This document shows positions 1 to 64,000 of a stretch of 64,000 nt of DNA, piece by piece. The notes below the pieces were generated by a model that worked only from the letters and a program-made list of their open reading frames with translations, was not told where the DNA came from and did no database searches. Source of the DNA: Pseudomethylobacillus aquaticus (GTDB taxonomy: Bacteria > Pseudomonadota > Gammaproteobacteria > Burkholderiales > Methylophilaceae); the NCBI RefSeq assembly GCF_003730115.1, contig NZ_RJVP01000001.1:310001-374000 (forward strand). The letters run 5' to 3'. The first letter of the stretch is position 1, and every line of letters starts with the position of its first letter. The translations under genes were made by a program, and so were the position numbers.

Positions 1-121
1 TCAAATAAATAACAATCAACAACAATATCAAGGCAGCCAACTGCACCATAGCGATATAATACAGAGCCCGATAAAAGCGTAGCCGGTGCTCGGGCTTTTT
101 CAACCAGTCATCGATGCGCAT
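1..121 (-). CDS. Small membrane protein, 5' part only (runs off the left edge)
   Basis: An open frame starts with ATG at 121 and is still open at base 1, giving at least 40 residues. The N-terminus is basic and polar (MRIDDWLKKPEHRLRFYRAL) and is followed by a hydrophobic stretch at about residues 21-40 that looks like a membrane helix. It lies 59 bp after the WD40-caspase gene on the same strand, so it is probably the last visible member of that cluster. The spacer before it holds two 14-bp near-copies ending in CCCCCAGAAAACA (plus strand, 131-158) and no good ribosome binding site. The family is not recognised and the C-terminus is outside the window. Confidence 0.5.
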   Translation of the reverse strand, partial: MRIDDWLKKPEHRLRFYRALYYIAMVQLAALILLLIVIYL

Positions 122-180
122 GACGCAAATACCCCCAGAAAACACCCCCCAGAAAACATCCCAAAGCTAGCAAACGCGCT

Positions 181-3100
181 TTACGGCAAGGTGCCGCGCG
201 GCATGCCCTGTTGTAGCTCGAACAAGCGGATGTCCTTGCCATAGCTCATCATCAGTGGCTCCTGCCGGTGTCGCAGCAGCTTGGCTATCCTCGCGGTCTC
301 GGCACGTGCATACGCGCCCCACTCGGTCACGCTGAGCTGGCGGTCCTGATCCTGATCGGCGGATCCACCGTCCATGGCCTTGAGCAAGGTGTGTGTGAAC
401 AGACCATTGTTGCGATAGCCATCCAGCGCCTCCTGGGTGGCGCTGGCCGAAGCGAACAGGTGCAAGCCCATATTGCGCGCCAGCACGCTGAAGCGTGCAT
501 CGTACAGGCCGCGCACCAGCCCCTGCACACCGCCAGCATGGCAGGTGTCCAGAATCACCAGCTGCCGGAACGCCTTGATACGCCGTGTGGCGTCCAGGAT
601 ACGGTCTGCAGAGTACAGGCTGGAGGCATCAGCGCGTCCATCCCAGTCATGCAATACCAGGCCGTACTGGGAGGCGGCATCCAGTGTGCCGTGGCTGGCC
701 AGGAACCAGACGAACACGTCCTGGGGTTTGGCTTGCTGCTGTATGGTCGTCAGCGCCTGCTCCACAGCACGGCGGTCCGCATGTTCATTGAGCAGCAACA
801 CGCCTGCCAGTCTGCCCGCAAAGCCAGTGCCCAGCTTTTGCTGGATGTATTGCGAGAAATCCTGCGCGTCCTTGGCGGCATACTGCAAGGCGGAAGCATG
901 CTCGCTGTGCTTGAAATGGTCCACCCCCACCGCAAGCAGCCACAGCCTGGGGGCGGGCGTCTCGCCTTCTGCCTGCACACTCACCGACTGCGGCCGGCTG
1001 CTGAGATCGCCAGCCGCATTGCTTGCGATGACCGTGAACTGGTTATCACCGGGAACCAACTCCACTTGCACGCGGTAGTGCGCCTGCCTGTGCGGGCTGC
1101 GTGGCAAAGATTGCGCCTGCGCCTTGCTGATCTCGGTAATGCGCTGCAATGAGCGCGTGAGGGTCGCGTCGTCCATGCTGGGCAGGCCGGGTGTAGCGCT
1201 GCCTGCCTGCTGTGCAGCGACATGGGCGGGCGGCGCCTTGTTCGGTGCCTTGTTCAGCACCTCGACCAGTTTGCCGTTGTGCAGCACGCGCAGCTCACCC
1301 AGGCCGCCGCCCTGATCATGTGCCGAGATGGCCAGGCTCACAGACTGAGTGGCCAACTGAGTGGCCGACCGAGTCGTTGATTGCATGCCAGTCCGCCCCG
1401 ATGGCGGCTTCAATAGCAGTGGCTGCAACTGCACTGCAGGTGCCGGCCTTTGCAGGGCGTCCTGCAGGGTGACAGTGATCAGGTCGTCGATCGCCTGCCT
1501 GTTCAACTGGCGCTGTACCAGATCGGGCCGGTAGAACACATCGTAGAACTGCGAGATACGGTAGACCTTGCCCTTGATGCGCACATTCAGCCAGCGGTCG
1601 CCATCGGCAGAGGCGGCAAAATAGCCCTGCGGCAGGATGGAGATCCATTCCGCATCGTCGAACTGGATCATGCGCACCACTTCGCTGCCGTCCTGCGCTT
1701 GCAGCAGGCGTATCGCGCCGTCGTCGCTGGCCAGCGCCAGCCGTTTATCCTGTTGCAGCCAGCTTAGCAGCCGGGGGGCCGGTTGCATCACCCCCAGGTC
1801 ACGCAAGCGCTTCAGGCCATCAATGCCCCAGTGCAGGGTCGCCAGCTGACCAGCCGTGCTGGCCACGGCAAGCTGCCCGCCGCTGCGGCTCAAGGCCATG
1901 GCCCGGACAGGCCGGTCGGCAGCATCGAACGCCTTCATGTAAGCGGGGTCTGCGTTGCCTAAGCGCCATAGCATCACATCCGGATGACCACTGGTCACGG
2001 CGCTATCCCCACCAGCATGCACCAGCACACTGGCCGCCGTGATGCCCCTGGGTAAGGTCCAGCGTTGCAGCGATCGTCCGCTGCTGTGATCGAACACCTC
2101 CAGCACGCCTACATGTGCATCCTGGTAAGGCAAGCCCTGCAAGGTGCTGGATACCCACACACGATCGCCCGTGGGCGACAACGCCACCGCCAGCGCCTGC
2201 CCGGCGAGCGGCAACTGATGATCCAGCTGCCAGCGGGCTTGCATCGGTTTCGCTAATGTCTGTCCCGGCTGCGCCTCTACACCCTGCACCTCTATACCTT
2301 GCGCCTGCCTGGACAGCAGCGAGATGGCATGCACGGCGGCCTGCTGTTGCGTCCCTGCACTGGAAGACGCCACCACCATGCGCTGCCCGTCCTCGGTGAG
2401 TGCCGTGGCGGTGACCACGCGTGCCGGGCCCGCTGATATTTCTTCGCTCAGCACCTGATTGGGGTCGCCCTGCTCCTGCTCATAACTCAGGTGCAGGTAC
2501 GCTGTCTCGTCCTGTGCATTGAGCGTGGCATGACGGATCAAACGCGGCTTGAGCGGTGCCACCGTGATGGTGTCCGGGAACAGCGGTGCAATAGAGCTGA
2601 ACTCGCCTGCGGTGTTCACGCCCAGCGAGGTGGTCGGCCCCAGTTGCCAGTCGCTGGATGCCGCCAGACGGCCGGATTGCAGGTCCCAGACACTCAAATG
2701 CTGGGCATGGCGCCGGAAACCACGCTCCGAATACAACACACGGATGCGTTCTGCCTGCGCGTCCGTGAGCGGCTGACCAGAGGTGATTTCGTCAAACACT
2801 TGCTGGGCGGTCAGGTAACGGCTCTTCTGAACACGCACACGCCCCTCGGACACGGCCAGCCGGTTCTGCGCCTCGCTGGCCACCATCTGCCGTGCCGCCA
2901 CGCCGCGACCTTCCAGCACGTGCTGTTGGACCCAGCTTGTCGCACTTTTTTGGTAGACACGCACCGCCTCGTCCCACAAGGCCAGTGCCAGCTGCTCGCC
3001 GCTGCGATCAAAACTGAGCTGCCCTTTAAGGAAAGGCGTACCCTGTGCGCCGCGCGTGTTGTAAAAAACCTGAGGCGGCGCATGATCCGTCAGCTTCCAG

Positions 3101-4002
3101 ATACGTACCGCCTCATGGCGCTGTGTGGCGTTGAGGCCATGATCCAGCAACACTTGCAGATCCATCTGCGCAGCGCTCGCCAGGGTCTGGCCATCCGGCG
3201 AGAACGCCAGCGCGGCGACATTGCCCTCATGGCCTTCCAGACGCCGGATCAACTGTCCGTCACGGGCATCGACGACCCACACCGCATGTTCATTGCCACC
3301 AGCCAGACTGCCGGTCGAGAACGCCAGTTGTCGCCCATCCGGGCTGATCTGCAGACTGGACAGTGGGCCGCTGGCCTGATGCAGGGGCTGCACTTGCCGG
3401 CTGGCGAGGTCCACACGCAGCACCTGACCGCTACGCGTCCCCACCCAGGCCACACGCTGCTGTGCATCCATGGCCAGCGTGGTAGCCGCGCCATGTTGCG
3501 CGGCTGGCAGTGCGATCTTCATCAGCGGCTCACTGCTGACACCAGACCAGCGCCACAAGCCGTCCTGCTCGCCCAGCGACCAGACCCCTGCCGCGCCCAG
3601 CGTTGTTTTCAATGCCACGATCAGCCCGGCATGTCCCTGCCAGGTGCGTATGGTTTGGCCATCGTCATAACGGCTCAACACGATATCCTGTCCGCTGCTG
3701 GCCCCGCCGGCAGAATAGACATAGCCGCCGTCCGCACTGAAGTCCACCGCCAGGCACAGGCCGGTGTGACGCTGCAAGGTGCGGTATTGCAGGCCACTCT
3801 CCACATCCCAGGCGATCACCGTACCACCACCATCACAGCTGGCCAGGCGCTTGCCATCCGGCGAGAACGCCAGTGCCGTGCCGGACATGGCATGACCGGT
3901 CTGTACAAACACCTCGTGTGCTTCTTTCGTCACTGCAGGGGCTGGGCTGGCCGCCACTGACAGCCCGGCAAGTAACAGCAGCCGTACCATGTGCAGGTGC
4001 AT
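181..4002 (-). CDS. Secreted WD40-repeat protein with C-terminal caspase-like (peptidase C14) domain
   Basis: A 1273-residue protein. An N-terminal signal peptide (hydrophobic residues about 5-20, start at 4002 or at the ATG 12 bp downstream) is followed by many WD40-type repeats over roughly residues 35-800, for example AFSPDGKRLAS and AFSPDGQTLAS. An Ig-like stretch lies near 880-1010 and a caspase fold near 1018-1260. The catalytic dyad is visible: His1104 in LASHGT and Cys1154 in LDTCHAGG. Bacterial caspase homologues of this kind (orthocaspases) usually cleave after basic residues; the specificity here is unknown. The gene starts 3 bp after the MlaE-type permease stop, so the two are probably co-transcribed. 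The WD40 propeller would be the partner-binding platform. The export signal suggests a periplasmic protease, which is an inference. Confidence 0.85.
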   Translation of the reverse strand: MHLHMVRLLLLAGLSVAASPAPAVTKEAHEVFVQTGHAMSGTALAFSPDGKRLASCDGGGTVIAWDVESGLQYRTLQRHTGLCLAVDFSADGGYVYSAGGASSGQDIVLSRYDDGQTIRTWQGHAGLIVALKTTLGAAGVWSLGEQDGLWRWSGVSSEPLMKIALPAAQHGAATTLAMDAQQRVAWVGTRSGQVLRVDLASRQVQPLHQASGPLSSLQISPDGRQLAFSTGSLAGGNEHAVWVVDARDGQLIRRLEGHEGNVAALAFSPDGQTLASAAQMDLQVLLDHGLNATQRHEAVRIWKLTDHAPPQVFYNTRGAQGTPFLKGQLSFDRSGEQLALALWDEAVRVYQKSATSWVQQHVLEGRGVAARQMVASEAQNRLAVSEGRVRVQKSRYLTAQQVFDEITSGQPLTDAQAERIRVLYSERGFRRHAQHLSVWDLQSGRLAASSDWQLGPTTSLGVNTAGEFSSIAPLFPDTITVAPLKPRLIRHATLNAQDETAYLHLSYEQEQGDPNQVLSEEISAGPARVVTATALTEDGQRMVVASSSAGTQQQAAVHAISLLSRQAQGIEVQGVEAQPGQTLAKPMQARWQLDHQLPLAGQALAVALSPTGDRVWVSSTLQGLPYQDAHVGVLEVFDHSSGRSLQRWTLPRGITAASVLVHAGGDSAVTSGHPDVMLWRLGNADPAYMKAFDAADRPVRAMALSRSGGQLAVASTAGQLATLHWGIDGLKRLRDLGVMQPAPRLLSWLQQDKRLALASDDGAIRLLQAQDGSEVVRMIQFDDAEWISILPQGYFAASADGDRWLNVRIKGKVYRISQFYDVFYRPDLVQRQLNRQAIDDLITVTLQDALQRPAPAVQLQPLLLKPPSGRTGMQSTTRSATQLATQSVSLAISAHDQGGGLGELRVLHNGKLVEVLNKAPNKAPPAHVAAQQAGSATPGLPSMDDATLTRSLQRITEISKAQAQSLPRSPHRQAHYRVQVELVPGDNQFTVIASNAAGDLSSRPQSVSVQAEGETPAPRLWLLAVGVDHFKHSEHASALQYAAKDAQDFSQYIQQKLGTGFAGRLAGVLLLNEHADRRAVEQALTTIQQQAKPQDVFVWFLASHGTLDAASQYGLVLHDWDGRADASSLYSADRILDATRRIKAFRQLVILDTCHAGGVQGLVRGLYDARFSVLARNMGLHLFASASATQEALDGYRNNGLFTHTLLKAMDGGSADQDQDRQLSVTEWGAYARAETARIAKLLRHRQEPLMMSYGKDIRLFELQQGMPRGTLP

Positions 4003-4005
4003 GAT

Positions 4006-4731
4006 TCAGATCCCGATGGCATGTAACAACAAGGCAAGCCCCGCCCAGGCGAGCATACTGCCCAGCATGGCCCAGCGTATCGCACCGGTCGCCAGGTACT
4101 GCACAGACTCGCGCTCGCTGTGCCTGAGGCGTCCCGGCCAGGCATACAGGCAAACCGGCAGCATGCCGCCCATGACCAGCACCCAGGCTTTGATGGAGCA
4201 CAGCAGATAGGCCCACGGGTTCAAGGCCAGCAGCACGGCGTCCAGCAGCCCGGAATACGGCGTCTGATCCTGCAAGGTGGTGACCAGCATGGCAGTGAGC
4301 AGCACCGTGACCGAACCCAGCGCCGCCATGGCGAACGCCACCGCTGCATGCGCATACAGGCTGGGGATGGCCGGGAACGCCGCCGGGCCATAGCCCGCCA
4401 GTCTCAAACCCTCGAACCCACCGTCGCGCTGACGCTGGTGCAGATCACTCGCCAGCAAGGGTGCGGCATGCAGCAAGACGACCAGCGCCACCATCAGCGG
4501 GGCGATATGCAGTACCCAGCTTTGCCATAGCGTGGTGAGCGCCGTCAGGTGAGCGCTACCCAGCACGGATGCCAGGCTGTGGAACAGCACTACCGCGAAG
4601 ATGGCCGCGCCCAGCAACACATACGGCAAGGCATGGCGATGAGCCTGGGCGTACACCTGCCAGAAATAGGCGCGTGGCAAAGGCAGACTGCAGGCAGCGC
4701 GCGCATGCCAGAGCAGTTTCAGTGTGCCCAC
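4006..4731 (-). CDS. MlaE-like ABC transporter permease of an MCE system
   Basis: About 241 residues with five or so hydrophobic segments. The central part (APLLASDLHQRQRDGGFEGL and the following RLAGYGPAAFP) matches the MlaE/TrbB-type permease pattern, in which a cytoplasmic helix contacts the ATPase. I chose the GTG at 4731 because AGGAGGG lies about 9 bases upstream and the frame then overlaps the previous gene by only 13 bases; the longer open frame to 4779 lacks a good start. In Mla systems the permease dimer works with an MCE protein and an ATPase to move phospholipid between membranes; both partner types are encoded upstream in this cluster (8183-9106 and 9109-9663). Family assignment rests on pattern and context, so it is moderately sure. 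Confidence 0.65.
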   Translation of the reverse strand: MGTLKLLWHARAACSLPLPRAYFWQVYAQAHRHALPYVLLGAAIFAVVLFHSLASVLGSAHLTALTTLWQSWVLHIAPLMVALVVLLHAAPLLASDLHQRQRDGGFEGLRLAGYGPAAFPAIPSLYAHAAVAFAMAALGSVTVLLTAMLVTTLQDQTPYSGLLDAVLLALNPWAYLLCSIKAWVLVMGGMLPVCLYAWPGRLRHSERESVQYLATGAIRWAMLGSMLAWAGLALLLHAIGI

Positions 4732-5549
4732 AATTGCAGTCCCTCCTGCTCGGGTCGTTGGCTGGCCACTTGCTCCCATAGCAGGCGGGCATCATGGTGG
4801 TAACCGGCACGTTCCAGCTCGGCGGCCTGCATGACACGCATGGCCGCATCGGCCTCCCCGGTAAAATAGTCGGCATAACCTAGGTCTTCCGCAGCGAGCA
4901 CCTCGAACTCCGCAGTTTTGACTGCGCCTGGCTTGCCCAACTCCTCCAGCACCCAGGTGTAACGGCCCGCTGGCAGCGGTGTAGCCAGGGCATGGCGGAC
5001 ATCCGTGGTGCTGACATCCAGCAAGGGGATCGCGTCATGCGCCGCCATCAACCGCACTCGGAAACTGCCACTGCCCTGCCAGCGCAGCGTCACGCGGTAT
5101 GGCAGCACCTTCTCATCCACAGGGCCCAGCATGCGCAGCTGATCGTTGCTGCGCATCACCACCGCCCCCAGCGCCATGCGTTCCCGATGGGCCGGTTCGA
5201 TGGCGGCCAGCGCCTGACCTGCGCCCTTGTTCGAGCTTAATGCCCGCGGTGGCGCACCACTGACGCTTTTAGGGGCATCCGTCGCCAGCATCAGGCGGGC
5301 CGGGCCGTCCACCTGCCAGCGCTGCGAAGTGCCCAGATACACCAGCTGCAACTGCGCCCCGGCGGCCAGCGTGATATCTGCCTGTGCTGGCAGATAATCC
5401 AGCATGCGCACCGGCTGGCTGGCACGGCCCTTTTGTTCACTCACGACCTTGCCTTTGGCATCCACCACCACGGCCAGATCCTGTGCCCAGCCCAGCACGG
5501 GCAGCATCAAGACCAATATCAAGACCGTTCTATTCAGTTGATCACGCAT
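4719..5549 (-). CDS. Periplasmic FecR-like protein
   Basis: 276 residues with a clear signal peptide (hydrophobic residues 9-20, likely cleavage after GWAQ). Residues about 45-100 (DYLPAQADITLAAGAQLQL, VYLGTSQRWQVDGPARL) resemble the FecR beta-sandwich. A second beta-rich region (about 150-220) reads like an Ig-type domain ending in RYTWVLEEL, and the C-terminal 60 residues are helical and TPR-like. Start: ATG at 5549 with AAGGAG about 8 bases upstream, the site overlapping the cyclase stop region. FecR-domain proteins often sit beside CHASE2 proteins and caspases in bacterial clusters. No transmembrane helix beyond the signal is seen, so it should be soluble in the periplasm. Specific role unknown. 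Confidence 0.6.
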   Translation of the reverse strand: MRDQLNRTVLILVLMLPVLGWAQDLAVVVDAKGKVVSEQKGRASQPVRMLDYLPAQADITLAAGAQLQLVYLGTSQRWQVDGPARLMLATDAPKSVSGAPPRALSSNKGAGQALAAIEPAHRERMALGAVVMRSNDQLRMLGPVDEKVLPYRVTLRWQGSGSFRVRLMAAHDAIPLLDVSTTDVRHALATPLPAGRYTWVLEELGKPGAVKTAEFEVLAAEDLGYADYFTGEADAAMRVMQAAELERAGYHHDARLLWEQVASQRPEQEGLQLWAH

Positions 5550-5559
5550 GATGCTCTCC

Positions 5560-7344
5560 TTATTCCCATACCAACTCGTGGTAGCTGGCCGCCGTACCGG
5601 TCTGGCCTATGCCCTTGAATGCCACGGCCTCACCGATGGCGCGGCTGACACGCACCGTCATGTCGCGGCCTTCGGGTGGCGCAGCGGCCAGCTGTTCGGC
5701 CTGCTCGATCGCCTGCCCCATCACCACGAAGGGATAAGCGCCGCGTATGCTCACCTGCCCACTCAGCAAGGGGCCGGCCGCCAAGCCCATGGAGACCTTG
5801 ATGTGCAGACCTGCAGCCGTGATCGGGCGGCTCCACACCGCAAACGAGCGCTGCAGCTGCAGCGCCGCTTCCAGCGCAGCCTGTTCAGGCGCAGGCAATG
5901 GCACCGGGATACCGAACCAGGCCGACACCTCCTGACCGTGCAAGCGGTCCAGCATGCCACCGGCGTGCTCCACCGTGTCTTTCACGGCATCGTAGAACAC
6001 CGCCAGCGCATCCAGCCGGTGTGCCTGACCGGACAGCGTACCGGCATCCTCCAGATGCAGCCGGATCACCAGCACGGCCCCCGCCGTCTGGCGCGGCACC
6101 AGCTCGGCACTGGGGGCGCTGGAACGGGAATGCAGGATGTTGTTGAGCATGGCCGGACTGACATGGCCTGCGAATGCCTGGGTCAGGCGCTTGCGGTGAT
6201 GGGACAGACGGCGGCTCTCCAGCGCCTGGCGCGACACATAGGCGGTCTTGGCTGCCAGGATCATGCCAGCCGGCATCAGCACATGGCCCAGCCACAGCAC
6301 ATACAGGCAGGCGATGGGGATCAGCAGGAACAAGGACCAGTAAACGATGTTCTTCTTGAGCCCATAACCGAACCAGCACAGGCAACAGGCCACGATCAGC
6401 AGCCATTCCAATGGCTGTGACACCTGCTTGAGCAAGCCCTGGTTCAACAACGCGCGTAGCAGCTGGGCATGCACCATCACACCTGGGATACGGCTGTTAT
6501 CGGGCTCTTGCGCAAACAGCGGGGCGGGTACTTTCAATCGGTCTTCCAGCGGCAGCACCAGCCCCACCAGCACCGGCTTGCCCTGGAACCAGTCACGCAG
6601 GCCATCCACATCGCCACGCTCAAACCTTGCCAGCACCTCGTGCATGGGGATGTAGTGCATGGCCGCACCGCGCCGGAAGTCGATGAGCCCATGACCACGC
6701 TCGGGCACTTGCAGGCGCTGTGCCATACGCGCCGCCAGCCCCTGATTGCGGCCCTGCGCCGAGCACAGCGAGGACTGCTGACGCCGCACCACGCCGTCCT
6801 CGTCCCAGCACAGCAAGGCAGACGCCAGCTGCCAGGGCTCCATCAGCGCAGTATAGCCAGCAAAGATAGGACGCGGACGCAGTTGCTCGTCCAGCGTCTG
6901 CGCGAACACCAGCGGCATGCGGTCACGTGCCTCCAGGATAGGCAGCATCAGGGCCCGGTCTATGCCCGGCACAACGGTCTCATAAGATTTGGCTGGCAGG
7001 ACCACATCGACCCCCACCACACTGGGCTGCGCCTGCAGCAGCGCTTGCAGCAGACGCCCCAGGTGCGGATGCCACAAGGCGAACGGTTCCGGAAACTGCC
7101 TGAACGTGGCCTCATCGATGCCGATGACCACCACCTCGTTGGCCAGCGGCGGCGTGGACATGCGCCGCAGGGTACGCACCCCGGCATCGTACAAGCGCCA
7201 TTCCGCACTCTGAAAACTGGCAATGGATTGCACGCTCAGAGCAAACGCACACAAGGCCAGAAAGACCAGGCCATGCACCCACAAGCCGCCTTTTAACAGC
7301 CATAACTCAAGTTTTTCGTATAAGGATGTGAATCGGGCAGGCAT
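5560..7344 (-). CDS. CHASE2 sensor with degenerate class III adenylate/guanylate cyclase domain
   Basis: 594 residues: a first membrane helix (about 25-45), a periplasmic CHASE2 domain (about 50-310, with VVVIGIDEATF and VVGVDVVLP typical of the family), three membrane helices (about 315-385) and a cytoplasmic cyclase fold (about 415-590). Fold landmarks remain (MGLAAGPLLSGQ and RGAYPFVVMGQAIEQAEQLA), but both metal-binding aspartates appear replaced. The usual ADIRGF position reads VIRLHLED near residue 424, and the usual GDAVMAVFG reads GQEVSAWFG near 467. The NxxxR transition-state motif reads EQAEQ. It is therefore probably catalytically dead and may act as a sensor or scaffold. A 32-bp spacer separates it from the TPR lipoprotein gene; no strong ribosome binding site is seen. 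Confidence 0.8.
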   Translation of the reverse strand: MPARFTSLYEKLELWLLKGGLWVHGLVFLALCAFALSVQSIASFQSAEWRLYDAGVRTLRRMSTPPLANEVVVIGIDEATFRQFPEPFALWHPHLGRLLQALLQAQPSVVGVDVVLPAKSYETVVPGIDRALMLPILEARDRMPLVFAQTLDEQLRPRPIFAGYTALMEPWQLASALLCWDEDGVVRRQQSSLCSAQGRNQGLAARMAQRLQVPERGHGLIDFRRGAAMHYIPMHEVLARFERGDVDGLRDWFQGKPVLVGLVLPLEDRLKVPAPLFAQEPDNSRIPGVMVHAQLLRALLNQGLLKQVSQPLEWLLIVACCLCWFGYGLKKNIVYWSLFLLIPIACLYVLWLGHVLMPAGMILAAKTAYVSRQALESRRLSHHRKRLTQAFAGHVSPAMLNNILHSRSSAPSAELVPRQTAGAVLVIRLHLEDAGTLSGQAHRLDALAVFYDAVKDTVEHAGGMLDRLHGQEVSAWFGIPVPLPAPEQAALEAALQLQRSFAVWSRPITAAGLHIKVSMGLAAGPLLSGQVSIRGAYPFVVMGQAIEQAEQLAAAPPEGRDMTVRVSRAIGEAVAFKGIGQTGTAASYHELVWE

Positions 7345-7376
7345 ATCGGGTACGCGGTTCGCTTGATCCTAGCTGT

Positions 7377-8186
7377 TCAACGTAACTTGCCAGCCGCAGC
7401 ACGTGCCCGTTCTGCGGCCTGACGGTATTGAGCGGCCTTGGCCACATCGCCTGCGGCGGCATGCGCCTCGGCAAGCAATTGCAGATCCAATGCGATACGC
7501 GGCGGCAGACCGAGCCGCTGGTCGATCGCTAACGCCTGCTCCGCTGCCAGGATGGCAGCCTGCGCCTGCTGCAACTTGAGCTCGGCCTGAGCCAGCACAC
7601 GCAAGGCATTGGCCTGCTCGCGCGGCTTGTCTGCGGCCAGCAGACTGGCCTGACTGGCTTTATCCTTGCCCTCGACCCAGGCGCCGCGTGCAAGGGCGAT
7701 GCGGGCTTGCAGCACGGTCAATGCGGCGTGGTCGGGGCAGCGGCTATGGCATTCCGTCTGCGCCTGCAGCGCAGCGGTAGCGGCGGCTTCGCTATCCCCT
7801 TGCGCCAGCCACAACGATGCTTTGCGCCCCAGCAACTGCGACCTGTCAGCAGCGCTTAATGCCAGATCCGTCGTCAGGGCCTGCTGCACGCATTGCATGG
7901 CCTCCTCGACCCGGCCAGATTCCGACAATGCACGACTCAGCCCCAGTACCGCCTGGGTGCGCTGCGGCAAGGCATACAAACCGTCATACAGCACGATGGC
8001 CTGCTGGAACTGCTGCACAGCGCGTTCCGGCTGCCCGAGTGCCAGCGCACGGCTGGCGGCATTGAAGCGCTGGTCTGCCTGCTGGTGCGTGGCACTGACA
8101 GGCGCGCCTTTGCTGGCACAAGCGGCAGCCAGCCACATCATTACCAACAGTACGCCCAGCAGGGTTGGCTTGACTCGCTGACTCAT
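7377..8186 (-). CDS. TPR-repeat lipoprotein
   Basis: 269 residues. The N-terminus is a lipoprotein signal with lipobox LAAAC, the lipidated Cys being residue 23. The rest is alanine-rich helical TPR-type repeats (FNAASRALALGQPERAVQQF, AVLGLSRALSESGRVEEAM and others). The residues after the Cys (Ala, Ser) do not suggest inner-membrane retention, so the protein is probably anchored in the outer membrane facing the periplasm. Its start codon overlaps the MCE gene stop by 4 bases (ATGA), so the two are translationally coupled. By position it could be the outer-membrane tether of the MCE system, in the place MlaA or PqiC takes elsewhere, but it does not resemble either; this role is inference. Confidence 0.7.
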   Translation of the reverse strand: MSQRVKPTLLGVLLVMMWLAAACASKGAPVSATHQQADQRFNAASRALALGQPERAVQQFQQAIVLYDGLYALPQRTQAVLGLSRALSESGRVEEAMQCVQQALTTDLALSAADRSQLLGRKASLWLAQGDSEAAATAALQAQTECHSRCPDHAALTVLQARIALARGAWVEGKDKASQASLLAADKPREQANALRVLAQAELKLQQAQAAILAAEQALAIDQRLGLPPRIALDLQLLAEAHAAAGDVAKAAQYRQAAERARAAAGKLR

Positions 8187-9106
8187 GGCGGACTCGCCTC
8201 GAAACTGTCCAGCCGGGGTGGCGCATCGACCTGGACCTGCAGCATGGTGCTGAACGGCCAGCTATGCCGCAGCCCGTCCGACATGACAGCGGCGTCTTCC
8301 GCCACATGCCGGCCTGCACGTAGGGCGGGTGGGATGTTCTGATTGAGTTCGCTCAGCAGCAGATTCACCTGCACACTGCTCTGCCTGGCCTGCCCCAACA
8401 CTTCTTGCAGATCACCCAGCAGTTGGCCACGCTGTGCCGCGATGTCTTCGATCAGCGCGTTGGCATGGGCACTGCTCTGCCTGACGTTGGCGGTGGTGCT
8501 CTCCACGTTGCGCGCCACTTGCTGCGCCTGCTGGCGCAAGCCCGGCATGGCCTGCACGGCTTGCTGGGTGATGGCGCCGACATCGGTCAGGATGGGGTCT
8601 ATCTTACTGAGCGTGCTGTTCATCTGATCCAGGGTCTTTTTGGCGGTGAGCAGCATGTCCTCCAGCTCCTGGCCAGTCTCCAGCATCAAGGTCTTGCCCG
8701 CCGACAAGCGGGTCTTTTCCTTGAGGTTGGGATAGAGGTCGATATGCTTGTTGGCGACCGGTGTATCGCGCCCCACTTTGGCGACAGTGTCGCTGCTCAA
8801 CAGATTGAGACGCGCGGTCTCGATACGCAGCCTGGCGCGCACCGTCAGGTCGCTCTGCAACTCGACGGCATCCACCTCGCCGACCTGAAAGCCGCGCAGG
8901 CGCACCGGCGTGCCCAGGTTCACGCCTGCAGCCGCCTGCAGTTCGATATACACATGGCTACTGGGGGTGAACACGCCTTGCCGGTATGCGCTCAAGGCCA
9001 TGAGCAGCAGCAGCGCCAGGCAGGCGATGATCCAGCCGGACTGGCTGCGCCATGTCGGGCTGGGCTCCAAACCTGAAGTTGGCTGCGCCTGGAGATGCGC
9101 TGGCAT
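8183..9106 (-). CDS. MCE-domain (MlaD-like) substrate-binding protein
   Basis: 307 residues. A single N-terminal membrane helix (about residues 22-40, IIACLALLLLMALSAY) is followed by the MCE domain (about 45-130), with the family pattern AAAGVNLGTPVRLRGFQVGEV and VGRDTPVANKHIDLYP. A long helical region follows (about 145-270), as in PqiB/YebT or Mce proteins that build a tunnel. I chose ATG at 9106 because GAGGAGG lies about 11 bases upstream and it begins two bases after the ATPase-like stop; the frame is open further to 9148. Established role of the family: hexameric periplasmic lipid-binding ring working with an MlaE permease and an MlaF ATPase. Substrate here is unknown. Confidence 0.85.
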   Translation of the reverse strand: MPAHLQAQPTSGLEPSPTWRSQSGWIIACLALLLLMALSAYRQGVFTPSSHVYIELQAAAGVNLGTPVRLRGFQVGEVDAVELQSDLTVRARLRIETARLNLLSSDTVAKVGRDTPVANKHIDLYPNLKEKTRLSAGKTLMLETGQELEDMLLTAKKTLDQMNSTLSKIDPILTDVGAITQQAVQAMPGLRQQAQQVARNVESTTANVRQSSAHANALIEDIAAQRGQLLGDLQEVLGQARQSSVQVNLLLSELNQNIPPALRAGRHVAEDAAVMSDGLRHSWPFSTMLQVQVDAPPRLDSFEASPP

Positions 9107-9108
9107 GG

Positions 9109-9663
9109 TCAAGGGATAACCTCCTCCTCGGCATGCGCTTCCAGCCATGCCAGCTGTCGCCAGGGGAATTGCTGGGCATAAGCCTGCTGGAACTGCGCCG
9201 CCTGCAAGCTGCCGATCGGCCAGTCACTGCGCTGCAACTGCAACACCCTGGGGTTGCAGAGCAGCGCCCGCGAGATCCAGATCTTGGCACGCTCGGTCGC
9301 TGACACCTGTTCCGGGAAGCTGTGTGCCAGTGAGGGCCAGTCTATAGGCGCGCCACAGCGCATGAACAGCTGGTCCAGCTGCTGTATAGCGACCGGGTTG
9401 GGAGGCGCATGACCTAAATGCGTGGCGATGAAAAGATTGTCCAGCAAGGACAGGTCGAACATCAGGCCGGGGCGCGCCAGGATGGTGTGTGCGTTCACAG
9501 GCCGCCCCGCGAGCAAGGAGAACGTTTCGGCATCAGGGCGTGGTGGGTCGTGCAGGAACACAGATGGCAATGAGCAGGCCCATAAGCAGGCCAACAAGTA
9601 GTGCCTGGCTGGATGAGCACGCAGGTGCGCGCTCCCCGGCTGGCTGGATACGGTAACAAGCAA
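9109..9663 (-). CDS. Degenerate ABC-type ATPase subunit, probably non-catalytic; 5' end uncertain
   Basis: 184 residues that follow the layout of an MlaF-type ATPase, with the catalytic motifs lost. The Walker A region reads SSQPGSAHL (no Gly-Lys-Ser/Thr). The Q-loop area reads GLMFDLSLLDNL, the signature region reads QVSATERAKIWISRALL, and the Walker B position reads VLQLQRSD in place of hhhhDE. The frame opens only with TTG at 9663. A much better start (ATG at 9671 with GGGGGAG about 7 bases upstream) is in another frame whose residues TCVLIQPG resemble the strand before a P-loop. A one-base shift near 9605 would join the two, so a frameshift or sequencing error is possible. It is the first gene of the cluster, upstream of the MCE gene. 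Confidence 0.5.
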   Translation of the reverse strand: MLVTVSSQPGSAHLRAHPARHYLLACLWACSLPSVFLHDPPRPDAETFSLLAGRPVNAHTILARPGLMFDLSLLDNLFIATHLGHAPPNPVAIQQLDQLFMRCGAPIDWPSLAHSFPEQVSATERAKIWISRALLCNPRVLQLQRSDWPIGSLQAAQFQQAYAQQFPWRQLAWLEAHAEEEVIP

Positions 9664-10039
9664 CCCTTCATTTCCAGCTCCCCCACTGAAAAGAAAGCAT
9701 CTCTACGCGATATCAGGGGCGTAGGCCGCCTGCTCGCCATGCTGTTGTGCTACACCAACAATCTCATTGTTATCGGCAAAGCCGGGCGTCCCGCTCTGCC
9801 TGTCCCCCTGCTGGCCCGGCGATCACTGCCGCCTTGAGATGGCAACATCAGGATGACAAACCCGATAGTAACCCTGTTTTCTGCCAGCTTCCAGCGATGC
9901 GTGCAGGCGGCACAAGCCACCACCAGCCTATACTTGCTTTGTTTGCAGGAACAGCGTCATCCCAGAAACCTGCGCAGTACACTAGAATGCCGCTTGGACT
10001 TCACCTCTCAACACCTCCATGCAACGAAAGTGAGTTTTT
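9664..10039. other. Divergent intergenic region
   Basis: 376 bp between the minus-strand MCE/caspase cluster and the plus-strand DUF808 gene. It should hold both promoters. I see no convincing -10/-35 pair, repeat or RNA gene. The open frames across it are short, lack ribosome binding sites and resemble nothing I know, apart from the first bases of the alternative start for the ATPase-like gene (ATG at 9671). Confidence 0.4.
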
Positions 10040-10912
10040 ATGGCCGTTGGTATCCTCGCCATCCTCGATGACATCGCCACCATTCTGGACGATGTCGCCA
10101 CGCAAGCCGCTGCACCATTGAAAAAGACCGCAGGCATCATAGGCGACGATCTCGCCGTGAATGCCAACACCGTCAATGGCATCGCCTCGGAGCGCGAATG
10201 GCCGGTGGTGCTGTCCATCTTCCTGGGCTCGCTGGCCAACAAGATCGTGCTGGCGCCACTGATCGTGCTCATGAGTGTCTACCTGCCCTGGCTGATCACC
10301 CCCTTGCTGATACTGGGCGGCATCTACCTTTGCTACGAAGGCGGTGAAAAACTGTTCCACCGCAAGAGCAAAGAAGATAGGAACCATGAGGCGGACCTGA
10401 AAGTCGCGTTCCAGTTATCGGCGGATGACATGCTGAAGGTGGAACGCACCCGCATCCGCAGTGCCATCATGACCGACATCATCCTCAGCTTCGAGATCCT
10501 GATGATCATGCTGTCTGCATTGGGCGACATGGACGCGATGACTAAATTCTTCTACCTGCTGGGATTGGGCGTGCTGGTCACCGTGCTGATCTACGGCTTT
10601 GTGTATGGCCTGCTGCGCATGGACGACCTGGGGGCAAAGCTGGTGCAGGCAGCGGGCTGCATCCGCCAACGCATAGGCGGCTGGCTATTGAAAGCCATGC
10701 CCTGGACGATGCGCCTGCTGGGCATCGTCGGCGCTGCTGCCATGTTCGCGGTGGGGGGCGGGCTGATCAGCCATAACATCGAAATCGTTCACGAGCTTCT
10801 AGCAAAAGCGCATGCCTGGAACATCCCTGCCATGCTGACAGAAGCGGTGTTCGGTGTGATGGTGGGTGGGGTGATGGTGGTGCTGATGAAGCTTAAGAAC
10901 TTAACGCGTTAA
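10040..10912 (+). CDS. DUF808 (YedI-type) inner-membrane protein
   Basis: 290 residues. The opening (GILAILDDIATILDDVATQA) and the later GIIGDDLAVNANTVNGIASE are hallmarks of the DUF808/YedI family. Four to six hydrophobic segments follow (about 60-100, 135-185, 215-240, 265-285), so it is an integral membrane protein of unknown function. Length is normal for the family. The start ATG at 10040 has only a weak site (GTGAG). It appears to be a single-gene unit: divergent from the MCE cluster and 189 bp before vapB. After the stop a possible hairpin (GCAGGGA...TCCCTGC, 10932-10956) lacks a T-run. Confidence 0.85.
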   Translation: MAVGILAILDDIATILDDVATQAAAPLKKTAGIIGDDLAVNANTVNGIASEREWPVVLSIFLGSLANKIVLAPLIVLMSVYLPWLITPLLILGGIYLCYEGGEKLFHRKSKEDRNHEADLKVAFQLSADDMLKVERTRIRSAIMTDIILSFEILMIMLSALGDMDAMTKFFYLLGLGVLVTVLIYGFVYGLLRMDDLGAKLVQAAGCIRQRIGGWLLKAMPWTMRLLGIVGAAAMFAVGGGLISHNIEIVHELLAKAHAWNIPAMLTEAVFGVMVGGVMVVLMKLKNLTR

Positions 10913-11057
10913 TCATGATAGCTTAACTGCCAGACTGCAGGGATTGTTGGCCCTTCCCTGCTCGCGGACTCAAAAACTGGCCGGACTCAAAGACCGACCC
11001 TGACAATGTGATAGTGGAGCCGCATGCTCGAGCATATCACTTAGCAATAGCATCATT

Positions 11058-11079
11058 ATTGGCATAAAATGATGCCAAT
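11058..11079. promoter_or_regulatory. Inverted repeat upstream of vapB, likely antitoxin operator
   Basis: The arms ATTGGCAT (11058-11065) and ATGCCAAT (11072-11079) are perfect complements with a 6-bp spacer, 22 bp before the vapB start. An overlapping alternative pairing (GCATCATT with AATGATGC, 11050-11075) also exists, and a 12-bp perfect palindrome ATGCTCGAGCAT lies at 11024-11035. VapBC complexes normally repress their own operon through such palindromes; the assignment is by position and symmetry only. Confidence 0.5.
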
Positions 11080-11101
11080 TTCGATGCGCAAAGGACCAGG
11101 C

Positions 11102-11299
11102 ATGCGTACAACGTTAACCATTGATGATGATTTGTTGGCTGAAGCGGTTCAGTTAAGCGGGATCAGCGAAAAGTCTGCTGTGTTACGCGAGGGATTAAAA
11201 GCCTTGATCGAACGCGAGAGTGCCAAGCGGCTGGCGCGCCTGGGCGGCTCCGAACCCGAGTTGACAGCCCCTGCGCGTCGCCAGCGTGATGCTGCGTGA
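11102..11299 (+). CDS. vapB: VapB-type antitoxin
   Basis: 65 residues. The first part (MRTTLTIDDDLLAEAVQLSG) is a ribbon-helix-helix DNA-binding segment of the VapB/type II antitoxin family; SEKSAVLREGLKALIERES completes it. The C-terminal tail (about 45-65) would wrap and block the toxin. I chose ATG at 11102 over the ATG at 11069 because AAAGGA lies about 8 bases upstream and the domain begins exactly there. Its stop overlaps the vapC GTG start by 4 bases (GTGA), the usual coupling in this class. The palindromes upstream fit autoregulation. Confidence 0.85.
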   Translation: MRTTLTIDDDLLAEAVQLSGISEKSAVLREGLKALIERESAKRLARLGGSEPELTAPARRQRDAA

Positions 11300-11670
11300 A
11301 CGTTCTGGCAGATACCTCAGTTTGGGTTGACCATCTGCGCGACGGCGATGCCGAGCTGGCTGTTCTGCTGCAGGCAGGGCGTGTGTGCTGTCACCCGATG
11401 ATTTTGGGCGAACTGGCTTGTGGCAACTTGAAGAACCGTCATGAAGTACTTGGTCTGTTACGCAATCTCACTTCAGCCACCGAAGCCAAACATGAGGAAG
11501 TGTTGCAGCTGATTGAGCGTTACAGCTTGATGGGTAAAGGCATAAGCCTTGTGGATGTGCATTTGCTGGCGGCTTGCATGCTGACAGCCGAGACCAGGCT
11601 GTGGACTCGGGACAGGCGCCTGGCGAGTATTGCGCAAGCAATGGATTTGGGATTTATCGCGGCGCATTGA
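11296..11670 (+). CDS. vapC: VapC-type PIN-domain ribonuclease toxin
   Basis: 124 residues, a full-length PIN domain. The acidic metal-binding residues are all present: Asp in LADTSVWVDH, Glu in LGELACGN, Asp in SLVDVHLLAAC and Asp in WTRDRRL. VapC toxins cut tRNA or rRNA when free of VapB. The start is GTG at 11296 overlapping the vapB stop. The gene ends 27 bp from the 3' end of tRNA-Ser, which is encoded on the opposite strand; toxin-antitoxin pairs are often found beside tRNA genes. No att-like duplication of the tRNA end was seen. Confidence 0.9.
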   Translation: MNVLADTSVWVDHLRDGDAELAVLLQAGRVCCHPMILGELACGNLKNRHEVLGLLRNLTSATEAKHEEVLQLIERYSLMGKGISLVDVHLLAACMLTAETRLWTRDRRLASIAQAMDLGFIAAH

Positions 11671-11696
11671 GTTGGATATATGCGCCTGAACGTTGC

Positions 11697-11784
11697 TGGC
11701 GGAAGCTCAGGGATTCGAACCCTGGATACCTTGCGGTATGCTAGTTTTCAAGACTAGTGCAATCGACCACTCTGCCAAGCTTCC
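11697..11784 (-). tRNA. tRNA-Ser (anticodon TGA)
   Basis: On the minus strand the sequence begins GGAAGCTTGGCAGAGTGG and ends with a T-arm GGTTCGAATCC and AGCTTCC pairing with the 5' GGAAGCT. A G discriminator and an encoded CCA (11697-11699) follow. The anticodon loop reads CTTGAAA, anticodon TGA. The long variable arm (CATACCGCAAGGTAT) is the class II feature expected for serine. Length is 88 nt including CCA. Confidence 0.97.
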
Positions 11785-11941
11785 GTGTTGCTAACGACAA
11801 CTAACTTGAGTGATTCATACCACTCAGTCTTATTTCTTGCTAAATCAAGATCTCGACGATTTTCTCTTGCTACTGCCGAGTGGCAATCTCTCGACAGCGT
11901 CAAAAGGACGCGCATTCTATCATTTGCGCGTCAATATCGCA

Positions 11942-12475
11942 TCAATCGTCCTCGACGATCATGCCCGGGAACAGCACATCGGTGAAACCGAAGCGACTGA
12001 GATCACGGATGCGCATCGGGTAGAGGACACCCTCCAGGTGGTCGCACTCGTGTTGCACCACGCGCGCGTGAAAACCACTCACCAGCCGGTCGATGGGCTT
12101 ACCGTACTGGTCGAAGCCGGTGTAATGCAGGCGCGTGTAGCGCGGCACCACGCCACGCATGCCAGGCACGGATAAGCAACCTTCCCAGCCCTCTTCCATC
12201 AGCTCGCCCACCGGGTTCAGCACCGGGTTGATCAGCACGGTGTAAGGCACTTGTTCGGCATCCGGGTAGCGCGGGTTGGAACCCACGCCAAAGATCACCA
12301 CGCGCAGGCTGACGCCGATCTGCGGGGCGGCGATGCCTGCCCCGTTCATGTGCGCCATGGTGTCCTGCATGTCCTGGATCAGCGCGTGCAGCTCTGGCGT
12401 GTCGTACTTGGCCACCGGGGCGGCTTTCTGCAGCAGCACCGGATCGCCCATGCGTAATACCTCTCTAATCGCCAT
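11942..12475 (-). CDS. def: Peptide deformylase
   Basis: 177 residues; removes the N-formyl group from nascent proteins in the cytoplasm. All three family motifs are present: [10 protein letters not shown] (about residues 45-54), EGCLSVPG (about 97-104, with the metal-ligand Cys) and QHECDHLEG (about 139-147, with two His ligands and the catalytic Glu). It overlaps the end of the phosphorylase gene by 11 bases on the same strand, so the two are co-transcribed. It is not followed by fmt here, unlike the common def-fmt order, so this may be a second deformylase or a relocated gene. Confidence 0.95.
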
Positions 12476-13211
12476 GCATGGTCACCACGTGTTCGATCAA
12501 TGTGCGTACGCGTTGCATGGTGCCTTCCAGCACCACGCCCACGTCTTCGTAGCGGATGCCATGCTGGCTGCTGCCGCGGCCGGCGGCATGGTTGGCCACC
12601 GGGCACAGGGCGGCGTAGCTGATCTCCAGCTCACGCGCCAGCGCGGCTTCCGGCATGCCGGTCATACCCACCATGGTGGCTCCATCACGTTCCAGCCGGT
12701 TGATCTCGGCGGCAGTTTCCAGACGCGGACCCTGCACGCAGGCATAGGTGCCGCCCATCACCACCGGCTCGCCGAGCTTGCGCGCGGCCAACTGCACCAG
12801 ACGCCGCATGTTGGGGCAGTAAGGTTCGGTGAAATCGATGTGGCGTACCGGCAACTCCACGCCATCATGAAAACTGGTCTTGCGGCTGTGTGTGTAGTCG
12901 ATGATCTGGTCTGGCACCGCGATGCTGCCGGGTGCCAGGTCTGCGTGTATCCCCCCCACCGTGGCGATCGCCACGATGTTGCACACGCCTTCGCTGTGCA
13001 GCGCCCACAGGTTGGCACGGTAGTTCACGGCATGCGGCGGGATAGTATGGCCACTGCCATGACGTGCCAGGAACACCACGGGGCGACCACCCACCTCGCC
13101 AAAGGTCAGTGGTGCGGAAGGCTCGCCATACGGGGTGCGTATGATCTGCCTGCGTGTCACCACCAAGTTGGCCAATTGCGTGAGTCCGGTACCGCCTATG
13201 ATGCCCAGCAT
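12465..13211 (-). CDS. Methylthioadenosine/methylthioinosine phosphorylase family protein
   Basis: 248 residues of the PNP/MTAP phosphorylase family: GIIGGTGL at the N-terminus (phosphate binding), [22 protein letters not shown], and [17 protein letters not shown] plus [13 protein letters not shown] around residues 165-205. These enzymes release 5-methylthioribose 1-phosphate from a thio-nucleoside. The segment VANHAAGRG sits at the base-selecting loop, where adenosine-specific enzymes carry aspartates. This favours an MTIP-like (methylthioinosine) preference, but I cannot settle it. It could supply MtnA (33287-34396). The gene is followed directly by def. Confidence 0.75.
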
Positions 13212-13222
13212 GAATCTTCCTT

Positions 13223-13258
13223 GAAAATACGCATGTTGATGAAAATACGCATGTTGAT
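13223..13258. repeat. 18-bp direct tandem repeat (two copies)
   Basis: GAAAATACGCATGTTGAT occurs twice in a row, immediately upstream of the phosphorylase gene start (minus strand). It sits where the promoter or leader of that gene should be. One of several short tandem duplications in the spacers of this window. Confidence 0.9.
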
Positions 13259-13468
13259 GTTAGCGAAACTCCAGCCCTGCGCCTGTTGGATGCCAGCGCA
13301 CTGTGAGTAGGACGAGAGTGTAGCGCGAGCGCCTGCCTGTGCCCAGTGCAGCACTGCACGGTGTGGCATTTTCACCATCCCCCGTCACGCCCCCAAAACG
13401 GCTACCATAGCCTGCAACAGGCGTCCGGCGGGCTTTATGACCGCGATTTATGGCATACTGCAAGCCTC

Positions 13469-14338
13469 ATGGAAGACCATCACACCCCCCAGCAGCAAAG
13501 CTTCACCCAGGCCATCAGTGCGCGCCTTGCACGCGATCATTACGAGAATTTCCCGGTGGCTTCCTTGCTGTTGCCACGCCGTTTGCGCGAACCGATCCAG
13601 CTGATCTACAGCTTTGCGCGTCAGGCGGATGACTTTGCCGACGAAGGCGATCTCAGCAACGAAGAGCGCCTGCAATTGCTGGATGGCTACCGCAACGAAC
13701 TGGACCGCATCAAGGCAGGCCGCGAACCACATACTGCCCTGTTCGTGGCGCTGGGCGAGACCATAGAACAGCATCAACTGCCCTTGCAGCCTTTCTATGA
13801 TCTGCTATCCGCCTTCAGTCAGGATGTCACCAAGCAGCGTTATGCTGATTTTGGTGAACTCATGTCGTATTGCCGCTGGTCTGCCAACCCGGTGGGACGC
13901 TTGTTGCTGCACCTGTATGGCGAGGCTACACCACGCAATATCGGCATGGCCGATGCTGTCTGTTCTTCATTGCAAATCATTAACTTCCTTCAGGATGTGA
14001 ATGTCGATTACAAGAAAGGCCGCATCTACCTGCCGCAGGATGAACTGAAGAAATATGGTATCCAGGAACAGCAGATCGCGGAGGGCACGGTCACACCACA
14101 GTGGCGCATGCTGATGGAGTTCCAGATCCTGCGTGCCACCCGTCTGCTGCAGTCTGGCGCCCCGCTGGGCATGGCCCTGCCCGGCCGTATCGGCCTGGAG
14201 ATGCGCACCATCATCGCGGGTGGTGAACGCATCCTGCACAAGCTGCACAAGACGCGTGGCGACATCTTCGCTGAGCGCCCTGTCCTGCAAACGCGTGACT
14301 GGGGTTATATGCTGTACCGCGCCATCCGCCGTAAATAA
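13469..14338 (+). CDS. hpnC: HpnC, presqualene diphosphate to hydroxysqualene synthase
   Basis: 289 residues of the trans-isoprenyl diphosphate synthase fold. Two aspartate-rich motifs are visible: QADDFADEGD (about residues 51-60) and LQDVNVDYKKGRIYLPQDEL (about 175-194). In the HpnCDE route HpnD makes presqualene diphosphate, HpnC converts it to hydroxysqualene and HpnE reduces that to squalene, the hopanoid precursor. HpnC is assigned by gene order and sequence type. The frame is open from 13346, but the family homology begins near the ATG at 13469. The next gene, hpnD, starts 1 bp after this stop. Confidence 0.9.
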   Translation: MEDHHTPQQQSFTQAISARLARDHYENFPVASLLLPRRLREPIQLIYSFARQADDFADEGDLSNEERLQLLDGYRNELDRIKAGREPHTALFVALGETIEQHQLPLQPFYDLLSAFSQDVTKQRYADFGELMSYCRWSANPVGRLLLHLYGEATPRNIGMADAVCSSLQIINFLQDVNVDYKKGRIYLPQDELKKYGIQEQQIAEGTVTPQWRMLMEFQILRATRLLQSGAPLGMALPGRIGLEMRTIIAGGERILHKLHKTRGDIFAERPVLQTRDWGYMLYRAIRRK

Positions 14339-14339
14339 C

Positions 14340-15176
14340 ATGACACCACAAGCCTATTGCCAGGAAAAAGCCGCTGCCAGCGGCTCCAGTTTCTATTACA
14401 GTTTTTTGTTCCTGCCCAAACCCAGGCGCGAAGCCATCACGGCACTGTATGCCTTCTGCCGCGAGGTGGATGACATCGCCGATGAGTGCAGCGACGCCGC
14501 TATCGCCGCCAACAAGCTGGCCTGGTGGCGCAGCGAGATCGCCAACCTCTATGCAGGCAAGCCGCAGCACCCGGTCAGCAAAGCCCTGCAGCCTGCCATC
14601 GCCAGCTATGGCCTGGCCGAGGAGCATTTGCAGGAGATCATCGATGGCATGGGCATGGATCTGGAGCAGAACCGTTATGCCGATTTCAAATCACTGCAGC
14701 TGTACTGCTACCGCGTGGCCAGTGTGGTGGGCCTGCTGTCGGTCGCCATCTTCGGTTACAGCAACCGCCAGACCCTGAAATATGCGCATGACCTGGGCAT
14801 GGCCTTCCAGCTGACCAATATCATCCGCGATGTGGGGGAAGATGCCCGTCGTGACCGCATCTACCTGCCGCAAGACGAACTGGCGCGTTTCGGTGTCAGC
14901 GAAGCGGATATCCTGCATGGCCGCCGCTCGGATGCGGTACGCGCGCTGCTTGAGTTCCAGATCGAACGCGCCGAGCACTATTACGACCGTGCCCTGCGCA
15001 ACCTGCCAGCCGAGGACCAGCATGCCCAGCGCACCGGCCTCATCATGACCGCCATCTACCGCACGCTGCTGCGCGAGATACGCAAGGACGGCGCGGATCA
15101 GGTGCTGAATGCCCGCATCTCACTGACCCCGTTGCGTAAGCTGTGGCTGGCCTGGACCACCTGGCTGCGTTACTGA
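14340..15176 (+). CDS. hpnD: HpnD, presqualene diphosphate synthase
   Basis: 278 residues, paralogous to HpnC. It begins with the HpnD-typical SSFYYSFLFLPKPRREAITA and FCREVDDIADECSD (first Asp-rich motif, about residues 40-53); the second is IIRDVGEDARRDRIYLPQDE (about 161-180). It condenses two farnesyl diphosphates to presqualene diphosphate at the membrane surface. I chose the ATG at 14340, one base after the hpnC stop; the open frame upstream lies inside hpnC. hpnE follows after 54 bp in the same direction. Confidence 0.92.
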   Translation: MTPQAYCQEKAAASGSSFYYSFLFLPKPRREAITALYAFCREVDDIADECSDAAIAANKLAWWRSEIANLYAGKPQHPVSKALQPAIASYGLAEEHLQEIIDGMGMDLEQNRYADFKSLQLYCYRVASVVGLLSVAIFGYSNRQTLKYAHDLGMAFQLTNIIRDVGEDARRDRIYLPQDELARFGVSEADILHGRRSDAVRALLEFQIERAEHYYDRALRNLPAEDQHAQRTGLIMTAIYRTLLREIRKDGADQVLNARISLTPLRKLWLAWTTWLRY

Positions 15177-15230
15177 TCAGCCCATTGCCGTGCCCGTCAC
15201 CATGCTGATCACCATGAACACCCCCCCTGC

Positions 15231-16565
15231 ATGAGCAAGCACCAGGACAGCATCGCCATCATAGGCGGCGGCTGTGCCGGGCTGACGGCGGCTTATCAGC
15301 TGGCGCAGCAAGGCGTGCCGGTCACGGTTTATGAAGCGGCCGCCCAGCTGGGTGGTCGTGCGCGCATGGTGCACTGGCAAGGTCTGGCGCTGGACAATGG
15401 TCAGCACATCCTGAGCGGGGCCTACAGCCACACCCTGCGCTTGCTCGCTGCCTTGAATGTGGATACCGACAGCGCGCTGCTGCGTCAGCCGCTGCAACTC
15501 AGCATCGCCGACCTGTCATTGCGCTGTCCTTCCTGGCTGCCAGCGCCATTCAACTTGTTGTATGGCGTGCTGGCTGCGCGCGGGTTGAGCTGGGCGTCGC
15601 GATTGGCGATACTCAGGCTGATGCGCCACCTGCAGCAACAGGGCTTCAAGCTGGAGACAGACCAGCCCCTGCTAGGCTGGCTGCAAGCGCAACATCAGCC
15701 CGCACAGTTGATCAACAAGCTGTGGGAGCCCTTGTGTCTGGCCATCATGAACACGCCCATCAGCATTGCCAGTGCGCAGGTGTTCGTGCATGTGTTGCGC
15801 GACTGCTTCAGTACATCTCCCCGCGCCAGCGACTTGCTGCTGCCACGTGTCGATCTGACGGCTTTATTGGCAGACCCGCTGGCGCATGCCATTGAAGCTG
15901 CCGGAGGCAAGGTACATCGTGCCCGCAAGGTGCTTCGCTTGCGGCGCGATCACGCCGGTCACTATGTGATCGGCACCGCACTGGGCGAGCAGCAGCATGC
16001 GCAGGTCATTATCGCTGTCGCCCCCTTCCATGTGCCGGAACTGCTTGCCGGGCTACCAGCGCTATCCGCCTGGTCCGGCCTGTGCGCGCAATTCGACTAT
16101 CAGCCCATCTATACGGTGTATCTGCAATACCCGGAAAGCACCGTGCTTGCCGAACCCATGCAGGGGCTGCTGGATGGCGATGGTCAGTGGGTGTTCGACC
16201 GTGGCCAGCTCTACGGTCAGGCCGGCTTGCTGGCGGTGGTGATCAGTGCCAGCGGGCCGCATCAACGCCGGAGCCAGCCAGATCTGGCGCTGGCGGTACA
16301 CCAGCAATTGCAGGAATTGCAGCCCGACCTGGCCGAGCCGCTGTGGAGCAAGGTGATCGCCGAGAAACGTGCCACCTACAGCTGCGTGCCCGGGCTGCAA
16401 GGTCCAGAGCCGCTGCCCGCACAGCATGGAGTGTTCCTTGCTGGGGATTATTGCGAGCCCGACTATCCTGCCACCATCGAAGCGGCCGTGCGTAGCGGCA
16501 TGCGCACTGCACAACAGTTGATGGCACAGCGCGTGCACCGTCAACATAATGGAGAACCGCTATGA
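15231..16565 (+). CDS. hpnE: HpnE, hydroxysqualene dehydroxylase (FAD-dependent)
   Basis: 444 residues of the amine-oxidase/phytoene-desaturase family. The N-terminal dinucleotide-binding motif IAIIGGGCAGLTAAYQLAQQ with the following VYEAAAQLGGRA shows FAD binding. The C-terminal VFLAGDYCEPDYPATIEAAV (about 411-430) is the second FAD contact with the family-typical ending. It reduces hydroxysqualene to squalene, completing hpnCDE. Its stop overlaps the start of the next membrane-protein gene by 4 bases (ATGA at 16562). Squalene-hopene cyclase is not in the window. Confidence 0.92.
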   Translation: MSKHQDSIAIIGGGCAGLTAAYQLAQQGVPVTVYEAAAQLGGRARMVHWQGLALDNGQHILSGAYSHTLRLLAALNVDTDSALLRQPLQLSIADLSLRCPSWLPAPFNLLYGVLAARGLSWASRLAILRLMRHLQQQGFKLETDQPLLGWLQAQHQPAQLINKLWEPLCLAIMNTPISIASAQVFVHVLRDCFSTSPRASDLLLPRVDLTALLADPLAHAIEAAGGKVHRARKVLRLRRDHAGHYVIGTALGEQQHAQVIIAVAPFHVPELLAGLPALSAWSGLCAQFDYQPIYTVYLQYPESTVLAEPMQGLLDGDGQWVFDRGQLYGQAGLLAVVISASGPHQRRSQPDLALAVHQQLQELQPDLAEPLWSKVIAEKRATYSCVPGLQGPEPLPAQHGVFLAGDYCEPDYPATIEAAVRSGMRTAQQLMAQRVHRQHNGEPL

Positions 16566-16957
16566 GTGCGTCCGTGATGGATTTCTTGCTGCACTGGGGC
16601 ATCATGAGCTTCAGCCTGTGGGTCGCCAGCCGACTGTTCAAGGGGCTGACCTTTGACAGCGGCCCGGCCCTGCTGGTATCCGCCCTGCTGCTTGGCTTTG
16701 TGAACGCGGTGCTGCGCCCGCTGTTGCTGTTGCTGACCTTTCCGCTCACCTTGTTGAGCTTTGGCCTGTTCGCACTGGTGATCAACGCGCTGATGCTGAT
16801 GCTGGTGGCCGCGCTGGTCAGTGGCTGCCGCGTGTCCGGCTTCTGGACCGCCTTCTTCGTCAGCATCTTCATCGCCGTGTTCAGCTTTGTGATCGAACTG
16901 CTGCTGCCCAGTCAGGGGGTGGCCATCATCCCCGCTGCCAATACCATCATGATATAA
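16562..16957 (+). CDS. Four-helix membrane protein of the YvlD/'phage holin family IV' type
   Basis: 131 residues with four hydrophobic segments (about 5-20, 30-60, 65-85, 98-115) and the family pattern FVNAVLRPLLLLLTFPLTLL, FGLFALVINALMLMLVA. Despite the family name, chromosomal members are not phage genes; function is unknown. It is translationally coupled to hpnE by a 4-base overlap, suggesting a link to hopanoid or membrane physiology, which is inference. The gene ends directly at the terminator that serves fabB from the other side. Confidence 0.75.
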   Translation: MSASVMDFLLHWGIMSFSLWVASRLFKGLTFDSGPALLVSALLLGFVNAVLRPLLLLLTFPLTLLSFGLFALVINALMLMLVAALVSGCRVSGFWTAFFVSIFIAVFSFVIELLLPSQGVAIIPAANTIMI

Positions 16958-16984
16958 AAAAACCGAAGACCCTCGGGCCTCCGG
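16956..16984 (-). terminator. Intrinsic terminator downstream of fabB
   Basis: On the minus strand CCGGAGGCC, a CGAG loop and GGTCTTCGG form a 9-bp stem (two G-U pairs), followed by a run of seven T. It lies about 50 bp after the fabB stop and closes the fabA-fabB unit. The stem could also slow plus-strand transcription from hpnE, but the T-run there is poor. Confidence 0.8.
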
Positions 16985-17035
16985 CTTTCCTGTTCGGCGC
17001 TCAATCTCAGCGCCACATCCTGTTACAAGATCCTG

Positions 17036-18256
17036 TTACAAACCGCGACGCGAGAAGGTCAAGGTGGCGTTGGTGCCACCGAAACCGAAGCTGTTGGACA
17101 GCGCGGTCTGGATATTGGCGTTGTCGATGCGGCTACGCACGATGTTGAGGCCTTCCGCTACCGGATCCAGCGTGTCGATATTGGCAGAAGCGGCGATGAA
17201 GCCCGCTTCCATCATGATCAGCGTATAGATCGCCTCATTCACGCCCGCCGCACCCAGCGCATGGCCGGACAGGGACTTGGTCGAAGCGATGGCGGTCCTG
17301 CTGTCACCGAACACTTCGCGGATCGCTTCCAGCTCTTTGGTGTCGCCCACTGGCGTGCTGGTGCCGTGGGTGTTGATGTAATCCACCTCGCCGCTGATGC
17401 CTTCCAGCGCCAGACGCATGCAGCGCACCGCACCTTCGCCGCTGGGGGCCACCATGTCGTAGCCATCCGAGGTGGCGCCATAACCGACCACTTCGGCGTA
17501 GATCTTGGCACCACGCGCTTTGGCGTGTTCGTATTCTTCCAGCACCAGAATGCCGCCACCGCCGGAGATGACGAAACCGTCGCGGTTGGCGTCATAGGTA
17601 CGCGATGCTTTTTCCGGGGTATCGTTGTATTTGCTGGACATGGCGCCCATGGCGTCGAACAGGTAGGACAAGCTCCAGTGCTCTTCCTCACCGCCGCCAG
17701 CGAACACGATGTCCTGCTTGCCGAGCTGGATCTGCTCCAGGCCAGCGCCGATGCAGTGCGCGCTGGTCGAACAGGCGGAGCTGATGCCGTAATTGACACC
17801 CTTGATCTTGGCACCGGTGGCCAGCGTGGCCACGATACCGCTGCACATCGCTTTGGTGACCATGTAGGGCCCGACCCGGCGTATGCCTTTCTCGGCCAGC
17901 ACCTGGTTGCTTTCCTCTATGCTTTCGGTGGAGGGGCCACCGCCGCCGACGATGATGCCGGTGCGCACGTTGGAGACCAGCGACTCCGGCAATGCCGCAT
18001 CGGCGATGGCCTGCTGCAGAGCCAGCCAGGCATAGGCATGGCCTTTGGCCATGAAGCGCATCAGCTTGCGGTCTATCAGCTCGCCGAGATCCAGGTTCTT
18101 GATGGAACCCGCCACCTGCGAGCGCATGCCCCGGTCAGCGTATTCCTGCTGGAAGGTGATGCCGGAACGGCCATGGTACAGGCTGTCCTGCACCTCTTGT
18201 TTGTTGTTGCCCAGGCTGGAGATGATCCCCATGCCGGTCACGACGACGCGACGCAT
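17036..18256 (-). CDS. fabB: 3-oxoacyl-ACP synthase I
   Basis: 406 residues, full length for the ketoacyl synthase family. The Cys-His-His active site is visible: SSACSTSAH (Cys about 163), [12 protein letters not shown] (His about 296) and [10 protein letters not shown] (His about 331). The C-terminal [11 protein letters not shown] is also present. FabB elongates unsaturated acyl chains; its pairing with fabA 54 bp upstream on the same strand is the classical unsaturated fatty acid module. Cytoplasmic. An intrinsic terminator follows. Confidence 0.95.
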
Positions 18257-18310
18257 TATCGTGCACTCCCCTCAGTCAATCGTTGCAGTAAGCAGGCTTG
18301 CTGCATTTTC

Positions 18311-18826
18311 TTAAAAGTTATCCGTACGCGTGAACAAGCCCACACGCAGGTCCTGCGCCACATAGATCTCGCGGCCATCCAGCTCCATGCGCGCATCGGC
18401 GATCCCCATCACCAGCTTGCGCATGATCACACGCTTCAGGTCGATCTGGTAGCGCACCAGTTTGCCGGTGGGCAACACCTGACCGGTGAACTTGACATCG
18501 CCAGCCCCTAGCGCACGACCACGACCAGGCCCGCCCATCCAGCCCAGATAGAAGCCGACCAACTGCCACATGGCATCCAGACCCAGGCAGCCCGGCATGA
18601 CCGGATCACCTTCGAAATGACAGCCGAAGAACCACAGGTCAGGCTTCACGTCCAGCTCGGCCACGATCTGACCCTGACCATAGCGGCCACCGTCTTCCGT
18701 GATGCTCACGATGCGATCGAACATCAGCATTGGAGGCAAGGGCAACTGGGCATTGCCTGGACCGAACATTTCACCGCGCCCGCAGGCCAGCAATTCCTCG
18801 TAACTGTAACTATTCTGTTTTGCCAT
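18311..18826 (-). CDS. fabA: 3-hydroxydecanoyl-ACP dehydratase/isomerase
   Basis: 171 residues, normal FabA length. The catalytic His lies in [20 protein letters not shown] (about residues 67-86), followed by the FabA-type GFYLGW. FabA dehydrates 3-hydroxydecanoyl-ACP and isomerises the double bond, starting unsaturated fatty acid synthesis. It is the first gene of fabA-fabB and is divergent from mxaR, with 212 bp between them that contain a near-perfect 22-bp palindrome at 18947-18968. Confidence 0.95.
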
Positions 18827-18946
18827 GAATTGACGCTTTTGCGAACCTGATGTGATAAGAGGTGGTATTTTCGCCGGAAACGGACTTTAACGAAAGCCCT
18901 GCTAAATCAATGCCTAAAAATTGGCACTGTTTTGTGCGCCAAGTTT

Positions 18947-18968
18947 GTGTATACAGATCTGTTTACAC
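18947..18968. promoter_or_regulatory. 22-bp near-perfect palindrome between fabA and mxaR, likely operator
   Basis: The half-sites GTGTATACAGA and TCTGTTTACAC mirror each other with a single mismatched pair. The site is 71 bp before mxaR and 121 bp before fabA. The TACA-N4-TGT core is the kind of symmetry TetR-family repressors use, and FabR/DesT-type TetR regulators control fabA-fabB in gammaproteobacteria. The sequence does not exactly match their published sites as I remember them, so the regulator is unknown and either flanking operon could be its target. Confidence 0.5.
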
Positions 18969-19038
18969 CACCCGTGAATGACGTTAATATCCAGCCGAGA
19001 GTTACATTTTATTTACAATTTCATCACAGGACTACTCC

Positions 19039-20055
19039 ATGAGTGATCTTCAACTGGCCGACTGGCGTGCTCACGCGCTGAAACTGGAAACAGAAATCAA
19101 CAAGGTGGTGGTGGGGCAACAAAACCCGATCCGTCTGATCACCACCGCCATCTTCGCACGTGGCCACGTACTGCTGGAAGGCGATGTAGGCGTGGGCAAG
19201 ACCACGCTACTGCGTGCCTTCACGCGCGGCATCGGCGGTGGCTACCAGCGTATCGAAGGCACCATCGACCTGATGCCCAACGATCTGGTCTATCACACCT
19301 ATCTGGGAGAAGACGGCAAGCCGCACGTGAGTCCTGGCCCGCTGCTGATGTCGGGAGAAAATCTCTCCGTGTTCTTTTTCAACGAGATCAACCGTGCCCG
19401 TCCGCAGGTGCACTCGCTGCTGCTGCGCGTGATGGCTGAACGCACACTCACCGCCTTCAATAAGGAGCACCATTTCCCGCACATGCTGGTGTTCGCTGAC
19501 CGCAATCAGGTGGAAAAAGAAGAGACCTTCGAGATCCCGTCTGCGGCACGCGACCGCTTCATGATGGAGATCCCCATCGTGGTGCCCAATGATGACAGCA
19601 TCATGGAAGCCCTGATGTTCGACACGCGTTTCCACAACGTCGATGCCCTGGTGGACACTGTCCCACATGACATCCTTAAGTACGACGATCTGAATGCCTT
19701 TTCCAGCGTGATCCAGGCCAGCGTCAGTGCCAGCGAAACACTGCGCCGCTACGCACTGCAACTGTGGCTGGCAACCCGCAAACCCACCGATTATGGTGTC
19801 AAGGTCAGTGGTGTGGACATGAACCGCCTGGTGCTGGCCGGTGCCAGCCCGCGTGGCATGAGCATGATGCTGCGTGCTGCGCGTGTGAACGCCTGGCTGA
19901 ATGACCGCACGGCCGTCACCCCGGAAGACATCCATGCCGTGTTCCACGCCACCGTGGCGCACCGTGTGGTGTTCAGCCCGGTCTATGAGATCCGCCGCAC
20001 CGAGATCGCACGCGACATGCTGAACGGCATCCTGCAAAACGTGGCAGCGCCCTAA
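19039..20055 (+). CDS. mxaR: MxaR, MoxR-type AAA ATPase
   Basis: 338 residues. Walker A is GDVGVGKTTLL (about residues 48-58), Walker B is FFFNEINRARPQVH (about 112-125), and the MoxR lid appears at the C-terminus (GASPRGMSMMLRAARVNAWL). MoxR ATPases work as chaperones with VWA-domain proteins. Here six genes follow in the order ATPase, DUF58/VWA, single-helix protein, VWA, small protein, VWA, which is the mxaRSACKL order of methylotrophs. Start ATG at 19039 has AGGA about 9 bases upstream. In methylotrophs this block is needed to mature the calcium/PQQ methanol dehydrogenase. Confidence 0.85.
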   Translation: MSDLQLADWRAHALKLETEINKVVVGQQNPIRLITTAIFARGHVLLEGDVGVGKTTLLRAFTRGIGGGYQRIEGTIDLMPNDLVYHTYLGEDGKPHVSPGPLLMSGENLSVFFFNEINRARPQVHSLLLRVMAERTLTAFNKEHHFPHMLVFADRNQVEKEETFEIPSAARDRFMMEIPIVVPNDDSIMEALMFDTRFHNVDALVDTVPHDILKYDDLNAFSSVIQASVSASETLRRYALQLWLATRKPTDYGVKVSGVDMNRLVLAGASPRGMSMMLRAARVNAWLNDRTAVTPEDIHAVFHATVAHRVVFSPVYEIRRTEIARDMLNGILQNVAAP

Positions 20056-20064
20056 GCCTTCACG

Positions 20065-20931
20065 ATGTCCGATCACTTCAACATCAAGGAATTCAGCTAC
20101 CACGTGGGCTGGCGCTCGCGTGGACGTCATCCCGGCCAGCATGCCAGCACGCTGCGTGGCATGGGCATGGAATTCCGTGGTCACAGCACCCTGCTCGCCT
20201 ACCCGGACCCGCGTCGTATCGACATACGCCAGACCATACGCGACCCGATGGAACAGGTGTATGTGCGCATCTACAACCAGAAGAGCGCCATCCCGGTGTA
20301 TGTGGTGTGTGACCTGTCCGGCTCGATGAATTTCGGTCATGGCCGCCGCAAACTGCAGCTGGCCGCCGAGATCGCCGAATCCATCGCGCAATCGGCCACC
20401 CACTCGTCCGACCCGTTCGGCTTCATCGGTTTCGACGATCAGGTACGCGAAGACTGGATCAGCATCGCCTCGGTGAAACCGCAACGCGCCTTCGAGCTCA
20501 CCGAGCGCCTCAAGGACTACCATCCGCCTCAGCTAGCCGGCAACGGCCTGCTGGATGTGTACCGTTACCTGCCGCGCGAACGTGCGCTGATCTTCCTGAT
20601 CTCGGACTTCCACATGCCGCTCAGTGACCTGCAGGAATCCTTGTCCATGCTGCTGAGGCACCACATCGTGCCCATGGTGCTGTGGGATCGCAGCGAGTAC
20701 CTGAACATGCCGGAGTTCGGCATCACCAGCGTGGTCGATAGCGAGACCGGTGCCTTGCGGACCCTGTTCATGCGGCGTGCGCTCAAGCAGCGCATCATCG
20801 CGGGCTTCGAGCAACGCCGCGCCGACATTGACGCCATGTTCATGCGTTTCGACATGCCGCCGTTCTACGTGGAAAACCAGTTCGACGCCGATGCACTGAC
20901 GGAATACTTCTATCAATTCGTTGCTCCCTGA
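20065..20931 (+). CDS. mxaS: MxaS, DUF58/VWA-like protein
   Basis: 288 residues. The MIDAS-type motif CDLSGSMNFG (about residues 81-90) marks a von Willebrand A fold within a DUF58 protein, the usual partner of MoxR ATPases. No signal peptide or membrane helix is seen, so it should be cytoplasmic. It starts 9 bp after mxaR and mxaA begins 9 bp after its stop. The family name comes from methylotroph mxa clusters; its precise biochemical role is not established. Confidence 0.82.
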   Translation: MSDHFNIKEFSYHVGWRSRGRHPGQHASTLRGMGMEFRGHSTLLAYPDPRRIDIRQTIRDPMEQVYVRIYNQKSAIPVYVVCDLSGSMNFGHGRRKLQLAAEIAESIAQSATHSSDPFGFIGFDDQVREDWISIASVKPQRAFELTERLKDYHPPQLAGNGLLDVYRYLPRERALIFLISDFHMPLSDLQESLSMLLRHHIVPMVLWDRSEYLNMPEFGITSVVDSETGALRTLFMRRALKQRIIAGFEQRRADIDAMFMRFDMPPFYVENQFDADALTEYFYQFVAP

Positions 20932-20940
20932 TTGACTGAC

Positions 20941-21960
20941 ATGACTAAACTGATATCGACCCTGTTCTGGCTGGCCTTGATGGCAGCTTCCGGCATGCTG
21001 CATGCCGAAGATGAGGAGATCACACCCGATGTTGAAGAGGGCGTGGTCAGCATCCGCATCACTGAACCCGCGCGCAAGGTGGGCTACACCGTGGGTGACA
21101 TCCTGGCGCGTGACATCACGCTTGAGATCAAGCACCCTTACAAGCTGATCGACACTTCACTGCCCATCGTGGGCTACGAAAAGCGCTACAGAGGCCAGAA
21201 GATCGGCATCGACCTGAGCAGCATCCACCACGTCAAGACGGAACATGACGCCAGCACCACGCACCACATCAGACTGGCTTACCAGGTATTCACCAACAAT
21301 GTGGTGGCCAAGCACGCGGCGCTGCCACAGGAGTACGTCAAACTGATCAAGGACGGCAAGGTGGTGAAGTACCGTATCCCGAGCTGGGATTTTGCCATCT
21401 CGCCACTGTCCATCTTCGGCGCCGTAAAGATCGAATATGACATGAGCCCGTTCCGCGGCCCGCTGCTGCTGCATGCCGAGCAAGAACAACAACGCTTGTA
21501 TGCCTTTTCGGCAGTGCTGGCCGTCAGCCTGCTCGGCCTGCTCTACATCCTGGGCACACGCAGCTGGCTGCCGCGCATGGGACGTCCGTTCGCACGAGCT
21601 TACCGCGATCTGCGCAAGTTGGCCCAAACCCCGGCCCCAACAGCGCAGACCCTGCAACTGGCGGTATCACGCCTGCACAAGGCTTTCAACATCACCGCTG
21701 GACAAGGTGTGTTCGCTGACAACATCGACATGCTGATCGCCATGAAGCCCGGCTTCGCCATCGTGCGTGACGATATCGCCGTGTTCTTCCAGCTGTCACG
21801 CCAGGTGTTCTTCGAACCGGGCGCGAGCCACCAGGCCGGCAATGACCCGATGCAATGGCTGTTACAGTTCTGCCGTCGTTGCCGCGATTGTGAGCGCGGC
21901 CTGAAACCGGATACCCGCAAGCTTGCTCACAACCTTGCCCGCAACAAGGTGCAGGCATGA
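20941..21960 (+). CDS. mxaA: MxaA, methanol dehydrogenase maturation protein
   Basis: 339 residues from the ATG at 20941, chosen because a signal peptide (LISTLFWLALMAASGMLHA) starts there; the frame extends 9 bases further to a TTG. A periplasmic beta-rich region (about 25-180), one membrane helix (about 187-206) and a cytoplasmic helical tail follow. MxaA, C, K and L are required in other methylotrophs for inserting calcium into methanol dehydrogenase. The stop overlaps mxaC by 4 bases. Assignment is mainly by operon order and topology. Confidence 0.75.
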   Translation: MTKLISTLFWLALMAASGMLHAEDEEITPDVEEGVVSIRITEPARKVGYTVGDILARDITLEIKHPYKLIDTSLPIVGYEKRYRGQKIGIDLSSIHHVKTEHDASTTHHIRLAYQVFTNNVVAKHAALPQEYVKLIKDGKVVKYRIPSWDFAISPLSIFGAVKIEYDMSPFRGPLLLHAEQEQQRLYAFSAVLAVSLLGLLYILGTRSWLPRMGRPFARAYRDLRKLAQTPAPTAQTLQLAVSRLHKAFNITAGQGVFADNIDMLIAMKPGFAIVRDDIAVFFQLSRQVFFEPGASHQAGNDPMQWLLQFCRRCRDCERGLKPDTRKLAHNLARNKVQA

Positions 21961-22934
21961 GTTTCACCACACCCTGGGTACTGTGGCTGCTGCCATTGTC
22001 CATCCTGCCGCTGATCCTGCAGCGCGCCCACACGCGCACCTATTCCTGGTTGCAGATGCTGCCTGCCGACCGTCTGTCAGACCTGACCGGCCTGTTGTTG
22101 AAAGCGATGGCGGTGCTGGGCCTGCTGGCGATCCTGCTGGGACTGGCGGGGCCACATACCGAAGCCCAGTATGTGGAACGCTTGGGAGTGGGCGCACAGA
22201 TCGGCCTGGTGCTGGATCGCAGCGCCAGCATGGACGATCCGTTCTCGGGTGGCGTGAATGGCACGGTCGGAGAGACCAAATCTGCCGCAGCGGCACGGTT
22301 GATCACGCAATTCGTGAAGTCACGCCAGAACGACATGTTCGGCATGATCTCCTTCAGCAACTCGGCGATGTATGTGCTGCCGCTCAGCGAGAACCGCGAT
22401 GCCATCGTGGCTGCCGTGCAGGCAACTGCGGGGAATGCCCTGTTCCAGACCAATATCGGCAGTGGCCTTACCAGCGTCGCCGGCCTGTATGACAAAGTGC
22501 CGGACAATGGCTCGCGCGCGGTCATCCTGCTGTCGGATGGCGCTGGCCGTATCGATGCCGCCACGCAGCAGAAGATCCGCGACTGGTTCGACCGCCTCAA
22601 GATAAATCTGTACTGGATCGTGTTGCGCCAGCCAGGCGGCATCAGTATCTTTGATGAGAACTTCAAACCGGAAGAAGACAAAGCGCTGCCACCACAGATC
22701 GAGTTACGCGACTTCTTCAATACGCTAAAAACGCAGTTCCGCGCGTATGAAGCGGAAGACCCGAAATCCCTGGAGCTTGCTGTCAACGACATCAACCAAC
22801 GCGAGAAAAAACCGATCAAATACATGGAACAGATTCCCGGCAAGGATTACGCCGATGCCTGTTTCCTGCTGGCAGCGTTGATGATAAGCCTGCTGCTGGG
22901 TGTGAAATTTATGGAGATCAAGACATGGCGCTGA
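21957..22934 (+). CDS. mxaC: MxaC, VWA-domain membrane protein
   Basis: 325 residues: hydrophobic segments near the N-terminus (about 5-22 and 42-62), a VWA domain with MIDAS motif LDRSASMDDP (about residues 86-95, DxSxS intact), and a C-terminal helix (about 300-320). This Bat-like topology anchors a VWA domain between membrane helices. It overlaps mxaA by 4 bases and mxaK by 10 bases, so the genes are translationally coupled. Proposed role: calcium insertion or assembly of methanol dehydrogenase. Confidence 0.8.
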   Translation: MSFTTPWVLWLLPLSILPLILQRAHTRTYSWLQMLPADRLSDLTGLLLKAMAVLGLLAILLGLAGPHTEAQYVERLGVGAQIGLVLDRSASMDDPFSGGVNGTVGETKSAAAARLITQFVKSRQNDMFGMISFSNSAMYVLPLSENRDAIVAAVQATAGNALFQTNIGSGLTSVAGLYDKVPDNGSRAVILLSDGAGRIDAATQQKIRDWFDRLKINLYWIVLRQPGGISIFDENFKPEEDKALPPQIELRDFFNTLKTQFRAYEAEDPKSLELAVNDINQREKKPIKYMEQIPGKDYADACFLLAALMISLLLGVKFMEIKTWR

Positions 22935-23473
22935 AATGGATGCCAAGCACGACCAAGCTGACCCTGGCCCTGACCGTGATCGCGGCACTGAGTGGCCTGG
23001 GCATGGCGTATGAACTGCAACGTATCGGTCAGGTGGAAGCTTTCAACAACGCCATCCGTGCGGCGAAGACGCCAGATACCGACAAACAGAGCTTCGAGGC
23101 CAAGTTTGCCGTCGCTTACTGGCTGGCCAAGAATGAACGCTACAAGGAAGCCACCCTGCTGTTCAACCAGCTGCTGGGCAAGGCCGACGCCAAACAGCGT
23201 GCCATCATCCAGCACAATCTGGGCAATATCTTCTTCCTGCGCGGGCTGGCCATCAACGGTTCCAATATGACCGTGCGTGATGAAGCCGAATACCTGCTCA
23301 ATCAGGCCAAGAATGCCTATGTGCTGGCGTTGAAGACCGACAACAGCCACTGGGGCACACGCCACAATCTGGACCGTGTGCTGATCATGCTCCCCGGCAC
23401 ACCGACGCCAGGCGTGGGCGAATCGGATACACCCGGCCTGATCATGGGCGGCATTCCTGTCGGGTTGCCATAA
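22925..23473 (+). CDS. mxaK: MxaK
   Basis: 182 residues. One N-terminal membrane helix (about 10-28, LTLALTVIAALSGLGMAYEL) precedes a helical domain with TPR-like character (AVAYWLAKNERYKEATLLFN, IIQHNLGNIFFLRG). Size, position between two VWA genes and topology fit MxaK; the sequence itself carries no catalytic motif. It overlaps mxaC by 10 bases and precedes mxaL by 3 bp. The domain should face the periplasm. Confidence 0.72.
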   Translation: MALKWMPSTTKLTLALTVIAALSGLGMAYELQRIGQVEAFNNAIRAAKTPDTDKQSFEAKFAVAYWLAKNERYKEATLLFNQLLGKADAKQRAIIQHNLGNIFFLRGLAINGSNMTVRDEAEYLLNQAKNAYVLALKTDNSHWGTRHNLDRVLIMLPGTPTPGVGESDTPGLIMGGIPVGLP

Positions 23474-23476
23474 ACC

Positions 23477-24475
23477 ATGCGCCTGACCCGACGGTTATTC
23501 AACTACCTGCGTCATCGCCTTGACGTGGCACTGCTGGCACTGGCACTGCTCCTGCTCATCGCGGCCCTGTTCAAGCCCACGGTGCCGGTCAAGCGTGACA
23601 TCTACAGCTATATGCTGGTGGCCGATATCTCGCAAAGCATGAACGCGCCGGACATGCGCCTGGGCGGTAAAGACGTCAGCCGACTGGTGTACATGAAAGA
23701 CATGATGCGTCGTGTGGTGGCATCCATGCCCTGCGGCACCAGTGTCAGTGTCTCGGTATTCGCGGGCGTGACCATCGCTGCCATGTATCAGCCGCTGGAA
23801 GTATGTGCCAATTATGCCAATATCCAGGACACCATCAGCAATATGGACTGGCGCATGGCCTGGTCTGGCAACAGCCGCATCCGCAGCACATTGCCTTCCA
23901 TCGCACGCACCATACGCTCCTTCCCTGCGCCTGCGCAGGTGGTGCTGTTCACAGATGGCGAAGAAGCGCCGCGCCTGCATGCCTTCAATACCGAGAATCT
24001 GGAAAGCTTTCAGGGTGGCGCTGGCTGGCTGATCGTCGGCATAGGCAGTGACAAAGGCACGCCCATCCCCAAGCTGGATGAACAGAATCAGCTGATCGGT
24101 TTCTGGTCGAACGAAAGTTTCGCCTTGCAACCCGGTATTGCGCAGATCTCCGAATCCAACATTGGCACGCGTGACGACAATGTCGCGCTAGGTGAAACGG
24201 ACCGCTATCAATCCAAGCTGGATGAAGAGTATCTGAAAACCCTGAGTGCGGAAGTGGAGGCCAGTTACGTGCGCGGCGACAACCTGCAAACCGTGCTCGC
24301 GGCGATGAAAGCTCAAAAACCGGCGCGTCGTGAAACAGCCGGGTTCGAGCTACGCTGGATACTGGCCGCACTGGCGGCACTGACCTTTGTGACCGCGTTT
24401 CTGCCACGCCACCCTGTCCAGACCCTGCGTGCAGCGTTGGCCAGTCGCTTGCGCAGGCGTGTGGTGACCAGCTGA
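23477..24475 (+). CDS. mxaL: MxaL, VWA-domain membrane protein
   Basis: 332 residues: an N-terminal helix (about 16-34), a VWA domain with MIDAS motif VADISQSMNAPD (about residues 48-59) and a C-terminal helix (about 290-310). Paralogous in design to MxaC. It is the last gene of the block; no mxaD or mxaEHB-like gene follows and the next gene (ygfX) is on the other strand. No T-rich terminator hairpin is evident after the stop. Confidence 0.78.
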   Translation: MRLTRRLFNYLRHRLDVALLALALLLLIAALFKPTVPVKRDIYSYMLVADISQSMNAPDMRLGGKDVSRLVYMKDMMRRVVASMPCGTSVSVSVFAGVTIAAMYQPLEVCANYANIQDTISNMDWRMAWSGNSRIRSTLPSIARTIRSFPAPAQVVLFTDGEEAPRLHAFNTENLESFQGGAGWLIVGIGSDKGTPIPKLDEQNQLIGFWSNESFALQPGIAQISESNIGTRDDNVALGETDRYQSKLDEEYLKTLSAEVEASYVRGDNLQTVLAAMKAQKPARRETAGFELRWILAALAALTFVTAFLPRHPVQTLRAALASRLRRRVVTS

Positions 24476-24523
24476 CGGTTAGTGCCCCATCAACCGCATT
24501 GCTGGCAGCAGCCTGCCAGCACG

Positions 24524-25033
24524 TCAGACTGGCTTGCTAAAGCGGCGCGAGGCTGGTTCAGCGAAGCGTACCCTCCAATGCAGGTAGACACGTAATCGCC
24601 TGTAGTGCTCTGTGCTGACACTGTCTGCACAGAGCAGCAGGGTGGAACAAGGCTGCCATGGCCAGCTGCCTGCCATGACACTAGCTGGATCTACCGCGTC
24701 TGAGTCCCGGTAATGCAGCAACACGAAGTAACGACCACTATAGCTACTGGGCAATAGCTGCAAGCGCGTCACCTGCCCGCCTGCTCTACGCCATAATGCA
24801 CCACGCGCATCCAGCTGCAAGCCATTGCCTGCAGCACAAGCACGATGCTGCTGCCTGCAAACCCGTACTGTCGTCAGGCCTATCATCGCACTGCCCGCCA
24901 GGCTGCACCACAGGCTCCAGTCCAGCGTCCATAACACGATGATGCCCAGCGCTGCGATCAGTCGCTGACCACAGGCTAAACGCAGGCTAGGCTTGAAATC
25001 CAGCTGCAGCGGCCTCACGTTATACTGTGACAT
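24524..25033 (-). CDS. YgfX-like (CptA family) membrane protein
   Basis: 169 residues. A short N-terminal segment (RPLQLDFKPSLRL) is followed by two hydrophobic stretches (about 24-58) and a C-terminal soluble part with a WRRAGG...LLLCADSVS pattern, the layout of YgfX proteins. The gene is divergent from ygfZ, from which its ATG is 34 bp away; ygfX is commonly linked with sdhE/ygfY and ygfZ. In E. coli YgfX was described as a toxin paired with YgfY (SdhE), but no sdhE gene lies next to it here. Sequence similarity is weak, so the call leans on topology and neighbour. Confidence 0.55.
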   Translation of the reverse strand: MSQYNVRPLQLDFKPSLRLACGQRLIAALGIIVLWTLDWSLWCSLAGSAMIGLTTVRVCRQQHRACAAGNGLQLDARGALWRRAGGQVTRLQLLPSSYSGRYFVLLHYRDSDAVDPASVMAGSWPWQPCSTLLLCADSVSTEHYRRLRVYLHWRVRFAEPASRRFSKPV

Positions 25034-25067
25034 TGTTCACATCGCCTCTCTTTTTCTGGATTCCATC

Positions 25068-26099
25068 ATGCAAGTCAACTGGCAGGATTTTCTTACCGCG
25101 CAAGGCATACTAGGGGCCGCTGACGATGAGCAGCGTAACTTCGGCGACATCGTGGCAGAGGTACAGGCCGCGGCCACTGGCAACGCCTTGTATGAACTGT
25201 CACATTTAGGCTTGCTACAGGTGGAAGGCGCAGATGCCACCGCTTTTCTGCAAGGCCAGTTCACCAACGATATCAAAGCACTGGATGGCAGCAACAGCCA
25301 GTTAGCGGGCTATTGCAACCCCAAAGGTCGCATGCTTGCGCTATTCACTGCTTTCGCACATCACGACCACCTGCACCTGCAACTGGACGGTCGCCTGCGG
25401 GAAGCCATCCTGAAGCGCTTGCGCATGTATGTGATGCGCAGCAAGGTCACCCTCACGGACGTCTCGGAAAGCGTGCTGCGTATCGCCGTCAGCGGTCCGG
25501 ACAGCATTTCCGCACTGGAGCAGCTGTTTGGCAATGTGCCACAACAGCCAGGACAACTGGTCAGCCTGGAGCATGGCGCTGTGTTGCGGCTGGCAGGCGA
25601 CATCCCCGCCTTCCAGATCTTCAGCGATGCCGAGCACATGCCCGCCATCTGGCAGGCGCTGGGCGCCACGCACCGCCCGGCAGGTCGTAATGCCTGGGAA
25701 TGGCTGCAGATCCAGGCCGGCATCCCGGATGTGGTGCCGGCCACTCAGGAAGCCTTTGTGCCGCAGATGCTGAATCTGGACGCACTGGATGGCATCAGCC
25801 TGACCAAAGGCTGCTATACCGGTCAGGAGATCGTGGCACGCACGCATTATCTGGGTAAGGTCAAACGCCGCACGCTGCCCGCACATCTGGCCAGTGACAG
25901 CCGACCCATACCGGGAACTGCCGTTCAGGATGCGGCAGGGAATGAAGCGGGAATGGTGGTACGCAGCGCACGGGCGCCGCAGGGCGGCCATGACGTGCTG
26001 GTCGAGGTGCGACTGGAAGCGGTGGATGGCGGGCTTAGCCTGCAACAGCAAGCGCTCAGTCTGGGCACCCTGCCCTATGCTTTACCCAGCCGTGACTGA
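25068..26099 (+). CDS. ygfZ: YgfZ, tetrahydrofolate-dependent iron-sulfur cluster repair protein
   Basis: 343 residues of the GcvT/aminomethyltransferase-like fold. The signature LTKGCYTGQEIVAR with the conserved Cys (about residue 247) is present, as is YCNPKGRMLALF (about 84-95). YgfZ acts with folate in assembly or repair of some iron-sulfur enzymes in the cytoplasm. I chose ATG at 25068; the frame is open to 24993 but that part overlaps the divergent ygfX gene. Monocistronic, with no obvious terminator. Confidence 0.92.
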   Translation: MQVNWQDFLTAQGILGAADDEQRNFGDIVAEVQAAATGNALYELSHLGLLQVEGADATAFLQGQFTNDIKALDGSNSQLAGYCNPKGRMLALFTAFAHHDHLHLQLDGRLREAILKRLRMYVMRSKVTLTDVSESVLRIAVSGPDSISALEQLFGNVPQQPGQLVSLEHGAVLRLAGDIPAFQIFSDAEHMPAIWQALGATHRPAGRNAWEWLQIQAGIPDVVPATQEAFVPQMLNLDALDGISLTKGCYTGQEIVARTHYLGKVKRRTLPAHLASDSRPIPGTAVQDAAGNEAGMVVRSARAPQGGHDVLVEVRLEAVDGGLSLQQQALSLGTLPYALPSRD

Positions 26100-26190
26100 T
26101 CGCTGAGCGACAAACCCGGCGATTCGCCGCCCTGTAGCTGGGTGGTGCGGGTTCATGGCGTGACTATGGTGTTAAGTCTATGCTGTTAAG

Positions 26191-26220
26191 CTATGGTGTA
26201 TAGCGCTATGGTGTATAGCG
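26191..26220. repeat. 15-bp tandem repeat at the 3' end of the barrel-like gene
   Basis: CTATGGTGTATAGCG occurs twice in a row, preceded by two weaker copies (26163-26190). On the minus strand this duplicates the last codons and stop of the gene at 26206-26889 (Arg-Tyr-Thr-Pro-stop), so the second copy lies just after the stop codon and would restore the same ending if the first stop were lost. Confidence 0.85.
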
Positions 26221-26889
26221 CAGGCCGAATGACAGCCAGGCATCATCGCGCATACCATCCACGCGCTGCCCCACCGTGCTATCCAGCTGTAACAGTTGCG
26301 GGATCACGCTATAACGCAAGCCAGTCTGATAGAACCTGCCACCTCTATCATCGCCATACATCTCTGCCACGCCGCTCAGACGTGGTGTCAATGCCAGTTC
26401 CGCGCCGCTGCCCCAGGTGGCGCTGTGTCTGTCCGTCTCGCGGTCACGCAACACGCCCAGATTGAGATGGATCACCAGTGCATCGTCCATGAATGATGCC
26501 GAATACGGGATGTACAGATAGCGATTACCAAGCTGGTTAGGCCCAGGCGAGGCCTCCGGGTGCGAGATCACACCGGCGGCGATGCCGATGCCCCAACCAT
26601 TCGGCTGCAACTCCCTGAACAAGGTCTTCAGCTGCAACACATAATCCGCCGTGGTGCCAGCTCCGTGTTGCCTGGACAAGCCAGTGCCCAAGGTCACTTC
26701 CAGATTGCCGCCAGGATTGCAGGCCGGTAGCGCCCACAGTTCGCTACTGTTCGAATACAGCCGCGTCCAGCTTTCAAGCTGGCAGCCACCGGCTCGGGTC
26801 AGGCGGGCATCGTCCGTGACGAATGGACGCGCCGCATGCGCGGACGCACTCAGCAGCAAGGCAATGGAGAAAAACAAGGAACGTAGCAT
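26206..26889 (-). CDS. Secreted protein, probably outer-membrane beta-barrel
   Basis: 227 residues with a signal peptide (hydrophobic 4-16, likely cleavage after SAHA). The rest alternates short beta-type stretches (GNLEVTLGTGLSR, ADYVLQLKTLF, GIGIAAGVIS, FYQTGLRYSV) and ends in an aromatic-rich strand LSFGLRYTP, as expected for an outer-membrane barrel. The opening RPFVTDDARLTRAG is shared by many small barrel proteins. No specific family name or substrate can be given. Single gene, oriented convergent to ygfZ. Confidence 0.55.
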   Translation of the reverse strand: MLRSLFFSIALLLSASAHAARPFVTDDARLTRAGGCQLESWTRLYSNSSELWALPACNPGGNLEVTLGTGLSRQHGAGTTADYVLQLKTLFRELQPNGWGIGIAAGVISHPEASPGPNQLGNRYLYIPYSASFMDDALVIHLNLGVLRDRETDRHSATWGSGAELALTPRLSGVAEMYGDDRGGRFYQTGLRYSVIPQLLQLDSTVGQRVDGMRDDAWLSFGLRYTP

Positions 26890-27034
26890 AGGCGGGATTT
26901 AGCCGCAGCCAGATGACAGTTTCATGAAGCTGTCACCAAAGCCATTACCCTACCAGCATGACGAAGCTGTCTACGCTCACAAGGCCTGATTCGACTCAGG
27001 CGTTTTCCAGGCTTCGCTAAGGGACTACATTGGG

Positions 27035-27370
27035 CTAAGGAACTGCGCTGGCAGCCGGAGCACTTGCCGGTTTGGCAGGCTGATCCAACAGATACGATTC
27101 TGGCTGGGACAGCTGATAGAACACTTCGTCTTCCTTGACCATGCCCAACTCGCTACGCGCGCGCTCTTCAATCGCGGTATAGCCCTGCTTGAGGTCGCGC
27201 ACCTCGGCATCCAGTGCCTCGTTGCGCGCCTTCAGCTTGTCATTCTTCTGCTGCTGTTCGGCGATCTGCTGATCCAGATCCCATACGCGTAGCCAGCCGC
27301 CTTTGCCCAGCCACAGTGGATACTGCAGCAGGGCGATCAGCAGCACAAAGATCAGCGACAGCGTACGCAA
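27035..27370 (-). CDS. ftsB: FtsB, cell-division protein
   Basis: 111 residues: an N-terminal membrane helix (about 3-20, [20 protein letters not shown]), a periplasmic coiled coil (about 28-62, [20 protein letters not shown]) and a C-terminal Pro/Ala tail. The start is TTG at 27370: from there the protein aligns position for position with the E. coli FtsB N-terminus as I remember it (LQYxLWxGKxG), and no ATG is available. FtsB joins FtsL and FtsQ in the divisome. It lies 56 bp after eno in the usual eno-ftsB order. Confidence 0.9.
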
Positions 27371-27426
27371 AACAATGCACGGTCAGGTTGAACGTTGGAT
27401 GCCATCGATTGATATCAAGCGAGGTA

Positions 27427-28743
<1,317 letters not shown>

Positions 28744-28766
28744 TTAAAATAAATCGCTTGAAAGCA

Positions 28767-29606
28767 TTACAACGTCTGCTCAATAAAACCCGCACGCTTG
28801 ACCAGACGGTCAAGGTCGATCAGTACTTCCAGCAAGGCCTGCATCTTGGGTAAGGGCCAGGCATTCGGGCCATCCGACAATGCCTTGCTCGGGTCCGGAT
28901 GGGTCTCCATGAAAATGCCAGCGATACCACTGGCTACCGCTGCACGTGCCAGCACCGGCACGAACTCGCGCTGACCACCACTCTTGTCGCCCTGCCCGCC
29001 CGGTTGCTGCACCGAATGCGTCGCATCGAACACGACAGGACAGTGGGTCTCGCGCATGATGGCCAGGCCACGCATGTCGGACACCAGGGTGTTATAACCG
29101 AAAGAAGCACCGCGTTCGCACACCATGATGGTATCCGCGCCACCATTGGCTTCCTTGGCTTTCTGCACCACGTTGCGCATGTCGCCTGGCGCCAGGAACT
29201 GGCCCTTCTTGATGTTCACTGGCTTGCCGGATTGCGCACAGGCGGTGATGAAATCGGTCTGACGGCACAGGAATGCCGGCGTCTGCAACACATCGACCAC
29301 GGACGCCACTTCCGGCACTTGTTCTTCGGTATGCACATCGGTCAGGATAGGCACGCCGATCTGACGACGCACTTCATCCAGGATCTTCAGGCCTTCGCTC
29401 ACCCCAAACCCCCGGAAGGTCTTGTTGGAGCTGCGATTGGCCTTGTCATACGAGGATTTATAGATGAAGTTGATGCCCAGCTTGCTGGTCATCTCTTTCA
29501 ATTGGCCCGCCGTGTCGATCGCCATCTGCTGTGACTCGATCACACAAGGCCCGGCGATAAGGAATAAAGGCTGCTCCAGACCGACTTCAAAACCGCATAG
29601 CTTCAT
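28767..29606 (-). CDS. kdsA: KDO-8-phosphate synthase
   Basis: 279 residues; condenses arabinose 5-phosphate with phosphoenolpyruvate for lipopolysaccharide core synthesis. Family motifs: [17 protein letters not shown] (about 16-32), [20 protein letters not shown] (about 47-66) and [12 protein letters not shown] (about 195-206). The first 17 codons belong to the last unit of a 131-bp tandem repeat, so two truncated copies of this gene start lie upstream (29603-29737 and 29734-29868). The ATG overlaps the stop of the nearer copy by 4 bases, so translation may be coupled to it. Confidence 0.96.
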
Positions 29607-29737
29607 TTAAATGTTCTCCATGCCGGGCCAGGCTTGCCTGCGCGGTCGCACGTGCCGAGGCTCCGCGCTCCGGCTGCGCTACCCGAGATAAGGAATAAAG
29701 GCTGTTCCAGACCGACTTCAAAACCACATAGCTTCAT
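29603..29737 (-). pseudogene. Truncated kdsA start, nearer copy (44 codons)
   Basis: Reads [18 protein letters not shown], then leaves KdsA similarity and continues in frame through the GC-rich spacer to a TGA that overlaps the real kdsA ATG (ATGA). It may be translated as a leader peptide feeding ribosomes to kdsA; that is inference. Its own ATG overlaps the stop of the farther copy by 4 bases. Confidence 0.45.
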
Positions 29738-29867
29738 TTAAATGTTCTCCATGCCGGGCCAGGCTTGCCTGCGCGGTCGCACGTGCCGAGGCTCAGCGCT
29801 CCGGCTGCGCTACCCGCGATCAGGAACACAGGCTGTTCCAGGCCGACTTCAAAACCGCATCGCTGCA

Positions 29868-29868
<1 letters not shown>
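29734..29868 (-). pseudogene. Truncated kdsA start, farther copy (44 codons)
   Basis: Begins at the ATG formed by the pyrG stop (TAATG at 29866-29870) and reads [19 protein letters not shown], then runs through the spacer to a TGA overlapping the next copy's ATG. Because it sits at the natural pyrG-kdsA junction and is the most diverged, it may mark the ancestral kdsA start. Whether it is translated is unknown. Confidence 0.45.
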
Positions 29869-32474
<2,606 letters not shown>

Positions 32475-32515
32475 CGACGCGCTTGCTCCCCAACCCGGCT
32501 TGAGTCAGGCAGGCA

Positions 32516-33172
32516 TCAGGAAGACTTCCAACTACCGTAGCCCTGAAACTGCACATGCACGGCCTGCATCTCTGTAGCGCTGAGCAGATGCGGCTCACCG
32601 AGCTGCAAGGCACGCCAATACTGCTCGCACAGATTCTCGACCTCCACCGCCAGCGCCAGTGCCTGTGGCAGGCTGGCACCGACCGCGATCATGCCGTGGT
32701 TGGCCAACAAGCAGGCACGTCGCTCGCTCAACGCTGACAACGCAGCATCGGAAAGCGCTTGGGAACCGAACAATGCGTAAGGCGCACAACGGATGTCATC
32801 ACCGCCAGCCACCGCGATCATGTAATGAAACGCAGGCACGTCCCGCCGCAGGCAGGCCAACGTGGTCGCAAAACTGGAGTGGGTGTGCACCACGGCATGC
32901 ACTTCCGGGCGTGCCTGCAGAATGTCACGATGGAAGCGCCACTCGCTGGTGGGCTTGGCTTTGTCACTGCCATTGGATTTGCTGCTCACATTGCCCTGCA
33001 TGTCCATCCACACCATGTCATGCGGGGTCATCAGCTCCACCGCCATGCCGCTGGGCGTGACCAGCATGCCGTGACCATCCCGCACGCTGACGTTGCCTGA
33101 GGTGCCGCGGTTGAGTCCGAGCTCGCTCAAGGCGCGCGTGACTTGCAATAATTGTTCGCGCAATTGACTCAT
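32516..33172 (-). CDS. Class II aldolase, FucA/Ald2-type (putative 5-methylthioribulose-1-phosphate aldolase)
   Basis: 218 residues. It follows E. coli fuculose-1-phosphate aldolase closely: LGLNRGTSGNVSVR, the SSEWRFHRD-type region (here TSEWRFHRD), zinc ligands in VVHTHSSFAT and LLANHGMIAVG, and FHYMIAVAGGDDIRCAPYALFG. That last stretch is typical of FucA and not of MtnB dehydratase. It lies beside mtnA, 115 bp downstream on the same strand. In the DHAP shunt, MtnA plus such an aldolase convert the 5-deoxyribose 1-phosphate analogue to dihydroxyacetone phosphate and an aldehyde. I chose ATG at 33172 (GAGG 6-7 bases upstream) over the GTG at 33184. MtnB remains an alternative. Confidence 0.75.
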   Translation of the reverse strand: MSQLREQLLQVTRALSELGLNRGTSGNVSVRDGHGMLVTPSGMAVELMTPHDMVWMDMQGNVSSKSNGSDKAKPTSEWRFHRDILQARPEVHAVVHTHSSFATTLACLRRDVPAFHYMIAVAGGDDIRCAPYALFGSQALSDAALSALSERRACLLANHGMIAVGASLPQALALAVEVENLCEQYWRALQLGEPHLLSATEMQAVHVQFQGYGSWKSS

Positions 33173-33286
33173 GTCATACCTCACATCTGCAGTCCTGATG
33201 GTTTGTAAATGGCTAGCCCGAGACTGGGCTGGCTAGCGGTGGTGGGCATCATCATCTTGCGATTTTCAGAACAGCCGTTCAATCCA

Positions 33287-34396
33287 TCAGCCATTAACCG
33301 GTTGCTCAAACAGTGCCACCAACTGAGCCGGACTGCACACGCCGCGTTCGGTGATGATACCGGTCACCAGTCGCGCTGGGGTCACATCGAATGCCGGGTT
33401 GGCGACCGCACTGCCCTCCGGCAGCAGGCTGACCCGTGCCAGCTCGCCATTATCCAGCCGTCCCTGCATAAAACCGACCTCGTCTGCATCGCGTTCCTCG
33501 ATAGTGATGTCACGCTGCGCATCGACGATCTGCCAATCGATGGTGGGTGATGGCACCGCCACATAGAACGGCACCTGGTTGTCGTGCGCCGCCAGTGCCT
33601 TGAGGTAGGTACCGATCTTGTTGCAAACGTCGCCCGCGCCACTCACGCGATCCGCGCCAACGATCACCACATCCACCTGACCATGCTGCATCAGATGGCC
33701 ACCGGCATTGTCGGTGATCACCGTGTGCGGCACGCCATGCTGCCCCAACTCCCAGGCGGTCAGGCTGGCGCCCTGATTGCGCGGACGTGTCTCGTCCACC
33801 CACACATGCACCTGCATGCCAGCCTCATGCGCCGCATACACAGGTGCCAGCGCGGTGCCCCAGTCCACCGTCGCCAGCCAGCCGGCATTGCAATGTGTGA
33901 GGATATTCAGCACGCCTGCAGACTGGCGCGTAACGGCGATCGCGCGCAGCAGGCCCAGGCCATGCGCAGCGATGGCCTTGTTCAGCGCCACATCCTCATC
34001 GCAGATGACGGCCGCTTCCTGCCAGGCTGCGTCACGTCGTTCTTGTACAGGCAAAGCCAGCAGATGCTGCAGCATGCGTTGCACCGCCCAGCGCAGGTTG
34101 ACCGCCGTGGGCCGACTGGCCAGCAAAGCCTGGGCCGCCGCTGCAAGCGCCGCATCCTCTGCCGAGGCTTTGCTAGCCAACGCCATGCCGTATGCAGCAG
34201 AGGCGCCGATCAACGGCGCACCGCGTACCTGCATGGTGCGGATGGCATGGATCATCGCCTGCAGCGTAGTGATGCGCACGATGCGAAATTCATGCGGGAG
34301 AGAGGTCTGGTCTATGACCTCAACAGCCTGGATGTCGACAGCTTGGCCATCTGCCACAGGCCAAATGGTGCGAAAGGATTGTTGTTTGATGTTCAC
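33287..34396 (-). CDS. mtnA: Methylthioribose-1-phosphate isomerase
   Basis: 369 residues, full length. The family core is clear: MQVRGAPLIGASAAYGMAL (about 55-73), the catalytic Cys in ILTHCNAGWLAT (about 165-176), PRNQGASLTAWEL, and the catalytic Asp in VIVGADRVSGAGDVCNKIGT (about 244-263). It converts 5-methylthioribose 1-phosphate to the ribulose form. The aldolase gene follows after 115 bp, and the phosphorylase at 12465 could supply the substrate. Cytoplasmic. It starts at the edge of a 1.2-kb gene-poor region that must hold its promoter. Confidence 0.95.
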   Translation of the reverse strand: MNIKQQSFRTIWPVADGQAVDIQAVEVIDQTSLPHEFRIVRITTLQAMIHAIRTMQVRGAPLIGASAAYGMALASKASAEDAALAAAAQALLASRPTAVNLRWAVQRMLQHLLALPVQERRDAAWQEAAVICDEDVALNKAIAAHGLGLLRAIAVTRQSAGVLNILTHCNAGWLATVDWGTALAPVYAAHEAGMQVHVWVDETRPRNQGASLTAWELGQHGVPHTVITDNAGGHLMQHGQVDVVIVGADRVSGAGDVCNKIGTYLKALAAHDNQVPFYVAVPSPTIDWQIVDAQRDITIEERDADEVGFMQGRLDNGELARVSLLPEGSAVANPAFDVTPARLVTGIITERGVCSPAQLVALFEQPVNG

Positions 34397-34626
34397 TATC
34401 AGTCACTTCATAAATTAGCGATTGGAGATGGCTGAATCCACCTTGAAAGTACAGATCCAGCGAGGCGCTTTAGCCGGCTCGTTCGCCTCCAGTGTAATAC
34501 ACCAGGCAAACCAGTCAGGATGAAACAATCAGTGCAGTTGAAAACATTTTCAAAGGAAATCCGCCAGTTCAATACGCGTCAATCACGCGATCACACCAAC
34601 ATGGCCGTTCAGGTCGATTAAGCACA

Positions 34627-34702
34627 TCCACATTTTCTGTGGATATCTTTGTGAATGCTTGTGACTTAAATCGGTAACTATTGCTTTCAAAAGCATTTTT
34701 TA
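34627..34702 (+). repeat. 76-bp repeat, copy 1 (degenerate DnaA-box-like sites and hairpin)
   Basis: Aligns without gaps to 35427-35502 at 67 of 76 bases. It holds an inverted ATCCACA/TGTGGAT pair, the DnaA-box-like sites being imperfect in this copy (ATATCCACA on the minus strand). It ends with the hairpin TGCTTTCAAAAGCA followed by six T, a possible plus-strand terminator. Confidence 0.9.
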
Positions 34703-35426
34703 ATAACGCTTAAATTTTAGGCGAAATAATTTAATTGATAATAATCAATGGATTAACAATATTTTTATTTGCATGGCAATTTATCTTCAACATTTAAAGT
34801 ATTGCTTAAGCTCGTGTGCATAAACCATGCTGAATCCCAGGCTAGATCACGCCTCAAAGCCAGTCATAGTGTGCTTTTCAACCTTCATCAGGCTCGCGAT
34901 GCACTTGTGGCCGTTTGTTGTTATCGCTTTACATGGCAGCAGCCAAACAATGTCCAAGGCCCTAGGTTCCGCTTAAGCAATTGCCCCGATGTGCAGATAA
35001 CCGACTCGGCTTTTTAAAAGCCAGCGCGAAACAGCACACATGAATGCAGCCCTCTCGCGCACCTAGTTTGGGCTATGCCGGATTGTCAATGCATCCCGCA
35101 GCTGGACGATGAACATGTGGCGAAAGCATTTCAATGATCAGGACGGAACAGCGACCAGCTTCACCCAATGATGACTGACGCAGCTTGACCACCTGTGTCA
35201 GCCTGCCCCTTGAAACCGCATGCCAAGCACCAGGTCCGGCATGTTTTACATCAAGATCGCCTGCACGAACGCGCCACTCGCGGCTGAAGCTGGCATAAAG
35301 CATCTGCGCCAGGCCTTGCTGCCCATGATGAAGATCAGCGCGCCGGGGTTTGGGCTTAGGCCAAAATCAATCACAACAAGCATTGAGATTAAAAGTAATG
35401 GTGCGCAGATATTGCGTCGGTTTGCT

Positions 35427-35502
35427 ATCCACAATTTCTGTGGATAACTTTGTGAATAATTGTGACTTGAAACTGTAACTCATGCTTTCAAAAGCATTTT
35501 TT
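35427..35502 (+). repeat. 76-bp repeat, copy 2 with two consensus DnaA boxes
   Basis: Exactly 800 bp from copy 1. On the minus strand it has TTATCCACA (35439-35447) and TTATTCACA (35451-35459), both fitting TTATNCACA. A one-mismatch CTATCCACA lies on the plus strand at 35425-35433. The same TGCTTTCAAAAGCA hairpin and T-run ends the copy, followed by an AT-rich tract to about 35570. Confidence 0.9.
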
Positions 35503-35592
35503 ATTTTCGCCTAATTTTTAATCTTGCTTTTAACTTATATAAAACAATGGCTTACTGTATGTCATTGGATTGCTATGGTTTTTTGAACAAAG

Positions 35593-36390
35593 TTAAAGTG
35601 ATGCGTCAGGTGGTGTGTATAAGTCAGCTATTTTCGGCAGGGCAGAACAGGCGTTGGAGCCAGTCGTAGCAAGGATTTCAGCCAGATCGATTGCGCGCAA
35701 GGCGGCCAGGACAGCGGCGATTTCCGGAAGTTCCAGAGGGGCATTTCGGCCCGCTCTCCCCAGCCATGCAGGCGGGATATCCGGCGCATCCGTCTCCAGC
35801 ACCAGGCTGTCCAGCGGCAGATTCTGCGCCAGCGCGCGTATGCGCAAGGCCTGCGGATAGGTCATGGCACCGCCAAAGCCCAGTTTGAAGCCTAGCTTGA
35901 TGAAAGCCTCGGCCTGCTGCTGGCTGCCGTTGAAGGCATGGGCGATGCCACCACGCACCGGGTAGCGACGCAGGAACTTCAGCACCTCGTCCACGGCGCG
36001 CCGCACATGCAGGATCACCGGCAGGTCGTAGCGCTGTGCCAGTTTGAGCTGCTCCACAAAATAGTATTCCTGCTGCGCGCGGTTGTGCTGGGTGACGAAG
36101 AAATCCAGTCCGATCTCCCCTACGGCGACCACATGGCCTTCTGCCAGCCTGACGGCCAGTTGTTGCAGGTGTTCCGGCTGCGCTTTGTCCACGTACATGG
36201 GATGGATACCCAGTGCATGCACACAGCGCGGATGGCGCTGCGCGAGCGCGGTGACCGTATCGAAATTGGCGAACTCGACCGCAGGCACCACGATCAGGTC
36301 TACCCCGGCCGCGAGGGCTGCTGCGACCACCGCATCACGGTCATCATCGAATTCGGCAGCGTCCAGGTGGCAATGGGTATCGATCAGCAT
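35593..36390 (-). CDS. tatD: TatD-family metal-dependent DNase/hydrolase
   Basis: 265 residues. TatD motifs: the metal-binding IDTHCHLDAAEF (about 3-14), VAVGEIGLDFF (about 90-100), LPVILHVRRAVDEVL (about 126-140), GGIAHAFNGS (about 152-161) and VLETDAPDIPP (about 202-212). The family includes 3'-5' DNases and D-aminoacyl-tRNA deacylases. It could equally be YcfH or YjjV; paralogue assignment is not possible from this alone. It is the last gene of a minus-strand run from glyA and lies 43 bp after ribD. Confidence 0.9.
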   Translation of the reverse strand: MLIDTHCHLDAAEFDDDRDAVVAAALAAGVDLIVVPAVEFANFDTVTALAQRHPRCVHALGIHPMYVDKAQPEHLQQLAVRLAEGHVVAVGEIGLDFFVTQHNRAQQEYYFVEQLKLAQRYDLPVILHVRRAVDEVLKFLRRYPVRGGIAHAFNGSQQQAEAFIKLGFKLGFGGAMTYPQALRIRALAQNLPLDSLVLETDAPDIPPAWLGRAGRNAPLELPEIAAVLAALRAIDLAEILATTGSNACSALPKIADLYTPPDASL

Positions 36391-36433
36391 GATAGGAAGG
36401 ATGAGGTAAGCCTGTCTGAACGGCTATCTGACA

Positions 36434-37543
36434 CTAACTGGCAGGCCGTGGCACCGCGCGGATGCGGATATCAGGGGTCAGCATGGTCAGTTCCACAATA
36501 TCGAGCGCCACGCCTTGCTGCATGTCGGTGAGATCTGGCATGGCGAACATGCCGCGCGCCCCGCTACCCATCAGCACGGGGGCGTAATACAGCAGGTATT
36601 CGTCGATGAGTTGCTGCTGCTGTAGGGCACCATTGAGGGTTTGGCCGGCTTCCACCAGCACTTCATTGATGCCACGCTGCGCCAGTGCCTGCAGCAACAG
36701 CGGCAGGCTGACATGGTCATCTTCACCCGCGAGTTGCAGCAACTCCACCCCAGGCAACTGCAGACTGGCGGCTTTGTTCGATGGATCGCGGGCATACACC
36801 AGCAATGTCGTGCTGCCACGCAGTATGCTGGCGCTGGGACGGATACGCAGCTGACCATCCACCACCACCCGCAAGGGCTGACGACCGATCTCCAACGTGC
36901 GTACGGTCATTTGCGGGTCGTCGTACAACACGGTATCCACACCGGTGAGGATCGCGCAGCTACGCGCCCGCCAGTGCTGCACATCAGCGCGTGCGGCGGC
37001 ACTGGTGATCCACTGGCTCTGTCCATTGGCGAGCGCGGTACGCCCATCCAGGCTGGCCGCGATCTTGCTGCGCAGGAAGGGACGCTGACGTGTCATGCGC
37101 GAGATGAAGCCCGGGTTGAGCGCCTCGGCCTCGGCCTGCAGCAAACCGCAGCACACCTCGATATCAGCCGCGCGCAATGCCGCCAGCCCCTGCCCTGCCA
37201 CCAGCGGATTGGGGTCCTGCATGGCGGCTACCACCCGGCTGACCCCGGCCGTGATCAGAGCCTGCGCGCAGGGTGGCGTGCGTCCATGGTGGCTGCAGGG
37301 CTCCAGCGTGACGTAGGCGGTGCTACCCACTGCCGCCGCACCCGCCTGCTGCAGGGCCAGCGCCTCGGCATGACCATGACCGGCACGCAGATGCGCAGCT
37401 TCTGCGATCACATGGCCGTGTTTGACCAGCACGCAGCCTACCCGCGGGTTCGGCGTGGTGGTGTACAGACCCTGCTGTGCCAATTGCAGCGCACGCGCCA
37501 TGTGGCGCAGGTCGTCGTTATCAAAGATGGCAGTGCTGCTCAT
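36434..37543 (-). CDS. ribD: Bifunctional riboflavin biosynthesis deaminase/reductase
   Basis: 369 residues. The N-terminal deaminase domain (about 1-145) has the zinc motif GHAEALALQQAG and LEPCSHHGRTPPC. The C-terminal reductase domain (about 150-365) has RSKIAASLDGRTALANGQSQ and a nucleotide-binding GINEVLVEAGQTLNGAL. It carries out the second and third steps of riboflavin synthesis. Located between an uncharacterised small membrane-protein gene (99 bp upstream) and tatD; nrdR-ribD linkage is common in proteobacteria. Confidence 0.95.
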   Translation of the reverse strand: MSSTAIFDNDDLRHMARALQLAQQGLYTTTPNPRVGCVLVKHGHVIAEAAHLRAGHGHAEALALQQAGAAAVGSTAYVTLEPCSHHGRTPPCAQALITAGVSRVVAAMQDPNPLVAGQGLAALRAADIEVCCGLLQAEAEALNPGFISRMTRQRPFLRSKIAASLDGRTALANGQSQWITSAAARADVQHWRARSCAILTGVDTVLYDDPQMTVRTLEIGRQPLRVVVDGQLRIRPSASILRGSTTLLVYARDPSNKAASLQLPGVELLQLAGEDDHVSLPLLLQALAQRGINEVLVEAGQTLNGALQQQQLIDEYLLYYAPVLMGSGARGMFAMPDLTDMQQGVALDIVELTMLTPDIRIRAVPRPAS

Positions 37544-37641
37544 GGCGGGTCTTTAACATGGCGGGGCTTTAAAAGGTGTCAAGGCTGGCAGGTATCTCTG
37601 GCAAGTGCTAGCAAGCACATCGGCGATTGCTGGTCCTGGCG

Positions 37642-38070
37642 TCAGTGTTGGACGATACGTGCGCGTATCAAACGGTTCTCTGCATTGAACTGCAGACTGA
37701 GGCCGTGGGTGTCCCACAGGCAATGACCGAGGTCGTATTCGATCTGCTGGAAATCTTCCCAGGTGGGGCGCCCGAGGATGGCGGTCACCATCTCGCGCGG
37801 GATGCCAGGGCGCAACACACGGGTTTTGAGGTCGTAGGCCATGGCGCCACGGTAACAGCGCTGCGCATCCGAAGGCTGGGCAGTGATCCATTGCACCTGG
37901 TCGAACGGGCGGTCACCGAACACCCACCAGTCTTTCATGGCCCACCAACTGAAGAAGGCGATGGTGATCAGCACGGCGATCAGGGCCGAGATCACGCTGA
38001 CCAGGCGTATCCACCGGAAACTGCTGTCTACCTCGTGCTGTGCTGCAGAGCTTTCAGGATCGGACGCCAT
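37642..38070 (-). CDS. Uncharacterised protein with one membrane helix and SmpA/BamE-like tail
   Basis: 142 residues. A polar N-terminus is followed by a membrane helix (about 21-45, LVSVISALIAVLITIAFFSWW) and a C-terminal domain (about 85-142). The stretch VLRPGIPREMVTAILGRP with a final beta-hairpin SLQFNAENRLIRARI resembles the small BamE/SmpA-like fold that reads substrate-proximal conserved strands. The resemblance is only a pattern. It sits between nrdR (24 bp upstream) and ribD, so it is probably co-transcribed with them. Confidence 0.55.
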   Translation of the reverse strand: MASDPESSAAQHEVDSSFRWIRLVSVISALIAVLITIAFFSWWAMKDWWVFGDRPFDQVQWITAQPSDAQRCYRGAMAYDLKTRVLRPGIPREMVTAILGRPTWEDFQQIEYDLGHCLWDTHGLSLQFNAENRLIRARIVQH

Positions 38071-38094
38071 GGCTGACCTTTCAGTCTTTACGCT

Positions 38095-38586
38095 TCAATC
38101 TTTACGTTTGGCGGGGAACCGCTCCGCATCGCGTTGCGGATGATCCAGGTCGCGGATGACATCGTGGAAATCATCCACATCCTGAAAGCTGCGGTACACC
38201 GAGGCAAAGCGGATGTAGGCCACTTTATCCATGAGTTTGAGCTCCTGCATCACACTCTCGCCCAAGTCGCGCGCCATCACTTCCCGTTCGCCCTTGGCCA
38301 GCAACTTTTGGGCGATGTGTTCGATGGCACGGTCTACATATTCGGTAGGCACCGGACGCTTATGCAGCGCACGCGAGAAGGAAAGCCGCAACTTGTCACG
38401 ACTGAACTCCTCGCGATTGCCGTTCTGCTTCACCACTTGCGGCATGTGCAGATCGGCCGTTTCGTAGGTAGTGAAGCGCTTTTCACATTGCGCACAGCGA
38501 CGGCGGCGGCGAATACTGTCGCCTTCATCGTTGACACGCGAATCGATGACCTGCGTGTCGTCGGCACCGCAGAAGGGGCATTTCAT
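38095..38586 (-). CDS. nrdR: NrdR, transcriptional repressor of ribonucleotide reductase genes
   Basis: 163 residues: an N-terminal zinc ribbon ([17 protein letters not shown] and [17 protein letters not shown]; Cys 3, 6, 31, 34) and an ATP-cone domain (about 50-140, with [20 protein letters not shown]). NrdR binds NrdR boxes in front of nrd operons when loaded with ATP/dATP. No nrd genes are in the window. Upstream lies glyA, separated by a 195-bp spacer with inverted GTGAAA arrays. Confidence 0.95.
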
Positions 38587-38619
38587 TGTTGAATTTCCGT
38601 GAAAGGTGTGGGGGAAACC

Positions 38620-38775
38620 GTGAAAGGTGAAACGTGAAACGTGAAATGTGAAAAACCATCGGGTAGTGACCTTTTCAACAATAGCTCCAATCCGACGGTT
38701 TTACGTTTCACGTTTTACTTTTTACCTTTCACAGCCTGTACGTTTCACTTTTCACTTTTCACTTTTCACTTTTCT
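38620..38775. repeat. Complementary GTGAAA / TTTCAC heptamer arrays between glyA and nrdR
   Basis: 38620-38655 has GTGAAA repeated five times with about 7-bp spacing, and 38701-38775 has the reverse complement TTTCAC, including TTTCACT in four direct copies. The two arms could fold into a long hairpin around a loop of about 45 bases in the glyA-nrdR transcript. No gene is seen in the spacer. Confidence 0.85.
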
Positions 38776-38781
38776 CAGCCT

Positions 38782-40026
38782 TTATCCGTAAACCGGGAAA
38801 CGGGCAGTCAGTGCATGCACCTTGGCCTTGGTCGCCGCAATGACGGCTTCGTCGGTCGGCTTGTCCAACACGTCGGCGATCAGGTTGGCGACCAGGCGCG
38901 CTTCTTCTTCCTTGAAACCACGCGTGGTGATGGCAGGCGAGCCGATGCGGATACCCGAGGTGACGAATGGGCTTTCCGGGTCGTTGGGGATGGCATTCTT
39001 GTTCACGGTGATATGCGCCAGACCCAGGTAGGCATCAGCGGCCTTGCCGGTCAGGCCCTTGGGGCGCAGGTCCACCAGGAACACATGCGACTCGGTGCGG
39101 CCGGAGATGATGCGCAGGCCACGCTGGGCCAGGGTCTCCGCCATCACGCTGGCGTTCTTGAGCACTTGTTCCTGATAGGTCTTGAACTCGGGTTGCAGTG
39201 CTTCCAGAAAGGCCGTGGCCTTGCCAGCGATGACATGCATCAGCGGGCCGCCCTGCAGCGAAGGGAACACATTGGAATTCAGCGATTTTTCGAACTCGGC
39301 CTTGGCCAGGATGATGCCGCCACGTGGGCCGCGCAGGGTCTTGTGCGTGGTGGAGGTGACGAAGTCAGCATGCGGCACCGGGTTCGGGTACACACCCGCC
39401 GCGATCAGGCCGGAGTAATGCGCCATGTCCACCATGAAATAAGCACCGACCTTCTTGGCGATCTCGGCCATGCGCGCCCAGTCGAAACGCAGCGCATACG
39501 CAGAAGCGCCACCGATCAGCAGCTTGGGCTTGGCTTCGATGGCGATACGCTCCATCTCGTCATAATCGATCTCTTCCTTGTCGTTCAGACCGTAGGCGAC
39601 GATATTGAACAGCTTGCCGGACAGGTTGGCCGGGGAACCGTGCGTAAGGTGACCGCCATGGCCCAGGTTCATGCCCATGACGGTATCGCCTGGCTTGAGG
39701 ATAGAGAAATACACGGCCTGATTCGCTTGTGAGCCGGAGTGCGGTTGCACATTGGCGTATTCAGCGCCGTAGAGCTTCTTTACGCGGTCAATGGCGAGCT
39801 GCTCGACCTGGTCGACGAACTCGCAGCCACCGTAAAAGCGCTTGCCTGGATAACCTTCTGCATACTTGTTGGTCAGTTGCGAGCCCTGCACCTGCATGAC
39901 CGCCGGGCTGGTGTAGTTTTCCGAAGCGATCAGCTCGATGTGCTGATCCTGGCGGACACGCTCCGCCTCCACATAGCCCCACAGTTCCGGGTCTGCGATA
40001 TTCAAGGTTTTTGCCACACTAAACAT
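38782..40026 (-). CDS. glyA: Serine hydroxymethyltransferase
   Basis: 414 residues. The PLP lysine lies in [18 protein letters not shown] (Lys about 230), with the family features [15 protein letters not shown] (about 30-44), [16 protein letters not shown] (about 95-110) and GHGGHLTHG. It interconverts serine and glycine and feeds one-carbon units into folate. In some methylotrophs it belongs to the serine cycle; here the neighbours are not serine-cycle genes, so a housekeeping role is likely. It starts a minus-strand run with nrdR and ribD. Confidence 0.97.
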
Positions 40027-40489
40027 GTTTGATCATTCCAGGACTTGATAACGAACAAGATTTTAACACGCGGGACCGTTTCGCGTCGTGGTCGGCAACA
40101 TCCTGCCGCTGGCTGACGCTTGGCTGAAAACAACCACCCAAAGTGGCGGTTATCACCCAATCACACGCATGCAAATTATCCATATAGTTGATTAAAAAAG
40201 GTTATTTTTCAGGCACGGCATTTGCTAATGTAGTAACAAGAGCTATCTCCGCGCTCTCCTCCCGCTGTCCGGATTCAGCCCGGCAGCGGGATCTTTCTTT
40301 CTAGCACGCACTCCGCCCGCCTGATCCTCAGCCCACACCAGCCCCGATACCTTGGCTTGCATGCCGAGTGCCGGGCTATAATCAGCTTCCGCAAGCTGAT
40401 GACAAGCGCCACTGCGCGTGGTTGCAGCGCTCCGCAGTAAAATCGACACCAGAACGAACAAAAGCCGACATGGCAAAAAGGAAACGCAG
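40027..40489 (+). ncRNA. Intergenic region with a candidate small RNA at about 40236-40300
   Basis: 463 bp between divergent glyA and iscX. An AT-rich, promoter-like stretch (about 40190-40235, with TAATGT at 40225-40234) is followed by about 60 nt ending in a strong stem: CCCGCTG (40261-40267) with CAGCGGG (40284-40290), an inner CCGG/CCGG pairing, then TCTTTCTTT. That is the layout of a small RNA or an orphan terminator. I do not recognise the RNA, and the 5' end is a guess. The remaining sequence must hold the glyA promoter; nothing else is seen. Confidence 0.35.
40260..40300 (+). terminator. Terminator-like hairpin ending the candidate small RNA
   Basis: TCCCGCTG and CAGCGGGA form an 8-bp stem with further pairing inside, followed by the T-rich TCTTTCTTT. 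It faces the plus strand, and no plus-strand gene precedes it within 3 kb apart from the candidate RNA. Confidence 0.55.
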
Positions 40490-40681
40490 ATGAAATGGAC
40501 CGACGTTCAACAGATCGCTGAAGCCCTCTACGACCAGCACCCGGATGTGGATCCAAGCACCATACGCTTCACCGACCTGCACAATTACGTGGTGGCGCTG
40601 GACGGTTTTGACGACGACCATAAGCGTGGTGGTGAAAAAGTGCTGGAAGCGATCCAGCAAGCCTGGATAGATGAAGCCTAA
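40490..40681 (+). CDS. iscX: IscX, small iron-sulfur assembly factor
   Basis: 63 residues matching IscX (YfhJ) over its whole length: MKWTDVQQIAEALYDQHPDV, RFTDLHNYVVAL, DGFDDD and the closing EAIQQAWIDEA. IscX binds IscS and iron and modulates cluster assembly. I chose the ATG at 40490 because homology starts there and AAAAGGA lies about 10 bases upstream; the frame is open from 40418. The gene stands alone, with no isc operon beside it, and algC follows after 54 bp. Confidence 0.92.
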   Translation: MKWTDVQQIAEALYDQHPDVDPSTIRFTDLHNYVVALDGFDDDHKRGGEKVLEAIQQAWIDEA

Positions 40682-40735
40682 GCCAGGCACGGATCCGCAC
40701 CACTAGCCCACTGCACATCGTTTCGCCCTGGCCAC

Positions 40736-42271
40736 ATGTCTGCGCCTGAGAACAAACTTCCTGAACATGCAGCGACTGTCAGCAAGCCTGTGGCGGGCCA
40801 GGCCACCGTCGACCAAGCTATAGTCGACCAGGCCATGGCCCATCAAGCCACGGCCAGCCATACGGAAGCCGCAAAGCCCGCTATCGCCGCCGAGATCTTC
40901 AAAGCGTATGACATCCGTGGCATCGTTGATAAAAGCCTGACCGTGGACAGCGTGATGCTGATCGGCCGCGCCATTGCCGCCGAGGCGCTCGCCATAGGCC
41001 AGCAGCGTCTGTGTGTCGCGTATGACGGTCGTCTTTCCGGGCCTAACCTTGCGGCGGCGCTGACGGCGGGGCTGCATGCCGGTGGCGTGGAGACCATACA
41101 ACTCGGCATGCTCACCACGCCCATGCTGTATTTCGCCACCGAACATCTGGGCACTGGCGCTGGTGTGATGGTCACTGGCAGCCATAACCCGCCTGAATAC
41201 AACGGCCTCAAGATCGTACTGGGGCATGAAGCCATTTCGGGGGCCACGATCCAGCGCCTGTATCAACGCATTCTGGATAATGCCCTGACCACGGGCGACG
41301 GCCAGGCCAGCCACACCAGCATCGCACCCGCTTACTACGCGCACATCAAGCACGATATCCAGCTAGCCAGGCCCATGAAGGTCGCCATCGACGCGGGCAA
41401 CGGCGTGGCCGGCGCGTATGCGCAGGCCCTGTTCGAGGCGCTGGGCTGTCAAGTACAGGCTTTGTATTGCGAGGTGGACGGGCATTTCCCCAACCACCAT
41501 CCCGACCCCTCGGTACCAGAAAACCTGCAGGATCTGATGCGTGCATTGGCCGAGGGCGATGCCGAGATCGGCCTGGCCTTCGACGGCGATGCTGATCGAC
41601 TAGGCGTGGTCAGCAAATCGGGCGAGATCATCTACCCGGATCGCCAGTTGATGCTGTTCGCAGACGACATACTGCAACGCCAGCCCGATGCCAGCGTGGT
41701 GTTCGATGTGAAATGTACGCGCCTGCTGGCGCCGTGGATCGCGCAGCGTGGCGGCAGGCCGGTGATGTGGAAGACCGGTCACTCGCTCATGAAAGCCAAG
41801 ATGCGTGAAACCGCTGCCGCCGTGGGTGGCGAGATGAGCGGACATCTGTTCTTCAACGACTGCAATGCGGCAGGTGAAGCACGCTGGTTCGGCTTTGACG
41901 ATGGCCTGTATGCGGGTGCGCGTCTGCTGGAACTGCTCAGCCGTGACCCGGACAGCACCGCTCGGCTGATGGCCTTGCCCAACAGCCTGAGCACCCCGGA
42001 ACTGCATATCGCCCTGCAGGAAGGTGAGCCGCACCGCCTGCTCGCCCAATTGCAGCAAAGAGCCCGCTTTACTGGCGCGACCGACATCATCCGCATCGAC
42101 GGCCTGCGCGTGGAGTATGCGGATGGCTTTGGGCTGATGCGCGCCTCCAACACCACGCCCGTGATCGTGCTGCGCTTCGAAGCCGACAACCCGTCCGCGC
42201 TGGCCCGCATACAAAGCCAATTCCGCGCTGTGCTGACACAGGCAGCGCCAAGTGCGCAGCTGCCTTTTTAG
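40736..42271 (+). CDS. Phosphomannomutase/phosphoglucomutase (AlgC/ManB type)
   Basis: 511 residues. After a poorly conserved Ala/His-rich leader of about 45 residues, the enzyme starts at IFKAYDIRGIVDKSL. The phosphoserine loop is MVTGSHNPPEYNGLK (Ser about 146), the metal loop is FDGDADRLGVV (about 282-292), and the sugar-binding loops GGEMSGHLFFND and the C-terminal RASNTTPVIVLRFE follow. It makes mannose 1-phosphate or glucose 1-phosphate for envelope polysaccharides. The true start could be further inside the leader. A second mutase, Pgm, lies at 43544. Confidence 0.9.
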   Translation: MSAPENKLPEHAATVSKPVAGQATVDQAIVDQAMAHQATASHTEAAKPAIAAEIFKAYDIRGIVDKSLTVDSVMLIGRAIAAEALAIGQQRLCVAYDGRLSGPNLAAALTAGLHAGGVETIQLGMLTTPMLYFATEHLGTGAGVMVTGSHNPPEYNGLKIVLGHEAISGATIQRLYQRILDNALTTGDGQASHTSIAPAYYAHIKHDIQLARPMKVAIDAGNGVAGAYAQALFEALGCQVQALYCEVDGHFPNHHPDPSVPENLQDLMRALAEGDAEIGLAFDGDADRLGVVSKSGEIIYPDRQLMLFADDILQRQPDASVVFDVKCTRLLAPWIAQRGGRPVMWKTGHSLMKAKMRETAAAVGGEMSGHLFFNDCNAAGEARWFGFDDGLYAGARLLELLSRDPDSTARLMALPNSLSTPELHIALQEGEPHRLLAQLQQRARFTGATDIIRIDGLRVEYADGFGLMRASNTTPVIVLRFEADNPSALARIQSQFRAVLTQAAPSAQLPF

Positions 42272-42328
42272 GGCGATGGCACATCCGTCTGCAAGCCGTC
42301 CAACTCCGCCTTAAGGGCATAAAACATC

Positions 42329-42805
42329 ATGTCACGTCACAATCTCATCGTCGCACTGATCTGGCTGGCACTGGCTGGCTTGATCTACTATCTGGTGGAC
42401 AGCTTGATGCAGCCCAACAAGGCGGCGGCACTGGGTGCAGGCAGTGAAGTGGTGCTGCAGCGCGGGCCGGACGGTCACTACCGCGCCGAGGCCTACATCA
42501 ACGGGCAAAAAGTCGACGTACTGGTGGACACCGGCGCCACTGGCGTGGCCATCTCGTCACGGCTGGCCGATCAATTGGGGCTGGAACGTCGCAATGCCAT
42601 CCGCACCAGCACCGCCAACGGCACCGTCGTGGCTTATGCCACGCGGCTACAAAGCGTGAAGCTGGGTGGCATACAGGCCGACAATGTGGCGGCGGTGATC
42701 GCGCCCGGCCTGGATGGCGATGTGCTGCTGGGTATGTCGTTCCTGGCGCGCATGGACGTGCGCCTGTTCCGTGGCGAGATGACCATACGTCAAGTCGAAG
42801 AATGA
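42329..42805 (+). CDS. Membrane-anchored retropepsin-like aspartic protease
   Basis: 158 residues: an N-terminal helix (about 6-25, LIVALIWLALAGLIYYLVD) then a single-chain, retroviral-type aspartic protease domain. The motif is VDVLVDTGATGVAISSRLAD (catalytic Asp about 68), with a second flap-like LLGMSFLARMDV near 134-145. Such clan AA proteins act as dimers; a periplasmic location is likely from topology. It follows algC by 57 bp on the same strand. Substrate unknown. Confidence 0.82.
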   Translation: MSRHNLIVALIWLALAGLIYYLVDSLMQPNKAAALGAGSEVVLQRGPDGHYRAEAYINGQKVDVLVDTGATGVAISSRLADQLGLERRNAIRTSTANGTVVAYATRLQSVKLGGIQADNVAAVIAPGLDGDVLLGMSFLARMDVRLFRGEMTIRQVEE

Positions 42806-42900
42806 GCAAGCCGCCTTTTACAGCTCCGCTTTTCACAGCATCTTCAAAATAAGTTGTAAGTAATCCCTCCATGCCGTGACTAAGTGTTGCGATCGCATCG

Positions 42901-42914
42901 TTTAACCGGTTAAA
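42901..42914. promoter_or_regulatory. 14-bp perfect palindrome before the EF-hand gene
   Basis: TTTAACCGGTTAAA, 28 bp upstream of the EF-hand gene start and partly overlapping its AT-rich leader. It could be an operator; no regulator is nearby. Confidence 0.4.
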
Positions 42915-42942
42915 AAATTTCTTTTATTTTTAGGAGGTTATC

Positions 42943-43422
42943 ATGCGCAATACTTTTACCAAGAGCACCATCATCACGGCAACCCTGTTATCCACCCTGG
43001 GCTTCGGCCTGCTGGCGACGGCTGCCCCCATGGTAGGCACCGGCGGCTACAACATCGAACTTAAAAAGCTCGGCATGATGAAGATGCTGGACGACAACGG
43101 TGACCACATGGTCACGCAGGCTGAATTCAACGGCTACTACGGCCATGTGTTCGATGAACTGGACGCCAACGGCAATGGCACGCTGGATGTGAACGAATGG
43201 ACAGGCACCAAGGGCGCCAACGAGATCAGCCTGGGCACCGGCGGTTACAGTCGCGAGCTGCGCAAGACCGAGTTGATGGACATGGTGGACAGCAATGCCG
43301 ACCACATCATCAGCAAGGCCGAGTTCACCAAGTTCCATCAATCCGTGTTCGCCACCATGGACAAGAACAGCGACAAGCAGATCAATCCGCAAGAATGGTT
43401 GTCGCGTCAGGTAGGCAGCTAG
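42943..43422 (+). CDS. Secreted protein with four EF-hand metal-binding loops
   Basis: 159 residues with a signal peptide (hydrophobic 9-27, cleavage near TAA-APM). Four 12-residue EF loops are visible: residues 50-61 (DDNGDHMVTQAE), 74-85 (DANGNGTLDVNE), 116-127 (DSNADHIISKAE) and 140-151 (DKNSDKQINPQE). The two halves are internal repeats, each opening with GTGGY. Loops within a pair are only 12 residues apart, as in lanmodulin, whereas calmodulin has about 24. Proline at loop position 2, typical of lanmodulin, is missing, so calcium binding is the safer guess. Strong ribosome site AGGAGG 5 bases upstream of the ATG. An intrinsic terminator follows. Confidence 0.85.
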   Translation: MRNTFTKSTIITATLLSTLGFGLLATAAPMVGTGGYNIELKKLGMMKMLDDNGDHMVTQAEFNGYYGHVFDELDANGNGTLDVNEWTGTKGANEISLGTGGYSRELRKTELMDMVDSNADHIISKAEFTKFHQSVFATMDKNSDKQINPQEWLSRQVGS

Positions 43423-43451
43423 CCAACCGCGCATTTCCCGCAACACCCGAT

Positions 43452-43485
43452 AAAAAAGGCCAGACATGCTGGCCTTTTTTATTTT
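43452..43485. terminator. Intrinsic terminator between the EF-hand gene and pgm
   Basis: GGCCAG (43458-43463), loop ACATG and CTGGCC (43469-43474) are flanked by A6 on the left and T6 on the right, so it can end transcription from both the plus-strand EF-hand gene and the minus-strand pgm. Confidence 0.92.
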
Positions 43486-43543
43486 TGCATCGGGTCAGGC
43501 TCATGGCGGCACGATCATCGCAGCATGATGCCTGACCGTGACC

Positions 43544-45214
<1,671 letters not shown>

Positions 45215-45285
45215 CTACCAGCCCAGCCCGGCATGCAGCCTGGACGTTCTGGTTGACAGGTCGCCTGTTTGTCATGATAATGCGC

Positions 45286-45340
45286 GCCTCTGAAGCAAAA
45301 CTTCAGGGGCGTCACCACTATATTTTACGATAAAATATAG
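45286..45340. other. Two inverted repeats upstream of tRNA-Lys
   Basis: GCCTCTGAAG with CTTCAGGGGC (45286-45310, loop CAAAA) is followed by CTATATTTTA and TAAAATATAG (45318-45340, spacer CGA), a perfect 10-bp inverted repeat ending 8 bases before the tRNA. The AT-rich repeat contains a possible -10 (TAAAAT). Confidence 0.6.
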
Positions 45341-45348
45341 GCGTGTAT

Positions 45349-45424
45349 GGGAGATTAGCTCAGTTGGTAGAGCAGCGGACTCTTAATCCGTTTGTCCGGG
45401 GTTCAACCCCCCGATCTCCCACCA
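45349..45424 (+). tRNA. tRNA-Lys (anticodon CTT)
   Basis: 76 nt with GGGAGAT pairing to ATCTCCC, D-arm AGCTCAGTTGGTAGAGC, anticodon loop ACTCTTAAT (anticodon CTT), T-arm GGGGTTCAACCCC and an encoded CCA at the 3' end. Confidence 0.97.
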
Positions 45425-45432
45425 GTATTTAC

Positions 45433-45462
45433 AAGGCCTGCAGCGATGCAGGCCTTTTTGTT
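45433..45462 (+). terminator. Intrinsic terminator after tRNA-Lys
   Basis: AAGGCCTGCA (45433-45442), loop GCGA and TGCAGGCCTT (45447-45456) form a perfect 10-bp stem followed by TTTGTTTG. It ends the tRNA transcript. Confidence 0.92.
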
Positions 45463-45463
45463 T

Positions 45464-45488
45464 GTCTAAAATACTAGACAGCTGTCTA
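45464..45488. other. Overlapping palindromes GTCTA/TAGAC after the tRNA terminator
   Basis: TAGACAGCTGTCTA (45475-45488) is a perfect 14-bp palindrome, and GTCTA at 45464-45468 can also pair with the central TAGAC. Possible operator for the downstream DUF3617 gene, 211 bp away; the intervening sequence shows no gene. Confidence 0.4.
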
Positions 45489-45699
45489 ATATTCCGAGGT
45501 TTTGGCAACAGAATGACTAGCCATAACGATCAAGTACAGGCCACACTGAACAAGACTGTTCTAGTTCAGCCTATCAATTGCCCCACCATTTAATAAACCA
45601 TATCGAGAAACATTCTGTGTAGTTGGGGTGTCGCTAAGGTTAGTATTAGTTAATTCGCATCTGTTAAGCGATACCCGTTCCTAGAACAAAGGTCAATTC

Positions 45700-46209
45700 A
45701 TGAAATCCACACAGCTTTTTGCATTCACTTTGGGTGCCCTGCTCGCCCTCCCTGCGCTCGCTGCAGACAAGCTCCGGCCGGGCCAGTGGGAGGTGCTTAT
45801 GAAGATGCAGGTCGCGGGCATGCCGGAGATCTCGGCGGAGCAGATCGCGCAGATGGAGCAGTTCGGGATCGCGATTCCGGATGCTGCTAAACCGCAGGTG
45901 TTTCAGCAATGCGTGACGCCGGAACAGACCGATCTGGACAAGCCGGATTTTTCCGGCATGGATGAAAGCTGCCAGATTCAGAACTACCAGCGTACGGCTA
46001 ACAAGCTCACGGGCAACTTGAGTTGTAATGGCGAATTCAAGGCCAACGGCAATTTTGAGATGGTGCTGTTGAACGACACGACCTATCAGGGGCAATGGGT
46101 CATGACCGGCTCGGCGCCCGGCATAGGCGCTGTGGATCAGACCACCCGGGTGAACGGCAAATGGGTGAAAGCAAAATGTGACGCAGGGGTGCCCATCTAC
46201 GGCAAGTGA
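45700..46209 (+). CDS. DUF3617 family secreted protein
   Basis: 169 residues with a signal peptide (cleavage near ALAADK). The body has the DUF3617 layout: KLRPGQWEVLMKM at the mature N-terminus, a middle QQCVTPEQTD and SCQIQNYQR with paired Cys, LSCNGEF, then GTVQMNLVDGT-type strands (MVLLNDTTYQGQWVM) and a final Cys (KWVKAKCDAG). The family is common in proteobacterial periplasms and its function is unknown. The gene stands alone. Confidence 0.8.
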   Translation: MKSTQLFAFTLGALLALPALAADKLRPGQWEVLMKMQVAGMPEISAEQIAQMEQFGIAIPDAAKPQVFQQCVTPEQTDLDKPDFSGMDESCQIQNYQRTANKLTGNLSCNGEFKANGNFEMVLLNDTTYQGQWVMTGSAPGIGAVDQTTRVNGKWVKAKCDAGVPIYGK

Positions 46210-46431
46210 ATCCGGGGCTGGAGATCAGGGGCAGGCTTGCAATCATAATGATGAGGCATTGCTCAAGCATTCTACCTAGCGCTGACCAACATCTGTCACA
46301 AATGGACCATGCTTCTGCAAACTGGAAAGGCGGCCTCAATCGGTTTAGCATCACGTTAAAGGAGCGCATGCCAACCGCTAACCGCAAGCCCATTCAGATA
46401 AAATTCAGGACACACTCCGAAGAGTCACACG

Positions 46432-46935
46432 ATGGAATATCTTAAAATTTTTCTTGTACCTCCATTGTTATTTATCTGGCTTATGCCTTTGATAATTGTC
46501 CTAATTGTCAACCCACAATTTTTGAAGACATTGCTGCTACTTTCAAAAACTCATATGAAATTCACTTCAGGAATACTGTTTTCAGTTGTGAGTGTGATTT
46601 CTTTGTCATTCTTCAAAGGCTCAAATAGCTCAACAATGACTTGGGTATTTATTAGCAGTAGCCTAATTAGCTTCTTGATTGCATTTATGGCGGTTAGATT
46701 CATTGTTGAATCAAAAGGGATTTTGAGATTAACAGGTCTGATTTCATTGGTTCCTGGATCTATCGTATTTTCAGCCGTGATGATTTCCTTGCTAGCTAAC
46801 AAACATAGTCTGCTAACTTATCTACTATCACAGCTTACATCGACTTCAATTTCAGTTTCCATTGGCCTAAGTTATCTTTCAATGATTTATCTGCAATTTT
46901 TATCCGCCAATAAGTTCGAGCAACGCCCCGGCTGA
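46432..46935 (+). CDS. AT-rich multi-helix membrane protein, family unknown
   Basis: 167 residues with about four to five hydrophobic segments (about 5-30, 45-60, 70-90, 100-120, 135-155) and little charge. Codon use and base composition are clearly AT-richer than the neighbours, which suggests recent acquisition. The start ATG at 46432 has no clear ribosome site; the frame ends 5 bp before the convergent nuclease gene. I recognise no family. The 222 bp before it hold no convincing gene. Confidence 0.5.
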   Translation: MEYLKIFLVPPLLFIWLMPLIIVLIVNPQFLKTLLLLSKTHMKFTSGILFSVVSVISLSFFKGSNSSTMTWVFISSSLISFLIAFMAVRFIVESKGILRLTGLISLVPGSIVFSAVMISLLANKHSLLTYLLSQLTSTSISVSIGLSYLSMIYLQFLSANKFEQRPG

Positions 46936-46940
46936 TCAGG

Positions 46941-48425
46941 TCAATTGTCCTGGCGGAATGCGTCATCCAGCGCGCCTGCCGCGTGCCGATTTGAACCGGT
47001 GAGCGGCAGCACCTCGGCTTCGCCATTCAGGTGACGCGACAGTATCTTGAAGGTGTCCAGATCGAACACCGGATCGGCTTTTCCAGACAGGATGTGCTCG
47101 ATATCCGCTTCGTCACGCGCCGTGCCCAGGTAAGACCAGCGATCGATGATGTGCAACTCCTGTTTGCCAGCAAAGGTCTCGCGCACCGCCACCGCACCCG
47201 GATAAGGCCAGGTACGCACCTTGAGCTTGGCCAGTGCCTCCATGAGACGCAGGTCGTGCTGCAGCGCAGGCTCTTTGCCTACACAGACGCCACGGCATTT
47301 CTTGATCTGATAGCCGAAACACGGTGTGGATTTGCCGCGCGACGGCTTCTCCAGCCCGAGCTGAATCAGACACAGCCGATGCGCATCCGCCAGGTTGCGC
47401 AAGATCTCGATGGCCTGCCGCTGCGAGGTGAACATGCCGTACAAGTCAGCTGTGAGGGCAAAGTCGATGTCTGCGGCATAACGCAAGGCCAGCGTTTTAT
47501 GTCCGTCTTCTCTGGTGAGCATCTGCCAGGTGCACAGGTCGTTCTCGCGGCGCAGCCGCTGGTTGTGCACGGGCTGCAGCGCTTTCACCAGCCGGGCTTC
47601 CAGCAACAGCGCGCCCAGCTCACCAGCCGTCTCATGCCATTCGATGTGTTTGATCTGTTGTGAGATGCGCAACTCTTTGGTGCTGCGATGATCGCCTGAA
47701 AAATGCGACAACACACGGCCACGCAGGCTATTGCTCTTGCCCACGTACAAGGGCATGACCTGTTTGCCTGTAGCCTGATCTCCGTTATGGCGGTCCCCAT
47801 AAAAAAGGTAGACCCCGGGACTATCCGGGATGTCGTCGACCAGTCCTTCGGGCAGGTGCGGCGGCAGCGCCGGTTTGGCCATCACCTGGCGTATGGCGTC
47901 ACGCAGCGTCTCCAGCGGGTGGTCACGCTGTATCCAGGCGAGGAAATCGACCAGCACGCGCGCATCGGTCATGGCGCGGTGCCGCGCAGCGGTCGTGATG
48001 CCCATGCGCTGGATCAGGCTGTCCAGGTTGTGTTTGAAATACTGCGGGTAGAGTCTGCGCGACAGACGCACTGTGCACAGCGTGTCAGCGCGGAAATGAA
48101 CATCCATGCGCTTGAACGCATTCTTGATGAAGGCATAATCGAAGCGGGCGTTATGGGCGATGAAGATGCGCCCCTGCAGCCGCTGTTGCAGCTCCTCGGC
48201 GATATCCTCAAAACGCGGGGCGTCGGCCACCATGGCATTGCTGATGCCGGTGAGGCGCTCGATGAACTCAGAGATGCGCGTCTGCGGATTGATCAGCGTG
48301 CTCCACTCCTGCAGGCTGCCATCGGGCGAGATCTCGATCAGACCGATCTCGGTGATGCGATCCTGCTGCGGGCTGGCACCCGTGGTTTCCAAGTCGATAC
48401 AGACGACGGGACGGTCGAACAACAT
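46941..48425 (-). CDS. DnaQ-type 3'-5' exonuclease fused to a GIY-YIG (UvrC/Cho-like) nuclease
   Basis: 494 residues. The N-terminal exonuclease (about 1-170) shows VVCIDLETTGASPQQDRITE, AHNARFDYAFIKNAF and HRAMTDARVLVDFL (DEDDh type). After a linker comes a GIY-YIG domain (about 205-290): SPGVYLFYGD, PLYVGKSNSLRGRVLSHF and the Arg/Glu-bearing LLEARLVKALQP. The tail lacks the UvrC helicase-binding and HhH parts. This exonuclease/GIY-YIG architecture is known in proteobacteria and may act in nucleotide excision repair like Cho. I chose ATG at 48425, with AGGAT upstream; the frame opens at 48518. Confidence 0.85.
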   Translation of the reverse strand: MLFDRPVVCIDLETTGASPQQDRITEIGLIEISPDGSLQEWSTLINPQTRISEFIERLTGISNAMVADAPRFEDIAEELQQRLQGRIFIAHNARFDYAFIKNAFKRMDVHFRADTLCTVRLSRRLYPQYFKHNLDSLIQRMGITTAARHRAMTDARVLVDFLAWIQRDHPLETLRDAIRQVMAKPALPPHLPEGLVDDIPDSPGVYLFYGDRHNGDQATGKQVMPLYVGKSNSLRGRVLSHFSGDHRSTKELRISQQIKHIEWHETAGELGALLLEARLVKALQPVHNQRLRRENDLCTWQMLTREDGHKTLALRYAADIDFALTADLYGMFTSQRQAIEILRNLADAHRLCLIQLGLEKPSRGKSTPCFGYQIKKCRGVCVGKEPALQHDLRLMEALAKLKVRTWPYPGAVAVRETFAGKQELHIIDRWSYLGTARDEADIEHILSGKADPVFDLDTFKILSRHLNGEAEVLPLTGSNRHAAGALDDAFRQDN

Positions 48426-48687
48426 GCTGATCCTGACGCAAATAGGTGCTAGATAAAGGCCGAGACGCCAGACGAAGCTAACGTTGGCAATGACGCGCGA
48501 TAAAACCGGGAGTTCCATGGCATCATCATTGCCACAGCATCATAACAAAGCGGCGCCGTTTAGCAGCCAGCCGCTGCAAGCGGATTTGATCATTTCAGAT
48601 TCGGAACTGAATCTGCGTTCCACACTCTTTAGCAACAGCCCATCCGATGATGGAATTCGCGCCTCAACCCTGAAAGAACGGAACGCC

Positions 48688-49131
48688 ATGCACGCCAGTG
48701 ACCACCCTCTACTGCCCAGACTACTCGGTTACGCCGGACTGCTGCCTTTCATCCTGACGGCGGGCATGGCGGCCTATGACCCCCACCATGGTGGTTTATG
48801 GCAAAACCTGCTCAATCAGTATGCTGCTGTGATACTGAGTTTTGTTGGGGCGATCTACTGGGGCCTGGCGATGGCGGCGCCGTTGAGCCGCGCGCAGCGC
48901 AACGGCATGCTGGTCTGGAGCGTGACGCCAGCCCTGCTGGCCTGGGTGGCGTTGTCACTACCCAGCCTGATGGGGGCCTTAGTGCTGGTGACTGGGTTTG
49001 CAGCGCAGCTGATATTTGAATACTGGCACAAAGCCTGGTTGTACCAATGGCGCTGGTACTGGCCGCTGCGTATGCAGCTGACCCTGATCGGCTGTATCGC
49101 CATCGCAGTCGGCAATGGGCTAAGGCTATAG
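48688..49131 (+). CDS. DUF3429 family membrane protein
   Basis: 147 residues from the ATG at 48688, chosen because the DUF3429 core (LPRLLGYAGLLPFILTAG, YAAVILSFVGAIYWGLAM) begins there. Four to five membrane helices (about 10-28, 42-62, 73-88, 92-115, 128-145). The upstream extension of the frame to 48484 is unconserved and lacks a signal. Function unknown. Confidence 0.75.
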   Translation: MHASDHPLLPRLLGYAGLLPFILTAGMAAYDPHHGGLWQNLLNQYAAVILSFVGAIYWGLAMAAPLSRAQRNGMLVWSVTPALLAWVALSLPSLMGALVLVTGFAAQLIFEYWHKAWLYQWRWYWPLRMQLTLIGCIAIAVGNGLRL

Positions 49132-49217
49132 CAACACAATACGCTGCGGTATGGCTTCAAGTCAGCGCTGCATCGGTCACCAAACCGCCGGTGCAGACTC
49201 AAGCTATAGGTTGACAA

Positions 49218-49538
49218 TCAGCTATGCCAGATATCCACCAACTCACTCAGCACCACAAGGCAACCAGCATCACGCTGCTGCCACCATGCTGATACCGCCT
49301 GCCTATCGGCTTGATCTGCACTGCCGCGGTAAGCACGATAGATCAAACCGCCGTCGATCCAGCCAGCATAGGCCAGTCTGCGTGGCAGGATCACCTCGTC
49401 CAGCCAGGCTTCCATCAGCATATCCTGGGTGTCTTCATCGGGATGGCGGGGCCAGCTCAGCGTGAGTCGAAAACCCAGCTCACGGAACTCGTCCAAGTGC
49501 AGTTTTTTGCGTAAACGGCGGCTGCGCGACTTGCTCAT
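49218..49538 (-). CDS. yggL: YggL family 50S ribosome-binding protein
   Basis: About 106 residues of the YggL/DUF469 family: the basic MSKSRSRRLRKKLHLDEFRE, the central LGFRLTLSWPRHP and the LPRRLAYAGW region. E. coli YggL binds the large ribosomal subunit. I chose the ATG at 49538 (MSKSR), with the frame open two codons further. It lies 16 bp after the DUF4149 gene, so it is probably co-transcribed with it. Confidence 0.85.
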   Translation of the reverse strand: MSKSRSRRLRKKLHLDEFRELGFRLTLSWPRHPDEDTQDMLMEAWLDEVILPRRLAYAGWIDGGLIYRAYRGSADQADRQAVSAWWQQRDAGCLVVLSELVDIWHS

Positions 49539-49554
49539 CTCCATCCTCTCCTCA

Positions 49555-49932
49555 TCACCAGCTCAATCGCAGGATGCCCCACAGCAGCAGGCCCATCTGC
49601 AACAGACTGATCAGCACACTGCCACCATGCAGCAAAGCGAATTGGCGCTTGTCATGCCGGTCTGAGGCGCGATTGATGGCGGGCGTCAGGAACAGGGAAA
49701 GCAGGAACAATACGGCACAAGCAAAGCCTATACCGGCGACAGTGGCGTCGGTGGCGATCAGGCCGGTGAGCAGCGATACCAGCCCCAGAATCAGGTAGTA
49801 GCGCGGGAAGAACTTGCGTACGAATGCGCCTGCATAGGTCGCAGACAAGGTAGAGAATAGCATGGGTGCGATGATGAGGCTGAAAAACACCATGACACTC
49901 AGTACTGCCACCATCATCAAAACACTCAACAT
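49555..49932 (-). CDS. DUF4149 membrane protein (TMEM205-like)
   Basis: 125 residues from the ATG at 49932, chosen because GGAG lies 7 bases upstream and the family pattern (VMVFFSLIIAPMLFSTL) begins shortly after. Four membrane helices (about 2-25, 45-65, 70-85, 100-122) and the RASDRHDKRQFALLHGGSVL loop fit the TMEM205-like DUF4149 family. The frame is open to 50028, so a longer product is possible. Function unknown. Confidence 0.7.
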   Translation of the reverse strand: MLSVLMMVAVLSVMVFFSLIIAPMLFSTLSATYAGAFVRKFFPRYYLILGLVSLLTGLIATDATVAGIGFACAVLFLLSLFLTPAINRASDRHDKRQFALLHGGSVLISLLQMGLLLWGILRLSW

Positions 49933-50050
49933 CGCGTCACTCCAGTTCATTGACCACATCAATGACCATGACAGGATGCAGAAGATTCCATACGGCAGGC
50001 CGCGGGTGGCAAATAATCCCGCGCTCACTGCAGGCGCATCAGACTAGCGC

Positions 50051-50605
50051 TCAATCGAGCACAAACGCCTCGCACAAAGCGCTGAGCTGGCTGCCGAACA
50101 CCGGCATCAGTTCGCTACGCTCGAACGGCGCGTTCTCGTCGGTGCCTGCCACCACGAACGCCACGGTGAGTTTGTCCAGGTCCTGGCGGTAATCCACCCA
50201 GTGCTCCTGCTCGGCTTCGGCGATCAGGTCGAACTTGCGGCTGCCAGCATCGATGATCTCCACCCATTCCTCGTCACTCAAACCCGCGAACAAGGTCTTG
50301 GCAATCACCACAGGCGCGCCTTCCACATCCGGCGTGATGCCCTCATTGCCCAGCGGCAACGCCAGGTAGGCGTAGATCAGCATGGCATAGGTTTGGTACA
50401 CGCTGAGCATGTCAAAATGATCACGGCGCTCATCCGCCGGTGAACGGCCAGCCTGACGGATGGCCGTAAAAGTCAGGTAGCAGGCCAGATAGTTGGCGGC
50501 TTCCAGCGGATCGTAATCGTTGAGATCGGCACTGGCATTGCCGCCCGCTTCGGCGAGACAGGTGGCGTGCAGCAGGCTGAGACGTTGTGCGTAGGTCATT
50601 TCCAT
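50051..50605 (-). CDS. Conserved soluble protein, function unknown
   Basis: 184 residues, acidic and helical, without signal peptide or membrane helix. Recognisable pieces are DPLEAANYLACYLTFTAIRQ, MLSVYQTYAMLIYAYLAL and an acidic C-terminal third. Codon use matches the neighbours and ribosome-site-like GGAACC precedes the ATG, so it is a real gene. I recognise no family. It lies 68 bp after the ABC-F gene on the same strand. Confidence 0.65.
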   Translation of the reverse strand: MEMTYAQRLSLLHATCLAEAGGNASADLNDYDPLEAANYLACYLTFTAIRQAGRSPADERRDHFDMLSVYQTYAMLIYAYLALPLGNEGITPDVEGAPVVIAKTLFAGLSDEEWVEIIDAGSRKFDLIAEAEQEHWVDYRQDLDKLTVAFVVAGTDENAPFERSELMPVFGSQLSALCEAFVLD

Positions 50606-50673
50606 TACGTGGTTCCTTGATTCCAGTCAGTGGATGAGTTCAGTTCATGATAGCCGGTGCGGCCTGCGGACGC

Positions 50674-52563
50674 TCAATCGATGGCAGGCAGCGCTTCCAG
50701 TTGTTCGTGCAGGGTGAGCCAGTCCAGCTCGTCTGCTTCGATGCGTTCAGCCAGTTCGGCCTGGCGCTTGAGCAGAGCGGTCAGCGCTTGCTTGTCGCTA
50801 TTCTGATACAGCGCCGGGTCGGCAAGTTGCGCGTCGAGCTGGCTTTTTTCCTGTTGGTGCCTGGCGAGCTGGGCTTCCACGCGCTCGATCTGCTTGATCA
50901 ATGGCCGACGCTCCGCCAGGCGTGTCTGGCGTTCCGCCTTGCTGGCCGCACGCTCCTGTCTGGCCGGACTGGCGGCCTTGACCACCTCGGCCTGGCGCTG
51001 GGTGGCCAGCCAGTCACGGTAATCGTCCAGATCACCGTCAAAGGGCTGCGCGCTGCCGTCGCTGACCAGCATGAAGCGGTCACAGGTGGCACGCAGCAAA
51101 GCGCGATCATGTGAAACCAGCACCACCGCGCCTTCGTATTGCTGCAACGCCAGCGTCAGGGCATGGCGCATCTCCAGATCCAGATGGTTGGTCGGCTCGT
51201 CCAGCAGCAGCAGGTTGGGTTTGGTCCAGATCAGCAAGGCCAGCGCCAGACGGGATTTCTCGCCGCCCGAGAACGGCGCGCACGGGCTGATCACCATGTC
51301 GCCATTGAAGTCGAAGCCGCCCAGATAATTGCGGTGTTCCTGTTCACGCGTCAGCGGGTCCAGCCGCTGCATGTGCTGCAGCGGCGATTCATCCGGCCGC
51401 AGCTGCTCCAGCTGGTGCTGCGCGAAGTAACCGATGCGCAGCTCTTTGCCCTCGGTGCGCTTGCCCGCCAGCATGGGCAATTCACCCGCCAGCAGCTTGA
51501 TCAGGGTGGATTTGCCGGCCCCATTACGACCCAGCAGCCCCAAGCGTTCACCCGGGCGCATGGTCAGCATGAGCTGCTGCAGCACCGTCTTGTCGGCGTA
51601 GCCGGTCGCCACCTGATCCAGCACCAGCAAGGGGTCAGACACGCCCAGCAATGGCAAAAAGCTGAAACTGAACGGGGAATCGATATGGGCAGCCGATACC
51701 GTTTCCATGCGTTCCAGCGCCTTGATGCGGCTCTGTGCCTGTCTGGCCTTGGTGGCCTGCACACGGAAGCGGTCGATATATTTTTGCAGGTGCGCGCGCT
51801 GACGCTCCTGGCGTTCGTACAGCGATTGCTGCTGCGCCAGACGTGCCGAGCGCTGACGCTCGAAATCGGAATATCCACCACGGTACAAGGTCAATTGCTG
51901 CTGCTCGATGTGCGCGATGTGATTGACGATGGCGTCGAGGAAATCGCGGTCATGCGAGATCAGCAGCAAGGTGCCGCGATAATCGCGCAGCCAGCCTTCC
52001 AGCCAGATCACGGCGTCCAGGTCCAGATGGTTGGTGGGCTCATCCAGCAGCAGCAGATCGGAACGGCACATCAGGGCACGCCCCAGATTGAGCCGCACGC
52101 GCCAGCCCCCGGAGAATTCGCTGACTGCACGGCTCATGTCTGCCTGACTGAAGCCCAGGCCATCAAGCAGGCTGGCAGCACGCGAGCGTGCCGCATAGCC
52201 GTCGATCTCGGCCAGATGCCCATGCAACTCACCCACCAGCGCACCATCATGAGCGGCTTCGGCCACCGCCAGGCGTTGTTCCAGCTGACGTAATTCTTCG
52301 TCGCCATCCAGCACGAACTCCAGCGCACTGGTGCTGAGTGCCGGGGTTTCCTGCGCCACATGCGCCACGACCCAATCCAGCGGGATATCCACATCGCCGA
52401 CATCCGCATGCAACTCACCGCGCAACATGGCGAACAGGCTGGATTTGCCTGCGCCATTGGCGCCGGTCAAGCCGATGCGGTGGCCGGGGTGCCATTGCAT
52501 ATTGGCGGCGCTGATCAGGACTTTGACGCCGCGCAACAGACTGACATTTTTAAGCTGGATCAA
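50674..52563 (-). CDS. ABC-F type ATPase (YheS-like)
   Basis: 629 residues with two ABC domains and no membrane part. The first has GANGAGKSSLFAML, FSGGWRVRLNLGRALM and LLLLDEPTNHLDLDAV (about 35-180). The second has GRNGAGKSTLIKLLAG, FSGGEKSRLALALL and LLLLDEPTNHLDLEMR (about 340-480). A charged coiled-coil C-terminus follows (about 535-625). ABC-F proteins act on ribosomes in translation; this length and tail fit the YheS subgroup. Downstream of it lies the small acidic protein gene. Confidence 0.9.
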   Translation of the reverse strand: MIQLKNVSLLRGVKVLISAANMQWHPGHRIGLTGANGAGKSSLFAMLRGELHADVGDVDIPLDWVVAHVAQETPALSTSALEFVLDGDEELRQLEQRLAVAEAAHDGALVGELHGHLAEIDGYAARSRAASLLDGLGFSQADMSRAVSEFSGGWRVRLNLGRALMCRSDLLLLDEPTNHLDLDAVIWLEGWLRDYRGTLLLISHDRDFLDAIVNHIAHIEQQQLTLYRGGYSDFERQRSARLAQQQSLYERQERQRAHLQKYIDRFRVQATKARQAQSRIKALERMETVSAAHIDSPFSFSFLPLLGVSDPLLVLDQVATGYADKTVLQQLMLTMRPGERLGLLGRNGAGKSTLIKLLAGELPMLAGKRTEGKELRIGYFAQHQLEQLRPDESPLQHMQRLDPLTREQEHRNYLGGFDFNGDMVISPCAPFSGGEKSRLALALLIWTKPNLLLLDEPTNHLDLEMRHALTLALQQYEGAVVLVSHDRALLRATCDRFMLVSDGSAQPFDGDLDDYRDWLATQRQAEVVKAASPARQERAASKAERQTRLAERRPLIKQIERVEAQLARHQQEKSQLDAQLADPALYQNSDKQALTALLKRQAELAERIEADELDWLTLHEQLEALPAID

Positions 52564-52927
52564 AACAGGACTTTCGCTGGAAGCTGCAAGAATCGATGAG
52601 GCGGCTATTCTAGCTTAATCTTTGGCGCCCAACTGCTCGGGCCTGGTCATCCAGCTTGATCATTTAGCCTCTACAGCGATGGAAACATGCCATCAATAAC
52701 GGCTGCGAATGAGGCAATCCAGTGCGGCCAAACGTCAGCAGCCTCTGCTGAACCTGCCTAGCGCTGCCGCAAGGCAGCATCGCACAGGCAGTCTGGCTGC
52801 AACTTTTAGCAGGGAAAGTTGCCGCACCAGCATATAATGTGATTTTGTAGGCGCTTGCTCGCTTACCTCGTCGTTGGTAAGGTTTTCGCTCTTCTTCGCT
52901 TGTATGGTTGCCTAGCTCACGCTATCT
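52564..52927. other. Divergent intergenic region with a yhdP promoter candidate
   Basis: 364 bp between the ABC-F gene and yhdP. A TATAAT at 52833-52838 lies 90 bp before yhdP; its -35 is poor. Nothing else with gene-like character is seen. Confidence 0.45.
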
Positions 52928-55900
52928 ATGGTTAAAAAATCACTGCTCTGGTTTTATAGAGTCACACTCTTCACCTTGTGGACAGTGATCTTCGTGCTGG
53001 CTGGCAGCGTACTGGCCATGCGTTACCTGGTGCTACCCAATATCGATGACTACCGTGAGCGCATCGCCAGCGCAGTCACTGCAACGGTGGGCGAAACCGT
53101 CACCATAGGCGAGATCGATGCCAGCTGGAAAGGCCTCAACCCACACCTCAGCCTGCATGATGTGCAGCTCATCGACCGCCAGCAGCGCCCTGCCCTCACC
53201 CTGATCCGCGTCGAAGCCAGCCTGTCCTGGCTGAGCTTGCTGCTGTTGGAGCCACGCCTGTCGGAGCTGGCCGTGTACCAGCCCGAGCTCACCATACGCC
53301 GTGAAACCGATGGCCAGCTGTATGTGGCAGGCATCCATATGGGCGGCCCGGCCCGGCCGGAATTCGCCAACTGGCTGCTGCGCCAGTCGCGTATCGACGT
53401 GATCGATGCCCGCATGATCTGGCAGGACGATATGCGTAAAGCACCGCCGCTGGAGCTGAATCAGCTGCAGCTCACGCTGATCAATCCTGCCTGGGAAGGG
53501 CTGATCGGCCATCATAAATTCGGGCTGCGCGCCCTGCCTGCGGTCGCCTCGTCCAAACCCATAGACCTGCGCGGCAACTTCTACGGTCGCGACATCAGCC
53601 AGCTTGAGAACTGGCGTGGCACTTTATACGCGCGTGTGGAAAGCGCCGACATCGCGGTATGGAAGCAATGGCTGGATTACCCGCTGGACATCGTGCGCGG
53701 CACTGGTGTGGCCAAGCTGTGGCTGGACATAGACGAAGGCCGGATCGCCGCCATCAACAGCGATTTGGCGCTGCGCAATGTCAGCACGCGGCTCAGCGCG
53801 GACGGACAACCTGATGAGCAGACCTTGCAGCTGCGCGAGCTGGCAGGCCGGATCAGCCTGAAACGCGACACAGAGCAGGATATCTGGCAAGCCAGCCGCT
53901 TGCGCCTGTTGACGGACACCGGTGTCGATATGCGCGACGGCGAATTCAATCTGCAACGTGATCGCAACACCCGTTTGCTGTCCGGCTCACTGGCGCTGCA
54001 AAGCGTGGATCTGCAAGCCCTGCGCGCACTGGCCCGTCATCTGCCACTGGGCGAAGCGCCACGCAATGCGCTGACCGCGATGCAGCCTGCGGGCAAGCTG
54101 GAACAACTCAAACTCAGCTGGACAGATAGCGATGGCCGCAGCTTGCCCAAGGCTTATCAGCTGAGCACAGCCTTCTCTGACCTCAGCATGCAGGCCTATG
54201 CCAAGGTCCCTGGCTTTGACCAGCTGAGTGGCAGCCTGCAGGCGGATCAGGACGGCGGCACACTGGAACTGGACAGCACGCTTGCCACGCTGGACCTGCC
54301 CAATATCATGCGTAAACCCATCGCAGCCGACGTGCTGAATGGCGATATCAAATGGCGCGTGCAAACCGGCAAGACCACGGTGCTGGTCAACGACCTCAAG
54401 CTCGGCAACAGCCACAGCAGCGGCCGCATCAACGGCAGCTTCATCCGCACCCGTGATGCAAAGAACAGCAGCATGGATTTCAAAGCCAACTTTGCGCGTG
54501 CCGATGTGCGCTCGGTGAAGCATTATCTGCCGCATCTGGTCGGCCCGGTCACATCCAACTGGCTGGAGCAATCCCTGCAGGGCGGCGATGTGCGTGACAT
54601 CAATGTCATCGTCAAAGGCAAGACCGCCGACTTCCCGTTTGTGGATGGAAAGCCCGGCTTGTTCAAGGTCAGCGCCAAGCTGAGCAATGGCACGCTGCAG
54701 TTCGCGGAATCCTGGCCCAGGCTGGAAGGCATCGCGCTGGACCTGCTATTCCAGGGGCGTAGCATGTTATTGACTGCCAGCAAGGGCCAGACCCTGGGGA
54801 ATCAGGTACAACAGGCGCGCGTCAGCATCGACAACCTCAGCGACCATCATCCGGTGCTGAGCGTGGTCAGTCGCGGTTATGGGCCGGTCAGCGCAGGCGT
54901 GAATTACGTCAATCAGAGTCCGCTGGTCAACACCGTGCAGGGCTTCACACGCACCTTGCAGACCACTGGCGATGGCGTGCTGGACCTGGAGTTGCAGATC
55001 CCGCTCACCGACACCCACAACACCAGGGTCAAAGGCAGCTATCAGATCAGCAATGGCAGCATGGACAGCGATGCCATGCCGCCCATCACGCAACTGCAGG
55101 GCAAACTCCAGTTCACCGAGACTGGCATCAAGGCAGACAATGTGCAGGCCAGTGTGTATGGCGGGCCAGCACAATTCAACCTGGCATCGCAGCCCGGCGG
55201 CGTGGTGCATGTGGCCGCCCGCGGGCAGATCAATGACAGTGGCATCACGGCACTGACTGGCAGCGATCTGGGGCAATTCCTGAGCGGCAGCGCAGACTGG
55301 AACGCCGATATCCGGGTCGAGCATGCGCAAGCCAACATCGTGGTGAACTCCAGTTTGCGCGGCATCCAGTCACGCCTGCCTGCGCCGCTGAACAAATCTG
55401 CAGACGAGGTGATGCCGTTGCAGATCAACGTCCTGCCTGCCGAATCTCCACAGCAGCGTTACGATTTCACGCTCGCCAGCACACAAGCGCAAGCTATCGC
55501 TGGCAAGTTGCTGGTACATCCGCAGCAAGGCCTGGTGTCGGGCGACATCGCCATCAACCAGCCTGCCCAGTTACCCGTCAAGGATGGGCTGAGCATACGT
55601 GCGCAGTTGCAGGAGATGGATGTGGATGCCTGGCGCAAACTGGCACCAGGCAGGCATGCCAATGCAAGCACGGCAGCAAACACCACGCAGATGCCCCTGC
55701 TGCGCCACCTCGACATCAGCACCGATACGCTGGATGTGATGGACAAACGCCTGCATCAGGTGACGCTGCGTGCCGACACGGTCAATCAAGGCTGGAAGAT
55801 CGCGCTCAATAGCCGCGAGATCAGTGGTGACATCGACTGGTCAGCGCCCAGCAACGGCAAGCTGACAGCACGCCTCAAATACCTGAGCCTGCCACCTAAC

Positions 55901-56815
55901 GCGCCAGCCAAACTCACTGCCAGCCCCGACGCGGCCAGCACTAGCTCGGTCAGCAATAGCGCAGCCAGGCCTACCGAGAGCTATCCGGCGCTGGACATCC
56001 GTGCCGAAAGGTTCGACCTGCGTGACAAGCAATTGGGGATGCTGGAGCTGAACGCCAACCCGCGCGGTGAAGACTGGCATATCGAAAAATTGCGCATCAG
56101 CAACGCGGACAGCACGCTGACGGCAGACGGTGACTGGCGCAGCTGGTTGCGCAACCCGCAAACCAGACTCAACCTGAACTGGCAGATCAAGGACCTGGGC
56201 GCCACCCTGACGCGTTATGGCCACCCTGGAACCATACAGCACGGCAACGCGGACATCAGCGGGAAACTGCAATGGGCTGGCAGCCCGCATCAGTTCCAGC
56301 TCGCCAACCTGTCCGGCGAACTGCAACTCGACGCCAAGGAAGGCCAGATCCTCAAAGTGCAGCCTGGCGTGGGCCGACTGTTCAGCGTGCTCACGCTGCA
56401 GAACCTGCCACGTCGCCTGACCCTGGACTTCCGCGATGTGTTCAGCAGCGGCTTCACTTTCGACACCATCACCGCCAAGGTCAACATCATGGACGGCATC
56501 ATGCGCAGCGACAATTTCCACATGGCCGGGCCTACCGCTGTGGTGGATATGCGCGGCAGTACCGATCTTGCCAACGAGACCCAGCACCTGTATATCAAGG
56601 TCACGCCGTTCATCGGTGACAGTCTGTCGCTGGCAGCGCTGGCTGGCGGCCCTATCGTGGGGGCAGCCGCATTTGTGGCGCAGAAGATCCTGCAGGACCC
56701 GCTCAACAAGCTGGCCGCTGACGAATATCAGATCATCGGCACCTGGGATAACCCCAAGGAAGTCGAAGATGAAAGCACGCCCAGCGTGACGCCGGCCTCA
56801 CCGCTCACGCGCTGA
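52928..56815 (+). CDS. yhdP: YhdP, AsmA-like intermembrane lipid-transfer protein
   Basis: 1295 residues, close to the E. coli YhdP length. An N-terminal membrane helix (about 15-36, LFTLWTVIFVLAGSVLAMRYL) is followed by a very long series of amphipathic beta-strands with the DUF3971 region near 200-350. The C-terminal AsmA2-like part near 1180-1290 contains GDSLSLAALAGGPIVGAA and AFVAQKILQDPLNKLAADEY. YhdP bridges the periplasm and carries phospholipid to the outer membrane in E. coli. It starts a plus-strand run with nit and tldD, the usual proteobacterial order. Confidence 0.93.
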   Translation: MVKKSLLWFYRVTLFTLWTVIFVLAGSVLAMRYLVLPNIDDYRERIASAVTATVGETVTIGEIDASWKGLNPHLSLHDVQLIDRQQRPALTLIRVEASLSWLSLLLLEPRLSELAVYQPELTIRRETDGQLYVAGIHMGGPARPEFANWLLRQSRIDVIDARMIWQDDMRKAPPLELNQLQLTLINPAWEGLIGHHKFGLRALPAVASSKPIDLRGNFYGRDISQLENWRGTLYARVESADIAVWKQWLDYPLDIVRGTGVAKLWLDIDEGRIAAINSDLALRNVSTRLSADGQPDEQTLQLRELAGRISLKRDTEQDIWQASRLRLLTDTGVDMRDGEFNLQRDRNTRLLSGSLALQSVDLQALRALARHLPLGEAPRNALTAMQPAGKLEQLKLSWTDSDGRSLPKAYQLSTAFSDLSMQAYAKVPGFDQLSGSLQADQDGGTLELDSTLATLDLPNIMRKPIAADVLNGDIKWRVQTGKTTVLVNDLKLGNSHSSGRINGSFIRTRDAKNSSMDFKANFARADVRSVKHYLPHLVGPVTSNWLEQSLQGGDVRDINVIVKGKTADFPFVDGKPGLFKVSAKLSNGTLQFAESWPRLEGIALDLLFQGRSMLLTASKGQTLGNQVQQARVSIDNLSDHHPVLSVVSRGYGPVSAGVNYVNQSPLVNTVQGFTRTLQTTGDGVLDLELQIPLTDTHNTRVKGSYQISNGSMDSDAMPPITQLQGKLQFTETGIKADNVQASVYGGPAQFNLASQPGGVVHVAARGQINDSGITALTGSDLGQFLSGSADWNADIRVEHAQANIVVNSSLRGIQSRLPAPLNKSADEVMPLQINVLPAESPQQRYDFTLASTQAQAIAGKLLVHPQQGLVSGDIAINQPAQLPVKDGLSIRAQLQEMDVDAWRKLAPGRHANASTAANTTQMPLLRHLDISTDTLDVMDKRLHQVTLRADTVNQGWKIALNSREISGDIDWSAPSNGKLTARLKYLSLPPNAPAKLTASPDAASTSSVSNSAARPTESYPALDIRAERFDLRDKQLGMLELNANPRGEDWHIEKLRISNADSTLTADGDWRSWLRNPQTRLNLNWQIKDLGATLTRYGHPGTIQHGNADISGKLQWAGSPHQFQLANLSGELQLDAKEGQILKVQPGVGRLFSVLTLQNLPRRLTLDFRDVFSSGFTFDTITAKVNIMDGIMRSDNFHMAGPTAVVDMRGSTDLANETQHLYIKVTPFIGDSLSLAALAGGPIVGAAAFVAQKILQDPLNKLAADEYQIIGTWDNPKEVEDESTPSVTPASPLTR

Positions 56816-56985
56816 TATGAACCATGGCCGGGTGCAGGGCTCTACCAGCCAGCGCGTTAACGGAAACACCCGCCTTGCATGCCAGACATGGGGCCGGGCT
56901 GGAAGCGCGGGCAAGCTATCCTGTATGATTCATAGCGTTGTGGCATTACAGTGTTCTCAAAATAATGATAAATGAAGGTTGAAGC

Positions 56986-57849
56986 ATGCCGATCAAATCA
57001 CGCGCCAAAGTCGCCAAACCAAAACCAGCACCGGTTGCCGGTATCGTCAAGATCGCCGGTATCCAGATGGCCTCCGGGCCTTATGTGTCAGCCAATCTCA
57101 GTGAAGCCGAGCGGCTGATCGAGATCGCGGTCAATCAGGGTGCCAAGCTGATCGCCCTGCCTGAATATTTCGCCATCATGGGCTTGAAAGACACCGACAA
57201 GGTCGCGGTGCGTGAAAAAGAAGGCACTGGCCCGATCCAGCGCTTTTTGTCCAAGATCGCCAAGAAACACGAAGTCTGGATCATAGGCGGCAGCATCCCG
57301 CTGGAAGCCAACCTGCCGGGCAAGGTGCGCAACGCCTGCCTGGTCTACGACGACAAGGGCAAGCAGGTGGCGCGCTATGACAAGATCCATCTGTTCGGCC
57401 TGGATCTGGGCAATGAGCACTACCGTGAAGAAGCCACTATCGAAGCCGGTGACCAGGTGGTGGCGGTGCAGACGCCGTTCGGCAAGGTCGGCCTGTCCAT
57501 CTGCTATGACCTGCGCTTCCCCGAGTTGTACCGCGCCATGGGCGAAGTGGACATCATGGTGGTGCCCTCCGCCTTCACCGAGACCACAGGCAAAGCACAC
57601 TGGGAGACACTGATCCGTGCGCGCGCCATCGAGAACCAGGCCTATGTCCTGGCACCGGCACAAGGTGGTTATCACTTGTCTGGCCGCGAGACGCATGGCA
57701 ACAGCATGGTGGTGGACCCTTGGGGCGTGGTACTGGATCGTCTGCCGCGTGGCTCGGGTGTCGTGATCGCCTCCATCAATGCCGGTTATCAGGCCAGCCT
57801 GCGTGCCAGCCTGCCTGCGCTGAAGCATCGTACCGTATTCAAGGTCTGA
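56986..57849 (+). CDS. Nitrilase-superfamily amidase (Nit1/deaminated-glutathione amidase type)
   Basis: 287 residues, carbon-nitrogen hydrolase fold. The Glu-Lys-Cys triad is visible: LIALPEYFAIMG (Glu about 49), ARYDKIHLFG (Lys about 129) and LSICYDLRFPELYR (Cys about 171). The CYDLRFPELYR signature and position beside tldD fit the Nit branch that hydrolyses deaminated glutathione. The first 20 residues are a Lys/Pro-rich extension. It lies 170 bp after yhdP. Confidence 0.88.
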   Translation: MPIKSRAKVAKPKPAPVAGIVKIAGIQMASGPYVSANLSEAERLIEIAVNQGAKLIALPEYFAIMGLKDTDKVAVREKEGTGPIQRFLSKIAKKHEVWIIGGSIPLEANLPGKVRNACLVYDDKGKQVARYDKIHLFGLDLGNEHYREEATIEAGDQVVAVQTPFGKVGLSICYDLRFPELYRAMGEVDIMVVPSAFTETTGKAHWETLIRARAIENQAYVLAPAQGGYHLSGRETHGNSMVVDPWGVVLDRLPRGSGVVIASINAGYQASLRASLPALKHRTVFKV

Positions 57850-57889
57850 TGCACGCTTGCCCGGCAGCCTGATGGCGGCCAGTGCTTGG

Positions 57890-57919
57890 TCTGTTCTTTG
57901 AGTCTGTTCTTTGAGTCTG
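57890..57919. repeat. 13-bp tandem repeat after nit
   Basis: TCTGTTCTTTGAG is repeated twice (57890-57902, 57903-57915), with a partial third copy (TCTG). Another of the short spacer duplications in this window. Confidence 0.85.
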
Positions 57920-58019
57920 CTCCAAGGCCTGGCTGACCTCGGCTCCCGGCGCGCCATCACAGCCGCGTTGCTTGAGACAGCGGCCTTGTTTGAGCCAGGA
58001 CTCATGATTTTATCTATTG

Positions 58020-58057
58020 TTTAATACTATCAATGAAACTATATTGATAGTATTAAA
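58020..58057. promoter_or_regulatory. Perfect 15-bp AT-rich inverted repeat upstream of tldD
   Basis: The arms (58020-58034 and 58043-58057) mirror each other exactly around the 8-bp spacer GAAACTAT, 70 bp before tldD. No T-run follows on either strand, so an operator or mRNA hairpin is more likely than a terminator. Confidence 0.55.
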
Positions 58058-58127
58058 TCCATACATTAAGCATTCATAGCCATCAAGCATCTCTGCAAAA
58101 CCCATGCAGTCAACCAGAGGAACACCC

Positions 58128-59591
58128 ATGTCAGCCGATCGCCCTATCGTGAACAACAGCCCGCACTTCGATATAGCACAGGCCGCCCTGCTGGCGCCCG
58201 CTTCGCTGGATATCGCGGCACTGCAAGGCGTGCTGGGCAGCATCATGTCGCACAAGGTGGACTATGCCGACCTGTACTTCCAGTACACGCGCTCGGAAAG
58301 CTGGGGACTGGAAGAAGGCCAGGTCAAATCCGGCAATTTCAGCATAGACCAAGGTGTGGGCGTACGCGCGGTGAGCGGCGAGAAGACCGCCTTCGCCTAT
58401 TCGGACGACATCAATCTGCATGCGCTGCAACAGGCCGCCAATGCCACGCGGGCCATCTCCAGCCTGGGCAATGCACAGACCGCACCCGGCATTGCACGTG
58501 CAACTCCGCGTCAGCTCTATCTGCCGCAGGACCCGATCGCCTCACTCAGCGCAGATGCCAAGGTGAGCCTGCTGGAGCGTCTGGAGCAATATGCACGCGC
58601 GCTCGATCCGCGCGTCACGCAGGTGATGGCCTCCATCGCGGGTGAGTATGATGTGGTGATGCTGGCCCGCCATGACGGAGTAATGGCCGCCGATGTGCGC
58701 CCACTGGTGCGCTTGTCCATACAGGTCATCGTCGAACACAACGGTAGACGCGAACAAGGCTCGGCCGGTGGTGGCGGCCGTTTCGACTACGGCTATTTCA
58801 GCGATGAGGTACTGCACGACTACGCACAGAAAGCCGTACACCAGGCACTGGTCAATCTGGAGGCACGCCCGGCCCCGGCTGGCAACATGACCGTGGTGCT
58901 CGGGTCCGGCTGGCCCGGCATCCTGCTACATGAGGCCATCGGCCATGGTCTGGAAGGCGATTTCAACCGCAAGGGCAGCTCGGCATTCAGCAACGCCATC
59001 GGTCAGCAGGTGGCCGCCAAGGGCGTGACCGTGGTGGATGATGGCACCATCGCGGATCGTCGCGGCTCGCTCAATATCGATGATGAGGGCAATCCCACAC
59101 AACGCACGGTGCTGATCGAAGACGGTATCCTGCGTGGTTACATCCAGGACAGCCTCAATGCGCGCCTGATGGGCATGCCGGTCACCGGCAATGCGCGCCG
59201 CGAATCGTATGCCCACATCCCCATGCCGCGCATGACCAACACCTACATGCTGAATGGTGACAAAGCACCGGAAGAGATCATCAAGTCGGTGAAAAAAGGC
59301 CTGTATGCTGCCAACTTCGGCGGCGGACAGGTGGACATCACTAGCGGCAAGTTCGTGTTCTCGGCCGCAGAAGCCTGGATGATAGAGGATGGCAAACTGA
59401 CCTACCCGGTCAAGGGCGCCACGCTGATCGGCAACGGTCCGGATGTGCTGAAGCGCGTGACCATGATAGGCAACGACATGGCGCTGGACTCGGGGGTGGG
59501 CACCTGTGGCAAGGAAGGCCAGAGCGTGCCGGTGGGCGTGGGCCAGCCCACGTTGCGCATCGACGGCCTCACCGTGGGCGGCACGGCCTGA
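58128..59591 (+). CDS. tldD: TldD metalloprotease subunit
   Basis: 487 residues. The zinc motif is [18 protein letters not shown] (HExxxH, about residues 266-283), with family sequence [20 protein letters not shown] near the C-terminus. TldD with TldE forms a protease that degrades peptides such as CcdA and processes microcins. tldE is not in the window. I chose ATG at 58128 (AGAGGAA about 8 bases upstream); the frame opens 8 codons earlier. Confidence 0.95.
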
Positions 59592-59617
59592 TAATGTCTG
59601 GAATGGCCTGCCAGGTC

Positions 59618-59656
59618 ATTGACGCGCTGGATTGACGCGCTGGATTGACGCGCTAG
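59618..59656. repeat. 13-bp tandem repeat, three copies, after tldD
   Basis: ATTGACGCGCTGG is repeated at 59618-59630 and 59631-59643, with ATTGACGCGCTAG at 59644-59656. It begins 27 bp after the tldD stop. Confidence 0.9.
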
Positions 59657-59684
59657 ATTGATAGCCGCAGAACGGTTTAGTATA

Positions 59685-59706
59685 AGGCCGGGGCTAGCCC
59701 CGGCCT
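59685..59706. terminator. 22-bp GC-rich palindrome between tldD and the DUF2934 gene
   Basis: AGGCCGGGG, CTAG, CCCCGGCCT form a 9-bp stem with a four-base loop. There is no T-run, so termination would be weak. It lies 38 bp before the DUF2934 gene and could also act as an attenuator. Confidence 0.45.
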
Positions 59707-59743
59707 GTTCAACTGATCGTCACCGTCAAGGAAAGGAAGTCAT

Positions 59744-60130
59744 ATGGCAGAAACCAGCGCAAGCAAACCCAACGTGGCCAAGCCCAAGGCAGAAGCCAAA
59801 TCCAAGGCAGAAGCCAAGACCGCAGCCAAACCAGTAAAACCGGTCAGCGCCGTCAGCAAAAAAGCGGCGGCCCCAGTTGAAGTGACCGCGCCAGAGAGCA
59901 AGGCTAAAACCGCTGCTGTGCCCAAGCCTGAGTCTGCAGCCAAGCCGGAAAAGAAACCTTCGGGCAAGAAAGCCAGCGACAAGGCACCCAAAATCGGTGC
60001 CGAGGAGCGTTACCGCATGGTCGAAGTGGCCGCTTATTTCATTGCCGAGCGCGACAAATTCAAAGGCAGCCCGGTGGATTACTGGGTCGCTGCAGAAAAC
60101 CAGATCAACAAGATCCTGGGCAAACGCTAA
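59744..60130 (+). CDS. DUF2934 protein with Ala/Lys/Pro-rich N-terminus
   Basis: 128 residues: a low-complexity Lys/Ala/Pro region (about 1-80) with repeats such as KAEAKSKAEAKT, then the DUF2934 domain (about 83-128, IGAEERYRMVEVAAYFIAER, FKGSPVDYWVAAENQINKIL). The tail is a histone-H1-like basic region that could bind nucleic acid; this is a guess from composition. A strong ribosome site (AGGAAAGGAAG) lies upstream of the ATG. Function unknown. Confidence 0.75.
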   Translation: MAETSASKPNVAKPKAEAKSKAEAKTAAKPVKPVSAVSKKAAAPVEVTAPESKAKTAAVPKPESAAKPEKKPSGKKASDKAPKIGAEERYRMVEVAAYFIAERDKFKGSPVDYWVAAENQINKILGKR

Positions 60131-60221
60131 GCCTGCACACCCGATGGGCTTGCCACATAGCCGCGCCCTGCGGGCAGCGGCTATAATAGCGTTTTAGAAC
60201 CACCAGTCACGGCACCACCTC

Positions 60222-63200
60222 ATGCAGTCCAAGCTGCCGCAGCCGGCATCAGGCCAGTCCAAACGTATCGCAGCACTCCCGGCCGGGGCCGACAGCCTGT
60301 CACTGGCACAACTGGCCCGCGAACTGCATCAGCAGCAGCAAGCGCTGGTCATCATCACGGCAGGCGCGTTTGAAGCCCAGCGCCTGCTGGAAGAGCTGCC
60401 ATGGTTCGCTCCCAAACTGCGCATCCACCTGCTGCCAGACTGGGAGACCCTGCCCTATGACCACTTTTCCCCGCACCCGGACCTGATCTCGGAGCGGCTG
60501 GCCACGCTGTACCAGATCAGCCAGAACAACTGCGATGTGATCCTGGTACCACTATCCACCACACTGCTGCGCCTGCCGCCACCGGCTTATCTGGCCGCGC
60601 ATTCCTTCATGCTCAGCAAAGGCCAGCGCCTGGACCTGGAAGGCCTGCGTGTGCAATGCGCCTCGGCGGGTTATCACCATGTCAATCAGGTGATCAGTCC
60701 GGGCGAATTCAGCGTGCGCGGTGGCCTGGTGGATCTATTCCCCATGGGCAGCGCACTGCCCTACCGTCTGGACCTGTTCGACGACGAGATCGAAACCATA
60801 CGCACCTTTGACGTGGATACCCAGCGCAGCCTGTACCCGGTGCCCGAGATCCGCCTGCTACCCGCGCGCGAATTCCCGCTGGATGAAAAAGGCATCGCCT
60901 GCTTCCGTCAGCAGTTCCGAGAGACCTTCGAAGGCGATCCATCACGCAGCCGCATTTATAAAGATGTCAGCAAGGGCATCGCCAGCGGCGGCATCGAGTG
61001 GTATCTGCCGCTGTTCTTCAGCGAGACCGCCACGCTGTTCGATTACCTGCCCGCGCAAAGCGTGCTGTGCCTGCATGGCGACCTCGATCTGGCGGCGCAG
61101 GCCTTCTGGCACGACGCCCAGTCACGTTACCGTCTGCTGGCGCACGACATTGAACGTCCCATCCTGCAGCCGGAACGCCTGCTGCTCAAAGCTGACGATT
61201 TCTTCACGCGCACGCAGCAGTACGCGCGTCTGCAATTCAGTGCCGACAAAGTAGAGAGCGGGCTGCCCGCGCTCGACATCGAGCGGCGTGCCGAAGAACC
61301 ACTGCACAAACTGCGCAATTTCATCCGCCAGCAACGCCGGCGCGTGTTCATCACGGCCGAAAGCCTGGGCCGCCGTGAAACCATGCTGCAGCTGTTCCAG
61401 GAACATGGCCTGGAAGTCACCCTGGCCGACAACTGGGACACGCTGATCAAGACGGAAGACCATGTGATGCTGGGCGTTTCGCCTCTGCACAACGGCTTCA
61501 TCAGCGATGATTTCGTACTGGTCACCGAAGCCGAGCTGTATGCCGCCACCGTGCGTCAGCAACGCCGCCGTGACAAAGAGCGCGCACGCAACACCGAAGG
61601 CATGCTCAAGGATTTGTCCGAGCTGCGTGAACACGACCCGGTGGTGCATGAACAACACGGCGTAGGCCGTTACCGCGGCCTCATCAATCTGGATTTTGGC
61701 GAAGGCGAGACCGAGTTCCTGCTGCTGGAATACGCCGGTGACGACAAGCTGTATGTGCCGGTGTCGCAATTGTTCCTGATCTCGCGCTATTCCGGCGGGC
61801 CACCGGAGTCGGCCCCGCTGCACCGCCTGGGCAGCGGCAATTGGGAAAAAGCCAAGAAGAAAGCACTCAAGCAGATCCGCGATACCGCCGCCGAATTGCT
61901 CAATCTATATGCCCAGCGCGCCGCACGGCGCGGCCATGCCTTCACGCTGTCGCTGCAGGATTACGAAGCCTTCGCCGATGGTTTTCCGTTCGAGGAAACC
62001 GCCGATCAGCTATCCGCGATCGAAGCAGTCATCCATGACATGCAGTCCGGCCGCCCCATGGACCGTCTGGTGTGCGGCGATGTGGGCTTTGGCAAGACCG
62101 AAGTGGCCCTGCGTGCCGCCTTCGTGGCCGTGATGGGCGGCCGTCAGGTGGCCGTGCTGGTGCCGACCACGCTGCTGGCCGAACAGCATTTCAACAACTT
62201 CAGTGACCGCTTCGCTGAATGGCCGATCAAGATCGCCGAGATCTCGCGCTTCCGCAGTGCCAAAGAGCAGACCGAGGCGATCAAGGGCCTGGAACAAGGC
62301 AATATCGACATCATCATCGGCACGCACCGCTTGATCCAGAAGGACGTCAAGTTCAAGAATCTGGGGCTGGTGATCCTGGATGAAGAGCACCGTTTCGGCG
62401 TGCGTCAGAAAGAGCAGCTGAAAGCCATGCGTGCCGAAGTGGACGTGCTCACGCTGACCGCCACGCCCATCCCGCGCACCCTGTCCATGGCCATGGAAGG
62501 CTTGCGCGAGTTTTCGGTGATCAGTACACCGCCGCAAAAACGGCTGGCCATCAAGACGTTCCACACCGACTATTCCGAAGGCATCATCCGCGAAGCGGCC
62601 ATGCGTGAGTTCAAGCGTGGCGGCCAGGTGTATTTCCTGCACAACGAGGTGGACACCATCTTCGTGATGAAGGAAAAGCTGGAAAGGATACTGCCGGAAG
62701 CGCGCATCGCCATCGCCCATGGCCAGATGCGTGAACGCGAGCTGGAACATGTGATGCGCGACTTCTACCAGCAGCGCTCCAATCTGCTGCTGTGCACCAC
62801 CATCATCGAGACCGGCATCGACGTGCCCACGGCCAACACCATCATCATGAACAAGGCCGATATGTTCGGTCTGGCGCAGCTGCATCAGTTGCGTGGCCGC
62901 GTGGGCCGCTCCCACCATCAGGCCTATGCTTACCTGCTGACCGACCCGGACCGCAAGATCACGCCACAGGCACAGAAGCGGCTGGATGCCATCCAGCTGC
63001 TGGAAGACCTGGGCGCGGGCTTCCACCTCGCCATGCACGATCTGGAGATCCGTGGCGCAGGCGAGCTACTGGGAGATTCACAATCGGGCGAGATGCAGGA
63101 GATCGGCTTTTCGCTGTATTCCGACATGCTGAGCCACGCCGTGAAGCAACTCAAGGCGGGCAAAGAGCCGGATATCTCCGCGCCTCTGGGGGTCACCACC

Positions 63201-63623
63201 GAGATCAATCTGCACACGCCCGCCTTGCTGCCCAATGATTACTGTCCGGATGTGCACGAGCGTCTGGTGCTGTACAAACGCCTGGCCAACTGCGAGGACG
63301 ATGATGCACTGGACGAGTTGCAGGAAGAACTCATCGACCGCTTCGGACTGTTGCCACTGCAGGGCGATGCCTTGCTGGCCTGCCATCGTCTGCGCGTGGC
63401 CGCCAAAGCGCTGGGCATCATCAAGATCGACGCCAGCGATAGCGCGGTGCAACTGCAGTTCAACCCCAAGGCCGATCTGGACCCGAACAAACTCATCGCC
63501 CTGCTGCAACGCGACCGGCGCTGCCGCATGAACGGGCCGGACAAGCTGCGTATCACCGTGCAACTCGCCGGGATCCGTGACCGCAGCGACTTCATCCGCA
63601 CCTTGTTGAAAGCACTGAGTTGA
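60222..63623 (+). CDS. mfd: Mfd, transcription-repair coupling factor
   Basis: 1133 residues. A UvrB-like N-terminus (about 1-330, with PDWETLPYDHFSPHPDLISE and YTPGEFSVRGGLVD-type VISPGEFSVRGGLVDLFPMG). The RNA polymerase interaction domain follows (about 470-550, VVHEQHGVGRYRGLINLDFG). Then come the translocase with Walker A VCGDVGFGKTEVALRAAFVA (about 616-635) and Walker B VILDEEHRFGVRQKEQLKA, and the TRCF C-terminal domain (about 975-1085). It displaces stalled RNA polymerase and recruits UvrA. Length is normal. Confidence 0.96.
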   Translation: MQSKLPQPASGQSKRIAALPAGADSLSLAQLARELHQQQQALVIITAGAFEAQRLLEELPWFAPKLRIHLLPDWETLPYDHFSPHPDLISERLATLYQISQNNCDVILVPLSTTLLRLPPPAYLAAHSFMLSKGQRLDLEGLRVQCASAGYHHVNQVISPGEFSVRGGLVDLFPMGSALPYRLDLFDDEIETIRTFDVDTQRSLYPVPEIRLLPAREFPLDEKGIACFRQQFRETFEGDPSRSRIYKDVSKGIASGGIEWYLPLFFSETATLFDYLPAQSVLCLHGDLDLAAQAFWHDAQSRYRLLAHDIERPILQPERLLLKADDFFTRTQQYARLQFSADKVESGLPALDIERRAEEPLHKLRNFIRQQRRRVFITAESLGRRETMLQLFQEHGLEVTLADNWDTLIKTEDHVMLGVSPLHNGFISDDFVLVTEAELYAATVRQQRRRDKERARNTEGMLKDLSELREHDPVVHEQHGVGRYRGLINLDFGEGETEFLLLEYAGDDKLYVPVSQLFLISRYSGGPPESAPLHRLGSGNWEKAKKKALKQIRDTAAELLNLYAQRAARRGHAFTLSLQDYEAFADGFPFEETADQLSAIEAVIHDMQSGRPMDRLVCGDVGFGKTEVALRAAFVAVMGGRQVAVLVPTTLLAEQHFNNFSDRFAEWPIKIAEISRFRSAKEQTEAIKGLEQGNIDIIIGTHRLIQKDVKFKNLGLVILDEEHRFGVRQKEQLKAMRAEVDVLTLTATPIPRTLSMAMEGLREFSVISTPPQKRLAIKTFHTDYSEGIIREAAMREFKRGGQVYFLHNEVDTIFVMKEKLERILPEARIAIAHGQMRERELEHVMRDFYQQRSNLLLCTTIIETGIDVPTANTIIMNKADMFGLAQLHQLRGRVGRSHHQAYAYLLTDPDRKITPQAQKRLDAIQLLEDLGAGFHLAMHDLEIRGAGELLGDSQSGEMQEIGFSLYSDMLSHAVKQLKAGKEPDISAPLGVTTEINLHTPALLPNDYCPDVHERLVLYKRLANCEDDDALDELQEELIDRFGLLPLQGDALLACHRLRVAAKALGIIKIDASDSAVQLQFNPKADLDPNKLIALLQRDRRCRMNGPDKLRITVQLAGIRDRSDFIRTLLKALS

Positions 63624-63639
63624 CCGCCTACTGAGCGCC

Positions 63640-63706
63640 TGCCCGGACCGGCTTCGCGCCAGTCCGGGCAGAATTACCTCGCTTTTATTGGCTTGGCCCG
63701 TATAAT
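63640..63706 (+). promoter_or_regulatory. Hairpin after mfd and -10 box of the next gene
   Basis: CTGCCCGGAC (63640-63649) and GTCCGGGCAG (63662-63671) form a 10-bp stem without an adjacent T-run, a weak terminator candidate for mfd. TATAAT at 63701-63706 is a good -10 for the downstream helicase gene; its -35 is not clear. Confidence 0.5.
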
Positions 63707-63840
63707 GGCCGTTCCCTGCGTCTACCAATCAACGCAGCGGTCTCATGTTTACCCTGATCATCCGATCACTTATCCGTCTGCCTCGATTGGTGTTGCTGCT
63801 TGGCAAAGGCCGGCTCAAATTCCAAGCGTGGAGTTTTACA

Positions 63841-64000
63841 TTGTCTACTGAAGTTAGCTTTGCCAGCCTTGGGCTGGCCGAACCCCTTTTGCGCGCGCTG
63901 TCTGACGCCGGTTATACCACCCCCACCCCGATACAAGCCAAAGCCATCCCGCTGGTACTCAGCGGTGGTGACCTGCTGGCTGGCGCACAGACCGGCACCG
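63841..64000 (+). CDS. DEAD-box RNA helicase, N-terminal part (runs off the right edge)
   Basis: 54 residues are visible. Q motif region: [20 protein letters not shown] and [18 protein letters not shown], followed by the start of motif [10 protein letters not shown]. This is the RhlE/DbpA-type N-terminus. I chose TTG at 63841 because GTGGAG lies 7 bases upstream and family homology begins there. The frame is also open to an ATG at 63745, which would add a 32-residue basic and hydrophobic leader. The paralogue cannot be fixed without the C-terminus. Confidence 0.85.

What the first reader, a model, noticed from the sequence alone, without database searches (positions are those of the whole stretch)
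1..9663. MCE lipid-transport-like cluster carrying a caspase-WD40 protein, a CHASE2/cyclase-fold protein and a FecR-like protein
Eight minus-strand genes with overlaps or very short gaps combine an MCE protein, an MlaE-type permease and an ATPase-like subunit with a TPR lipoprotein, a CHASE2 membrane sensor, a FecR-like periplasmic protein and a secreted WD40-caspase. MCE systems normally carry only transport subunits; CHASE2, FecR and caspase proteins normally belong to signalling clusters. Joined in one transcript, they look like an envelope system that couples lipid handling or envelope sensing to a periplasmic protease. Components and spacing are seen in the sequence; the joint function is inference.
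Basis: partly seen in the sequence, partly recalled or inferred. Interest (0 to 1): 0.8.

Follow-up and report, generated by a model that had tools for sequence, protein, structure and literature searches.

The report
Lipid-transport operon with dead ATPase, caspase
A seven-gene bacterial operon joins a lipid-transport machine whose motor subunit has lost its ATP-binding motifs to a membrane sensor and a probably secreted caspase-like protease, and looser versions of this partnership recur in other bacterial phyla, hinting at a motorless lipid system tied to envelope signalling.

Summary
The cluster is real: seven (not eight) minus-strand genes, 181-9663: degenerate ABC ATPase, MCE protein, TPR lipoprotein, CHASE2 protein, a FecR-like protein (label weak), MlaE-family permease, WD40-caspase. 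The main discovery is that the ATPase is a pseudo-ATPase of a widespread unnamed MCE subtype, MlaE-psiATPase-MCE-TPR. An ATPase-based scan gave 68 loci (Gallionellaceae-type, Chitinibacteraceae, Nitrospirota, Desulfobacterota and others), none with Walker A or LSGG. MCE-based searches added members, including ones that keep a P-loop. Of 107 non-canonical ATPases, 82 lack Walker A, signature and catalytic Glu together, while the GLISNLxVWEN segment stays nearly invariant. The predicted fold is MlaF-like (Z 25.1). Linkage to signalling genes recurs: in 26 genomes a caspase or CHASE2 gene lies within 10 kb of 13 of 26 psi loci but of 2 of 58 other MCE loci; 19 of 21 Gallionellaceae-type loci carry CHASE2 inside the operon; 36 of 68 loci show no link. 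In the window the cyclase domain is dead too, while the caspase His/Cys pair is intact. Best reading: an MCE lipid conduit without its own ATP drive, coupled to CHASE2 sensing and a periplasmic caspase. Architecture is shown; function is inferred.

The parts
9109..9663 (-). pseudo-ATPase (degenerate ABC cassette of MlaF type); TTG start as listed is uncertain, N-terminal half poorly supported
   Evidence: aligned motif columns TVSSQPGS / VSATE / VLQLQRS; residues 1-43 pLDDT under 50, rest mostly 70-94; Foldseek to ABC ATPases, E about 1e-5
8183..9148 (-). MCE (MlaD-domain) protein with N-terminal hydrophobic segment
   Evidence: PF02470 E 5e-12; family alignment; Ka/Ks 0.136
7377..8186 (-). 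TPR lipoprotein (signal peptide with Cys; shared C..C pair), fourth subunit of the module
   Evidence: TPR_16/TPR_2; family alignment with invariant Cys
5560..7344 (-). CHASE2 membrane sensor with a catalytically dead class III cyclase-like domain
   Evidence: PF05226 E 8.5e-30; all four catalytic positions lost
   Evidence: no Pfam/NCBIfam match; homologues in L072-L076
4006..4779 (-). divergent MlaE-family permease
   Evidence: PF02405 E 4.4e-9; family alignment; Ka/Ks 0.056
181..4002 (-). WD40-caspase with N-terminal signal-peptide-like segment; His (LASHG) and Cys (ILDTCHAGG) present
   Evidence: WD40 and PF00656 E 1.5e-10; active-site columns; signal peptide read by eye

Best explanation
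The operon encodes an MCE lipid-transfer apparatus of a distinct four-subunit type (MlaE permease, pseudo-MlaF, MCE protein, TPR lipoprotein) that works without ATP hydrolysis by its own cassette. The pseudo-ATPase is kept as a structural or regulatory clamp on the permease through a nearly invariant segment, so lipid flow is probably passive, gated or sensed, not pumped. The system is tied to CHASE2 signalling: in Nitrospirota and Desulfobacterota the linked CHASE2 protein is a cyclase with its catalytic residues, sometimes beside cyclic-nucleotide-binding or phosphodiesterase-like genes. In the window the cyclase is dead, so CHASE2 would pass the envelope state on by contact, to the FecR-like protein and the secreted WD40-caspase, the one enzyme of the operon whose active-site pair is intact. 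Shown: architecture, motif loss, predicted fold, selection, recurrence across phyla, linkage above background. Inferred: ATP-independence, direction of lipid flow, sensor-to-protease coupling, periplasmic location.
For: All 68 ATPases of the scan lack Walker A and LSGG; of 107 non-canonical ATPases 82 lack Walker A, signature and catalytic Glu, with GLISNLxVWEN nearly invariant in the rows without Walker A. Predicted fold is MlaF-like, Z 25.1. MlaE, MCE and CHASE2 are under purifying selection although the cassette is degenerate. Within the same 26 genomes 13 of 26 psi loci but 2 of 58 other MCE loci have a caspase or CHASE2 gene within 10 kb, Fisher p 1.2e-6; for caspases over all 31 genomes 11 of 31 against 1 of 64, p 1e-5. 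CHASE2 sits inside the operon in 19 of 21 Gallionellaceae-type loci. All 11 linked caspases and the window's keep His and Cys. E. coli MlaF K47R abolishes ATPase activity and does not complement (PMC5016091, passages).
Against: 36 of 68 loci show neither CHASE2 nor caspase. 15 of 45 ATPases inspected in the MCE-based searches keep a P-loop by pattern (3 of them LSGG, i.e. canonical), so ATP binding is not lost throughout the wider group. The psi genomes are related, so p-values overstate independence. L106 and L108 have CHASE2 but no caspase; Gallionellaceae-type loci have no caspase. No binding, transport or protease activity was measured. MCE function without ATP is known for PqiB/LetB but with other inner-membrane partners.
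Confidence: 0.5

Rival explanations
1. The pseudo-ATPase is half of a mixed cassette: it pairs with an active ATPase from another locus (for example the cell's own MlaF), giving a transporter with one degenerate and one working site, still ATP-driven.
For: Degenerate/active cassette pairs are known in other ABC transporters (recalled). The own genome also has a canonical set at C4 with an intact MlaF-type ATPase (GGSGSGKT, LSGGM).
Against: No second ATPase lies in the psi modules inspected, except L089, where a separate canonical MCE set is 4 kb away. The window's own protein has lost even the N-terminal part with the P-loop region.
Confidence: 0.15
2. MCE module and CHASE2/caspase genes are neighbours without a joint function: signalling islands rich in caspases happen to collect them, or a shared ancestor fixed the order.
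For: 36 of 68 loci lack the link; caspase genes cluster in some of these genomes; stand-alone CHASE2 pairs with FecR-like and caspase/CHAT genes occur without MCE (L072-L076).
Against: Other MCE loci of the same genomes are not near such genes (2 of 58). Arrangements differ between groups, and linked CHASE2 proteins fall in two separate clades. In 9 of 11 genomes the linked caspase is the best match of the genome to the window's caspase (matched by hand; one, L109, by a tie in bits).
Confidence: 0.25
3. The window's operon is decaying: ATPase and cyclase are dead because the system is being lost in this genus.
For: The ATPase part has the weakest constraint (Ka/Ks 0.369), and its upstream frame is interrupted by TGA in the sister species; all four cyclase positions are lost.
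Against: MlaE 0.056, CHASE2 0.082 and MCE 0.136 are under purifying selection. The dead ATPase state is shared across phyla with a conserved segment.
Confidence: 0.1

Closest known systems
MlaFEDB and other MlaE-type MCE ABC transporters
   Same: MCE protein, MlaE permease and a MlaF-like cassette fold
   Different: Cassette without Walker A, signature or catalytic Glu; TPR lipoprotein as neighbour; the window operon has no MlaB, MlaC or MlaA gene
PqiAB and LetAB
   Same: MCE transport with an inner-membrane partner that lacks an ATPase domain (PMC12436622, passages)
   Different: Their inner-membrane protein (PqiA/LetA) is not MlaE (recalled); here a MlaE permease and a dead cassette remain
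CHASE2 adenylate/guanylate cyclases (Sinorhizobium CyaD1, CyaD2, CyaK)
   Same: CHASE2 sensor with cyclase-like domain, linked to envelope signals via the outer-membrane protein NsrA (PMC13001267, passages)
   Different: Window cyclase lacks the four catalytic positions; operon with an MCE module
Prokaryotic caspase homologues (orthocaspases/metacaspases) with WD40
   Same: WD40 plus Peptidase_C14; WD40 among the four commonest partner domains in PMC3501461 (passages)
   Different: Neighbour of a pseudo-ATPase MCE module; the search found no 'Mce' or 'FecR' in that paper's main text

Membership tests
MlaE-type MCE ABC transporter | MCE (MlaD) domain protein | tested here: met
   PF02470 E 5e-12, over cut-off
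MlaE-type MCE ABC transporter | MlaE-family permease | tested here: met
   PF02405 E 4.4e-9, over cut-off
MlaE-type MCE ABC transporter | ATPase with Walker A, signature and Walker B/Glu | tested here: not met
   aligned columns TVSSQPGS / VSATE / VLQLQRS
MlaE-type MCE ABC transporter | lipid transport activity | not testable with these tools
   needs biochemistry
Class III nucleotide cyclase (window CHASE2 protein) | two metal-binding Asp, Asn and Arg of the active site | tested here: not met
   all four lost in window and L018
CHASE2 domain protein | CHASE2 profile over its cut-off | tested here: met
   PF05226 104.6 bits, cut-off 26.3
Peptidase C14 (caspase) | C14 profile and His/Cys pair | tested here: met
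   PF00656 41.7 bits, cut-off 21.4; LASHG and ILDTCHAGG; activity not tested
FecR | FecR profile PF04773 | tested here: not met
   no hit for 4719-5549 at E up to 1

The most novel reading that the evidence does not exclude
A previously undescribed, multi-phylum class of MCE lipid-transfer systems has repeatedly given up ATP hydrolysis, keeping a pseudo-ATPase as a structural clamp beside a TPR lipoprotein. It serves as an envelope lipid-state sensor whose output runs through CHASE2 (by cyclic nucleotide where the cyclase is alive, by contact where it is dead) to secreted caspase-family proteases: a bacterial pathway linking lipid homeostasis to caspase proteolysis.
Probability: 0.3. Interest if true: 0.92.

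Novelty: new variant of a known kind. Interest (0 to 1): 0.78.

Why it matters
How MCE systems are energised, and which way lipids move, is debated. A natural family in which the P-loop state changed at least six times on the MCE tree, while permease and MCE genes stay under selection in the window's genus, gives a natural test of what ATP does in these machines. Its recurrent link to CHASE2 proteins and caspases offers a concrete candidate role for bacterial caspase homologues, whose functions are mostly unknown (recalled). Named isolates among the hosts of psi loci make it testable: Trichlorobacter thiogenes ATCC BAA-34, Andreprevotia lacus DSM 23236, Chitinilyticum piscinae 4Y14, Chitinibacter sp. 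GC72.

Tried and rejected
Considered and rejected or left open. (1) 'The ATPase motifs are missing through a sequencing error': rejected; the sister species has the same degenerate C-terminal part and motif loss is shared by scores of relatives. (2) 'A unique local accident': rejected. (3) 'A defence system': PADLOC gave a caspase-domain hit (6.6e-11) and weak PycC and ZorA hits; not pursued. (4) A frameshift relation between the ORF 9495-9740 and the 9109-9663 frame: looked at by eye, unresolved, not claimed. (5) Promoter and terminator scans at both ends found nothing above shuffles. (6) History in the family: among 199 relatives the permease has strong matches only in the own and the same-genus genome, next best E 5e-8. 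(7) While checking this report I withdrew my claim that a local profile ties the window's FecR-like protein to PF04773 proteins: the two profiles find separate sets. I also withdrew 'all Gallionellaceae-type cyclases lost Asn and Arg': none keeps all four, but L092 keeps Asn, L098 and L105 keep Arg. (8) Literature: searches (open-access PMC library only, no bioRxiv) listed nothing on pseudo-ATPase MCE systems or MCE-caspase linkage. Passages were read of PMC3501461, PMC12436622, PMC5016091 and PMC13001267 only; the rest are listings.

Limits of counts. The 26 genomes were chosen after I had seen, from 31 loci mostly titled Nitrospirota, Nitrospinota or Desulfobacterota (L107 is unnamed; L112 is a Muproteobacteria). 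The five left out (L112, L116, L119, L121, L124) have short contigs and neither partner, but some short contigs with a partner (L126, L115, L127, L114) were kept, so the choice favours the link. I searched those five later for MCE and caspase: no caspase on any MCE contig, giving 11 of 31 against 1 of 64. Four loci with Gallionella(ceae) titles (L133, L134, L136, L147) lie on another branch and have no CHASE2 or caspase. Tree: 109 of 128 MCE rows; 18 duplicate or thinned loci and L126 (too short) dropped; 10 duplicate loci dropped, 111 rows, 4 with LSGG. Searches use slightly different P-loop patterns (L184 and L189 count as intact only in 59 and 87). In one search the best 30 matches only became loci. 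The psi label was set by hand from locus positions. A 74-aa caspase fragment in L125 was not counted.
Full report
Observation. The window lies at C1:310001-374000 of a 2.55 Mb, 21-contig genome. Minus-strand ORFs at 181-4002, 4006-4779, 4719-5549, 5560-7344, 7377-8186, 8183-9148 and 9109-9663 form a compact set with overlaps or gaps of 3-32 bp. DUF808 (10040-10912) reads away on the other strand, and a 124-aa + strand ORF ends about 90 bp before the window's first base. That makes seven genes, not eight. Pfam gives MCE, MlaE, TPR, CHASE2 and WD40 plus Peptidase_C14; the ATPase-like and FecR-like proteins match nothing on their own. The only relative with the whole operon among those searched is a genome of the same genus (G001). 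Ka/Ks between the two is 0.056 (MlaE), 0.082 (CHASE2), 0.136 (MCE), 0.176 (caspase), 0.21 (TPR), 0.238 (FecR-like) and 0.369 (C-terminal part of the ATPase). Permease and MCE genes are maintained although the ATPase is degenerate.

A pseudo-ATPase MCE family. Relatives in the same order showed a common four-gene unit: MlaE, a short ATPase-like protein, MCE and a TPR lipoprotein. A scan of named genomes with five of these ATPase-like proteins gave 68 loci: 22 Gallionellaceae-type (L084-L105; titles vary), 31 mostly titled Nitrospirota, Nitrospinota or Desulfobacterota, and 15 others, among them Chitinibacteraceae and a Prosthecobacter bin. None of the 68 matched ATPases has a Walker A or LSGG motif. 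That scan started from dead ATPases, so I searched again with an MCE profile, itself built from such loci: 22 of 369 genomes of the window's class and 115 of 297 genomes of the phylum of L122 match at E<=1e-20. All 22 class loci and the best 30 of the phylum matches were inspected. An ATPase lies beside MCE in 45 of 52: 28 lack Walker A, 14 keep it without LSGG, 3 are canonical. The weaker phylum matches were not inspected and may well hold active cassettes. A sister group (L191-L196, L198, L200, L201) keeps Walker A with signature LSLG/LSLE. Over 111 distinct modules 4 have LSGG; of the other 107, 91 lack Walker A, 88 lack the catalytic Glu and 82 lack all three. Typical replacements are TKSDDEKT or VRSESQRA for the P-loop, LPVHE or LSLYE for the signature, and YDSL for YDEP. 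In the rows without Walker A the segment next to the Q-loop, GLISNLxVWEN, is almost invariant while Walker A positions are nearly free. In known transporters this region faces the permease (recalled), so contact with MlaE seems to be what selection keeps.

Fold. AlphaFold2 of the L106 protein on 42 family members gives pLDDT 93.6 and pTM 0.90. The best match by VIA-align is MlaF of E. coli MlaFEDB (6xbd_I, Z 25.1, 2.1 A over 208 residues), tied within 1 Z with YbbA and other MlaF entries; Foldseek ranks two FtsE entries first and MlaF third. 29 of 42 members match PF00005. The window's own protein is confident in its C-terminal part only; residues 1-43 are under pLDDT 50, and it matches ABC ATPases at E about 1e-5. 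In the sister species the frame upstream carries a TGA, so the genus may be shedding the N-terminal part.

Evolution. On an MCE tree of 109 rows the P-loop state needs 8 changes, at least 6 by starred branches; the direction is not inferred, the search was quick and long branches are present. Repeated loss is the natural reading, since canonical relatives have a P-loop. E. coli MlaF with K47R has no detectable ATPase activity and does not complement (PMC5016091, passages).

Signalling neighbours. In 19 of 21 assessable Gallionellaceae-type loci a CHASE2 gene sits between TPR and MlaE, as in the window, where the FecR-like gene follows it. Among the 31 loci of the second group, 11 have a caspase and 5 a CHASE2 protein in the fetched stretch, 13 one or the other; the 15 others have neither. 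L122 (Geobacter title) carries WD40-caspase, a FecR-TPR protein, CHASE2-guanylate cyclase, a metallo-beta-lactamase-fold protein that also matches PDEase_II, MlaE, psiATPase, MCE and TPR on one strand; L127 has the same order up to its contig end in MCE. L106 adds a BrkB protein with a cNMP-binding domain after TPR, then CHASE2-cyclase, DUF4384 and a CHAT protein on the other strand. Strong homologues of that BrkB protein follow TPR in seven loci (L106, L111, L113, L114, L115, L123, L125).

Background test. In 26 of those 31 genomes I located CHASE2 (66 rows), caspase (116) and MCE (94 rows, 84 loci) genes. A caspase lies within 10 kb of 11 of 26 psi loci and 1 of 58 other MCE loci; CHASE2 of 5 of 26 and 1 of 58; either of 13 of 26 and 2 of 58, Fisher p 1.2e-6. 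The 26 were picked after seeing the neighbourhoods. With the other five added, caspases stand at 11 of 31 against 1 of 64, p 1e-5, and counting the five as misses 'either' is 13 of 31 against 2 of 58, p 9.3e-6. By gene density 0.79 psi loci with a caspase and 0.44 with CHASE2 would be expected. The genomes are related, so p-values overstate the case; but arrangements differ between groups, and linked CHASE2 proteins fall into a far clade and a clade shared with stand-alone FecR-like/CHASE2 pairs, which points to at least two recruitments (window and Gallionellaceae-type are not resolved). In 9 of 11 genomes the linked caspase is the genome's best match to the window's caspase, L109 by a tie in bits; L120 and L150 are the exceptions (matched by hand).

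Enzyme state. The five cyclases linked to psi loci in the second group, and four of five stand-alone ones, keep all four catalytic positions. None of the 19 Gallionellaceae-type rows (17 distinct) keeps all four, and the window and its sister lack all four. The caspase His and Cys are present in the window and in all 11 linked caspases. In the window's operon two enzymes have died while the protease has not.

Mechanism. I propose a lipid conduit without its own ATP drive, held together by a pseudo-ATPase, whose occupancy or assembly is read by CHASE2 and passed to cyclic-nucleotide signalling where the cyclase is alive, and to the FecR-like and WD40-caspase proteins by contact in the window. 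Conduit without own ATP drive: about 0.75. Functional tie to CHASE2/caspase: about 0.55. Sensor-to-protease order: about 0.35. These are judgements, not computed.

Novelty. NCBIfam has no specific family for six window proteins (the caspase was not scanned) or for four L106 module proteins; hits are generic and below cut-off. Nine literature searches listed no description (Tried and rejected). I rate it a new variant of a known kind: MCE transport by homology, outside the MCE ABC transporters as defined by an active cassette.

Noticed in passing
L106, L111, L113, L114, L115, L123, L125: A BrkB-type membrane protein (with a C-terminal cNMP-binding domain in L106) follows the TPR gene of the psi MCE module in seven loci: a possible cyclic-nucleotide output.
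   Followed up: partly
L072-L076: Stand-alone pairs of a CHASE2-cyclase and a FecR-like protein related to the window's, with a caspase (L073, L076) or CHAT protein (L072, L074, L075) nearby and no MCE gene found.
   Followed up: partly
window 9640-9740: Stretch upstream of the psiATPase is almost unchanged between the two species although neighbouring sequence differs; could be regulatory or coding in another frame.
   Followed up: no
L089:3651-6606: A second MCE set with an intact, Walker A-bearing ATPase lies about 4 kb from the psi MCE module.
   Followed up: no
L118, L120, L126, L150, L106, L108: DUF4384-type proteins sit beside the caspase, CHAT or CHASE2 genes of psi MCE loci.
   Followed up: no
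window 11296-11670: Lone PIN-domain ORF (PF01850); partner not looked for.
   Followed up: no
L154, L156, L157, L167, L190: Cassettes that keep a P-loop but not the signature: possible ATP-binding-only intermediates.
   Followed up: partly
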